From: Hymenopus coronatus
Lineage: Eukaryota > Arthropoda > Insecta > Mantodea > Hymenopodidae
Direction of reading: 5' to 3'
DNA length: 64,000 bases
NCBI GenBank assembly: GCA_030762935.1
Contig: CM060883.1
Span: 51,916,001-51,980,000 of the forward strand
Every line of letters starts with the position of its first letter. Position 1 is the first letter of the stretch. Of the stretch, positions 1-64,000 are shown one piece after another. The notes under the pieces are model-generated. The model worked only from the letters and a program-made list of their open reading frames with translations, was not told the origin of the DNA and ran no database searches. The translations under genes and the position numbers were made by a program.

Positions 1-1149
1 ATACAAAATATTCAATTACAAAAAATTTGTTAACAGCATAGGATTATTGTCTAGCATTTTATGTAATCTAACTTTAAAAGCATTTATCAGTATTTATTTT
101 AAACCCATCCACAGCTTGTTATACACTTTAATCCCAGAACTACCTACATAGTTTTGCTACTTGGTTAATCTTTGATATAGTGATTTTATACGTGTATGAC
201 TCCTAATATTATAATTGTACATATCTCCCCATATTGCTGATTTTGAGACATTATTTTAACATAGAATAAAACATGGTAAATGTACAGGTTAACTATTGCA
301 TTCTAATAAATGGTTTACAATGGCCTAATTTAACTGAGTCAATTATTATTCTAAATGTTTTTTCTGTAATATTAGAATGTCCTGTGTATGGCAAGTATTT
401 CCACATAACAAAATCCCATAAGATATAATATTCTGAAAAAAAGCAAAATTTGCTAAGCTTACATAACTCAAATACAACTGTGTGCATGTGCATGCATACA
501 TGTGTGGTGTGTGTATTAAAAAAATGATTTTATGCAGTTTTCAGTAATTTCCGTTACTTTCTCCAAAATATGTACTTGTTAGATCTAGGTTTTGTGCAAA
601 TAAACTGATTTTCATGTAATTTGATTGTAGTAATTTCTAGAATATGAGCAAATGGGCATGCAATTTGTAAGATCTAAGGGATATTCTTTCGAACATGTTG
701 AATAAGTTTCAGAGTCTTAGAAAAGCCTTGTGCATATGCACAGAATGTAAGGCCTCTCATATCAGCTATACAATAAGAAACCACCAACTTAAAAAGGAAA
801 GTAAGCTATGAAGCTAACTCACCTAAATGCTAATATCCAAACCAGCAATATTGATGGTAATTCAGGGGTTTATAAAAACATGAAAGGAACAGAAAAAGTT
901 GTACATGTATGTACAATTGTATAGATACAATAATGAAAAAGTCCTAAATTAATCCTAAAACTAAATAGTCTACTGTACTTTCCTGCTCTAAGCCTAATCT
1001 TAAGTATATTTAAAATGCTGCACTACAAGTTACACACTCCTACTCCTTAAAATTATATTTTGAAAGGGGTTTTGCTTTGTGATTATTCTAAACTTGGTGA
1101 CGCTAGTATTTGTATAGGTGTTTGTCCACCTGGTCACCCCGAATAACCC
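1..1149. other. no gene recognised (5' edge)
   Basis: AT-rich, many short stops on both strands, no motif I can name. If the NTF2 gene begins upstream of the window this is intronic. Confidence 0.4.
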
Positions 1150-1530
1150 CTAGACAACTGGTGCTGTAGACTTCACCAGTGGAATTCTGTAATGTTGTTT
1201 GTATTAATCACTAGATCCATAAAGTTATTAGAATGGATTACTGATACAGGTACAGCAAACCATAACAACCTCTCCAGCAATCGATGTGTATGGTGCTGTC
1301 AAACTCAGTGTGTTGAGATATCAGATGGTAAATTGTTGTGGCATCTCATCTCTTTGATTATTTGGGCAAATTTCCATTTGCACCTCATTTGTGGTAACAT
1401 CAATCATGCCAAGAATCCAATTTCCTTCCACAATTCTGTATTGATTGAATTTTCTTTGGTGGATCTTAACATTCATCATTCTGAATCACATGACCCAGGA
1501 CCTCATATTCTCCCCCTGCTCAACAAATAT
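1150..1530 (-). pseudogene. Merlin-type (ISXO2/IS1595-like) transposase relic 1
   Basis: Read on the minus strand, the region around 1455-1380 gives EGNWILGMIDVTTNEVQ after a basic Y/R stretch, the core of the ISXO2-like DDE domain (V-E-G-x-W-I-x-G-x-I). It is followed, after frame changes, by an I-H-I-D-C-W-R-G segment carrying the second catalytic Asp, and then by a degraded F-x-D-x-V segment matching the third block. Merlin transposases move by cut and paste. Several frameshifts and stops separate the blocks, so this is dead. The plus-strand open frame over 1192-1584 is an antisense shadow. Ends of the element were not found. Confidence 0.7.
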
Positions 1531-2024
1531 CATGCAAAAGTTGTGGTAATAACTGAACCAATCAGCTACTGTCCTATGACATAGTTGCTGATCTCCAAAA
1601 ACACTTCCACTGTGAGCTCATGGGATGACTTATGTGCAAAACAATGGGTCAAATGCATAAAATCCAAGCTTTGTCTTGAAAATTAGTCTTTAAGTTAAAG
1701 CAAAAGCTTTAAGATTACTCTACAAGATTAAGCTTTGGCTTGTTCAACTCATGCATAAAAAAAATCTTAATCTAACAAGCTTTTGCTAGATGTTTTCCCA
1801 GCAAATGCTTGAAATATGTTGCGCTTGCAGCTGTCGTCTGTCAAGTGCTGCCACTCATATGTCTGTACAGAAGTGTTTTGCGAATACGGTACCTGGCCTT
1901 AAAATTATATGCATAATGGCAAGTATGGCAGACAAAGTGAATATTCGGAATACGTTTGTAGCAATTCTTAAGCATTTCCAATACTGTTGAATAATCTCAG
2001 ATCCGGAGCATCAAAGAAGAAAAA

Positions 2025-3412
2025 ATGAACACTGCAAACCCCTGCATCAAGCTGAAAAAAATTTTAGACAGAAAATTAACTCCACAGCAAGTGCAGAAAA
2101 AGATTCCGAATATGAAGACTGAACTAAAAAGAAAAACTGACCGTAAAGCCATGGGGAATCAAAAGATAAAGATAAAAAGGTGGGAAGAAGAATTTCTTCA
2201 GCTGTTTGGTGGAGAAAGCAACCCAACCATTAGTAGGATTCCAGGTAAGAATACAAATTGATCTCAGGAGCCAAATTTAAAATGTTGTATCCTTTGGTTT
2301 GTAGTATCAAATGCAATTTCAAACATATTCTGTAATTTGATATATGTTGCATATAACTGTTATAAAAATATAAATATATTGGAAAATTACAGTGAATATT
2401 AAAGTACATAGTAAAATGATACTACTTTGGGAAAAAAAGGACTGCTTCATAATAAATTCTCTCAGGTTCTTAAAGATGCTTTTCAAAGGGGTTTACACAT
2501 GACTTTCCTGTAAACAACACTAAAGATGATTTTAGTTGACTTTATTTCTGCATAAAGATTGCATCTGGATGTTGCCAAGTTTACTACTTATGTAGATAAG
2601 TTTTATTGAAAAACTTGTTTTTTTTGCGACTCCTGTGGTTCAATAGTTACGAAATGTAACTGTCCATAGCTCTTGTTTGCTGGTGCTAGTTGTACCAGCT
2701 TGTAATGAATTTTTGTTAAGAAATTTAACATTTTCATGGGATTTGAAGTTATTTATGAGCAAAAATAGTTGCAGCATTTATACGTAAGATGTTAACTATT
2801 GAAAGCACAATGGTAATTGACATCATCCCTGTGCTACTGAAGAAATTTCACACTGGATCTCCTCTGAAAAAGCAGAGGTCTAGTGGCGCTACTAATCACA
2901 TGGGGGTCAACTTAAACTGTAAATATGTCCTTGTACGCACTGTCAGCAGGGAGAGCATTGTTAGCAATAATCAGGCCACAGATGGACGACAATGCATTTC
3001 TAGGAAAGTAATGTGATACACTTACAGTGTCATCAACTCCAAACAACTATGTCACTAACTAAATAAACTGAGTTGTCTTTTTGACTCCTTTGCAGCTAGT
3101 TTATTTAGTTTTTTTTTTTTTTTTGTTTACTGTTTAGGTGGATGTGCTGTGGGTGGATAACGTTTGCAAGAACAGCTACAAATGATGCAATGGAGCAGGT
3201 TGAAGTTGAATCTACAAATAATGAGATTGTTTCCCTAAATCCCAATAAGAATGCTAATGAAACAGGTACACAATCGAATAAATGTAAATTACCTGAGACC
3301 CCAGAAACAAAAAACCTGACTTCGCATGAACTGCATAGGTCGGTCCTCCTAGAACAACTAAAACTGATACACATGCAGCAGGAGGAGATATTAAACAGAG
3401 CTTGCTTCCAGT
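2025..3412 (+). pseudogene. Harbinger Myb/SANT-like DNA-binding protein (two exons, degraded)
   Basis: The first open segment (2025-2244) starts at ATG and holds a Myb/SANT-like helix region: QVQKKIPNMKTELKR followed by KRWEEEFLQLFGG and P-T-I-S-R-I-P-G. It ends at a good donor (CAG/gtaaga). A second open segment at about 3142-3412 is acidic and polar, and ends with a predicted helix (LLEQLKLIHMQQEEIL), typical of the C-terminal coil in these proteins. An acceptor (actgtttag, ending 3137) precedes it, but the simple join is out of frame, so either the acceptor differs or the gene is broken. Such proteins help their transposase enter the nucleus and bind element ends. Confidence 0.55.
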
Positions 3413-3639
3413 AATAGAAGTGCGGGGATCAAATTTTATTCTGAACCTGTAACAACCGATGAAATTTTAAGCATGTTAAACATGCCCCATACACAGATGA
3501 TATTTACATTTCATTCAGAGCTGCATAACCATTTGCATTTGTATGTATAAAGTTTAAGATTGCCATCAAACTTGAAATGTATAGTTCATATTCATAACAA
3601 TATGTAATTTAATCATTGCATCATGTTCATACAACTATG

Positions 3640-5201
3640 AAATGTTGTTTCTTCTTTGCATTCCACATCTTCTCCAATCTTCATTTTCATTCCTATCTTC
3701 CCCTTCTCCAGATTCCTCTTCATTTTCATTGTCATCATCAACTTCTTCCTCTACAGCATCGTCTCTCAGCTGTTTTGCAAAATTATGCAACACAAAGCAG
3801 CATATATCAATATGCAGTATTTTCTCCATAGGAATTCTAATGGTGTTCATCGATACAGGAAATCATCTCTTTAATTGCCCAAAACATCTCTGTATTGTAA
3901 CTCCACTTCTGGCATGTTGACGATTATAGTATTCTTCCATGGCATTCACAGGGTGTCTGTATGGAATTAGTAACCAAGGAGCAATCCCATACCCAGAGTC
4001 ACCCAGCAGTATCGCCGTTCCATCATGTTCTCACAATCTTTCAAAAATATTTGAATTTCTGAAAATGTGGCTGTCATGCACACTGCCAGACCACATTGCA
4101 TCCACACTTGTAAACACTTTATCAGAACTGCATGTCACTTGAACATTACTAGAACAAAACGTTTTTCTATCAATGTACTCGTCGCGGTGTATTCATGGCT
4201 TCAGAATTGGCACATGTGAGCAATGTATTGCTCCTATTACACTTGGAAAATTACCTGCTCCTGTCTGTGCATCTGTGGGGAGGTACAGTCAGTCCGTCCG
4301 TCATGTGTTGCTAGAGTGAGGTCACCTGGCACACATTCGATCATCTTTGAATATCCGGCCTCTCTTGCTGAGGTCCTGGCTAATGATCCAAGTGCAGTGG
4401 ACTGGGTTTTTAAATTTTTAGCACAAATTACTTTTACCTTTCAGTTTTAGTTTGTGGTAGCTGTATACTGTAATAATGTAGTGATTTAAACTTTTAATCA
4501 GCTCATTTTAATCTCTAAGTTTTTATTGTTACTAGTGTCTTTTGCTGACACGTTTGTGTTATGTTTTAGCTCTTTTAATGCCATAGTTTTATTGCCAGCT
4601 CTGCTTTCAGAGCTGGATCGTTGTTTTACCTTGGTGTTAGTTTTTCTACTAGTTTTTCTCTCTTGTTTTAGTTTTGTTGTTAATGCCATGATTTTATCGC
4701 CAGCTCTGTGTTAGAACTTGACAGTTATTTTACCTTGGTTTCCATTTTTTTATACTGATTTTATCGCTTTTTTTTAGCTGTTTTAACTGCAATTCTTTTT
4801 ACCGTGCTGTTAAAACTGTTTTTTTTAACATCACTGTTTTATGTTACGGTCGCTGATAACCGAGCAGTTGATGCCCTTAAAACCCAACCATCATCTTGGA
4901 AAATTAAATCTATTTTACCAGTCTTGTTTTGCTGCATTAACTTCTTGCAGCCGAGATGGAAATTTTATCCACTGATCATCCTTTGCTTCGATGTCAGTGC
5001 ACCTCCTTGTGTTTCTGTGTTCTCTCCCAAGAAATGGTGTGAAATTAACTCCTCATTTGTCCTCATTGAATCTATAAAATGATTTATATACACACTCTTT
5101 GCACTGTCGCTTTGCTTGATACACTTTTCTTCGACGGATATTCTTAAGAGTTCTCTATTATGAATCAAGTCACCTACTGAGGTAACTTGAATAATGTACA
5201 A
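3640..5201 (-). pseudogene. HARBI1-type Harbinger transposase, interrupted
   Basis: Reading from 5201 downward, the N-terminal part gives a frame with TQGGALTSKQRMISG, as in the region before the Harbinger catalytic domain. The frame resumes below about 4222 with H-V-P-I-L-K-P and DEYIDRKTF, then VQVTCSSDKVFTSVDAMWSG with the catalytic Asp in SVDA. It continues with VHDSHIFRNS, LLGDSGYGIAPWLLIPY, a degraded F-G-Q-L-K-R block and CCFVLHNFAK, and ends in an acidic tail near 3640. These are the Harbinger DDE blocks in order. In-frame stops (in F-E-R-L-stop and K-R-stop) and the LINE insertion make it non-functional. Confidence 0.72.
4222..4890 (+). mobile_element. 5'-truncated LINE 3' end inserted in the Harbinger transposase
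   Basis: Begins inside the end of a non-LTR retrotransposon ORF: a Cys-containing P-V-C-A-S-V-G-R-Y stretch, then S-V-R-H-V-L-L-E, and LAEVLANDPSAVDWVFKFL near the C-terminus, reminiscent of I/Jockey-like elements. A 3' UTR with reiterated ttttagctcttttaatgcc-like words follows (4555-4700). Disabling stops lie in the coding part. It lies exactly where the Harbinger transposase reading is broken, so it landed in that gene. Target duplication and poly-A tail were not resolved. Clade assignment is tentative. Confidence 0.55.
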
Positions 5202-5435
5202 GAAGTGAAGCTTTCGCTTGTTTTATGCATTGGATGTGCACTTAAAGTGAAGTCATTGCTGGAAAATTCAAGCTAAAGCTAGGCAGCTAGTTAGCTCCAA
5301 GGCAAATGCTAGACTTAAGTCAAGTCAAAGCTGTTTTATGCATTAGAAACCAAGATTACACTTGAAAATTAGCAAGGTAAAGCTTATGCTTGACTTTATG
5401 CATGCCAGCAAATGGGTAATTAGAACCATATGATT

Positions 5436-5690
5436 CATATACTCTAGGTCACAGGTTCAAACCCAGCAGAGGACAGTGAATTTTTTCAGGCGTAAAAATC
5501 CTTAGCATGGCTTCCTTCGGAAGGGAAGTGAAGCTGTGGGTCCCACATCATAGATTTACGTGATGTAAAAGAACCTCAAACCTCTGAGCAAACTTAAGCG
5601 ATCTTTCACGCCCAGTACAGAATGGGACGCTAAGAACCACAGCCGTTAAAGAGCGTCCATAAATAAAATGCCATTTCATTTCAGAACCGT
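5436..5690 (+). repeat. tRNA-derived SINE-like repeat (family S1)
   Basis: Contains a B-box-like caggttcaaacccagc near the left end and a body with ccttagcatggcttccttc, also found in the 47.2 kb copy. It ends near ataaataaaatgccatttca. The left tRNA-like arm seems truncated. Confidence 0.6.
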
Positions 5691-6934
5691 ATGATGAGGC
5701 ATTATTTTGCATTTAGCAAACCATATGCCCATTGCAATGGATTGCATAAATTGTTGATGCTCACTTTTTTAAGAGAATTGGGATGATGGATGGCTTTGCA
5801 TTTGCAACACAGCATTCTTATACCTAGAAGACACTTGTCGAACAGAAATTGCATATATGCCTCATTGTTGTTGCACATGAAGTATGTTTTCTACCAGAAA
5901 ACAGGCTAGAAAAATCATTTTTGAGTCAAAATTCAAAGCAGATGTTCAAAACAAAAACATATGTTGCACAGATACCCAGGTTGTGGTTTGGAGTTAACAA
6001 ACCATCTTTGAAAAGATGAGTAATTGTTGTGCATATGCTTTGCACCGAGATAGAATTTGGAAAATCCCTGAAGCTGGTTGACATGTGTGCTAGATGAGCT
6101 CTTTAGTGTATGTGTGGGCGAATGGCTATAAGCTGATTTTCATAATTTCTCCTGGTTATTTAAAATATATAAATGTCCTTTCTCAAAAATATATTTCATT
6201 TATGACACTGGGTGGATGTAAAACTTCAGAAGCCAGTTTGCATTTTCCTCACCCAGATTTTTTGTTACGCTGTACATTTTCCATGGCATTTTCTACATTA
6301 AAGAACCCTATGCTGTTCTGTTATTGCATTTCTCAATCAAATAAACAAATTAAAGACAGAAGAGGAATACATGCTAATTGGAAGAACGGTCCTCCAGTAA
6401 CCAGTGTCACCAGTGGGCTCAAATATAAACTGTGTGGAGTGAAATCTCTCAGAAATTTATTCAGAACCTTTCTGATTCAGTGCCATGGCTTATAGCAGCT
6501 CTTATTGCTGTGCTTGGAGGCCACACCAAATGCTGAACATGAGGGCTCAACTTCATGATTAGATTTGAAAAGTTTATGTGTTACTTGTCATGTATCTAAT
6601 CTGTGGTATTAAATTCATTGCATTCATGAGTTTCCTTCTTGATGTTGCAATTTTTACAAATGGCCAGTGTGTGTGCACGTGCCATGTGTATGCATCGTAT
6701 AAACAAATTTAAATCGCTCATTGCTATGAAATTATTGTGCCACGTGCTGGCTATGAAAGGATTTACTCATGAGCACATTTTGTGCACCTGAAGTAATTGC
6801 AGAAGGTGCAACCTTAAGAAATATGTGCCTGGTTGTTATTGGGCTTGTCTCTCATGGATGTTTTATACTGCCAAAGTCTAGCTTAGTCATGGTCTTAAAT
6901 GTATTCAAACTGATTTGGCTTCTTAATTTTGCAG
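5691..6934. other. intronic, no gene recognised
   Basis: A 133-codon plus frame at 6094-6495 has no recognisable motif and does not resemble the missing first NTF2 exon. The rest is AT-rich and unremarkable up to the acceptor at 6934. Confidence 0.4.
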
Positions 6935-7006
6935 ACGGAGACGTCATTTATGACTTTCGAGGGACTTCAAATTCAAGGGGCAGTAAAAATAATGGAAAAA
7001 CTCACT
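6935..7006 (+). CDS. Ntf-2: NTF2 internal coding exon (T-E-T-S-F-M-T-F-E-G segment)
   Basis: Encodes 24 residues in phase 0, beginning TETSFMTFEG and ending KIMEKLT. It is preceded by a pyrimidine-rich acceptor ending ttttgcag and followed by the donor gtaagt. The peptide matches the middle of nuclear transport factor 2, the small dimeric carrier that brings RanGDP back into the nucleus. It holds the Phe-Glu pair aligning with Trp41-Glu42 of vertebrate NTF2, part of the Ran and FG-nucleoporin binding surface. The wording F-E-G-L-Q-I-Q-G is typical of arthropod NTF2. A short upstream ATG reading frame runs into this exon by chance; the splice signals and homology define the real boundaries. 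The preceding exon with the N-terminal helix was not found in 1-6934. Confidence 0.93.
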
Positions 7007-7500
7007 GTAAGTATTTATTAGCTTATTAGAAAAATAAAATTGAATTTTCAAGCATTTAAATGAGACAAAAAGGAGACTAATATAAAACAAGTACATTTTT
7101 ATAGAGTTAAGTCTAATATCTTAGTATATTTAAAGCGCAACGTTAGCATTCACTTGAGAATTCTACTAGAGAAATTTGCTTTTTTTCTCTAGCTTCTGTT
7201 AGCTAATGCTTGTGATGTAGTTTCCCAGCTCTTATCATTCTAGTCTTTATAATTGGTAATACTATTTTGAAAAACATTAATAGGAAATAGTGCTCTACAA
7301 AATACATTAAACAATATCTGCACTATTACATTTTGGAATTAAATGTAGCAGTTCATCTCGTTCAGTGGTGAACAAGTAGGCTTGCTTATGAAGTATTTTT
7401 GTCATCAGCTTTGCCAATAGTCATCTAAGCTCTGATGCATTTTCGTCCCAGTCTGATGTAATATCTGGAACTATCTGGAAGATCCAAAAACATTTAATAA

Positions 7501-8340
7501 TTTTTACTTTGTCTGCATATACTATGTACATAGTGCATAGAGAAGGTATTGTAATGCACCCAAAAATTTAATACCGAGATTTCATACATGTTTTTAGACC
7601 CCTGAATCCAAAAAAGCATTTTTAGAAAAATGTCTGTGTGTATGCGTATCTGTGGGCAGCATAGCTCAAAAATGAAAACACCGTTAAAAAATCAAACTTG
7701 GTATTTAGGTTCGGTATCTTCCAAGGATGTGACATAAAGATTTTCAAGAAAATCCTCGCACCCCCTTTTAACCTTTACATGGAACTTTTTTTTAAAATTT
7801 TGATTTTCTAAAAAATGGCTCTAATGATTTTGATTAAAATATCAAATACTAAGATATTGACATAACAAATAGCCTCTGAAGACTACTTTATTCTGGATGA
7901 ATTTTACGGGATTTTGCATAACTGCTAAGCTGTAAGAGATGGACAAAAACGTATCACACAAAAAATGTAGAGCACGTTAAAATATGCAATTTATGTTATA
8001 TACATTTTTTTTTTTTTTTTTTTTCCCCATGAAGGTGATCGTTTTTTTTTTTTTAGATATTCCTTGTTTTGGTTTCAGCTGTAAAAAATATACACTTTTC
8101 TCATATAGGAATCTGTCAAATCCTGTCCATACAAACAAAGGAACTTCAGTCACATAGCAACCAGCTTTTGACTATCACTTGAACCTATGGTACTCCCTTA
8201 TTTAAGCAAGTAATCAGACTATTTCTGCTAATTTTCTGTAGATTAGGATGAAATAAATAGAAGCATAAGCTTTTTAACAATAATTTGTTGCAGAGATGTA
8301 GAGAAAGTCATGTGATTGGAACACATCATAATTTTTTTTT
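7501..8340 (+). repeat. interspersed repeat R1, copy a (near full length)
   Basis: Unnamed family of about 0.9-1.1 kb recognised by internal comparison; orientation is set by this copy. It begins with a palindromic end (actatgtacatagt) flanked by tttttactttgtct and gagaaggtatt, then accgagatttca, a gt-rich word, a conserved mid-part (cctctgaagactactttatt ... ttttgcataactgct), a T-run, and a tail (cacatagcaaccagctttt ... agagaaagtcatgtgattgg). No coding potential, no transposase, no clear terminal inverted repeats. Probably a non-autonomous element. Confidence 0.75.
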
Positions 8341-8974
8341 TTATGTCATCTCTTCATTGTTTCTCTGCTCTAGATCTCTTGCTAACACACACATTAAATT
8401 TACCATTCCACGTTAGAAAATATTCTATTCTGTATTCACAATTTCCACCTGGAGATAAGACAGTTTTGTTGGAACACAGATGCATTATAGCATATAGCAG
8501 ATAAAGGAAGTCTACTTTTGAAGTATGGTCATCACACTAAGGCACTGAATACCAAAATGATATTCCAGAGTTTCTGGATTATATTTAGCTGTGAGAACAT
8601 AATGAAATCCTGGTTCTCCTTTCCAATATGTGACGCAGAATGTTTTCTAAGTTCAATGTGAGCTGAATATCTTTGAAAATTTTTTTCATCACTTTTTAGT
8701 ATGATTTCTTTGGAGGACAGTTTCTTTGCATAACCTAAGGTTTATGATGATTTACTTTCTGCTCCTTTGGCTATATTGAAGAATGCTGTACAGCCAAATC
8801 ATCCATGTTGCAATATTTAATACAATGCTGCCAACAGACTTTTCTTCAATAAATTACACTAAAATGTGACTAAGTGCACTTCATCCCTAAATCACAATTA
8901 TACTAATTCACTTGTTAACTAAACCTAGCCTAATTGTTACAGCACAATTATTATTACTAATATTATTAGTATTG

Positions 8975-9082
8975 TTATACACATTACCTCATTTGTTGGA
9001 ACCTTTATCATTCCAAGGATCCAGTTACCTTCTATGATATACTCCTGATATAATTTGTACAGCAACAACAATAACTGATATA
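8975..9082 (-). pseudogene. Merlin transposase relic 2, part downstream of the PLE insertion
   Basis: Minus-strand translation gives YIIEGNWILGMIKVPTNEV, nearly the same block as in Merlin relic 1. The preceding part lies on the other side of the PLE at 11848-11945, so the PLE interrupted it. Confidence 0.6.
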
Positions 9083-9197
9083 TCAATATAAAAATAATAG
9101 TTGCAACCAATCTTCACTTATCTTTTGGAATCCTTGCCTGGACTAGTTTTGCAACGATTTCATTGCATTATCAACATATCCTTTTGGTCTCTTTTTT
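9081..9197 (-). repeat. PLE terminal direct repeat (left)
   Basis: 117 bp, matches 11731-11847 with two differences, and overlaps the end of the endonuclease frame. Carries the hammerhead-like stretch 9141-9174 with the core GAAAC changed to AAAAC. Confidence 0.9.
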
Positions 9198-9624
9198 GAT
9201 GTTGTTTATTTACACTGTTATGGTTACTGCTACTAGGTGGATTGTGTACTAATGCATTGCTAACTACTGGAATCAAAACAAATTTGGTAAGAGTGTCAAT
9301 TGGAGGTATATCAAAATTCATTGCATGATTTCTACACTTTAATATAAATATTTTCTCCCAAACCATTAAATCTATGGGCCCATTTAAGTGTTTTAATAAT
9401 TTAACATCTGGATTTATTTCATGATTAAATTTCCAAAAATGTTCTGCTACAGCTGATTTATCAATTTGTTTGTATTTAATATTTCTAAAGTGTTCTTTTA
9501 CTCTGGTTTCCAAATGACGTTTAGTCTTACCAATATAAACAAGGTCACAATTTAAACAGTTTAATTGATAAATGCCAGATTTTTTATTTTTTGAAATTTC
9601 ATCCTTTTTAGAAAAGCCTAACAA
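9160..9624 (-). pseudogene. PLE GIY-YIG endonuclease domain (frameshifted from RT)
   Basis: Nicks target DNA to prime reverse transcription. KSGIYQLNCLNCDLVYIGKT shows the GIY and YIG halves with a C-x2-C pair between them. R-x3-R-V-K-E-H, with the catalytic Arg and following His, and AVAEHFWKFNHEI follow. It is separated from RT by a one-base shift in a run of A on the minus strand near 9630, so in the ancestor it was one RT-EN protein. The C-terminus runs into the terminal repeat. Confidence 0.88.
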
Positions 9625-11674
9625 ATTTTTTTATACTATATTTATTTTGAGGAACCAATATTATGCCATGCTCTTTGAAAATATTTGTGAATTTTTTATT
9701 TGCCCAAGGGTGATAAGTAAATTTTTTAAAAATGTAATTATCTTTTATTTTCTTAAGCGTAGAAATATCTTTAATAGCTTTTTGATATTTAAACTTCTCA
9801 ATTTTTTTATTTATAAAATCAGTATTAAAACCATTAATTAAAGCAGTGTTAATAATGTGTTTATATTCTTTATACAATTCATCTTTATTAAGGGGTAAAT
9901 TAATTAACCTATAAATTAAACTATTAAAAACAGCAAATTTATGTGAAAAAGGGTTAAAGCCATTATTTTTTATATAATTATCAGTGTGGGTTTGCTTTCT
10001 GTATATTCCAAAATTCAATTTATTGTCTTTTTTTATTATTTTTAAATCCAGGAAAGGGAGATAACCATCACTTTCAGTTTCTAATGTGAATTTTATAGCC
10101 TTATCTTGTAAATTTAAAAGTTTTAAAGCATCATTTACATGTTTATCAGGAACAATAGCAAATATATCATCTACATATCTATACCAAGTTTTAAAAATTA
10201 GAGGGAATGCTTTAGTGACCTGTATTTCAAAATAGCTCATGAAAAGATCAGCAAGAAAAGGTGAAAGTGGACTACCCATTGCTAAACCAGAAGTTTTTTG
10301 ATAGAATTTGTCATTAAAGCTGAAAAAATTTTGATCCAAACAAAGATTAGTAAGGATAACAAAATCATTTATTAAATTTTCATTCAGTTCTATAGAACTT
10401 AACCATTTTTTTAAAAATGTCAAAAGTTTTTCTCTAGGAATGCTTGGAAACAAAGCAGTTACATCAAAAGAAACAAGTTTATCATTAGTAGACAATGTAA
10501 TATTGCTGATCCTTTCAACTAGCTCAAAAGAATTTTTAATACTTAAACTCTAAAATTTTTCAAAATTAGTGAATTTTTTATTTAACCATTTAGCTAGGCT
10601 GTAAGTAGGTGAATTTATGCAATTTACAATAGGTCTCATTTTATTTCCAGGTTTATGAATTTTGGGAAGAGCATATATTCTGGGTAAAATTGGATTACTG
10701 ATTTTTATAATTTGCTTTTCTTTATTTGTAATACTTTTAATTTCATTAAGAGTCTTATTATAAATTGAAATGCAGGGTTTTAAAGGGTTAATATCAATGC
10801 TTTTGTAATCTTCACCTTGAAGTAAGAGTTCCATTCTGTTAATGTAATCAATTTTATTTAAAATTACAATGCTGTTACCTTTATCAGCTTTAGTATAGAT
10901 TACATCTTTTTCTTTTAATGATTTAATAATTTGTTTATTGTGATTTACTTTAGGGTGATTTTTATTCAAATTCTGTAATATTTTACTACATTTTTTTTTA
11001 ACCAATAATTTATTATTTTCATTTAAATCCTGACTAGCAATTTCTATATCTGCTACATAATCATCTATATTTTTTGAAAAATCTACACAGGTTTTTAAAC
11101 CTTTATTCAAAAAATTAATTTCTTTCTCATTGAAATTACAATTTGAAAGGTTAATTACATTATCTTTAGGGTTATTCCCTTTAATTGGTTTCAATTTATT
11201 TTGTTTTAAGCATAATTTATTTAACTTATTTTTCAGTTTATTTGTTTTATTTTTCATGCTAAAGTTCAAATTTTCAAACAATTTATATTCCAAATTTAGC
11301 CAAATTGAATTACCTAAAACATTTATAAGTTTAAGATGCAAATTATATAATTTCAGTTCAATGTTATTTAAGTTTTTAAAATGCAAACTTCTTTCAACTT
11401 CAATTACTTTCTTCTCTGCTGCTTTTTGATGAATACTATTATTGTCAAATTTAACAGTTTTTCTAACAAAAATAGGAGTTACTTTACGTTTTAAACACAG
11501 GTTTAAGAAACGTATATCTGCAAGAATATGTCTTCTTTTTTCTTGTAATTTCAAATATAGCTTAATTTCATGTTTAGTATTATTAAAATTCAGATTAAAC
11601 CTATAATTATTATATTCCATCACATCCATCATAAGCAATAACCTAAAATGTACTGAAACAAAGGAATGCTTCAA
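9608..11674 (-). pseudogene. PLE reverse transcriptase (one in-frame stop)
   Basis: Copies element RNA at target DNA. The long Lys/Asn-rich N-terminal region is followed by the fingers block (ADKGNSIVILNK), then LPKIHKPGNKMRPIV, typical of PLEs. After the in-frame TAG at 10550-10552 the same frame continues with motif A (VSFDVTALFPSIP, catalytic Asp), motif B (GLAMGSPLSPF) and motif C (YRYVDDIF, two catalytic Asp). Frames 10550-11674 and 9608-10495 are in phase, so one point mutation separates them. The chosen ATG at 11674 is simply the first in the frame, just inside the upstream terminal repeat. The frame ends at 9608 and passes to the endonuclease by a frameshift in an A/T run. Confidence 0.88.
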
Positions 11675-11730
11675 AACAAATAAACTTTTAAATGTAAAAA
11701 GAAGCTAGAAACAGTGAAGAATAACACAAA

Positions 11731-11847
11731 TATCAATATAAAAATAATAGTTGCAACCAATCTTCACTTATCTTTTGGAATCCTTGCCTGGACTAGTTTC
11801 GCAACGATTCCATTGCATTATCAACATATCCTTTTGGTCTCTTTTTT
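11731..11847 (-). repeat. PLE terminal direct repeat (right)
   Basis: 117 bp, second copy of the pseudo-LTR, upstream of the coding region. Its hammerhead-like stretch 11791-11824 keeps the core GAAAC. Confidence 0.9.
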
Positions 11848-11950
11848 AATAACTGATATAATTTGTGTCATCTTATTTTTTACATTTGTCAATTTGAACA
11901 ATGTGGTCGGGACTTCCACTTTTCCCTCTTATATTTGGTATCAGAGATCA
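11848..11950 (-). pseudogene. Merlin transposase relic 2, part upstream of the PLE insertion
   Basis: Minus-strand translation gives IRGKSGSPDHIVQIDKCKK, matching the G-G-x-G-x-V-E-I-D-E block with the first catalytic Asp of ISXO2-like transposases. The usual Glu after this Asp is Lys here. The rest of the domain continues beyond the PLE at 9082 and below. No further Merlin sequence was recognised above 11950. Confidence 0.5.
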
Positions 11951-13163
11951 TAAAGCTGACTCTTTATTTTTCTTTTCAGTAATGCTCTTTGATAGCTGTT
12001 GGCTGCAATTTCTGGTTTTTGTCTGGAATTGAATAAATTTGTGCTGATGAATGGTTCATTTGGCATAAGTAAATAATGCCAGTGCATCATTACATTATGG
12101 GATCGGAATGGCTAATGTGCAAGATTTTCTCAATTTTTTTATGTCTTGGTTTTTTTGGAGATGCGGTCAAATAGTTGCTTAAAAATTTCTGCAGCATTTT
12201 TCTTTCCTTCAGCTCTTAATTGGGATTTGGCAGGGAAAGAAAGCTCATCTGCGCTCTGCTCTTCAATAACATTTTCACTTTTCTCCTGCTTCTTATACTG
12301 CCGTCACTGAATGTTTTTTTGGGTTGCCCTCTACACCCTGACTTGAACCTGATGCATGAAGGAGAAGCAGAATTTGTGCAAATCATTTCCAGCTAAAGTA
12401 CATTTCCTTCAAGTCATGGTGAATGATATTTAATAAATTTGTTGTAATAGCTAGACCACTTTATCCAACAATCAAGGAATTTCTTGGAAGGTAATCTTAT
12501 AATGTCCTTCAGTTTCTGTTTTGAATCACTTGAAATGTGTTGAATCCCTAAGTGATTCACTATGTAACCAAAAAGTTCATCATTCTTGTTTTTGCACTGC
12601 TTCAGTACGACACTTCAAAAAATACTTAGGGGACACACTCCACATGTGAAAAGAAATTAAATGTTTTACAGATGCAATCATCTGCAAAATCCAAAAGCAC
12701 AAAATCAAACACAACTGTATGTAATTATAGTAGGGCTAAATGAGGTTGACTTTTTATAACCCTGTTTGAAGTTGGCATTATTAAAAAAAATAAGGGAATT
12801 TGCAACTTAATATCAAATCAGCTCTATAATGCTCAGTCAGTTTTGCAAAAGATTATTTTTATGTGATGTAAGCCTATGTACCTGGATTATTAGCTTCCGT
12901 AACTTTCTACTAAATTCACTTATTGAGCAACACTTGCACAACTTTGAATAAGACTTACTTTGCTCATAGTGAAAAGTGGCAATTTCAACCTCTAGTGATG
13001 ACAGTGTTTATGATTCTTTATAAGACATAAACATTCAAGATATACATGTATGTTTCAGAGTGCTCTCTATTCAATGTGGAACAAAATTAAATTGGGTTAT
13101 ATTTATGCACACTCTTTAAATGCTGTGTTATCATTCCATTCTATATTGGGCATGAAAAGCTAC
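11951..13163. other. intronic, no gene recognised
   Basis: About 12180-12420 contains short basic and polar minus-strand stretches that may be a very old transposon gene, but no motif is diagnostic. Confidence 0.35.
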
Positions 13164-13167
13164 TTAA

Positions 13168-15749
13168 CCTTTTCGCAGATATGGACTTCATATAGCATCA
13201 ATTTTAAAATGCATGAGAACCGATATGAACGTCATATGATGTCCTGTGCATGCATGCATTTAATGCTTATTTAACCCTAATAATTTTAATTTTTGTCTTT
13301 TATAGTAAATTTAAATAAATTCTAGAATAAATAAAGTCTTACCTTTAAAGGTTCCTTTTTGAAAGTTACATCTCGAAACATGGATAGGCACATAAGGGCA
13401 CATCTCCACATTCACGGCATATCATGTTAGTCTCTTTACAAACTCCTTTTTATGGCACACCAAACACCTTCGAAATGGATGCAATTTTTTTGCTCTCAAT
13501 GGTATCCTTTTAGGAAAATGTTTTCCTTCAAGTCTGAGGGGTGCAGGGGTTGTATATTTCTTACCCCCCTGTATGAAGAGGCCTCTGAATGCTATAGTGC
13601 TCAATTAGGCTACGAGCCATTGATATGCAGAACTCCAGGTAGGTCATCATCTTGCGTGGGTTTAGAGTTCTCCAAATTACCAAACAATTGTATATGGTGT
13701 TATCCAGCTGGTGCAAAAATACCTTTTTATACCATTTAACTGTTTTTCATAAAGAAGGATGTGATTGCATACCTGATCTACTAGATCCACACCCATATGC
13801 ATATTGTATTTCTGGATAACATCCGACTTGAAAATTTACATTTTGGTGTGGGCATCTATTTTTCCAGTGTCAATCATTAAAATCTTGAGGCTGCAATTGG
13901 ACAATGCTGTAACCACCCTCCTATCTTGCCAAGTAATGTAGGTCAAGGGTGGGAGCTGACGCACCTGCATTTCTCCTCTGCTTAGATTCTTTGTATTCAC
14001 GTTCTTTGGCAAACCAACACGATTTGAACATACTGTTCCAATTGCATTTGTGTTCCTTTTGTATAAGGCTATGTATAATTTAGGGGAGCTGTACCAATTA
14101 TCTAAATATATAGTTGAGCCAGGGCTGAACACCAGTCATATTCACCTGTATAAAGCTTAGCATTAAAAAAAAATATATATACACAGTTCTACCCTGGTTA
14201 AGTATAGGTTCCATCAGGTGCATTACTATGGAGCCAGATAACCCCAAATCTTTGTCTCCAGTATTATCAGTTCCTTGACCAGTGTAAATGCAGCTATTGT
14301 AAAGATATCCCGTTTTACTTTCACAAAGATCAAAACTCTTTATGCCAAATCTGGCCCTCTTTGTTTTGATGTATTGCTTCCAGCCTAAGCAGCCCTTCCA
14401 AAGCATCAAGCTTTCATCTACAGTGACTATATCACCAGGCATGTAATTTTCTTTGAATTTTGAAATAATATATTCCAAAACTGACCTCATTTTGTGTAGT
14501 TTATCGTTTACATTTTCTGTGCCAGTGAAATGAAGGAATGGCAAAATGTAAGTAAACCTGTTATTTGACATGCATTTCCCAAAAAATGGAGTAGCTAGCA
14601 TATCATCTGTAGACCAGTACATGTCTAAAGTTGGTTCACGAATAATGCCCATGAGCGTAATTAGACCAATTAGCCTGTAAATCTCATTCAATGTTACTTC
14701 TGTCCACTGCTGAATTCTACTCTTAGGCCCTAAATTGCCTTTAGAATTCAGGTCTTCCTTCACCTTACTCGCATATGCATTTGTTTATGTAACAATGAGA
14801 GACACTAAGTCAGCAGTAAAAAATGTTGTTAAAATGTCAATTGGTTGGCTGTCAGAAGTCAGCTGAGCTTGGGGTTGTACTCCAGAGGCTGTGCTCGTGA
14901 AGATATGTCTTTTTGTTTTGGAGTCATTTTGACTACCCCACAATGTTGCTTCTTCATGAACACCTGAAGGAAGAGAGTCACTTTCTTCCTCACTGCTACC
15001 TATATCCTCGACGCCCCCCCTCAAAATCTGAAAACTTGCCGTCAATATCAAAATTACTATCATATAGCAAACAGTCCTCCACATTATCTGAAGTTATTTC
15101 TGAAGCCTGTACACTGCCTTCACGAGCTAATTTGTTAGCTACATTGCTAGTCGAAGCCATGGTTAGAACTGAGATAAAACATTTTCAAAGGCGCTTTCCT
15201 GATAGCTAAAATAAAAAACTGTGAATCCCATCGCTACATGACTCTACCATAAATCCCTGCTGTGTATTTATTCTAAGGCGTAAATAGAAACGCCGACAGA
15301 GAGGTTTGATTTCTTTGTAGCTTGGGTGTTCCTCAGAAACATGCAACGTAAATTCATCGTAGCAATAAACGAACGATAAAACCTTGAAGCCGAGAACATT
15401 GTGCTTAGATAGCTAGCTCTACTTATATACATTTGTACACGCTTAGCACAAGCCTGACTCACAAATTAGGTGCATTCAACGTACAGAATGACTCTTACCA
15501 TATAAAAAATTAGTGATATTCAAACTTTTGTTAATATAGTCTCTCTTTTGTTTCTATGATAGATGTATAGTGCCTTTAATGAGCTTTAAGCCAGTTTTTG
15601 TTTCATTAAAATGTCTTAATAAATACCAAACATACGAATGTTTATGTATGAAGCACATTTACCTACATTTAACAATTTAAATGCCTTGAATTGTTTATTG
15701 GGTATCCATTACCAGCCGTGCAGCATTTAAATGGTCATCGCTCAAGCGG
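13168..15749 (-). mobile_element. piggyBac element, copy 1
   Basis: Flanked by TTAA at 13164-13167 and 15750-15753, the piggyBac target duplication. The left end is CCTTTTCGCAGAT and the right end (reverse complement) CCGCTTGAGCGAT, a short imperfect inverted repeat. The transposase gene starts at about 15160 on the minus strand. Closely related to the copy at 19771-22459. Confidence 0.87.
13370..15160 (-). pseudogene. piggyBac transposase, copy 1
   Basis: From ATG at 15160: acidic N-terminus (IGSSEEESDSLPSG), the piggyBac core with YRLIGLITLMGI, then KENYMPGDIVTVDESLMLWK (first catalytic Asp), YLDNWYSSPKLY (second Asp), ITWQDRRVVTA (third Asp), and a basic Cys-containing C-terminus (FRRCLVCHKK) of the RING-like type. 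Defects: a frameshift at a G7 run (15014-15020), a second near 14780, an insertion of about 65 bp near 14110-14175 before the D-N-W-Y block, and further shifts. It cannot make a full protein. Confidence 0.85.
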
Positions 15750-16176
15750 TTAATTTTGCTTAAAAAGCCTCTTTATTAGGCTTGAGGTTCTGTTCTGTAG
15801 TATCAGACGATTAGGTTTGACATTTAGTTGCACTATTTATTTCTTTATGCCTTCATTGAAAACTGGGAGACACCACTGGTCACTTGGCCACCTTCCCCTT
15901 CCCACCTCTGTCATTTCTGCTTAAGGTAAGGGTGCATTCCTTCCAGCCACAAGGAATTTGGGCTCACACAGTAATGTTTCCATCATCTCCTCCATCATAA
16001 CATTCAATCCTGCTCCTGACACCATTGTAACAAATTGTATTTCAGTAGCTGCAGAACAGTTTTATTTCTCATCCCTATGTTACTCACACACTCAGTTGTT
16101 GTGTTTATTAATGAAGATAATATTATTTTCTTAATTATAAAATTGTTTGAAGTTTATCAGCAATTAACAGTTCCGA

Positions 16177-16240
16177 CTATGGCATTGAATTTTTCAGTCT
16201 GACTCTACCTACACACAGCTTGTGTGAAAAAATAATTAAA
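16177..16240 (+). repeat. fragment of the foldback/tRNA-like repeat family
   Basis: ggcattgaatttttcagtct matches the right arm of the foldback element at 48109-48398, ending cttgtgtgaaaaaataatta. Confidence 0.6.
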
Positions 16241-16261
16241 TTAACACTAATTGACCATAAC

Positions 16262-17345
16262 CAAAAGTCTGTTTAATACCAACGTGGTATTTATGTCCAG
16301 TATCATCCAAAGATGCAGCACAAAGATGTTTTGGACCCCCACCCCTAAGCTATTCTTTATAGGGCTTCCAAATTTTCAATTTCCTGTTTTTTATTAAAAT
16401 ACTGTATATTAAAGATATCACAAATAAAATGTATATTTTGAATTTTCTGGGATTAGCCTTTGATGCCCTTTTCATTCTGGATTACTTTTGCATAACTGCT
16501 AAACTGTAATATATAGACAACATCTTATTGCTGTTTTATATCTTCTGTAATTTAGCTTTTGAGTAAAATGATTCAAATGTTAAGGGATGAGAAGGCCCTA
16601 TAGAGTATAATAAAATTGTAATTGTGTTAATAAGCAATTTTTTGCTATAAAATGCTTTTAATTGGGGTTATTGAAAGATAAAATAGACTCTCTTTAAAGC
16701 AAAAAATGTAGATCTCGTTAAAGCATAATTTATGACAACATATTTTGTTGAGTTAAACATTTACAAGATATTCATTGTGTTTGGTTTAAATTTCCCTATA
16801 ATACTTTTCTCAACTGAGAAGTCATCCATTTTTCTTTTTCTTCCCCCATCCTGGTCATGCAAACAGAATAGACTTTTATGCCATCACATAGCAACCAACT
16901 CTTAAAAGATTTGACTGTTGCTTTAGTCTAATGAATTCCCTTATTCTCCTTGAGCCTAAAAGAAAATGTGTAATAAAAGTATTATTACTTATGTTTATCT
17001 TGATTAGCATAAAGTTGGATGAATAAGCTTTTGTAAGAATGGTTTGTTACAGAATAGGTAGATGAGGGTATGTAACTGTAACATAACAGACTTTTTCTGT
17101 GAAGTAATGCATACATCACATAGCAACCAACTCTTAAAAGATTTGACTGTTGCTTTAGTCTAATGAATTCCCTTATTCTCCTTGAGCCTAAAAGAAAATA
17201 TGTAATAAAAGTATTATTACTTATGTTTATCTTGATTAGCATAAAGTTGGATGAATAAGCTTTTGTAAGAATGGTTTGTTACAGAATAGGTAGATGAGGG
17301 CATGTAACTGTAACATAACAGACTTTTTCTGTGAAGTAATGCATA
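16262..17345 (+). repeat. R1 copy b, 5'-truncated, with internal 232 bp tandem duplication
   Basis: Starts within the mid-part of R1 (aataccaacgtggtatttat) and runs to the tail. The tail segment 16882-17113 is repeated immediately as 17114-17345. Confidence 0.75.
16882..17345 (+). repeat. tandem duplication, two 232 bp units
   Basis: The units 16882-17113 and 17114-17345 differ at only two positions that I find by eye (gtgtaat/atgtaat and gagggta/gagggca). Each starts catcacatagcaaccaactc and ends gaagtaatgcata. The duplication is much younger than the host repeat. Confidence 0.9.
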
Positions 17346-17589
17346 ATTCTTAGTGTATAAGGAATATACAGTACATTTTTAAAAATATATTTAGAATACA
17401 AGTATTATGCTAATGGTATTAAGTTATAATTAAATCAGAAAGGAAATTCCAATTAACAAGACTGCAGAACTTAAAAATGTTATTTATGAAGCAGGGGAGT
17501 GTGGGTCAGTTATTTCCATTTAATTTCCCCTAAAGTTCTACTATTTTTACTTTTTCTTCTACATAAGAGGAATAGATGAATTCCAATCA

Positions 17590-18027
17590 AATATTCAATG
17601 TCAAGATTTCACTGGAAATACATGTTTTGTGACCCACAGAAAAGTAAATAAAAAGCAGTTTTAGAACAGTATAACAAAAAACCAAAAGTTCTTTAAATAC
17701 CAAATTTGATATTTCAGTTTACCATTTTCCAAGAATGCATTACATAGATTTTCAATAAATCCTCTCACCCCAAACTATACTTTACAAAGAGCTTATTTCG
17801 AATATGTTGACTTTTCTCAAAAATTGTTCCAAACAATTATCAAGACTATAGAATACACATCTTAAATTTTCTGGGTATAGCCTCTAATGTCTTCATTCTG
17901 AACAACTTTTGCATAACTGGTAAACATAAGCCAAAATCTTACTACATAAAGAATGTAGACCTTGTTAAAGCATGCAATTTTTGTCTAATACAATTTTTTG
18001 TGGGGTTGATCATAACCAAGATAATAT
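17590..18027 (+). repeat. R1 copy c, truncated at its tail
   Basis: Begins at the fragment aagatttcactggaaatac and ends after the gttgatcataaccaag word. It abuts copy d, which is in the opposite orientation, so the two form a large imperfect inverted repeat. Confidence 0.7.
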
Positions 18028-18908
18028 ATATAAATCTGATATGCTACATTCACATGACTTTCTCTACTTCTCTGCAACAAATTATTCTTAAAAAGCTTAT
18101 ACTTCTTTTTACTTTATGCTAATCAGAAAAAAATTAGCAGAAATAGTCTTATTACTTGCTTCCTTGTAAGTAGGAGTGAAATAAGAGAGTACCATAGGTT
18201 AAAGTGATTGTCAAAAGCTGGTTGCTATGTCATTGAAGTTCCTTTCTTTGTATGGACAACAGTTGATAAAGTCCTGTATGAGAAAAATATAAGTTTTTCA
18301 AAGCAGAAACCAAAACAAGGAATGTCTCAAAAACGATGAACTCCACGAAAAAATGTATATATCATAAATTGTGTGTTTTAACGTGCTCTACATTTTTTGT
18401 GTAGTACGTTTTTGTCCATCTGTTACGGTTGAGCAGTTATTCAAAATTCTGTAAAATTCATCCAGAATAAAGTACTCTTCAGAGGCTACTCCCAGAAAAT
18501 TCAAGATATACATTTTATTTGTCAGGTAAATATCTTTATTATACGAAATTTTAATCAAAGTTGTTAGAGCCACTTTTGAGAAAATCAGAACTTTCAAAAA
18601 AAGTTTCACGTAAAGGGTAGTTGGGGGTGGGGAGATTTTTCTCAAAATCTTTGTGTCATATCCCTGGAAGATACTAAACTTAAATACCAAGTTAGGTTTT
18701 TTACTGACTATTCGTTTTTGAGTTATCGTGTTCACAGACACATGGACACACACACAGACAGACCTTTTCCCGAAAATGCTTTTTTTTTAGATAAAGGGGA
18801 CCCTAAAACATATATTTCCGGTGAAATCTCGGTATCAAATTTTTGGGTGGAGTGCAATACCTTCTATACACACTATGTGCATAGTGCGTATAGAGAAAGT
18901 AAAAACCA
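18028..18908 (-). repeat. R1 copy d, near full length, inverted
   Basis: Reads as reverse complement of copy a: tail word cattcacatgactttctct at the left, mid-part around 18440-18520, short CA-rich stretch at 18733-18765, and the palindromic end actatgtgcatagt then gagaaagtaaaa at the right. Confidence 0.75.
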
Positions 18909-18954
18909 ATTGTTAATGGTTTAAATTTTCCTCAAATGGAAAGGCATAAGTAGT

Positions 18955-19195
18955 TTTAGCGTGTCATGTAAACAGAACGGAATTTTGAAATCATTACATA
19001 GCAATTAGCTCTTAAAAGATATGACTAATGTTTTAGCTTAGTGTATTCTTTTATTCCCATTGTACCTACAAGAGAATATCTAATAGAGCTATTTCTGCTA
19101 ATGATTATTTTGATTAGCATGTAGTTGGTAAAAAAATAAACTTTTGCAAGAACAGTTTGTTGCAGAATATGTAGAGCATGTGAATATAACACATC

Positions 19196-19226
<31 letters not shown>

Positions 19227-19228
19227 TG
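18955..19228 (+). repeat. R1 copy e, tail only, ending in a T run
   Basis: Matches the R1 tail (attacatagcaattagctct ... cagaatatgtagagcatgtg) and ends in a run of about 29 T at 19199-19227. Confidence 0.65.
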
Positions 19229-19938
19229 TATTTACTCGCAGTTCACATAGCTTTGTTTGCTTAAAAGTCCTTTGGCAATCTGTGAATAAATTTTGGGAGT
19301 GAACATGTGTTTACTTTGAGTTTGTTCTGTTGCATAAAATATATGAAAGTTGTCAATTCCTTTGTGTTTATTTTATTGTATAAGATACTTTAAGCTATGA
19401 AAGGTGTGAATTACAGGCACACTTATAACAGATATAAAGATAACAAGCCATATCTACCAATCATTATTCAAGCTTACCTCTTGGTGGACCTTGATATACA
19501 CATACATATGCTAATCATATTCTAGCCAAGTTTTTGTGTGCCCATGATATGTATATGAGTAGAGGTATTGTTACCATCTTACGGCAATGGAGCCTTTTTA
19601 CAGCTTTGAGTGCACATTTAATGCATTACAGACTAACATTTTATTTATTTGTGTTAAACTAATACATACTTGAGTATAACAGGCATTCAGCCCAAGCTCC
19701 TAGCTCATCATACCCACCCATATAATTACATTTACACACATTTTAGTTCCTTAAAACTACAAAACATTAACCTTTTCGCAGATATGGACGTCATATGATA
19801 TCCATATCGATTCTCCTGCATTTTAAAATTGATGTCATGCATGCGTGCATTCAATGCTTATTAAACCCTAATAATTTTAATTTTCATCTTTTATAATAAA
19901 TTTAAATAAATTCTAGAATAAATTAAGTCCTACCTTTA

Positions 19939-21875
<1,937 letters not shown>

Positions 21876-22499
21876 GGTTAGAACTGAGATAAAACATTTT
21901 CAAAGGCGCTTTCCTGATAGCTAAAATAAAAAACTGTGAATCCCATCGCTACATGACTCTACCATAAATCCCTGCTGTGTATTTATTCTAAGGCGTAAAT
22001 AGAAACGCCGACAGAGAGGTTTGATTTCTTTGCAGCTTGGGTGTTCCTCAGAAACACACACGTAATTTCGTTGTAGCAATAAACAGAATGATAAAACCGA
22101 GAACATTGTGCTTAGATAGCTAACTCTACATATTTACATTTATACGAGCATAGCACAAACCTGACTCACAAATTAGGTGCGTTCGACATACAGAATGAGT
22201 TTTGCTACGAAGAAAAAAATTAGTGATATTTAAGCTTTTGTTAATACAGTCTCTCTTTTGTTTCTATGATAAATGTATAGTGTCTTTAATGACCTTTAAG
22301 CCAATTTTTATTTAATTAAAATATCTTAGTAAATACCAAAGATACGATTGTTTATGTACGAAGCATATTTACCTACATTTAACAATTTAATTGCCTTGAA
22401 TTGTTTATTGGGTATCCATTACCGGCCGTGCAGCGTTTAAATGGCTACTGCTCAAGCGGTTAATAATTAATGAAAATTATATCATTTCTAATTCCTAGT

Positions 22500-22770
22500 T
22501 CCATTTCTTATAAATTTTGCTTAAAAACTGACTTAAGCTTGTGCCATCCTTTCTAAAAATCCCTTTAATGCTGTTCTGTTATCCATCTTGTTCCACTTCT
22601 ACTCCAGGAATTCTTTCCTCTATAAATCCATTCCTTGGCAGTCAAATACTATATGAACTAGATCTTCCTTCCCTCCACAAATAGGACATTGACACACTGT
22701 GGATGCCTTTTCTTATCCCTCTTATTCTCCAAATGTCCATATCCCCCTGCTGCTGAATCCTTGCATTTGA
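22500..22770 (-). pseudogene. LINE ORF C-terminal end with Cys motif
   Basis: Minus-strand translation gives CQCPICGGKEDLVHIVFDCQ, the C-x2-C-x8-H-x4-C knuckle that ends many non-LTR retrotransposon ORFs, then a degraded tail. A stop follows shortly after. Probably the downstream part of the RT relic at 24760-25460. Confidence 0.55.
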
Positions 22771-23034
22771 CAGTTAGTTAAGTTGGTACATCCACAGAAA
22801 ACAGATGAAAAGCTTTACCCGTTTGACTTCCAGAACCAATCACAAGAAGCATTCCGGTCGGTCAGTCGGTCAGTCAGACAACGAAAGCGCATCTAGATGC
22901 CACACCTTTACAGTATCTGGCTATTTCCAACCGCATACTCAATTTGTAAACTCCTAACACATGCGTTGAGCTGTTCTGTACAAGATATGTATCATTCATT
23001 GTTATTTATATTTGTTGATAGTGTTTTGGTGTTT

Positions 23035-23320
23035 GTATGTGAGAGAACATAACAAGACTTTCACAATTATAGAAGTGGATAGACTTTTGTGGGAAGGTGT
23101 GGTGAGAGTGGATGCAGCTACATGGAAGAAGAAAGTGAATAATGTTCACAAAATAATACGAAAAGCACAGGAATTAGACGGAATCATCCGTGAATGTGAA
23201 CCACTAAATGTGATATGTCTTGGTGACGACAATGTTGATGATGACAATGATGATGATGATGATCCTTTCCAGAATAATGACGACAGAGACTTGGATGGAA
23301 TTGAGCCATTAAAATTCTAA
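23035..23320 (+). pseudogene. C-terminal fragment of an IS630/Tc1-related transposase
   Basis: The frame from about 23035 to the stop at 23318-23320 reads YVREHNKTFTIIEVDRLLWE, then VDAATWKKKVNNVHKIIRKA, and an acidic Asp-rich tail. This matches the end of a common animal DDE transposase family (after its N-P-I-E-L-V-W-x-Q-V-K-G-Y block). The catalytic part is missing upstream. An alternative is a domesticated fragment, but the frame is short and starts mid-domain. Confidence 0.5.
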
Positions 23321-24700
23321 ACTGGTGAAAATCTTTTTGTTATATATTTCTCTCATTATAACGAGCTATTTTGCATTAAGCTGTTTTATATTGTCATAAA
23401 TACCTAATGTATGCTACATGCATTACAGTATCACTGTTATTTTCAGTTAACATCAATAATAACGAATTAGTTTCATTATTCATCGGCATTCAATTACTAT
23501 GAACACTGTTTATATTCGTCGTTACATACGATGGAGACATTTGTAATAAGCTGTTGTTTGTTTACTAATTACTCTGGCAATGCAGCATAGCCAACCTTAT
23601 GTGAAACCACCCGAACTGTCAAGTGTAAGGATTCAGCGGTGGGGGTATAACCATGTTGTTCCCTCTCTTTGTTCGCTATTTACCTTATCAATCCCTTTCC
23701 CATGTTTCCTACATTTATATATAGTATACCAGAGATCTTTTTTCCACTATCCCACCAAAATGTTTGAGGTGGATGGTCAATGGTGAACATCTCCTTTTGT
23801 AACAGATGTTTTCACGGGATAGCAACCGAGTTAAATTGGAATCAGAGAAATCATCTGTTACAACCAACACAGAGAAAGCTTGAAATCTTTAACCTCCTTT
23901 TGCATTTTGACACTTTGTTGAGTTGAAGTTTGTTGGAGATTCAGGATTAGGCGATCTCAGGGTTGACTCTCTTTGTTGATGTCTCATCCTCCAGTTAGCT
24001 ATATGTATGCAAACTTATGGATGTTGACAGGTGAAAAATTGAATATACAAAACTGACTGGTTCGGAGCAATGATTAATTTAACATCTGTTTCCCTTTGTC
24101 TTTACTTTTGCACGAATCTCACAATTTCTTAGTTTCTGACCTATTTGGAATCACACTTCCTAGCACTTACCTTTACTATACTAGAGTAACTTAGATTTTA
24201 GTGGTGCAAAATTGACAAGGAGCAACGTGGAGTCTGCACGTGTTATGACGAACTAGTGCTTGAACTTCATCGAGAAACTCTATTTATATTAACTGCAACC
24301 TATGCTGATTTTACTGGTTAGAAAAACTTATGTTTGACTAGGATTGGCAGAAATTTTTGTTTAAGATTAAATAAATTCTGAACAACAAATTCTCATTGGC
24401 TCAAGGGTAGTGTTTGGAAGCATTCTCCAAGAGACCTTAAGCGTGGTGGAATGGAGTGGCATCTCTGTGTCAGAGGGCCAGATGTCAGAGATCTTCACAC
24501 TCCGTGAAAATTAAATTTCACCTATATATTCAGCTTTACAGAGAAACATCTTAAATTACATCACTGTTTATTCCTCAATATGGCTCAGAGTTAAAACAGG
24601 TGCTCAGTATTGCACTGGATTTCCAATGGTATGTTTACATTGTTTGTATTCCAAAAATTACCAATTTATATAAATTTGGATGTTTTTTTCATTACTTATT
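23321..24700. other. intronic, no gene recognised
   Basis: Lies between the IS630-like fragment and the LINE relic. The only structure seen is a perfect 12 bp inverted repeat, TTGTAACAGATG at 23797-23808 and its complement at 23852-23863. Confidence 0.35.
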
Positions 24701-24705
24701 GTTAA

Positions 24706-24750
<45 letters not shown>
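24706..24750 (+). repeat. (ATT)n microsatellite
   Basis: About 15 perfect ATT units at the downstream edge of the LINE reverse-transcriptase relic on the opposite strand. Confidence 0.95.
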
Positions 24751-24752
<2 letters not shown>

Positions 24753-24759
24753 ACTCTTT

Positions 24760-25460
24760 CTGTTTGGTCGGTCTGATGTATCACCGCAAATTTTTGGATT
24801 CCTGTATGTTTAGACCTCTTTCTTATTATTTTCCAAACTTTATTATTAGTTTCTCTTCTCCAATATTTCTCCATCCAATTCACTTTCAGGTTTATTTGAA
24901 TTCTACTAGTCTATTTGGAGTTCCTAAGACTCTTTTCCTGATATTCCACACACTGCCTTAACAGATTATTCTTGTCTAGATTATGGATCCTAAACCAATA
25001 TTTCAGTGCTCTTTCTATAATCATGCCTTTGCCATACACTCTTCCCATCTCCATCTGCACTACTACTATTGTTACTGTGCTTGGTAAGTGCAATATTTCT
25101 CTACAAAACATCTTATGGACCATATAAATGGATTCCTCCTCCCCATTCATTCCCCATATCTCTTTTCCATATAGCATTTTCAGTTCCACGACCATATAAA
25201 TTTTCTCCAACCATTTAACCCCAATGTTCAGTATTCTGTACTTGCAACTTCTAATTAATTGCTGTCATGGCTCCTTTTCCTTTTATTAGTGCTAGTTTAT
25301 TTTATTATTCCCACCCCACCCCCATCCCCATCTAATTTAATGCCTAAGTAAATACATTCTGCTACTACTTTATATTTCTTACTCCCCTTCATTCACTTCT
25401 CTTATTTGCTCAATTTTGCTCCCTTCTTAAATACCATTATTTGGGTTTATTCCTGATTGA
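24760..25460 (-). pseudogene. LINE reverse-transcriptase C-terminal relic
   Basis: Minus-strand frame 25210-24911 gives VVELKMLYGKEIWGMNGEEE, then HKMFCREILHLP and IIERALKYWFRI. These are the conserved blocks after the RT domain of CR1/L2/Jockey-like LINEs (L-Y-G-x-E-I-W-G; F-x-R-x-I-L; Y-W-x-R-I). The catalytic palm is not visible upstream. An ATT microsatellite borders it. Confidence 0.55.
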
Positions 25461-26289
25461 CAGTCAAACATACTAACAGAGCATTCATACATGATAAAGC
25501 ATTCAATTCTATTGCATTATATTGTAATTTGTTTAGGATTAACACTTCTTGATAACTAAAGATTATACCACACTAATTAGTATATTTTATATTTATCCTT
25601 TTTATCCTTCATCGCCATCTTAGTCCGTCTTCACTGAGCTGCAACAAAATGCACGCACGTAAACTTGTTTTGTGGGATTTAAATTTGATGGGAACATTAG
25701 TGATATGATAAACCACCACATGCACAGTAAATGGGCAGAATATTCAGTAATGGACTATGTGAATTGTAAAGTCAACTCCCACATGTAAATTATTTATCTT
25801 ATTTAGACTTGCAATTAGAGTCTATGTCACTGGGAACAACATGGATTCCAACCCCATGGTTTGGTAAGGAGGGTGTTGGCAAGATTTATTCTGCTTTACT
25901 TTAAATTAATAAACAACTTTGCTTTTGTTACATTAATTTTTATTAATATGTTTATTTTAGCTTCAGTTTGTTTTATAGGCTCTGTTTAGTTGGAACCTCA
26001 AAATTGAAGAAGCAGATTTTTTCTACATATAAAAAAAGTCTTGCCTGTAATATATACAGCATGTTTGTTACAAAACTTGGCCACCAGGAAACGGCCCATG
26101 TTGCCTTCACTGCATTTCTCTGTTGTATTGTCACACGTGCATCAGTCTTACTCCTATTTTTGTCCAGTTCACACTTGAATAACATTAAGAATTTTTAGAA
26201 GTGTTTAGTTTTGCTTGAAGTGCTTTCAAAATGCTGTATACAGTAACACAAAGAATGATTATGTACAATACATATGTGCTTATATCATC
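25461..26289. other. intronic, no gene recognised
   Basis: Both strands are open over about 25970-26190 (70-76 codons) without a motif I recognise. Confidence 0.35.
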
Positions 26290-26600
26290 TTGTAGGGATG
26301 AAACTAAATTTCCTGGGTGTGTGTTCCGAATAGAGAGGCCGTTCATTTGCTTGTAAATAAATTCGGATAGAAGGGATCAATTTGTGATGGGAAAAGAAAG
26401 GTAAACAGGCATATGCTTATGGAGCAGAACTTAGACAAAATTGGAGAAAGTTTAGAACAGTCACTTCAGAAATCTCTTAGGCGTCTTGCACAAGAAACTG
26501 ACATTTCAAAAGCTTGCATGGAAAGCAACAAAACTTCTAAAACTCAAACCATAGAAGGTTACTGTTGTCCAGGAATTTCCAACATCTCCTGTGATAAGGT
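26290..26600 (+). pseudogene. N-terminal helix-turn-helix fragment of a Tc1/mariner-like transposase
   Basis: The frame from about 26413 gives KIGESLEQSLQKSLRRLAQE then TDISKACMES, the second helix-turn-helix region of a Tc1/mariner-related transposase family common in arthropods. Upstream K-F-P-G and G-K-R-K words fit the preceding linker. The catalytic domain is absent. It lies about 280 bp upstream of NTF2 exon 26880 and is unrelated to it. Confidence 0.5.
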
Positions 26601-26879
26601 ATGTTTTGTGTTTATTTTGATAATTACTAATGTGATTTGAAATTTTATTTGACATCCACACATGTGTGACTGGGTGGCGGGCCATGTGACTGCCAGTCAA
26701 GTGTACAGACGTGACTGGAAAATGGACCGTGCACTTGATGGCCAAGTTTTGTAGCATACTTACTGTGGTTTTGCAGTGAAAAAACTTGTATCTATAAATA
26801 TTCTGTTTAATAATTGTCAAATTCTGTAATTTTACTAGATATTTTTATATGTTTTAATATAAATGTTTGACTTTTGCAG

Positions 26880-26978
26880 AGTCTTAGCTTCCAAAAAATC
26901 AACCGAATCATAACAGCTGTAGACTCACAGCCTATGTTTGATGGAGGAGTTCTTATAAATGTTCTTGGTAGACTGCAG
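26880..26978 (+). CDS. Ntf-2: NTF2 internal coding exon (S-L-S-F-Q-K-I segment)
   Basis: Encodes 33 residues in phase 0, from SLSFQKINRI to VLINVLGRLQ. The acceptor is cttttgcag and the donor gtaaga. It joins in frame to the 24-residue exon about 19.9 kb upstream and covers the central beta strands of the NTF2 fold, with the family signature S-Q-P-x-F-D-G-G-V-L-I-N-V-x-G-R-L-Q. This is the last constitutive coding exon: both terminal exons begin with an acidic D-x-D-P-P-H-A-Y peptide that continues directly after the Gln. The introns on both sides are packed with transposon relics. Identity as an NTF2 exon is near certain. Confidence 0.95.
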
Positions 26979-27852
26979 GTAAGAAAATTTCTGGAATTTC
27001 CTATTTAATTGCATTAACTGCAAGTATCTGCAAAATGTAGTTAATGTAAAAGTTAAAAGAAAATGTCACAAATAGCTAAATACCTTTATCTTCTTGGAGT
27101 GAGAGAAAGGAGTACTTCAGATTAGAAACATGTCTTCAATATACTTTGAAAGGCACAGATGAATCCCCTTTTTTGTATTATAAAAGAATATTATGCACTA
27201 GTGCAGCCAAAGTATAAGCAAATCTTATTTACTCTTATTTGATTTAGGTATCAAATTTGGAAGTGTAATGCCTTGTCATGGACAGCCATAGTAATATAAC
27301 AATAAAGATTCTGAAACATTGACCACTTTAATTACAATGAATAGTCCACACACTTCATTTTTAAGAACTAATATCTTTTGGGAACCATTGTTTCCATCCT
27401 TAATAGGTCAACAGATGTCATTGCAAACATGGGTTCTGGAAACATATTCTAGTTTTTAAAAGTAATTGAAGTGTGTAGTTCAACTATTAATTGTTGACAA
27501 GTAATGTAATATCTTCACTGTTATTAGCTTCAGAATAAACAATGGAATGACCATTTTCATTCTCTCCCTCCCCTCTCACCATTTTTGTTTTAAAGTTAGA
27601 GGTATTAAACCAGTTCACAAAGCATAGTAGGTATTTCTCACAAGTACTGTCATAAAAGATATGTTAAAACCCAAAACATGTATCTATTTTTGTTCCAGAA
27701 GTATGTTAGAAAAAATATTTTATATTATTTTCATTACAATAGATGAACTAATACTGCCAGTAGACCACAATGTTCATATCTTCTGCATGAATCAAGTAGT
27801 TATAAATATTAAAGCTTTAAATAACTATCTGCCAGATTTTACTTTTGCTACC
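26979..27852. other. intronic, nothing recognised
   Basis: Begins with the donor of the SLSFQKI exon; otherwise AT-rich sequence with stops in all frames up to R1 copy f. Confidence 0.35.
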
Positions 27853-28835
27853 AATTTCTATGTACTACACGGTGGGTAGAGAAGGTATTGTATTCCAGCC
27901 AAAAATGTGATAATGAGATTTCACCAGAAATATATGTTTTAAGGATCCACGAGTCCCAAAAAACATTTTTAGAAAAAGGCCTATGTGTGTAAGTGGAATC
28001 AATACTCAAAAACAAAAAAGTTAGTTAATCGGTGAACTTGGTATTTAAGCTTGTTACCACCAAGGATGCAACACTCAGGAAAATCCCCCCACATCCAAAC
28101 TACCCTTTACATGGAATATTTTTCAAAAATGTTTAATTTCAAAACATTACTAACAATTTTGATTATATACCATATGTTTAAGATATTTTCCTGAAAAATA
28201 AAATGTATATCTTGAGTTGGAAACCATCAACAATGAAGACCACATGGCTTCGAAACCAGTCTGGAAAAACTATATGTAAGTAATACTTGGACGTTACAAA
28301 TCCAACTCAGAAATATTCTGTATATCTGGAATTTTCTGGGACTAGCCTCTGAAGTCCTCTTCATTCTGAATGACTTTGCATAACTGGTAAAGCATAAGAG
28401 AGAGGGAGAGGGATAAACTTACTACACAAAAAATGTACATCTGCTCTACACATAATTTATGTCCTTTGCATTTTTGTTGTGGAGGTAACTGTTTCCCAAA
28501 TATTTCTTGTTATTGTTTTCTATTGTAAAATGCTTATTCTTTTCTCATACAGGAAGTCTCCCGTGCTACTTTTGTTTTTCTCCTGGACAAGCAAAGAACC
28601 GGATTTCAATGATTATTGCATAGTGACAGCTTTTAAAATATTTTACTATTGCTTTAGCATGTGCATTCCTTTAGTTCTGTTCTACTTATAAGGAACTAAG
28701 TGGTAAAGAGTCTGCTAATGCTTATCTCAATTAGCATGGGTTACAAAGAAAAATAATTTATTGTAAGAAGTTTGTAGAGCAGCTACAGAAAGTCATGTGA
28801 ATGTAACATTTGATTTTTTCAACTGCAAAATCACT
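27853..28835 (+). repeat. R1 copy f
   Basis: Begins at the gggtagagaaggtattgtat end and runs to the tail (gaaagtcatgtgaatgtaac). About 110 bp with no R1 match (28210-28320) interrupts the middle. It is followed head to tail by copy g. Confidence 0.7.
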
Positions 28836-28839
28836 ATTC

Positions 28840-29745
28840 ATTTTTACTTTCTCTAGCACAAATGTACATACAATGTACGTAATAGCTAAAGAAGGTGTAG
28901 CATTGCACCCAAAATTCAATATCAAGATTTCACCGGAAATGTATATTTTGAGGTCCGCTGAGTCCAAAAAAAAAAAAGCCTTTTTAGAAAATATTCTGTA
29001 TGTCGTGGACAGCATAGCTAAAAAAAATAAAAAATGACTGTTAAATAACAAACTATCATAAATTTTTATGTTTTAGTATTTTCCAATGATGCAAAATTAA
29101 GATTTTCAAGAAAATTCTCCCACCTCAAACTACCCTTTTCATGGAAAAAACTTTGAAAACTTTGTTTTTTTCTCAAAAATGGCTAACGGTTTTGATTAAA
29201 ATACAATATATTTACATGGCAAATAATGTATATCTTGAATTTTCTGGGAATAGCTCTGAAGACCTATTTATTCTGGATGAATTTTGCTGAACTTTGCATA
29301 ACGTAAACCATAAGAGATGACAAAACCTTACTTTTTTTTTTTTTTCTTTTTTTTTTTTTCTTTTTTTTTTTTTCTTCTTCTTCTTCTCCCCATGCAGTTG
29401 ACGATTTCTGAGACATTCCTTGTCATTGGTTTCAGTTTTAAAATACTTAAAAATGTTTCATATAGGAATTTGTAATGTTTCATATAGGAATTTGTAAACT
29501 CCTATCCATGCAGAGAAACGGATTTCAATCACATGGCATCCAGCTGTTAAAAGATTTGACTATCGCTTTAGCTTAGTGAATTTCTTTACTTTCCTTCTAC
29601 TTACAAGGGAACAAGCAATAAAGACAATTTCTGCTAGTGTTTTATTTTGATTATCATGAAGTAGATAGAAAAATAAGCTTTCAACAATAATTTGTTATAG
29701 TGATTTAGAGAAAGTCATGTAATTGGAACACATCAGATATTTTAG
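28840..29745 (+). repeat. R1 copy g
   Basis: Starts with tttttactttctctagcaca and an imperfect palindromic end, keeps the caccggaaatgtatattttg word, carries a T/C-rich run at 29332-29390, and ends agaaagtcatgtaattggaa. Confidence 0.72.
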
Positions 29746-30459
29746 TTCATTGATGAAATTAATATGACACATGCAGACAGTTAAAGCGTGTTTTAATAAA
29801 CTGAATTAGAAATTAGCAAAGCTAAAACACAGTAATTGGCAGCTAAACTAGAGCAACTTCTTTCTAGAAATTAAAGAAAAATTTTAAATTCCATACTTTT
29901 CCCAAGCACATTCTTCACCAATGAAACAACACATACTTTATTGATGAAAAATCTAGCTACATTCTGTTATTTAGCTATAAGTGTTATTCCAAGAAATGGA
30001 GCGCAAACTCAAAATTACACAAGTGTGATGTATCATTGGCAGCAATATCTGTATAGATATGTTAATTGTAGCTTTTCCGACATTTTGTTTTTTATTGTAA
30101 TCAGTAAACATGGAGAGTAAGAAGGTGGGCTGAATTGTTTTCTACAGACCACTGATACACCTCTCCTACAGAAAACTAACATAGAACAACCTTGTGCTTA
30201 AAGATGACCACACAAGGCTACATATTGTTAAACAAGTATTGTGCATAAAGTTAACATAATTTCATTCTAAGAACTTACTGAGTGACTTGAATTAGCACCT
30301 AACTAGAGTTGCACATTTGTGGATTAATATTCTGGCCAGTGATTGTGACGTATCATTTCCAGCCTTGAAAAATATCTCTACAGATTAGCGACAAAACATA
30401 AAGATACAATTCATAAAAATCATGACTACAAAATACACTTTGTACAGCCATGCCTTTGA
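29746..30459. other. intronic, nothing recognised
   Basis: AT-rich, no open frame of note and no repeat match within the window. Confidence 0.35.
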
Positions 30460-30850
30460 GTGTTGGCACCTATTTTAATACTCTTTTGGCTAGAACTGCC
30501 TATAATAATTATAGTAGCTTTAAATGTGCGAATTCACAATCACAATATCCAAAAGGTGAAGGAAAAATTGTTAGTATCACTTTAGAGACTTTTGAAGGCA
30601 GGGAAGATCTCAGAATCATGCCAGATTTGTCTACTGCTATGTTGCTATTGTAGCCCAATATGCACCCTGGTTTTCTCACTGGAGTATTTGTTCTTCTATT
30701 AACTTTCCTGAATGCTTCATGGCAGTTATATGCTTTGTAGACAGCAGACACACCTCTTGCCTGTCCATCCATTTCAGTTCTATCATGTTGTTAGTATGAC
30801 TGCATTCCAGTTCTTCTTTTTTCAGTTTTGATGTTAGCTTGCTATTTTTT
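30460..30850 (-). pseudogene. piggyBac transposase fragment (different family)
   Basis: The minus-strand frame has KLKKEELEC, then a degraded W-M-D-G-Q block, then KPGCILGYNSNIAVDKSGMI, which matches the K-P-x-C-I-x-x-Y-N-x-x-M-G-x-V-D-x-S-D block of piggyBac transposases. The sequence differs from the two full copies, so it is a separate lineage. Confidence 0.55.
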
Positions 30851-31005
30851 CATACTGTGCTGCAAGCTTTTGTGCCATTTTTGTGAAGCTAATAAAATAG
30901 GGGAGTTATCCAGCCAAATATTGTACCCTTTACCTAAATATTTCTCCATGAATGTCTGTACCACTATTGAAGTTTAGTTGAGTTGATTTTGTAACACTAC
31001 ATCAC

Positions 31006-31009
<4 letters not shown>

Positions 31010-31036
<27 letters not shown>

Positions 31037-31445
31037 CGGAAAACATGTTTCAGAAGCCATGTGCTTCCATTGTCAATTACTTTGGTCGACTGCCAGCATC
31101 GCTTGCTGTGGTGGTTGTCTCTGTCCCTGGTGGTGGTTTGATGAACCTCTGAATGAGTAGATCGCCTGACGGGATTTCAAAATTGAAAACGCGGTTCTTG
31201 TTTTTCATATATATATGTTTTCCCAAACTTTTAATTCTGTCTTCCTTGTGACGTTTTGAGGATTTTTGGGCTTCTATTTATGGTTTGTTTCTCTTTCCAA
31301 AAATGCCAAGCTACTGCAGATTTGTCATCTTGTTTGAGTTTAATATTTCTGTGGTGTTCTTTTGCCCTTGTTTTTATATTTCTTTTTGTTTGGCCGATGT
31401 AGATTTTTTCACAGTCATTACAGCTGAACTGTACCACTACCCTAG
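31010..31445 (-). mobile_element. second PLE, 3' fragment with GIY-YIG endonuclease
   Basis: Minus-strand frame 31437-31231 reads FSCNDCEKIYIGQTKRNIKT then RAKEHHRNIKLKQDDKSAVA, the YIG half, C-x2-C pair and catalytic Arg/His of a PLE endonuclease. It is diverged from the 9 kb element and truncated upstream of the GIY. The downstream sequence ends near a T26 run (31011-31036) and carries a hammerhead-like stretch at 31044-31076. Confidence 0.75.
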
Positions 31446-31689
31446 AAATTCAAAAAATTTGCCCCAGAAGAATGTCTGTAGTTGTCCCCATGTACATAAT
31501 AAAGTCAAGATGCATCTTGTTTTACAGTCGCTCATCACAAATTACGTTATTCCAAACTTATGGTGCTTGGATGAAATGTAGTATAAAAATAGGAGATGCA
31601 CCTCGAAGAATACAAAGCTCACGTCAATGCAGATATTGCAAAAAGGTTTGAACACTTCCATAAATTTGATTCTAATTAGATCTATTACA

Positions 31690-31745
31690 GTCGCGCTCCA
31701 TGGTGTAATGGTTACCATGCATCCCAAGACATGTAGTGGATGAAA
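31690..31745 (+). repeat. S1 SINE head fragment
   Basis: gcgctccatggtgtaatggt matches the A-box head of the 47.2 kb copy. The body is not recognisable after about 31745. Confidence 0.45.
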
Positions 31746-32699
31746 TGTGGGGTTTCAAGAAGTGGATGTTTGAGCCAGTTTTCTGTATGGACAATTTTTT
31801 TACCCTGGCCACCAGCAATGCTGTTCCCAAAAGAATATTGTTCTTCCTGGGTGACATTTTCCCATTTTTGTGCATGAGACCGTAGCCGTGTAAAGATTAA
31901 ATGTAATGCATATGTGTTACTTCAAAATATATGGATCTTGTGCATCTTTTAAGGAGCTTTTGCCCTGTGAAACTGGTATAGATCATAATGCATGTAGGTC
32001 ATGCACACTTAAAATGTGCATTAGCATGCAAACTTTCTCCTGTACTGTTTCCATTCCATCACTACAATGTTATATCAATGCCACTAGATGGTAGCACACT
32101 ATGACAAGTAGTTAAAAGGTACAACTGCAGAAACATTTTCTGCCTTCTCCATACTCACAACTATAATTTATACATTATTTCATTTTTTCATTACTACACT
32201 TAATTATATATATCTGTGGACAAAAAAAAAAATAATTAGATCTCCAGATTCCATGTGTTGATCAAAGGGTTTTGTGTAGGTTCGTAACAGCTGTGTTCAC
32301 TACACTTATGCAGGAACTCTAGAATGATCTGTGCTGGGAGTATAATGGTCAACTTATAAGCTACTGAAAACAGATGGAAAAATGTTTTGGTGACCAAGAG
32401 ATAAAGAAACCACTGGTTGCACTCATAAGCTCCTAGGTTCAAATCTTGCTTTACTTGTTAATTTTTATGTTGTAAATTTTATGACTGGATATGAAGCACA
32501 TAATATTGCATTAATATAATTTTAGCATTTGAAGTTTTGAACGTATCTATGCACACAAAAACATAATTCCACTAGAATATACATTTTAAATAACTGGATA
32601 AATAAATCCAAATGAACTGTTAACATCTAAAACTAAACCACACAAAAAATAAATCATAATATCGGTGTATGACCCCCAGCTCATTTAATGCCTCAATCT
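31746..32699. other. intronic, nothing firmly recognised
   Basis: A B-box-like ggttcaaatcttgc at about 32431 hints at another SINE head, without a body I can match. Confidence 0.3.
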
Positions 32700-33620
32700 T
32701 CAGGGCATAAATAAAATTAAATCCCTGCAGTAATATGGACAAGAAGCTACATCATCCCTGACTTCTTGAATTTGTGTTTAGAGCCATCTTGGGTCCTATG
32801 TGCATCTGTAGGGAAATTCAAGTGCAGCTCCCTTTTCACCTCAGTCCACAGTTTCAATAGTTCAAATCTAGTGAACTGGGAGGCCAATCTACCACTCTCA
32901 TATCCTGCCTCTCTGAGAACCAATTTGAAACCTTTCAACACATGTGGGCAGGATGATTATCCTGTATGAATTCAACAATACCATCTCATCCTCATAGAGG
33001 GAATCATTCTCGAGTATTACCATGCATTGCACACTATTCAGTATGTCATCAAGGTGCCACAATACATTTGGACCATCCCTGGTAATCCAGCCCCAATAAG
33101 TTTCAGATAACATGACCGTGATTGAAGCCATGTATTTTGGATCGTATCGTGACTCCTTTCTCCCTTATGTGTGGAAGAAAATATTACCTCATCTGAGAAT
33201 ATCATTTATTCCAGTCATGGTTGGCATTTTCCTCTGCAAACAAGAGGCAAAGCAATTGTGATTATCTGTCAGAAGTTGCTTTTTAACTGCGGTTGGTGCA
33301 TGAAGTTCTATGTTATTTATTCATCACAGAGCTTTGAGCTGGTCCATGGAATTGTGAATGTGTCTTCATTTCAATAACAATTTGAGATCCTTTCCATTGC
33401 TGCAATTAAAGCTGAATCCATTTTGGGAGTGGACACAGTCTTCTTCCTGAACCAAGAAGATGGCATTCAGTCCTTTCCCTGAATAATCTCACCCACCTTG
33501 CCCTGTAGTTGCAGGGACTCCAATATGAGCTGCAGCTTCAGGAGGACAAAAACTTGTCACATTGATTAGAGCAAGGAGAGACTTCCTTGTGCCTATGTCT
33601 TTGTGTGCATGTTCTGCCAT
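32700..33620 (-). pseudogene. Tc1-type transposase relic
   Basis: An ATG at 33620 (MAEHAHKDIGTRKSLLALI) begins a helix-turn-helix-like N-terminus. Later blocks, in shifting frames, are MIFSDEVIFSS (the S-D-E catalytic Asp block) and YWGWITRDGPNVLWHLDDIL (W-G-x-I-x-x-x-G). A degraded Q-D-N-x-P-A-H follows, then VDWPPSSLDLN near the third catalytic residue and K-L-W-T-E-V-K-R-E-L. This is the Tc1 (DD34E) order. Many stops; terminal repeats not found. Confidence 0.65.
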
Positions 33621-34243
33621 TGTCAAACATGATATGATTAACTGAAAGAGAATCTGTCAGGCCCGATGCATGCACACCCTTCTGTGCAGCATATTGCAGT
33701 TAGGTAGAGTAAACCCTTAAAGAAGCATTAAAATAACCATGGTATGTTGCTAAACATTATTAAGAGAAGAAAACAAGTGTTAACTACATGCAAGAAGTGA
33801 ACTTACTACCTTCACCATAGAAGTACCCTACCTTTTGTCACAACACTACAGTGAAGACACATGGAAGGCAACATGTTTAGTAATGCCATACAACAATTTG
33901 CTGCAGCAGCTACACAACTGTGCTGCACATGGCATAATCAAGGCTCTGTGCCATATAAGACATAAACAAATTTGACATTCAAGAAATGGCTCATTTGTTT
34001 GTTCATGGGTGTATGTAACAAACATCCACAAAACTTTCATCAGACTAGTTATGGCAATGGTGCCAACAGTTGTATCAATTTGTTCATAATCATAACTATT
34101 ATGCAGCAGATATTTCACATTTTTAGAGCTAAATAGCCCTGCTGGGTCCCTGACTGGAGTTACAGTGAAGAGAATTAACCGTAGCAGAGGTGGACAAGTC
34201 CTTTTTCCTGATAGTATACAGCAGTACAGTGCAGAAAATACTA
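33621..34243. other. intronic, unrecognised open frame
   Basis: The minus strand is open for 141 codons (34271-33846), rich in Cys and Leu, with no motif I recognise. Its first codons overlap the mariner end, so it is probably chance. Confidence 0.3.
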
Positions 34244-35703
34244 GGATCGGCTGATAAATCCTGGGCTTCACACAGATATGGCGCCACTAGGCCAGTTAGA
34301 TGTTAGCGTCATAAAGTTAAACTCTAGACTAGCTTGTATCCATAGTTAAAGGTCAATAGCTTGCTTAGTTTTCGAATGACAGTATTTTAAACAAGACAAC
34401 CCTAGAATTTACACGAAAATGCACGAAAATGGAGGATTTGGAAAAACAAGCAGTGATTAAATACTTACATTTAAAAGGCTTAAAGCCTAGAGAAATCAAG
34501 GAGGAAATGGAGAGTACATTGAAAGACTCTGCCCCTTCATATTCAGTGATTAAAAGGCGGGTTGCAGAGTTTAAAATGGGGTACAAGCACTAGTGATAAG
34601 CCTCGCTCTGGATGCCCTATAAAAGTGACAACTCCAGAGATCATTGAAAAAATTCATCATTTAGTACTAGAAGATCACAGATTAAAGTTATTTGAGATAG
34701 CAGAGGCTATAAACGTACCAAAAGAATGTGCAAGTAATGTTTTGGTCTGTGCAAGATGGGTACCGCTTTTGTTAGCACCTGATCAAAAACTGCAAAGAAA
34801 AACTGTCTCTGATAATGTGGAGCTCACTGTAAAAATCCCAGTGAATTTTTGACTGTTTGTTTGGTAGTGTTTAATGCCCGCTTTAACTACTCATGGCACC
34901 ACAGGTGGTGACACTGATGATACATGAATGATAATGGAGCACCGGTGGAATGAGATGGCAGGGGAAACCGGAGTACCCGGAGAAAACCTACCCCAGCGCT
35001 TCTTTGTCCACCACAAATCTCACATGCGTCGCTTGGGATTGAACCCAGGCCGTCTAGGTGAAAGTGAATTTTTGAGATGGCTTATTACCATTGGATGAAA
35101 CTTGGATATATCACTACACTCCAGAATGTAAATCACAGTGAAAACAGTGAATTGTGCTAGGTGAACCAACTCCAAAAAAGGCAAAGTCAATTTTGCCTGC
35201 TAACAAGGTTATGGCGAGTGTTTTCTGGGATGCACAGGGAATTATTTTTATTGATTACTTGGAAATGTATTACTGGTGACTACTGTGCAAGCTTACTGCA
35301 ACGTTTGAGTGATAAGGTGAAAAGAAAAAGACCTCATTTGGCAAAAACTTGTTTCATCACGACAATGCTCTGGCCCATCGTTCAGTCATTGCAATGGGAA
35401 AAATGTGCGACTTAAAGTTTGAACTGCTTGAACTTCCACCCAGTTCGCCAGATCGTAGCACCCAGTGACTGCCACCTGTTCCCAAACCTCAAAAAATTTC
35501 TTGGAGGAAGAAGATTTCACAGCAAAGAGGCCATTGATGCAGTAGGACCTTGATAAATCATACTACAGAGATGGTTTAATTAAATTAGAACGCTGATATG
35601 ACAAATGTATTAGCCTTTCTGGAGACTATGTTGAGAAATAAAGCAAAAAAAATTGTTTTAAAAGCTATTTTCAACGAGAGGCCCGGGGCTTATCAGCCGA
35701 TCC
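34244..35703 (+). mobile_element. mariner element, degraded, with a SINE inside
   Basis: The left end GGATCGGCTGATAA matches the right end (reverse complement GGATCGGCTGATAAG) at 35683-35703. The left end is preceded by TA; the right flank is TC, so the target duplication is eroded. The transposase starts at 34430 (MEDLEKQAVIKYL), shifts frame near 34580, continues through LVLEDHRLKLFEIAEAINVP, D-E-T-W-I-Y-H-Y-T-P-E (first Asp), H-H-D-N-A (second Asp) and SDCHLFPNLKKFLGG (third Asp). Resembles irritans-type mariners. Interrupted by the SINE at 34853-35062. Confidence 0.75.
34853..35062 (-). mobile_element. tRNA-derived SINE inserted in the mariner
   Basis: 210 bp bounded by a 13 bp duplication agtgaatttttga (34840-34852 and 35063-35075). 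On the minus strand it starts with a tRNA-like part containing the B box GGTTCAATCCC, then a body with ggttttctccgggtactccg, a core word found in many invertebrate SINEs, and ends aaacactaccaaacaaacag. The intact duplication shows it is younger than the mariner. Confidence 0.85.
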
Positions 35704-36030
35704 TCAGTTTAGTTGTTATACTGGAGTGTAACTGGATATTTGCTGGCATGGTCAGGATGACTTTAATTGGTAGTTAAACTGTGAGTGTGGAAGGCTAAGG
35801 ATCTCCAGGGTGATACAACAAGAGGAGCAAATAAACTTATAGCAACAAGGAATATTATGTATATAGCTTAATGATATATGGATGTGAAACTTGGTCATTA
35901 TTAACCCTGAGAGCATGAATAACAAAATGCCATCAGAAAAGTGCCTGGAAATTTTAGAGCTGAATACAGGGTTTTAAATTATTAGTAATAAAATGAGTAC
36001 CAAATGACAAAGGGAGCTGAATCTTTTTTA

Positions 36031-36071
<41 letters not shown>

Positions 36072-36323
36072 ATTTGTAAAAAATTAAAAACAAAAGAAAA
36101 ATTTGAAAATAAAATAAAAAAATCCCAAAATAATTAATTACATACAAAACCTTACTATACATAAAGTTCAGCCTAATGAGATGAAAATACAGATATTTCT
36201 TTACTAAAATGGCAATCTATTTTGGTTTGGTGTTATACAAAAAGTAAGTTCATGTAACCTAAACACTGAAAGCTGAAAAAAAATCACCAAAAGAAAGAAA
36301 GAAAGAAAAAGAAACCACGCACA

Positions 36324-36324
<1 letters not shown>

Positions 36325-36382
<58 letters not shown>
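36325..36382 (+). repeat. (CA)n microsatellite, about 58 bp
   Basis: Uninterrupted CA run preceded by an A/G-rich GAAA-repeat stretch. It lies in the intron about 2.4 kb upstream of NTF2 exon A, again CA in the sense orientation. A shorter GT run followed by GA repeats lies at about 36031-36068. Confidence 0.95.
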
Positions 36383-36384
<2 letters not shown>

Positions 36385-36469
36385 CACAATACAACCAATA
36401 ATGTGAAAATGGCATAAAACAATAGGGTAAAGATGTTGTGTAGATTACTGTACAATTTAGTGCTTGTGT

Positions 36470-36728
36470 TGTTGCATTGCTGAATGGTTGACTCACATTG
36501 CCATAAATCCATTTCGATAAGTACAAGTGCATGCGTACAAGGGCTCTTGTTATAGAATGCATTTTCATTGCTGGAGCTAGAATGAATGTCCTCTTTTCTT
36601 ATGTCAATGTCAGAAATGCTTTCATCAAGGTCTGAAAATTCAAAATCACTCTCACTTTCTTCTAATACATTTTGAACTGTAATTCTTATTTCCTTTTCAG
36701 TTAATAACCTTTTGCTAGATTACGCCAT
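36470..36728 (-). pseudogene. acidic N-terminus of a piggyBac-like transposase, fragment
   Basis: An ATG at 36728 gives a frame (stop at codon 3) with KRLLTEKEIRITVQNVLEE, ESESDFEFSDLDESISDIDI and a Ser/Asn tail, resembling the acidic N-terminal segment of piggyBac-type transposases. No catalytic domain follows; the frame runs toward the CA repeat. Identity is tentative. Confidence 0.35.
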
Positions 36729-38754
36729 TTTTCAATAAACAAAACAAGCACCAGCTAGATACATTTTAAGCTAGTTTAGCACTACAGTGTAAAGATAAGG
36801 CCCTAAAACGCTCCAGAAAACCTTTCTTTATGGCTATGATGTTTAAAGTATGTTAAATAAGAAAGAAGAAGAATAGAAGCATTTGAAACATGGTGTTACA
36901 GGAATATGCTGAAAATTATTTGAATTGATAAAATTACCAATGAAGAAGTTAGTGAGAAGAGCAAAAGCAAGAAGAGAACTTTGGAACCAAATAAAATAAA
37001 GAAGCATAAAACTCATAGGATGTATATTAAGGTCCTAGGTATTTTGAAAATTTTAATCAAAGTTACAATTGCATTAAAAATAGTAAAGGAAGAGCAAGGA
37101 ATATTTGTACGTGGAAAAAATTAAGAATGACATGATCTGCAGAATATACGAAGAATTAAAAAGGAAGATAGAAGATCAGAATGGAGAATTGCTGCAAACC
37201 AGTCCAAGGTGAATCTAAAATTTTGTGAATATCCAAAATTTTTGCTCATAATTGGTGTATGCGTAGTATGCTTATTGTGCAGGAACAGAATTTTTCCATC
37301 AGATGAATAAATATTTTGACTGCAATGAAAATTAGTATAACTGATTCTTTTATTACAAATGGCCTTAATACTTAACAGTTTACTATAGTTAGAATATTAA
37401 TTACTTAATAATTGCATAGCAGAAGAAAAGTGTCCAGAGAGAGAATCTGTATAATTGTCTAATCAGATTGTGCTTTATATTTCTATTACTTTTAATAAAA
37501 ATCTATTACTTTTAATAAAAATAAAATAAGCAAAGACAGGCACACAGTGTAATAAACAATTCCACTTAAAGAGTCCTTAATCATTCCCAAACTTAAGAAC
37601 TTCAGTAAAGGATTGGGAAGAAGTAAGAAAGAGGTTTTGTTTTCAATATCTTAATCATACTCTCCCCCCTATCTGCATGTCCTTCAGAACCCCACATCTG
37701 TATTAGAAGTGGGTTGATCTGCAAATTGTTCTTTCCTTTTTTTGTGCCTTGTATCAAAAAATACTTAAAACTCATTCCAAAAAATCAATAAGAATAATAT
37801 AGTGAAGATATCTATAAGCAGCTGCAAAAACAAAATTAATTTGATTCATTGCAATGTGGTCAGAATAGCTTTATTGCTATTCATCTCGGTTGCTAGATCT
37901 CATGGTTGAAAATTAACTGCACTTGTGTATATGCATTATGCATGTGTGTATATGTATGAAGGACAGAAAAAGAAATTACCTCAATATATTGAAAAAGTAC
38001 ACTAAATATGGGTCCTAAAATTTATATCTCATCTCGGATTTCTTTAGAAAACATTCTGTAAGATTTAATTATTCATTTAAGCAAACAAAAATCCCTCTAA
38101 AAGTTTATTTTTATGCACAAAGCAGTTCACTTGTAGTTATAAGAAGTGTATCTCATCAGTAATGTAAACTCTACAGTGTAGTCACAACGAGGAACAAGAT
38201 TGCATATAGTAGCCATTTATGTTCAGCTCAGTTTGGGTGGTATAGCAGGCCAAACACTAGCTTTCTGTACCTCTGGGTCCTGGTCCAGGCTATGGCATTT
38301 AATTGTGCTTTATACTTAGTGCTATTACATATCTTTAAACAGCATTTGTTTTCAGATCTCTGTAAATGGAAGTTTGATTTGTGTCATTTACAAATCTGAG
38401 TAAACAACATGCCTTTATCTTGAAAAATACTGATTTTATGGCCCATGTTTGGCATTGCTTCTTATTTTGATCAAGATTTTTATTGCCATGGATGCTTTTA
38501 TTCCATAATCTTATGTGCATATTTTAACTTGCACAAAATTAAAATGACAAATGAAATTTTGTCTAAACCATGTGTTACAAGTTAGTTGCATATATAGATT
38601 TAAAAGGCATGCAGCTTAGATAGCTATATTGCAACATGTTTTTTGTGTATATCATGGAAGTCTAATAGATTTATGTGATAACAGAGTGCTCTTAGTAATA
38701 AGCCATGCTGTTGTTACAGAGTATCTGTTTTGAGTATCCATTTGTTGTCTTTAG
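36729..38754. other. intronic, nothing recognised
   Basis: AT-rich sequence leading to the acceptor of NTF2 exon A; only short frames, no motifs. Confidence 0.35.
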
Positions 38755-38868
38755 ACAGATGAAGATCCACCACATGCCTATATCCAGACTTTTGTGCTGA
38801 AGCCAATAGGGACCAGTTTTTATGTGCAGCACGATCTCTTCCGACTCGCATTACACGACAGTGTCTAG
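38755..38868 (+). CDS. Ntf-2: NTF2 alternative last coding exon A
   Basis: Encodes 37 residues plus TAG, in phase 0 after an acceptor ending gtctttag. The peptide starts TDEDPPHAYIQ and ends FRLALHDSV. It supplies the last three beta strands of NTF2. The Asp residues at exon positions 2 and 4 align with Asp92 and Asp94 of vertebrate NTF2, which contact RanGDP, so Ran binding should be kept. Usual NTF2 length is about 130 residues, and exon lengths 24+33+37 plus a missing N-terminal exon of about 35 fit. A second, same-length exon 13.5 kb downstream is the alternative. The 3' UTR would begin at 38869; a possible AATAAA is at 40085-40090, with no proof of use. Confidence 0.93.
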   Translation, partial: TDEDPPHAYIQTFVLKPIGTSFYVQHDLFRLALHDSV

Positions 38869-40482
38869 ACCACTAGATATTCGTCAAAATGCATTACCTC
38901 ACTGCAGGCAAGAGTTCAGTGTGTTGTGTGTTAAATGCTTTGTTTCCCTTCCCTTGCTTTTTGTATAAAGTTGCACAGTTTGTGAAGCATTGATATTACC
39001 CTTGCATGTTGGCTGACAACAAACAGGGAAAAGGAAAAAACTTAAACTCACGAATTCCTGGCATACCACTCGCTGAACACTGCTTGCTCCTGAATAGTAA
39101 ACAAATTGCAGGAAATAGAAATCTAGTGCTAGTGTTGGTTAGAAAGTAGTTTTAACCTCTGATGATAATGTTCTTCTTTTTTTCAAATAGTAAGCAAGCT
39201 GCATACAAGTTAATCCTCTTTTCAGTTTTAGCAGACTATTGTTAACACTTTTCAGTCAATAGCATAAAGAGTTAAACATAAAACTGTTCTAAATTAAATG
39301 GATGGAAGTTTAAAGTTTGCTATTTTTAATAAGAGTGCTTATTTATTTTACTTATTCCAAATCTTATGTTACATAATTATGTTCCATTTGGACATCATGC
39401 ACAGGATATATTTGTTAAAACTCATATTTCTTCTTCTTAACCACCAGTTTAGCTTACTATCTTAGTTTATACTGGTATTTGGAATATATGTAAATATATA
39501 GGTTGTATTTTTACTCATATTTAGCTTTCGTGTATAATATATATTTATATGTTAAATAGTCAATTAATTTTAGATATAACCATTAAAGTAATATAAGAAG
39601 AAATAGCAGTCTTGGACAACAAAATGTTCTTTTTCTTGATAGGTTTCAGTCTATAAAAGGGTTCCTTTAATTGTAGGATAATCTAAAGGGATATCCCGAA
39701 GACAACTTAAGCAGCACAATAATTGTATGTAGTAACATATGTTGAGGACTCAGTTCGTAGGTATACTAACAAACCATGACAAATGACCATTACATCCCTC
39801 TAGTACAACAGTCATTTTAAGCTAACTTTTTCTCTATTTTTCTTTTTCTTTTCTTTCTTCATATTTGCAACAAGGTAGGTTGATAATTTTTAAGTTAATA
39901 CAATTTTCTCTTGTGCTGTTAAGGTTTTGCGTGTATGCTGTGAACACATTTTTTAAGAGTAGAAAATCTAAAACATTAATATTTTTAATGAATGTTGATT
40001 TTGTTGAAATAACTTAATATTTCCTGAATGAAATTCATTTATTAAAAACCTAGATACCCTTAAAAACATAAACATTTCATTTAGAATAAATAATTTAAAT
40101 TTTATCTTGTATTATATTAATAATGATCTGTCCTTTGCATGGCAGTGTTATGACCCTCATTCTTGATGGTATGTGCTATCAGTTGATTCCACTTATCCCT
40201 TGCAAGCTGTTGCTGTACAGATTTCCTACCTTGTTTATATTTTCCCACCTATGAAATATATATGTGATTTTGTTTTGCCCCCCCCCCCCCCAATATGAGC
40301 AACATTATTTGTCTATCAACAGAGCTCCCAAGGCCCTAATAACTGGTTGAGGACTTCCGTGCTCATCACTCTTTCTGAGGATCGCCTCAGAAGTCTTCTT
40401 GCTACTAATATAGATCAACTTAATACTAGGGTCATACTCAAAGTAGTGAGCAACTTCTAATATGTATTTTTAGAGAACTATG
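38869..40482 (+). other. probable 3' UTR of isoform A followed by intron for isoform B
   Basis: No transposon recognised. The only AATAAA noted here is at 40085-40090. A C14 run lies at about 40279-40292. Confidence 0.3.
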
Positions 40483-41465
40483 TACATCATTGTAATTCAT
40501 AGACTTTTCTCTCATTTTTCAGCATAGTCTCCAATTCTTTGTACCCAATTTTCCCATCAATCTGCAAGTTTGAAAATGCCTTTATAATAGAACTCCATTC
40601 CAGCTGCACAAAGACACTGACACACTGCTTTCTGAATATCCTTCCCCATTTTATAGTGTTGGCCTCGCATCTGTTTCTTAACACAATAAAAAAGATGGTA
40701 CTCGGAGAGTGCCAAGTTGGGACTGTGGGGAGGATGTGGAAGAGTTTCCCACCCAGATATTCTGATCTTCTCCATAGTGACACAGGCAATGAGAGGATTA
40801 TCTTGTTGTATGATCTTTCCATGACACTTATTGTGCACTGCGACAAAGGTGTCTGGATATAGCAGGAAGAATTTATGATTTGCCCAGGTTCAAAAAAATC
40901 AACCAGAATGCTACCCAGTGCATCCCAGAGAAAGCTACTCAAAGCCTTTCTAGCAGATTACACTGTCTTCTCCTTCATTGGCGAATCCAAATGGTGCCAT
41001 TTCATATTCTGGCATTTTGTTTCAAGCTCTTAATGATGGAACCAACTTTCATCGCCTGTCACAATACTTGTCAAAAAATTGTCACTTTCATTTTGAAATC
41101 TCTGAAGAAGGATATGCTGATGGTTCTTCTCTGAAGTTTGCGGTAAAGGGGCCCAACAGACTCAGATTTTTCGATAACCTAAGCTTTGTATTATTTCTTG
41201 CATTGTGCTATGTCCTACTGCGAGTTGTGCAGCAATTTCATCCACAGTGATACACCTATCTGCTCTAATGATCTATCATTTCTTTCCGTGTTACATTCAC
41301 AGGTGACTGCTATGAGATTCATCTTGGATACACATTTTCTCATCTTACCCATCTCCTAACATTGCTAGCACCCATGCAAACATCTCCATAGGCTTGTTGA
41401 AGTCTGAGATGAATTTCAGCAGAAGGTTTTTCCCTCTTTAACAAGGAATTCGATGAAGCTCACTG
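40483..41465 (-). pseudogene. mariner transposase relic
   Basis: Minus-strand blocks in order: L-G-Y-R-K-I near 41190, SIVTGDESWFHH (first Asp) at about 41060, FLWDALGSILVDFFEPGQII, Q-Q-D-N (second Asp), HPPHSPNLALSEYHLF (third catalytic Asp replaced by Glu, and P-D to P-N), and a C-terminal D-Y-V-E-K-like end near 40490. Frameshifts throughout. Terminal inverted repeats not recognised. It lies in the intron between NTF2 exons A and B. Confidence 0.65.
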
Positions 41466-42444
41466 TCAAAACAAAACATTGATGTCTGCCATTTTGGAAA
41501 TACTGCCTGTGGTCACATGATAGAAGCAAATGATGTCAATATGGCTGGCTACATGCGGTGTAAAGTTTGTATTGGCAATCCTACCAGTTAGAGGGTCTAA
41601 ATGGTTGTCATATATTGAAAACTACCCACCTGATATGAGCAGCACAGCTATAGTTACAGCTTTCACACATTTGCAGCATTGTTATAAGATTGAAAAATTA
41701 GTTCATTTGTATTTTCAAGATCATTCCAACATATAGCATTAGAACCTGAAAAATCAATATTCTCAACCTGAACCACTGCCTCCTATAAAAAATATGATTT
41801 GCAACTGAAACAGTGGTTTTCTTGATGGTGTCACATATGTTCCACATTTCACAAACCATTGCACAATTTAAACTAACTTTTATATGTACATGGCAAAAAT
41901 ATTGTTCAGGTTAGATGACTCAGCACTCTTAATTTTGATTAATTTTTTTTTCTCTCTTACCTACATAATATGCTGCTCTGTGGTAGCTTTAATTGGCAGT
42001 TTATATACAAAATTAAGATCTCAGTTTTTACCAAACTCCTTTTTAGCTCTTTTTCACAAGAATGTAATTACAGGAATATTTGTTCCTGGATTGTGTAATT
42101 TTTTTCTAACTCAACATTACCTCTTTTGGTCGGAACTGATTTTTCCTTAGAAAACAAAACACATGACCAACAAAACAAAATATTATAGTCCTATACATGC
42201 AGATTCACTTTGATACACTATCCTTTACCATTAATTTGTCTGAGATTTTTAATTATACAGTTAGAGAATGCTTTAGCTCATGTTTTAATGATATTTTCTT
42301 TTACAGTAAAACTAAAGCTTCACTACAGATAAATACACAGTTTAGCACTATAATCCAGGATTTTACTGGCATTTATTGTACATCTTAATGAGTAAGCAAG
42401 ATTAGTGTAAAAGCTGAAATATTTTTATGGCTACAGTTTTACTG
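41466..42444. other. intronic, nothing recognised
   Basis: AT-rich; plus frames of 63-88 codons are hydrophobic but carry no motif. Confidence 0.3.
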
Positions 42445-42779
42445 TAAAAAATCTGATGTGTTCCATTCACATGACTCTTTCTAGTTATTCTCCAAAAAAA
42501 TGTTTCTTATGAAAGATTATTCTTTTATCTACATCATCCTAATCAAGATAAACATTAACAGAATTGGTTTATTACTTGCTTCTTTGTAAGTAGAAGGGAG
42601 ATAAGGGAATATACTAAGCTAAAGCAATACTCACTGTCGCTCTATAAAACAATTGAAATTTGCCTCTCTTTGCTTTCTAGGAATAAATAAAAGAGAGGCA
42701 AAAGAAAGGTGACTTCCTGTTTGAGAAAAATTTAAGTAGCTTAAAACTGAAACCAATAACACAGAATATCTGAGAAATA

Positions 42780-44115
42780 CGAGGGCCGTTCAGAAAGTAG
42801 CCTCCGGTTGATTGCAAGAAATTCACCAAGTTAAATAAAAATATTTTAATATATACATCTTACAACTACATCTTTGCACTATTTTTCTACATAGTTTCCA
42901 TAACGATTGAGGCACTTATCGTATCTGTTCACAAGCTTTGAAATTCCTTCTGCATAAAAATCACCCGCTTGTGCCTGGAGCCAGCCTGTGACCGCATCTT
43001 TGAGCTCTTCGTCGTCACCAAACCGCTGGGACCCGAGCCATTTCTTCATATGCATGAAGAGGTGATAATCGCTTGGCGCCAGATCTGGGCTGTAAGGTGG
43101 ATGGTTGACAAAGTCCCACTTGAAGGACTCAAGAAGGGCTGTTGTTCTGCGAGCAGAGTGAGGACGGGCGTTATCGTGCAAAAAAAACGATACCGGAAGT
43201 CAGCATACCACGGCGTTTGTTCTGTATAGCCCGTCGTAATTGTTTTAGTGTTTCACAGTACACGTCTTGATTAATGGTCGTCCCACGTTCCATGAATTCA
43301 ACCAACAACACCCCTTTTGCATCCCAAAACACTGTTGCCATCAATTTTCGGGCAGAAAAATCTTGCCGGGCTTTTATTGGTTTGGTAGGCGAATTTGAAT
43401 GTGCCCACATCTTTGATTGTTCTTTTGCCTCAGGGTTCACGTACTTAATCCAGGTTTCGTCCCCGGTCACGATTCTGTTTAATAATGGTTCACCTTCGTC
43501 CTCATAACGTGACAGAAAGTCTAATGCAGAGGCCATTCTTTGAGTTTTGTGGTGGTCGGTAAGAATTTTGGGCACCCATCGTGCACAGAACTTACGGTAA
43601 CCCAATCTTGCTGTCACTATCTCTTACAAGAGAGTCTTAGAAATCTGTGGAAAATCAGTAGACAACTCCGACATTGTGAAACGTCGGTTTTCACGAACTT
43701 TTGCATCAACTGTCTGAACGAGTTCGTCCGTGACCAATGATGGTCTACCACTCCTCTCTTCATCATGAACGTTTTCTCGTCCACTTTTAAATAACCGTAC
43801 CCATTCACGGACCACTCCTTCACTCATAACTCTTGGTCCGTACACGGCACAAAGCTCACGATGAATAGCTGCTGCAGAATATCCTTTGGCTGTAAAAAAC
43901 CTTATAACAGCACGCACTTCACATTTGGCGGGGTTTTCTATTGCAGTACACATTTCAAACGGCCACAAACACTAAACTAGCGCAGGTACGACTTTCACTC
44001 GACCACGGCTTGATGCCGACTGACCTGCTGAGTGCGTGAATGCACAGATGGCGTCGCTACTCCCCCCACTACCCGCACTGTGACCGATCGGAGGCTACTT
44101 TCTGAACGGCCCTCG
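42780..44115 (-). mobile_element. mariner with perfect 27 bp terminal inverted repeats
   Basis: 1336 bp. The ends 42780-42806 and 44089-44115 are perfect inverted repeats starting CGAGGGCCGTTCAGAAAG, flanked by TA at 42778-42779 and 44116-44117. Inserted into R1 copy h. Base composition is richer in G+C than the surroundings, consistent with recent arrival. Confidence 0.95.
42879..43968 (-). pseudogene. mariner DD34D transposase, two lesions
   Basis: Starts MWPFEMCTAIENPAKCEVRA at 43968 with an N-terminal helix-turn-helix region (YSAAAIHRELC; GRPSLVTDELV). In-frame TAA at 43624-43626, then the same frame continues LGYRKFCARWVPKILTDHHK (W-V-P-K-x-L linker) and IVTGDETWIKYVNPE (first Asp). A one-base expansion of a T run (A run at about 43180-43187 on +) shifts frame just before HDNARPHSA (second Asp), followed by YSPDLAPSDYHLF (third Asp), with 34 residues between the second and third Asp. 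All catalytic residues are kept. Length is normal for mariner, about 350 residues. Confidence 0.9.
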
Positions 44116-44502
44116 TAGTTAACTTTACAACAAAGATGTATATTACATAAATAGTCTGTTTTAATGACATTTACAATTTTTGTGCAGTAATTTTTGTCTA
44201 TCTCTTACAGTTTATCAGTTATACAAAATTTATACCAAAGTCGTCCAGAATGAAGAGGTCTTCAGAGGCTATTTCCTGAAAATCCAAGATATACATTTTG
44301 TTTGTCATAAAAATATATTAAGCATATGTATTTTAATCAAATCATTGGAGCCATTTTTTGAGAACATCATCCAAATTTTCGAAAAAGGTTCGATGAAGGG
44401 TAGTTGGGGCGGGGGAATTTTCCTGAAAATGTTTATCACATCCTTTGAAGATACTGACTTAAATATTGTTGTTTGGTATTTAACATTTTAGATTTATGCT
44501 AT

Positions 44503-45432
<930 letters not shown>

Positions 45433-45779
45433 TTCAAAAAATGCTTTGTTTTGATTCAAAGGATCCTAAAACATGTATATCTGGTGAAATCTCAGTAATG
45501 AATGTTTGGGTGGAATACAATATTTTCTTTATCCATATGTACATTGTACATACATGCTAGAGAAAGTAAAAAAGGGGCATCGAGTCATTATAATTGATTT
45601 TGCTGTTGCACTTATGTTTCTGTTGTTCAACATTTTCTATAAATTTAAAATCTGTCAGGAAAGTTACTTTAAATTTAATTCATGATATTTTTTGCTAATA
45701 AATGGGCTGCCCCTACATATCTTTCTCATATTAAGTTTGTTTGAACAAAATGTTTTTAGTTTCCAAAGTCTGTTAAGCA

Positions 45780-46500
45780 CTTGTACCCTCTCTTTCCACG
45801 AACACTGCACACAATTGCTTTTCAATTCCCTGGCATATAAAATTGACTAGCTTGACTTCAATTTCTATTACTACGTGGATACAATTGCATTCCATTCTGT
45901 AGTGTCCAGATGTGAGAAATTTGAGGCCAATATACTTTTTACTTTCAGTGTCTATGCAGCATTCAGACACCTGCCTTCTACAAATTTATGTACATTCTAC
46001 CTATCACAGTAGTCACTGAAATATAGGACTGAAAGTAAAAGGAGGCCTAATGCAATCTCACTGCCATTCCTTCCTGATTTACATGCTGTCCACATGTACC
46101 AGACTCCTTTGGGAATTACAATGTAAACTGTAAAATTATAATTATGTTGCCAGACATCACCTAGCACCTGTAGATAAACATTTATGGACACAATTTTGTC
46201 TTTAGAGAACACTTGCCCTTCCTCTTTTCTTCCAAGAACCACTTAAGTCCTTTAAGTGGCCTTCATAGTTGGATGGATTCCTTTCCTCTGTCTAATGCAG
46301 TACATATTTTGATTGAACCCCTAATTGTCATATTTATGTCCATGAGCTTTATGAGATTTCATGAAATTCCTTACCTATTTGTCTGGTTGCCTTTCATGTT
46401 TCTAAGTCACAACATGTTTTCAAGGTGTGCTTCCAGTTCTTTCAAATTTGAAAGTATTTTTACGCCCCAAAAAAATTCAATTATCCTATGCTGAGTTTGA
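45780..46500 (-). pseudogene. transposon-derived ORF with GH-x-M-E-C-x-H-x-x-I-E motif, family not named
   Basis: Two minus-strand frames: 46242-45997 with VWQHNYNFTVYIVIPKGVWY and SGRNGSEIALGLLL, and 45970-45773 with LKFLTSGHYRMECNCIHVVI. The order Y-N-x-x-V-Y ... M-W-x-x-x-x-x-G-R-x-G-S-E-I ... K-F-L-x-S-G-H-x-x-M-E-C-x-x-x-H-x-x-I-E recalls a large family of repeated, probably transposase-derived arthropod proteins whose name I cannot give. Upstream sequence to 46500 may add an L-K-E-L-x-x-H-L block. Frame breaks show decay. Confidence 0.4.
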
Positions 46501-47189
46501 ACTTGCATCCTTGGAAACCAGGAGCTAGCATGGTATCCTTAGACCACAGAGGATGACGCAGTCCTTCCAGATTGTTTGTTAGGTACAATATCATATTTTG
46601 TCACTGCCTTGACCAGGTTCATATTCAGAAGACAGTAGATAACTGAAATTTAGTCACAAAGTAGGCCTTTACCAAAGGCCTCATTTCTGATTAACAATAT
46701 TTATTATAATTCATCCATTTCTGAATCAGATCCTCTATAAAAATCAGGTGGCTTGAAATCATGGAAGCTGTCAGTAATTCTGTAGCTGGTGTGTATTCTT
46801 CTAATGTCCTGTTCTTCATAGAAATGGCCCAGTTCTGAGACACTTGTCACCATTCTCAGTAACCTGACTTGATCCACATTTAGACCAGTATATAATAAGT
46901 CTGTCAGGAATTAAGTGAATATTATTCACAGTCCAGACTATTTTATCAGAGCAGTTCTAGTTATAAAAGTAACAGTAACTTATATGATGTTAAGCAAAGT
47001 AGTTTGCCATCAGTTTTCTGTGCTAAAATGTATGTAAATATTACTTACCAGGATTATGCTCACCATTCAATTCAGCCATTTGCCTTTGCCTGAAAATTTT
47101 GATCAACGTGTTTGCCATATTTAAAGTGAACTGTACAATGCACAAAGAGGCAGCATAGCAAAAACAGAGTATGTCATCAGAGCAGAGTC

Positions 47190-47530
47190 ATGCTCCATGG
47201 TGTAGTGATTACCATCTAGCCTAAACCCAAGATTGCATATTCAAACCTGACAGAGGGTGATAAATATTTTCAGACTTGAAAATCCTTAGCATGGCTTCCT
47301 TCAAGAGGGAAGTAAAGTTGGTGGTCCTATGTAATGTTGATTTGTACGTAAAAAGGGTTCCTGGACAAAGTTCCTCCATTTTGCATCCTAAAGTGCCAAC
47401 CGTGGGTGATGAGCCAATCCCTCATCACCATGGCCCATATCAGCAAACTCGTACACTAGAATATTGAGTCTTATCATGGAAACACTGTAACAATGCCCAA
47501 TGCTCCAATTAGGAGCTACAGGAAATAAAC
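47190..47530 (+). repeat. tRNA-derived SINE-like repeat (family S1), fuller copy
   Basis: Starts with gctccatggtgtagtgatta, an A-box-like head resembling the 5' half of a tRNA, then a weak B box (tattcaaacctgac), then the shared body aaaatccttagcatggcttc. The right part ends in ctccaattaggagctacagg. An RNA polymerase III promoter layout is visible, but the sequence is diverged. Confidence 0.6.
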
Positions 47531-48108
47531 TAGCTCAACAAAGCAGCAGCCGTGCATTATTTTCCAGATAAAGATACAAGCACTGATAATTAATATGCTA
47601 TTACAAATGAATAACTCCAGTTGTCTACACTTGATTCTGCAGTACAAGTTTTGTCTGTATTAAAAAGTGCTATCTATAATTGCCTATTTATTGCACTGAA
47701 TGTGTCATTCTTTTGTTATCCACTTGTAGGATTAGACAGGTTACCACTGGGACAAGCCATAAATAAAGATAACTCAAAAACCTTAAAATTGGGTTTTCTA
47801 GCTATAGTATAGAACCCATGATATACCTACCTACTCCTCTGACGGTACTTACATAAAAAGTGTTGCAAAATAGTTGCACATCATAATGAAGATAATAATG
47901 TTTTACCCTAAAAAGTTGAGATGATAATGACATTTAATGCATAAATCTTGCATGGCTTGCCTTGAGCAATTGCTTTCGATTAATGGACTATGCCTCTACT
48001 ACATTGGCCATCACTTAATTGAGTGATTTGATATCTCTGTTATTTCTCTAATACAAATTGCTGTAATATCTTCTTGAGTTCATCATGTTCAGAAGTATTT
48101 TAATGCTG

Positions 48109-48398
48109 GATAGGTAGAGTCAGACTGAAAAATTCAATACCACAGCCGGGATTTGAACCACGGATCTCCCGATCTCTAGCCAGTTGCTTGCCACTGTACT
48201 ACCATGGCATAGCATTGAATTTCTCAACTGACTCGCATGTTTCCCGGTAAACCACAAGATGATCTCAAATTATTTTGAGATGATAACCCCAATGGTGACT
48301 TACAATGCTGTAAATACTTTAAGTCTCAGGATTCATAGTATAGCCGTGGTTCAAATCCTGGCTGTGGCATTGAATTTTTCAGTCTGACTCTACCTATC
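48109..48398. repeat. foldback element with tRNA-like arms
   Basis: Left arm 48109-48163 (gataggtagagtcagactga...) and right arm 48344-48398 are near-perfect reverse complements of about 55 bp. Each includes a B-box-like gatttgaacc / ggttcaaatc. Between them is a tRNA-like A-box region on the minus strand (about 48200-48210), and a perfect small hairpin ATCTCAAA/TTTGAGAT (48263-48282). Related copies lie at 16177, 58310 and 58612. Confidence 0.75.
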
Positions 48399-48989
48399 CA
48401 ACTCCTGTCCTACATATGGCTTGTGTGAAAAAAAATTAAAACCAATATTTTAATGCTTATTGCTGGGTACTCAGATAATACTTTTATTTAACTATTTCAT
48501 TTTTAAAAAGGTAAGCAGATGTTTGTCAAGGTTGCAGCTGATTTAACTTCATTGATGCAAAGACCTCTAATAAACTAACTACATTGTTTTATACTTTGCA
48601 TTATATTACAATGTATACTATTGGCAGCGTTATAGGATTTTTTAATACTTAACCAATTTTTCCATGTCCATCATATGTAGTTTTAGATCTTTAGCATGTT
48701 TTCATTGTGCATGCTAGTTGTACATGCTTTTCAAGCCATTCCTCTTTGAGAACTGACAAAGCTAACTAAATAGAATTATTGTACCATAGGTCTCTAGGCT
48801 CATTCCTTAAAATAAGTATGAAGGTCACTAGATATGTATTAAGATACGGAATATTGGTCACCCTTGGGGAAAGTATTGTTGCTTAACCAAAAAGCTGACT
48901 CATCGGTAGGCAGAGCACTGTTGCATCTTTCATTTTTCCCTCTTTTTGTGTTTGAAGTCTGGAGTGTGAACATTCTTGTAAGTGCATTT

Positions 48990-49985
48990 GGGATTCAGAG
49001 AGAACATTTTCGTGCAATAATCTTGTATGACTTCAAATGTGCCTTAAATGGACCGCAGTCAGATGATCATTTTAGGGGGCTTTTATGGATTATTCTCCAT
49101 CATGTGTCACTGTGTTCCACAGTTTGGAGAATTCAAGAGGGGATAGCAATCTCGTAAATATGTGTGTCACACCAACAGCAGTGACCTAAAAAACATCACG
49201 CTGTTGAAACAATGATCAGGGGATCATTGACTAAAACTAATCTACAAGGACATTGAGCTGGTATTAGTGATTAGTTGCTGAACATCTTTGTGTAAAATGT
49301 TTCTTCAAGATGGGTACTCCATAGTTTATCTGAAGCACAGAAGCTCCATAGGGCAGAATGGTGTCAATTAATGCTGCAAATGTTTAACTTTGGAAAGTCT
49401 TGCCATATTTCAGATAACATTATGGGGGACAAAATATGGATATCCAAATAATATATGATATATGAGTTTGACCCAGACCCAAACGTCAGTCCTCCAGTTG
49501 CGTGTTCCCAGATGACCAGCCACTGATCAAGGCCAAGAGAGCAAAGAGAAGAAACTGGTTGCTTCTTTCTTCTCCACAAGTGGTCACAGTTGTGCTCAAA
49601 AATCAGAAAATTGGTACTGCAAAATGATACACAGAAGTTTGCCTTCTGGAAGTGTTTGAAAATATGAAAGAAAAGTGTCCAAAGAGAGGACTAAGGGGCA
49701 TTTTGTTGTATCATGACAATGCTCAGCCCTCACCACAAACGTAACAGTGAAGTTTCTGCAAAGAACTGAACAAAACTATTGACTCATCCACCTTGTAGTC
49801 CCGATCTGGCACCATGTGATTTCTTCCTGTTCTTTAAGGTGAACGACCGGCTTCAAGGTCACTGATTTTCTAGCCCTGAAGGCTAGAAACCGAGTGACAT
49901 GCTTTCAGAAGTGGTTCCAGAGGATAGAACACTGCATACAGTGCCAGGGAGAAACTGGGATAAAGAAAACGTTTCTATGAGTATT
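48990..49985 (+). pseudogene. mariner transposase relic (plus strand)
   Basis: The N-terminal block EHFRAIILYDFKCAL begins at about 49000. Then come degraded Y-x-F-D-P-D-P-K, Q-S-S-S-C-V-F-P-D-D-Q-P and K-A-K-R-A-R blocks around 49470-49545, YHDNAQPSPQT (second Asp) near 49715, a P-D-L-A-P-C-D-F-F-L-F block (third Asp) near 49800, and a C-terminal WFQRIEHCIQCQGE end near 49955. This is the order of a mariner subfamily distinct from the 42.8 kb copy. Multiple frameshifts; termini not found. Confidence 0.62.
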
Positions 49986-51744
49986 CATTATTTGTTGTCT
50001 CAATACTTACCTACTGACCATCATAATTGGCTAGGGACAAGTTGATAAGGAAATCAGAGACAGCTTAAAAAAGATTGACAAATTGAGTGTGACTTTCACA
50101 CTCAATATCAATTGGCAAATTAGCAACATATTTACACAAACTGCTTCATTGCTAAAGTGAATTGTTCATTGTTATTAACAATTTTAATTATAGTAATTTT
50201 TGTAATGGTAAAACACAATAACCATAAACCTATCATTTTTAACCACTTTTCTACTTTTAACATGGGAGCAAGTATTAAGATGAAGCAGTTTTACATTTTC
50301 AGCATTTATCACAGATTTATCGTGAAGGACATAATGACACTTGCAGCACTCACAGTGGCCCCCTCGTTCAAGAAAGCACAATGCATATCTCACAACACTG
50401 CTTTAAAAGCACTTTCTTTGCATATTGTGTCATTTTGATTATTTTTATGACTAGGAAATAGGTGTGTTTACACTCTGTAGAGGTCTATTTTGTTTCAGGT
50501 ATGCAGTGATGTCGAGGACTCATAATATACGATTATTTCCGGAAAGTTATTCATTTCTGCAAAGTAATACATTAAGTGGTCCAAGCATGTTATCATTCAT
50601 TGGCCCTTGAGGTCATATGGCAGATTCTTAGGAACCCAGTGGACACTAACTTAATAAAATTATTGTGTTAGGTACGATATCTTACATTGCACCACAATAT
50701 ATGCTGAACCCCTCAGAGAAGGTTTGCAGAGGAGTCCTCATCTGTCAGGTTCTAAGGAATCCAGTGGACACTAAGTTAACAATTTTTATTATGCTATGCA
50801 CGATATCATACACTGTGCCTTAAGAAAAGCTGAACCATTCAAACAAGGTTTGAGATGAATCCCCCCGGTCATTCTAAATTGCTGTCTTAATGATTGTAAC
50901 ATTCTGCTCTGTTGCAGCTGTTATTGGTCACCTAGAATGTGGTAAATCAAGGTTTTCACAGCCTTCTTCGAGTAATGTGCACCATCTAGAGATACTTCAG
51001 TCTTCTCATTTCACATTAATTCTAGAACTGGTAGTTTGTCTTCATATTTTCATTGTAGATGCCATGTGAACCTTTCTCTGAAACTTTAAGATTTCTCTAT
51101 TCTAAATCTGCATGAAGGTTTAGCTTCTCCAGCCATGCCTAGTGAGGTTGTGTTCTTGTAAGTACACTTACTGTGCATTTTCAACTTTCTATTAGAAGAT
51201 TTAGAACAGTAGGACCTATGGATCATCTTTTAACCTTTTATATGGCAAGATGCTTTTCTATTGCTAAATTAATTTGAGTTTTGATACTTTTGTGTATTGA
51301 TATAAGGAACAGTTAATTGTGGTTTTTAGGTGAATACTCTGCTGGAAAACGACTATTAGCATTGGTTGGCCATCTGTGCATTTTTTCTGATGACCTTAGC
51401 AAGGAAGCTTGTATACAGGTTTAGGAACTTTCTTAAAATTTTACATAATTTAAATTAGGTTAAAATTACTTAAAATTAATACTTAGTTAATATGAACAGC
51501 CTCTTAAAAGTTTGAAGCTAATTTCTCACAATAATTCTTGGGCCTTCCTTACCATGTACTCAATTCATGAATTTGATACTACACACTAGAGGTTTACTAC
51601 TATATTAGTAATGTTGGTATGTTATATTAATGCCCTACAAAGGGAATGGTTTTAACACATGAGTTGTTAAAATAAACAAAATATGATATTCAAAGGTGAG
51701 AATAAATATTTTTAACACTAATCTGATAACATTGAGCCTAAGCC
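49986..51744. other. intronic, nothing firmly recognised
   Basis: Two related blocks, about 50630-50720 and 50755-50860 (aaggaatccagtggacacta / aggaacccagtggacactaa), form a diverged tandem pair of about 125 bp. No gene. Confidence 0.4.
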
Positions 51745-52120
51745 CACCTGGGTAGTGTGGGGATAGCATGTCTTCCTCACATTCAAGAGGTTGTGAGTTC
51801 AAATCTCACTTAGGTTATCCAGATAGGTTTTTATCAGTGTTTTTTCCTTATCGTCAGATGACAAATGGTGTGTAACTTTAAGCTCCATCATTTGAGCATC
51901 ATTTCACAGATTTCACGTCTCGTCCAATATGACGAAACAGGTTAAAGGACGTTGAACTACAGTGTTTTCTTCCTTATCCTGAGATGACAATGTTGAGTAA
52001 CTTTAAGCTCCATGGACCTCAAAATCATTTGGACATCATTTCACAGATTTCATTCCTCATCCAACATGACGAGCCAGGTTAAAGAACGAACTACCAAAAA
52101 AAAAAAAACAGAAAGCCTGT
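51745..52120 (+). mobile_element. tRNA-derived SINE-like element with duplicated body
   Basis: tRNA-like head (gtgtggggatagcatgtctt ... gttgtgagttcaaatctcac with B box). The body unit (tccttatcgtcagatgacaa ... gacgaaacaggttaaaggac) occurs twice, about 51841-51955 and 51968-52090, the second ending in a run of 12 A and cagaaag. Located about 260 bp upstream of NTF2 exon B. Confidence 0.65.
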
Positions 52121-52378
52121 TTATCTCTTGTAAATTCCATTATCTTTGTTTGGGAAATGTAAAAGTATGACAAGTTCTTGCTTGTCATTTGTTTTTCCTT
52201 GTGACTAATAAATTCAGTTGAAGAACAGGGCAATAGAAAAGTAAAAGTCTCTGGTTTTCTCCCATGTTGTACTAAAATTGAATATCAGCTATATTGTGGT
52301 TGGTTGCATTACATGTATTTTCTTAACTCTTTCTCCTAATTGGATTTACTAATTATATTTTGATGTTTTGTTTTGCAG

Positions 52379-52492
52379 GCAGATGATGATCCCCCACATG
52401 CATACTCGCAAATATTTGTGCTCAAGCCACTAGGCAATTCCTTCTTTTGCCAGCATGACATCTTTCGCCTGGGCATCCACGACACAGCTTGA
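52379..52492 (+). CDS. Ntf-2: NTF2 alternative last coding exon B
   Basis: Encodes 37 residues plus TGA, in phase 0 after the acceptor tgttttgcag. The peptide starts ADDDPPHAYSQ and ends FRLGIHDTA. It is identical to exon A at 24 of 37 positions with no gap. Both Ran-contacting Asp positions, the central F-V-L-K-P and the terminal H-D-x-F-R-L motif are kept. Clear differences are Ile to Ser at position 10, Thr to Ile at 12, Val to Cys at 24, and Ala-Leu to Gly-Ile near the end. The open frame, clean acceptor and mostly conservative changes argue for a functional alternative exon rather than a dead duplicate. Use of A or B requires either splicing past A or polyadenylation at A. Confidence 0.92.
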   Translation, partial: ADDDPPHAYSQIFVLKPLGNSFFCQHDIFRLGIHDTA

Positions 52493-54070
52493 ACTTTACA
52501 TCTTCAGTCATAGGAGCAAGGAACATACAAAAGGCATTGCCATTGTCGTGGATCACATATTGTGGTGGACAGTTTGTCATGAAGTCCATAAACAAACTCT
52601 TCATTCAAGCTGTTTTAAGTCTTGAAGATGAAAACTGTGGTTTTGATAAATGAGCATGCATGTAAATCATTAACCCACTATGTGTTCGCTGTTGTTTTGC
52701 TCCTCTTTGTGACACAAACTTCACTATATTTGGCTCAGCCTAACTCACGCAGTTGCTAGCATTATATAAATACCAGCTTCTCTCAGCACCAACCTAAACT
52801 TGGAACACATAGTGGGTTCCCTCTCCCGCAATTGTTAAATGAACCATAAAATAATGCTTGAGAATTATTACTGTGTTTGCTGTTAATAAATGGCTGCACA
52901 TTTTTAATTCTCAAATTCACATCAAGTACCCTGTTTAAATGAGTGAAAAGATAATCATGGAACAGAAGAAATGAAAACAATTAAATGTGATATAAATGTT
53001 GTCAGTGTTTAATGTTGTTATACACTAATAGTGACTTTGGCTGTGAAAATTTGATATGCGTGACTGAAACAGTTACTGTGACTGAGGCTTATATCAGCAT
53101 TATAGGAATAACTTTTCTCAGTCATTTAAACCTGAGATATTGCTGCTCCAGTGATGAAGCATGATGCTTGTTACAAACTTGAAGAAATGAAACTGTATGC
53201 ATTTGCATTTGAAATGTATAAAATGGATACACTATTTATGTTAATTACAGTGTATTCTGTTTGCCTTGTGTATAGAATGCAGCTCATAATGCTGTTGTGC
53301 ACTTGTCTTTAAAAATATTGTTTATTAAACAATCTATAGCATTTGTTTTAATATTCTCTGGGGTTTTAAGACTGAACAAACTACACAGTTGCACAATTGT
53401 GCTATCATGGCACTTATATGCATAATTACAAGAGATACAATGGTGGTTAACATCTTACAATTAAGATATGAAACTGATAGCTCTTTCATCATGTGAGCAG
53501 GTTGATTATCTTTTTCACATACTGAAAAGCAGGGTACTGAAGTCATGTCATCCCTTCCGTTTTCTTTTCTTTTTTTTTTTTTTTTTCTCTGTCTTGAAAG
53601 AGTTTTTTATAATTTTTTTATGCTTTCAGACAAGTTGCATTTTTTGATGAGAGGAATAACAAGCGTCTGTCCATTGTTTTTTTTAGCTTGTTGTTAACTG
53701 AATTACTACTGTTTAACTAATGTAACGGGCATGCCTTTTGTAGAATTAGGGTATTTTTTGTAAGGCATAAAGGTTTTAAAACCATTGCTATCCCAGGTTA
53801 TTGAAATATTGGAACATCAAAGAATTAAATAAAAGTCATTTCATAGTTAACCTATATGTCTTCTTAAATTCAATTTTAATATAACGGTTGTATCTTATTT
53901 GAATGATAAATTCATATTCTTTATTACTCGGTACATTTGTGTCCAGCTCCTTTGTTGCCAGTACTTACCACTGGATAAATGAGCATCATTAGAAGTCCCA
54001 TGAAAAGTTTGTGCTATATTGATTTTCCTTTTATACATTATAAATTTAATAAAACTTAAGCAAAAGTTGT
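52493..54070 (+). other. probable 3' UTR of NTF2 isoform B
   Basis: Stretch after the exon B stop with no long open frame and no transposon relic I recognise, ending near two AATAAA signals. A T/C-rich run lies at about 53560-53586. The assignment follows from position alone. Confidence 0.4.
54048..54053 (+). promoter_or_regulatory. candidate polyadenylation signal for NTF2 isoform B
   Basis: AATAAA about 1.56 kb after the exon B stop, followed within 30 bases by a T/G-rich stretch (ttgtgcctcttttgttc), as expected for a cleavage site. An earlier AATAAA at 53828-53833 is an alternative. No recognisable transposon lies between 52493 and here, consistent with a real 3' UTR. Confidence 0.45.
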
Positions 54071-57000
54071 GCCTCTTTTGTTCTTGCAGGTAACTGTTGT
54101 AAGATCCTATTTTTTCTTAATATAAATTGTCTCTCAAGTACTGCAAATCCAAAATTGAAAAAAGAACCTATAATTAGCAAAGGTTTAAAACCCAAATTTC
54201 ATATATTTTAAGAACCTTATTCCCTTTTCCAGATCCTTTTTAATCTCTCTAAACTTTATTTAAAAAAAAATAAAAAAGCCTCTTATACCATAATCTTGCA
54301 TTATCCTTTTAGTGGTTTTTCAAATCCTTAGGGGTAGAGTAGCAAGGAATATCCATTTTAAAGTTTCAGTAGTATACACTTGGAGTTAAAATTAATGGGG
54401 ATGAATAGCTAGTTTATACCTGTTGTTGCTGTTTGCTTTGGGTGATAGCTCATTTATCTAAATAAGAAAAAAATGTAGACTGTTCTGTCCAAGTAAAATA
54501 TATAAGGTCCTCAGATTTATTCGATCTTTGCCGCCAGTCATTTGTCCAAGCGTGACATCAATACTAGGTAACAAGTTCATTATGCATTGGCTCTTGCAGA
54601 GGACTAAGAACGATGGATAGAAGGGGTGGATGTCAACAGTTTTGATGTCACCTAATGAAATGGGACGTATCATACCTTTCCAATATTTACATTTGAAACA
54701 TTCTCAATCGCAGCTTTTATGCTGATAGGTAATGTATTCTTCAGGTGCAGAAGTAGCACCCAACCATTCAAATTCTGTGATTAGTGGTCACTTCCATCTT
54801 GCATGAAAAGAATGCACAAAATGTCCTGGTGAAAATAGTTCTGCAGTAAAGCAACCTGTTTTAAGAAGTCTGTAATGCATGCAATCCAAGGTTCAATTCT
54901 GCACCTCCCCTTTGAGATGAGGGCTTGCTGAACTAACAATGAATCATGCATTTAAACCCACTGGCGCTAAAGGCCAAATAAATCTGAAGAGCCAGTTGGT
55001 TCAAGCAGGTGTTTCAACTTATTTACAAACTGAGAAGGAGTGTACTCATGGCTCAGCTAGGGTGTAGAAGGAACTTATCCCTACCATCCACATCCACTAC
55101 TTTTGTGTACATCAATTTTAACTCTAAAAGGCACTATACATTGTCCACATAATTAAAACACTAAAAATTATTTTTAGTTCTTTCTTGATTGAAATTCAGA
55201 ACTTTTATTTTTTTAAATTAGGACTTACAGTTGTCAAGATTAGAATTTTGCAGTGAATTTTCTATTAAAATTAATAAAGATATTTATGTGATTTATTTTG
55301 CAAATTCATTAAACACATTAAGAAATTTCAACATTCAAAATAAATTAAAACACAAGGGTTTTCTTTAAGCTTTAGTTTGATATCTGAATGAAATTCCTAG
55401 TATAAATAAAACTATGCACAATATGTACATTCTAGAATACCTTATGGCTTTCAAAGACTATCCCACTTTATTTTCAGTTTTTTATATATATATAATAGGA
55501 ACTGTTTTGCAGTTTGGACAAGCATTGGACTCATGCTTTAGGACCCAGTAAAAATTATAGGCTCTTTTATAATTTTCAAGCATTGCCCCATCTTTGCATG
55601 CAAACCTAAATTATTGGCCAAAATTATTTACAAAAATGCACCAATGATTGTTTTGGATAAAGTTAAAACTTAAAAGAATGTATAACTTAAGTTAAGATCC
55701 TGTTTGTTTGTTAATGCTGTAATCATTAGAACTACAAACAATAGGTAATTGATATTGTAAGACCATTAATCTCCCCCCCCCTCTCTCTCTCTCTCTCTGT
55801 CTAACATGACAGTTCACTTACTAAATTTCACCCAGAAGATGCTTGCAAGAGGTAGGATGTACTGCCATTTGGAAGGGGGACCCCCTACTTGAAATACCTG
55901 ATTTGCTTTTAGTGTATGGTATAGTGTCTTTAGTGGATGATTAATTGAAAAAATTAGTTAACAAAATTTCAACTAATATTTAGTTATTACTATTTATGAA
56001 TGGAAATTACTTTTATTTAATTAGGCAAAATGGGGGAAACTTTCCCCCCCCCCCCCTCTAAATGACACTGAATGAAAATGTGGATATATTGCCTGTGTTG
56101 CATATGGCACACAGATATAATTTTCAGCATCAGAAAAGTTTGTTATAAAAAATTACATAAAACTCATAAATCAGGACAGATTTGGGCTGTGGGTTTTACA
56201 TTAAAAGAAATAATGAAGCATAAAGGAAAATATCATTTCTATGAGTATACAAAAAGTGTATGAAAATTGATTCCTCTCCGCATCTTTGAACTTTAGTTCT
56301 TTCATTGTCCAAATTCATCGGAATACAATATTCTTTCAAGTGCATTTAAATATGAATAATAGAATTGTTTTTGAGTGACAATTTTCCAAATTTCATGCAA
56401 ACACTGATATAATTGGGACCATTTTTATTCCTATAATTATCTTGGTTTACCAGTAGAGTTTGAGTGGACCACAGAGTATGAGTAAAGGGTCAAAATATGT
56501 ACTATGACATTATACTTTATTTTTATTCATATTTTCATTTAAAAGTATTAGCTCTAAGAGTGATATAAATACCTATTTCCTCTGTTTTTATCTTAAGGCC
56601 ATTTTCATCTACAATCATAATTTTTCATGTTTTAGTTTATGTAAAGTCAGTTATACGTCTTTACTACTGGAACACTGAAGCACATTTCACAATGAGGTTC
56701 CAAACCCTCATCAAGAAATCTAGTTTTGGTTTATACGAGCCAGCAATTTCTCATGAATAGCAAGCAAGAAATGTTGTAGCTGCCTCCAGCTGGTCCCTTT
56801 TCCTCTGTATGTTTGAAAATCAAAAGTGTGTTTGATTGAACCACTTGTTTAAAGCACTGCATTTGGAAACTATTCATATGAATAAACTGGTAAGCTTGTC
56901 ATAAGCAAAATAATTAATATACTTAATTATACAGACACACGGGATGTTTCATTAAGATAATAATATAAATAGGTCATGGAATAGAAGAGAGGAGGTGGAA

Positions 57001-57469
57001 ATTTGAAAGTTCCATTATATTTTATTGTGCCATAAAATATAAGAATGAAACAATATACAAAACAGCACAATGGAAACATGAATCAGGAATGAGCACAGTA
57101 TGTAATAGAGAAATAATTGTTAGGTGTGTTGCAAAAAATAATAGATCTCACTTTGCACAAATACCTAATAACGTTTGTCTGGAAAGTAAAGAACAATTGG
57201 CATAAATAAATGAAAATGAAATATATCAACAAAAGCTTTGTACAAAGTTACAACCTTACTCTATTTCTCAATATAATTGCAATTGTCAATAAAACAAAAT
57301 TATTTTGTCTGTTAATGACACAGTCAATTGCCAGGATCATATTAGCATTACCAGTGTGCCAGAACTTTATTTTTAACATGCCGGTAAATCTATTGACAAG
57401 ATGATGTTGCTTATAAGCATAAAAACTATCAGTCTGAACCATGACCTTGAGATCAGTAAGTCAGTGCCT
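54071..57469. other. downstream of NTF2, no gene recognised
   Basis: AT-rich. Short C and CT runs at 55774-55800 and 56045-56057. A B-box-like ggttcaattct near 54890 may mark a SINE remnant. No coding motif. Confidence 0.35.
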
Positions 57470-57640
57470 AACCAACTGGCCTAATAGTTGGTTGCACCAG
57501 TTCCAGTTCTTTTATGTGAGGGTGACATTTGGCAGGTTTTAGGTTCAATTCCCTTTGTTGACCTAACATGAACTTGGGTTTTCATTGTTCTCTGTGGTTG
57601 GTGGCAAATGCTGGGGTGGATTCTCATCTTTCAGTGTACT
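57470..57640 (+). repeat. diverged SINE, same family as 34853-35062
   Basis: Reads in the sense orientation of that SINE: ggttttaggttcaattccct (B box) then gtggttggtggcaaatgctg and ggggtggattctcatctttc, aligning with the matching core words but without the intact ggtactccgg word. Confidence 0.45.
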
Positions 57641-58309
57641 TTTAGGTTTTGTGATGTATGGCATTGCCAGATAAATGGTGCAGATGATTGCTCAAAGGAA
57701 AGAGTGCTCCCCATAGACACTAAAGGGCCGCAAGTTCAACTCTTTTCAACTTGCCAGTGGAATAGATCTTTGGGGCTAAAACTCTGAGAACCTGTAGGCC
57801 ATCTCTGCGGCCTGTCAGCCTCCTACTAGGCCATTATATAAATCAAGTGATCAGCATAAGGAATTAGTCTCCTGTGGTTCCTTCCTCCTGAGTAATAGTG
57901 GCCACAATAGATATGTAGGGTACAGTGTGTGAGGTATCCCCCTCAGTTGTTATACATTCCTACATACCCATAACCCCTCATAAGAATTAAGTATCCAAAA
58001 GTGACCACATAATGAAGATATGATTTACTTATTGAGCTTCAGCTATTCCTGTTTAAGCCCTGCAGCCAAATGTACACTCAGTGTATACTGCCTACCTGGT
58101 TCTGTTCTGCATGGACAAATAATTGATGTCCATTGTGTGTGAAAGCAAATATTTGTGCAAATGCATATTTACACTCTTGAAGACACATGACCTATATGTG
58201 TAATAATCGGGACAACATTACATAAGAGATATGCTTTATTAAGTATGAAAAAGCAATTTTTATGTTAAAAGTAAATACAGTACAATTAATATTTTTTTTT
58301 TTCTTGCAC

Positions 58310-58575
58310 ACAAGCCATTTGTAGGACAGGAGTTGGAAGTTGAGTCAGATTGAAAAATTCAATGCCATAGCCGAGATTTGAACCACAGATCTCTTGGTCT
58401 CTAGCTATTTGCTCTATCACTGAGCAACCATGGCAGAGCATTGAATTTCTCAACTGACTCACATGTTTCCCGGCAAACCACAAGTTTATCTCAAATTATT
58501 TTGAGATGACATATCCCAATGGTGACTTACAATGTTGTAAGTACTTTAAGTCCCAGGATTTATTGTATAGCTAAC
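58310..58575 (-). repeat. tRNA-like repeat, same family as the foldback element, copy 2
   Basis: Shares aagccatttgtaggacagga, the arm with gagatttgaaccacagatct, an A-box-like stretch (minus strand ttgctcagtgatagagc, near-perfect tRNA-like), and the body with the ATCTCAAA/TTTGAGAT hairpin. Lacks the inverted right arm. Possibly a SINE read on the minus strand. Confidence 0.65.
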
Positions 58576-58611
58576 TATTATGGTCAATTAGTATTGATTT
58601 GATTTTTTTTT

Positions 58612-58772
58612 CCACAAGCCGTTTGTAGGACAGGAGTTGGATAGGTAGTCAGACTGAAAAATTCAATGCCATAGCCAGTATTTGAACAACAGATCTCCCG
58701 GTCTCTGCCCTTTGCTCTACCACTGAGCTACCTGGCAACATGCCGGCATAGCATTGAATTTCTCAACTGAAT
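58612..58772 (-). repeat. tRNA-like repeat, same family, copy 3 (truncated)
   Basis: Repeats aagccgtttgtaggacagga, the arm with cagtatttgaacaacagatc and the minus-strand A-box-like tagctcagtggtagagc, then stops within the body (tgaatttctcaactga). Confidence 0.65.
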
Positions 58773-59749
58773 GAGGGCTGGGAGACTGGCTGCCCTTGCG
58801 GTGGATTCAGGATGAATGTGGTATTAAGGGTATAGATTTGAAGAAAATACTGGAGGTGACATAGGTAGCCTCTGTGGCTTGAACATGATTGCCCTGGCGC
58901 AGTTGTTGGATCCTCCAGTGTCTTCAGGAGTGCTCTCACCACTCACTCGAAGATTTCCCAGATGTTAACATTGTTCTGTTCTTAGGACGCCTCGAAAGTA
59001 CAACTGGGAAGGTAGTTGTGTAAGAAATTCTTGGAGATTTTGTAGAGATGAGCCTGTTGCCGACCTCCAGGTCTGTCAGTTTGGTTGTCAGAAACTCCTA
59101 ATGGAGGCCCTGAATGGCCTCGTGTAGACCTTAGATTTCTTACAGCAAGATGTCTGTCGCTGCAGATGGAAATAAGGTGACATACAGTATGCATAATAGT
59201 ACAAAAATATGAAAGTATCAAAAGTCAGCAATTTCAATATTCTTGATATGACAAAGAAGATCTTAAATTTATCTTTGTATATAAGTTCACCTTTTGACTG
59301 TGTTTAAAACATTCAAGTCAAGACATATTTCAAAGGTAAAATACAAGCAACACTTAAAATGGCTACAAAAGCGTAGTGCAGCCTAAAAAAACATCTGAGC
59401 TCAGCATAACAATACTAATAAAATAAAAGAATAAATATGTTTTGGACACAACTTGAAGGGAAAAAAAATTCCCTCCCACAAACTTGTACCTAACCTCCAA
59501 CGGGTGGTGGGAGACAACAACAACAACACTGACTTACGCATTAACGCACATACATAGAGTTCACCACAGTTGGCTAGTCTCCAGCGGGAAGAGAAAAGTA
59601 ATAGAGACCGGTAAAGACAACAGAATCCCACCAAAAGAAAAGAAAGAAGAAAAAATAGTTAACGTGTGTAAAAATCCCGTTACTCTGTTACGAAAACCCT
59701 ACGCTAAAGAAATCGGAGTGCGGATCACAAAACTCCAGGATTCATATTT
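58773..59749. other. no gene recognised
   Basis: Slightly richer in G+C around 58780-59130. May include the 3' part of the gypsy relic near 59450-59750, but no LTR boundary is visible. Confidence 0.3.
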
Positions 59750-61040
59750 ATGAAACACTTCAAGGGAGACATTTACATCCAGGACAGATTGCAATTGTGA
59801 TACTGTGCAGTGGCCAGTTTACCTGTAACGTAGTCCTCGCACTGAAAATCACTGTGTGTAACACATTAGGGACCAACGAAACGTGCAGCCAACTTTCAAG
59901 AAAAGAAATTAGCAGTAGAAGTGATTGCAAGTAAACTTAGTCCCCCCATCGAAAAAGACGCGGTAGGGTAATTTTCCATAACTCTGCAATCAGGATTTCC
60001 ACCCTTTGGAAGAAGGTCTGTAGCTGCCACAGATGAGAAAGTGGCCACAATGAACGGAATTTAAATACTAACATAAACGAAGGACTGTGAATGTCTGTGA
60101 TAAACACAAATTGAAACGATACTAAAGAAATATTCCATATCTTAAGATTTGTGGAGTGAAACACTAACAAAGTAGCCTTTAAATGCCGATTCACTCGTTA
60201 CGCATATGAAGGTTTGGGATAATACGGCAATATATGAGTAAATTGAATGCCTAAATTAAACAAAAAATCCCGAAATTGGTGTGCGCGGAAATATGACGCA
60301 GTATCCGAAACCAGAATTTGTGGAAGACCAAATTTGCAAAAATGTTCTGTAAAACATTAATGCAGTTGAATTTCGGGGCGGAAAGGTCGAAGCTACATGA
60401 ATTTAGTCACCAATACTAATATATGCGTGTTTCCACGTAAGGGTTCTACTAAATCCAAAAATATATTTTCTATGGGGTACGTTGCTACTCAGGAACTTAG
60501 CTGTCCCACCTCTGTATTTAACGATGGCTTGGCTATACCTTATACAATGTAAGACACTGGATACGAAACTTGAGCTTAAGGACCCCTAAATGAGCCGCTA
60601 ATGGAGAATGTGTGAAAATTATACAGGATCAATTACACTAAAGATTTAGGCAAAGTAATTTGCAAAACTAAATTCACGAAAAAAAAAAAAAATCCGCTAT
60701 TTCGTCGTACGAAAATCTAGATTCTGCACAGTATTTCTCCAGTTCTGTTATAAAGCAGAAATATCTACATTTCAGTATTTGGTTAAGTGTCTGGACTAGC
60801 ACCGAAAATGTGCTGCGTCATTTCAATGTAACCGACGACATAGCGTAATTCTGTTTTCCGTAAAAAATCTAGATTTATGAGTGCCATACTAAAATACAAA
60901 CTCGTGTTTTTCGGGTGGTAAGTTCGTTTCCCAAACTGTAACTTTGTTTCTATTCTCTTTGCTTCGGAAGTAACATAAAAGAAGCTAGGATTCAATTCCT
61001 GCACTCGCCATAGCTTCCTGGCGCGTATAATTCCTACAGT
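59750..61040 (-). pseudogene. Ty3/gypsy-like integrase relic
   Basis: Minus-strand blocks, with stops and frame changes: 60980-60790 with a T-Y-H-P-K-N-T-S-L-Y-F-S-M region, then around 60470-60280 an N-I-F-L-D-L-V-E-P-L block (first catalytic Asp) and Q-I-L-V-S-D-T-A-S-Y-F (second Asp). Then around 60240-59940 come L-P-Y-Y-P-K-P-S, VNRHLKATLLVFH and P-L-S-H-L-W-Q-L, as in retroelement integrases. A C-terminal G-D-x-V-Y-L block is near 59940. Dead copy; LTRs, RT and gag not recognised. Its upstream side is truncated at the pogo element. Confidence 0.65.
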
Positions 61041-61088
61041 TTTGCTTAAAATATAGCAGATAAATATCAGTAAAAATCCTTGAATATA

Positions 61089-62732
61089 GGGGAAGGTCGG
61101 ATTGTATTGGACAAGTGGGCAGCGCTTGTCAAACCATTAACGTGTGTACTAAGGTAGAATACTCTCGCTCTCGCCATTTTGGATCGAGCGACCAAAGGCG
61201 TTTGCAAATGACAATCAGATTTGTTTTTTGTGAGTTTTCTAGTGTACGAAGATAACTTTGGAACTACGTAGCTTGTAAGAAATTGAGTAGAATAATGTTT
61301 TGTTAGATGTGTGGATTACTATTCTTTATACTCTAAGCGGTAAATATGTCTAGGTCCAACAATGCATATGTTATAAAACAAAGCTTCGGAGTGCAGCGTT
61401 CCGGTTGTATCGGACAAACAATCGGAGGGTTGTACCGGACAATATTTACAAGTTAAAACGTTAAGTTCTGAATATTATAATTTTATCTTATTAGGATGGA
61501 GAACAAAAGCCATAATTAGGATGAAAATTACATGAAGGAAGCCGTAGAAAAAGTTCGACTTCATGTAATCATGTAATGACAATTAGGGAAGTTAGCAAAA
61601 GATATTGTGTACCTAACAGTACCTTAGGTGATACACTTTAAGCTCTTGCCTTTGAGTAGAATTGAGTTTTTAACCCTAGTTTATCAGTATGCAGAGAAAC
61701 TAAATAGCAAGCGTAAGTTCAACAAAATAACGATGAAAGCTGGAAAAGACTTTTGCTATGACTTTATGCAGGGGCATACAGAATCATATCAGTCAAAGGC
61801 AAAAAGCAAGTGAGCAAACCTACCTCAGCATAAAGAGGTAGGAAAATCACAAAACTTCTAATAATAAATGCTTCAGGGAATCTGTTTATTCCTCCTCACT
61901 TCGTTCTCCCGCGGGTAAGATTAGTTAAAAAAGGATGCACCAGTAGGAAGTGTATTTGATGCCCAACCAAATGGGTGGATAACAATAGCTGGATTTCTAA
62001 AGTGGCTGAAGGTTTTTGCAGAACGGGTCAATCCAGATGAAAAACATCCTGCTCTTTTGATTGCTGATGGTCACTCATGCTGTGATCACATTTACAAAAC
62101 AAAATCACGTCCACATGTTGAGTTTGTGAAAAGGACAAAAGTAGAGTAAACAAAAATCAAGTAAAAAAGACTGGTAGACCTGAAGCTGAAGAAAGAGCTA
62201 AAAAATCTTTGAACTTTGAGGAAGAATTGCAGGAAGAGGATGGATGGACTAATAGCGTTATCTCCAACAAAACTCTTCAGAGGACCAGATACAGTGCAAT
62301 ATTTGCAAAGATTGGACCCTTGAAAACTGTGCAGATCTTGAAATTAATAGCTTTTATTATGAATGTGAGCCGTGTCTTTCTAAAAAACCATAAATGTTTT
62401 CGATTCAATTATAATAATATGATTTTTCTATACTTATAATAAGTAATGTATAGGAGGTTACTTCTTTTGATATTATTTTGTATAACCATGTATGTATAGC
62501 AATAAAAACAACGTTATTTCAAACACAACACCGTGTCAGGTACAACCCTCCAGAAATCAGAAAGGTCAAAATGCAAGGTTTATAAAAGAGGACTCTAACA
62601 TGAATGAACTTCTAAATATATTGAAATAACATGTTGAAGTTTTCAGTAGAGAATAGCATATTCCATTTTAATCGTTAACAAATTTTATAGTTTTGGAAAA
62701 GCTTAAGTGTCCGATACTACCCGACCTTCCCC
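61089..62732 (+). mobile_element. pogo-like DNA transposon with intact ends
   Basis: 1644 bp flanked by TA (61087-61088 and 62733-62734). The left end GGGGAAGGTCGGATTGTATT and right end (reverse complement) GGGGAAGGTCGGGTAGTATC are terminal inverted repeats of about 25 bp with a few differences. Both ends also carry further cggaca-type words nearby. Carries a shortened pogo transposase. Confidence 0.85.
61500..62440 (+). pseudogene. pogo transposase (CENP-B-like HTH plus DDE), degraded
   Basis: MENKSHN near 61500, then MTIREVSKRYCVPNSTLGD at about 61576 (psq helix-turn-helix), FLTLVYQYAEKLNSKRKFNK and AGKDFCYDFMQGH at about 61660-61780 (CENP-B-type second HTH). A gap follows where the first catalytic region should be, then N-L-F-I-P-P-H-F-V-L-P, PNGWITIAGFLKWLKVFAER and HPALLIADGHSCCDHI (the L-L-I-x-D-x-H-x-S-H catalytic Asp block). 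The tail to 62440 is poorly conserved. Stops and frameshifts between blocks; too short for a full pogo enzyme. Confidence 0.72.
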
Positions 62733-63099
62733 TACACAAACATACTCTGGCAGTGATTAAGGAGGTCAATCAATAGATATAGATAAGGAAAATACCATAT
62801 AAAAATTGTTTTAATGGCACATTAAAATACTGGGAACTAATGAAATCTGATTTTCAGTATGCATTACGTGTAGGTATTAACACAAATAATATATATGAAA
62901 TCTCTAATTTGACAGTTAATTTTTTAAAAATTCGTTGATAGAATTCTTTCAAATAAACAGCACTTTTGATTAAGTCATCAGAAAATCGTTTCACGGAACA
63001 TATTCAACAAATGTAATCGTTTTCGAAAGGTTAATTAATAATTTATGTGAGTTATTTAATATTCAACTAACATGTTATTGTTATATGCTGTTAACCACT

Positions 63100-63560
63100 G
63101 TCCTAATAGGTTGGACGTATAAAACTATCCCTTTCCTCTTTCGTTATTCCTCCTTGATGCAATGACAAACGAAATTTCACTGCGTCTTCTTTGCAAAATT
63201 TACAAATCCAAGAATCGTCCTTACGTGTTAATCTAGCATTTTGGCTGGTTCCTTGGGTAGAGCTGGCTGTACTTTACAATACTTGGAGAGGTTCTTTAAA
63301 TCGAAATGTGGGCCTTCGTTTCTTTTTACTTATCATCCCCCACCCCACAAACCGATATCCAGGAGCTATGGTTTTATCTCTCGTAAATAGTGATTTACTG
63401 TCCAAAGAAATTTCTCTTGGAAACGTGAACGCTATTTTCCTTTGGAGTAGAGAATATCTCAGAAAATGTATACATTTTATGAACATGTTGGCAAAAGATA
63501 TTTTAAAACGTTGTATCCACCCACACTCCATTATTGACATATATAGTTAACTATTAAATA
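63100..63560 (-). other. unrecognised open region with a C-x2-C word
   Basis: Minus-strand frame 63540-63274 (KIAFTFPREISLDSKSLFTR; FVGWGMISKKKRRPTFRFKE), then after a stop DDSWICKFCKEDAVKFRLSL and ITKEERDSF. The plus strand is also open at 63191-63550. The basic, Cys-containing minus-strand reading looks more protein-like. It could be an upstream piece of the gypsy relic beyond the pogo insertion, but I see no diagnostic motif. Confidence 0.25.
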
Positions 63561-64000
63561 TAGCAAACTAAGACACATGTCTACTTTTGAAATGCGCTTC
63601 TTTGTAAAGCGAAATAATAATAATAATTCTCTGCCCTATTTAACAATTCACAGAAATATCTAAGGTTTTAAGTTAATCAAGTTGGTTAATATATGCAAAG
63701 AAATAGGACACTATTCAACAACTATCCCACCATTAAAATTACTTGTAAAGCTATGAATGTATTCTTACTAGATTAATACTCATCACATGTGATACCAAAA
63801 GCTTTAAACATTTCTCAGGTCTGTACGTGGTCTTTGAGGTATCAATAAAACGCACTTCGTTTGGTTTGATAGCTTTGTTGTAAATCGCAACTGCACAGCT
63901 GCCAACATGCTTAACCAAAGAATCTTAGGTCTGTGCGAGTGCGTGCGTGCGTGTGTGTGTGCGTGTGTGAAGAAATCTATTTTCGCGTAATTAGTTTTTA

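Follow-up and report, generated by a model that had tools for sequence, protein, structure and literature searches.

In the Ntf-2 gene of Hymenopus coronatus the last coding exon is very probably duplicated in tandem, and the two copies (A and B) would be spliced alternatively to the same upstream exon. The window, i.e. the whole 64-kb stretch of DNA analysed here, contains four coding exons which, judged from their sequence, are those of insect Ntf-2 (nuclear transport factor 2, Pfam PF02136). The arrangement looks like an old one maintained by selection, and not like a curiosity of this genome, as both types of protein tail recur in eight insect orders.

Structure of the gene and its two last exons

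The positions of the exons and of further features of the window are given in Table 1. The partial proteins assembled with either last exon, i.e. the forms without the first exon, match the Pfam NTF2 family (PF02136) far above the cut-off of 21 bits (A 76.1 bits, B 75.5 bits; E-values 3.9e-21 and 6.2e-21), in agreement with the gene identity originally predicted. The best PDB sequence match of the A form is NTF2 at 1e-20, with G3BP2 at 7.8e-9. In the first exon of Table 1, 23 codons align with residues 35-57 of human NTF2. Joined to the second, it encodes a protein stretch identical at 56 of 57 residues to the NTF2 of Gryllus, Schistocerca and Bacillus rossius, a likeness which by itself points to a probable polyneopteran insect; most relatives possess an NTF2 of 130 residues. 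No exon with a start codon was retrieved from the 64-kb window by N-terminal queries, two of them insect-like and one human (best E 0.065), nor did the N-terminal 36 residues of three relatives yield a match resembling the conserved start (best E 0.18). As the N-terminal matches are weak throughout, the first coding exon is probably located before base 1 of the window.

Table 1. Coding exons, repeats and mobile elements in the window (positions counted from its first base)
Feature	Position	Strand	Description
NTF2 coding exon	6935-7006	+	24 codons (TETSFMTFEG...), phase 0 at both ends; AG acceptor, GTAAGT donor
Retroelement	9160-11704	-	in the 19.9-kb intron; reverse transcriptase (PF00078), then GIY-YIG (PF01541), in separate frames
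PF13843-family transposase, first copy	13836-15093	-	in more than one frame
Tandem repeat	16882-17345		232-base unit, two head-to-tail copies, 99 percent matches
PF13843-family transposase, second copy	20340-21692	-	in more than one frame
Last shared NTF2 coding exon	26880-26978	+	33 codons (SLSFQKIN...GRLQ), phase 0 at both ends; GCAG acceptor, donor CAG/GTAAGA
Alternative last coding exon A	38755-38868	+	TDEDPPHAYIQTFVLKPIGTSFYVQHDLFRLALHDSV then stop
A-B interval	38869-52378	+	presumably 3' untranslated region of A followed by intronic sequence with mariner remnants and a long CA repeat
Mariner-type transposase piece (PF01359, PF17906)	40487-40957	-	between A and B
Mariner-type transposase piece (PF01359, PF17906)	42879-43971	-	between A and B; spread across three open stretches
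CA repeat	44504-45430		between A and B; uninterrupted, 463 copies, 100 percent matches
Alternative last coding exon B	52379-52492	+	ADDDPPHAYSQIFVLKPLGNSFFCQHDIFRLGIHDTA then stop
tRNA match	58363-58434	-	past exon B; 31.1 bits, cut-off 29

Exons A and B are 114 bases long each, comprising 37 codons followed by an own stop codon, both in phase 0 on the + strand, and span residues 91-127 in human NTF2 numbering. The two introns before A are 19,873 and 11,776 bases long, and the A-B interval spans 13,510 bases. The two exons share 24 of 37 residues without gaps; these positions, the phase and the lengths are all as originally predicted. The description of both acceptors as good holds insofar as an AG directly precedes either exon, but exon A is preceded by TTTAG, unlike the GCAG of the other three. 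With the count of pyrimidines in the acceptor tract as the sole measure of splice strength, A reaches 13 of 17 and B 12 of 17.

With exon A as query, exon B is retrieved from the window at E = 2e-16, the next match being at E = 0.26, and an exhaustive scan of both strands of the window for a third exon copy revealed no place with at least 12 of 37 matches; a chance likeness of the two is therefore excluded. Identity is confined to the exons and drops to background level in the first 100 flanking bases: 36 of them are shared upstream and 29 downstream, whereas 2000 random draws gave a mean of 27.4 per 100 and a maximum of 42.

Two tail types across insect orders

Three protein searches were evaluated for the best 120 of their 430, 422 and 447 matches, respectively; the names, where given, are all of insects. 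From 171 fetched proteins 60 were chosen by hand for spread over the orders, of which Polyplax P0069 was dropped, its cut motif being missing. The resulting table of 70 tails contains the two of the window, 59 of relatives and the second tails of nine of the 13 fused models described below. Sorted by their identity to the window exons, 33 tails are of type A and 37 of type B. Both types are found in Orthoptera, Blattodea, Hemiptera, Thysanoptera, Hymenoptera, Coleoptera, Lepidoptera and Diptera. The exon A tail is identical at 37 of 37 residues to those of Periplaneta (P0006) and Zootermopsis (P0009), and that of exon B matches Gryllus longicercus (P0078) and Zootermopsis (P0163), both of type B, at 35 of 37.

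Between orders, tails share on average 29.5 (A-A), 28.4 (B-B) and 24.4 (A-B) of 37 residues. Within one order the mean for A-B is 24.6 of 37, i.e. A and B are hardly closer within an order than between orders, so that the pair split before these orders arose, without subsequent homogenisation. In a tree of the 70 tails plus the human one, the A tails group together with the exception of a single row (support 74), although support in this tree is modest, as it is built on 37 residues only. The exception is Onthophagus (P0095), which is A by identity and placed among B; two braconid tails, P0073 (Microctonus) and P0168 (Cotesia), stand between the A and B groups. These three tails display a mixture of A and B residues, for which faster divergence or exchange between the exons is possible.

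The presence of the pair in Polyneoptera as well as in Hemiptera, Thysanoptera and Holometabola suggests an exon duplication at least as old as Neoptera, a lineage of some 380-400 million years. The great age originally proposed for the arrangement is thus borne out by the comparison across insects, in which two tail types persist in eight orders and group apart in the tree.

Tail residues and predicted structure

The residues Asp92 and Asp94, which we take to be the acidic pair contacting RanGDP, are present in both exons and in all 70 tails (A 33/33, B 37/37), as had been anticipated from the two exons; the structure of the D92N,D94N mutant of NTF2 is among the PDB matches. Phe119, Arg120 and Leu121 are likewise kept in 70 of 70 tails. 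The products of A and B should both be able to bind RanGDP.

The two window exons differ at residues 91, 93, 100, 102, 108, 110, 113, 114, 118, 122, 123, 126 and 127 (human NTF2 numbering). Nine of these 13 differences are located in the last 20 positions and four in the first 17, and the clustering near the C-terminus proposed earlier does not hold, the excess in the second half being non-significant (Fisher p 0.30). Across the tail table, Leu occupies residue 123 in 32 of 33 A tails, where 34 of 37 B tails have Ile, and Thr at residue 91 occurs in all 33 A tails but in only 2 of 37 B tails. At residue 102, nearly all A tails (31 of 33) carry Thr, and most B tails Ile, Thr or Val; residue 118 is Ile in 36 of 37 B tails and mostly Ile, Leu, Val or Met in A tails. 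Residues 102 and 118, both different in A and B, are mutated in the solved NTF2 structures M102E and M118E, mutations presumably made to break the NTF2 dimer. A literature search for the mutants M84E, M102E and M118E gave no useful match, and the accessible part of PMC10402242 was of no help either.

For the Gryllus A and B forms, the best single-chain models reach a mean pLDDT of 84.8 and 88.1, respectively; of five models for each form, two for A and one for B had means below 50. In the two best models the strands agree as far as residue 124, and their best PDB matches are mammalian NTF2, with TM-scores (query length) of 0.84-0.87 for A and 0.86-0.90 for B. According to these models, the two cricket forms would both adopt the NTF2 fold.

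Given the conserved contact residues and the common predicted fold, both proteins might be equivalent in function, with the pair used and the choice of tail serving only the regulation of the 3' end through different untranslated regions. A functional difference between the Drosophila transcripts RA and RB is also left open in the available part of PMC8645118. Against such an equivalence, each tail type carries residues of its own across orders (123 and 91), a contrast which is favoured by the sorting of tails according to window identity; we regard regulation without protein difference as possible but rather doubtful. Most likely, the tails tune dimer packing or tissue use and do not confer a new activity. 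As a speculation, to which we attach only limited confidence, two chemically distinct NTF2s from one gene might predate the radiation of Neoptera and differ at the dimer interface, AA, BB and AB dimers with different affinities for Ran or the pore setting a tissue-specific import of Ran; in view of the damselfly Hetaerina (see below), A may have originated from a B-like form at the root of the winged insects.

Both forms within single species

Eleven species pairs were picked by eye among the matches listed, both forms being present in each; we assign the species to Orthoptera, Hymenoptera, Hemiptera and Coleoptera. In all 11 pairs the fronts of 92-95 residues are without any difference, and the forms diverge directly after GRLQ, which is the splice junction of the window gene. 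Their tails possess 24-28 matches across 36-37 residues. These annotations support an alternative use of both tails in relatives, the paired forms being mostly automatic database gene models that reflect annotation and not measured junctions.

If A and B were not alternatives of one gene, one of them would belong to a second, paralogous Ntf-2 gene or to the remnant of a duplication, and such a gene could sit outside the 64-kb window. Within it, human and cricket NTF2 queries match each shared exon only once, without a second credible copy. Old separate paralogues would moreover diverge in their fronts, which are identical in 11 of 11 picked species, and the two forms of Gryllus longicercus carry one and the same name, R5R35_009387. 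A separate paralogous gene, disfavoured above all by the identical fronts of the paired forms, is hence very improbable, and we retain the reading of alternative last exons within one gene.

Several species are represented by one form only among the matches listed, the damselfly Hetaerina (B-like) being one of them, so that one tail may have been lost, or may have originated later, in some lineages. A motif scan further detected two tails in a row in 13 of the 171 fetched proteins (142-217 residues). We rejected these fused proteins as real products and read them as artefacts of gene modelling, because their joins fall at different places within A; they were used for exon order only. The second of the two tails resembles the window's B more than its A in all 13 models, and the first is closer to A in 11; the remaining two first tails are those of Hermetia P0003 (24 matches to A, 25 to B) and the truncated Rhynocoris P0143 (7 to each). 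The order A-then-B, as in the window, thus appears to be widespread.

Selection on the two exons

By codon position, A and B match at 30, 28 and 15 of 37 sites. The counting method yields a pN of 0.22 and a saturated pS of 0.77 (Fisher p 1.4e-6, a value which serves only as a guide, the sites of one short exon being non-independent). As the silent sites are saturated and the protein is kept, the exon copies are old and have been held by selection at the protein level. This comparison between the window exons supports the selection proposed in the original prediction. That one of the exons is a dead relic surviving by chance in this genome is highly unlikely, since both retain an open frame, an acceptor, the phase and the invariant residues, exon A equals a cockroach and termite tail throughout, and silent change has run to saturation over a preserved protein.

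Proposed splicing and 3' ends

In the mechanism that we propose, the shared exon ending at 26978 would be joined either to A or to B. Since both are in phase 0, either would complete the same NTF2 fold with a different set of last 37 residues. Exon A, the nearer one, would be terminal and possess a polyadenylation site of its own, transcripts ending after it encoding isoform A; where A is skipped, the polymerase would continue and B be used. An mRNA with A joined to B would possess a splice junction beyond the stop of A and be exposed to decay. Within 1.5 kb, AATAAA occurs once after A and twice after B (2.2 expected) and ATTAAA three times after each (1.6 expected), i.e. polyadenylation words are present in about chance number.

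Repeats and mobile elements

The introns and the A-B interval harbour several repetitive features (Table 1). The retroelement in the 19.9-kb intron has a domain make-up which we take to be that of a Penelope-like element, and the two transposase copies of the PF13843 family are presumably of piggyBac type. The CA repeat between A and B is perhaps young or partly an effect of assembly. The weak tRNA match past exon B is perhaps a tRNA-derived short repeat.

Comparison with known systems

By returning Ran to the nucleus, NTF2 keeps most nuclear transport running. With its tails swapped in eight insect orders, this core carrier seems to be required in two versions in insects. Mammalian NTF2 (PDB 1oun, 5bxq) has the same fold, with the acidic pair at 92 and 94.

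The closest known case is the same gene in Drosophila melanogaster, compared here by the description in the accessible part of PMC8645118 alone. According to it, Ntf-2 (CG1740) comprises four exons and four transcripts, of which RA is the most highly expressed, and one exon is specific to transcript B. All detected retroduplications derive from RA, a DNA duplicate is without the transcript-B-specific exon, and the authors discuss the Ntf-2 duplicates in the frame of male germline conflict. The Drosophila parallel drawn in the original prediction thus stands as far as a published B-specific exon is concerned, but this exon is not called a last exon in that part of PMC8645118. A search of mostly non-subscription literature, including PMC9437273 as far as accessible, found no further paper on the exon pair and none tracing the Ntf-2 tails across insect orders. 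As database annotations, the isoforms X1 and X2 of NTF2 are known, for example in Gryllus longicercus, Harpegnathos saltator and Rhodnius prolixus, with the same front and the same two tail types.

The pair would correspond to the tandem duplicated exon substitution described in PMC9741552, in which homologous neighbouring exons are swapped between isoforms; according to the accessible part of that source, C-terminal cases account for 77 of 236 human events, and such events are present in 154 Drosophila genes. Exons A and B are homologous, neighbouring and of the same orientation and phase, and the isoforms are identical outside the homologous region in all 11 picked pairs of relatives. The name Ntf-2 is absent from the main text of PMC9741552. 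The residues of C-terminal swaps are more exposed in that survey, as far as it was accessible, whereas the swap of the window gene covers two predicted core strands. With the window pair, a known arrangement gains one more example; what is new is the evidence for the depth and stability of that arrangement in insects.
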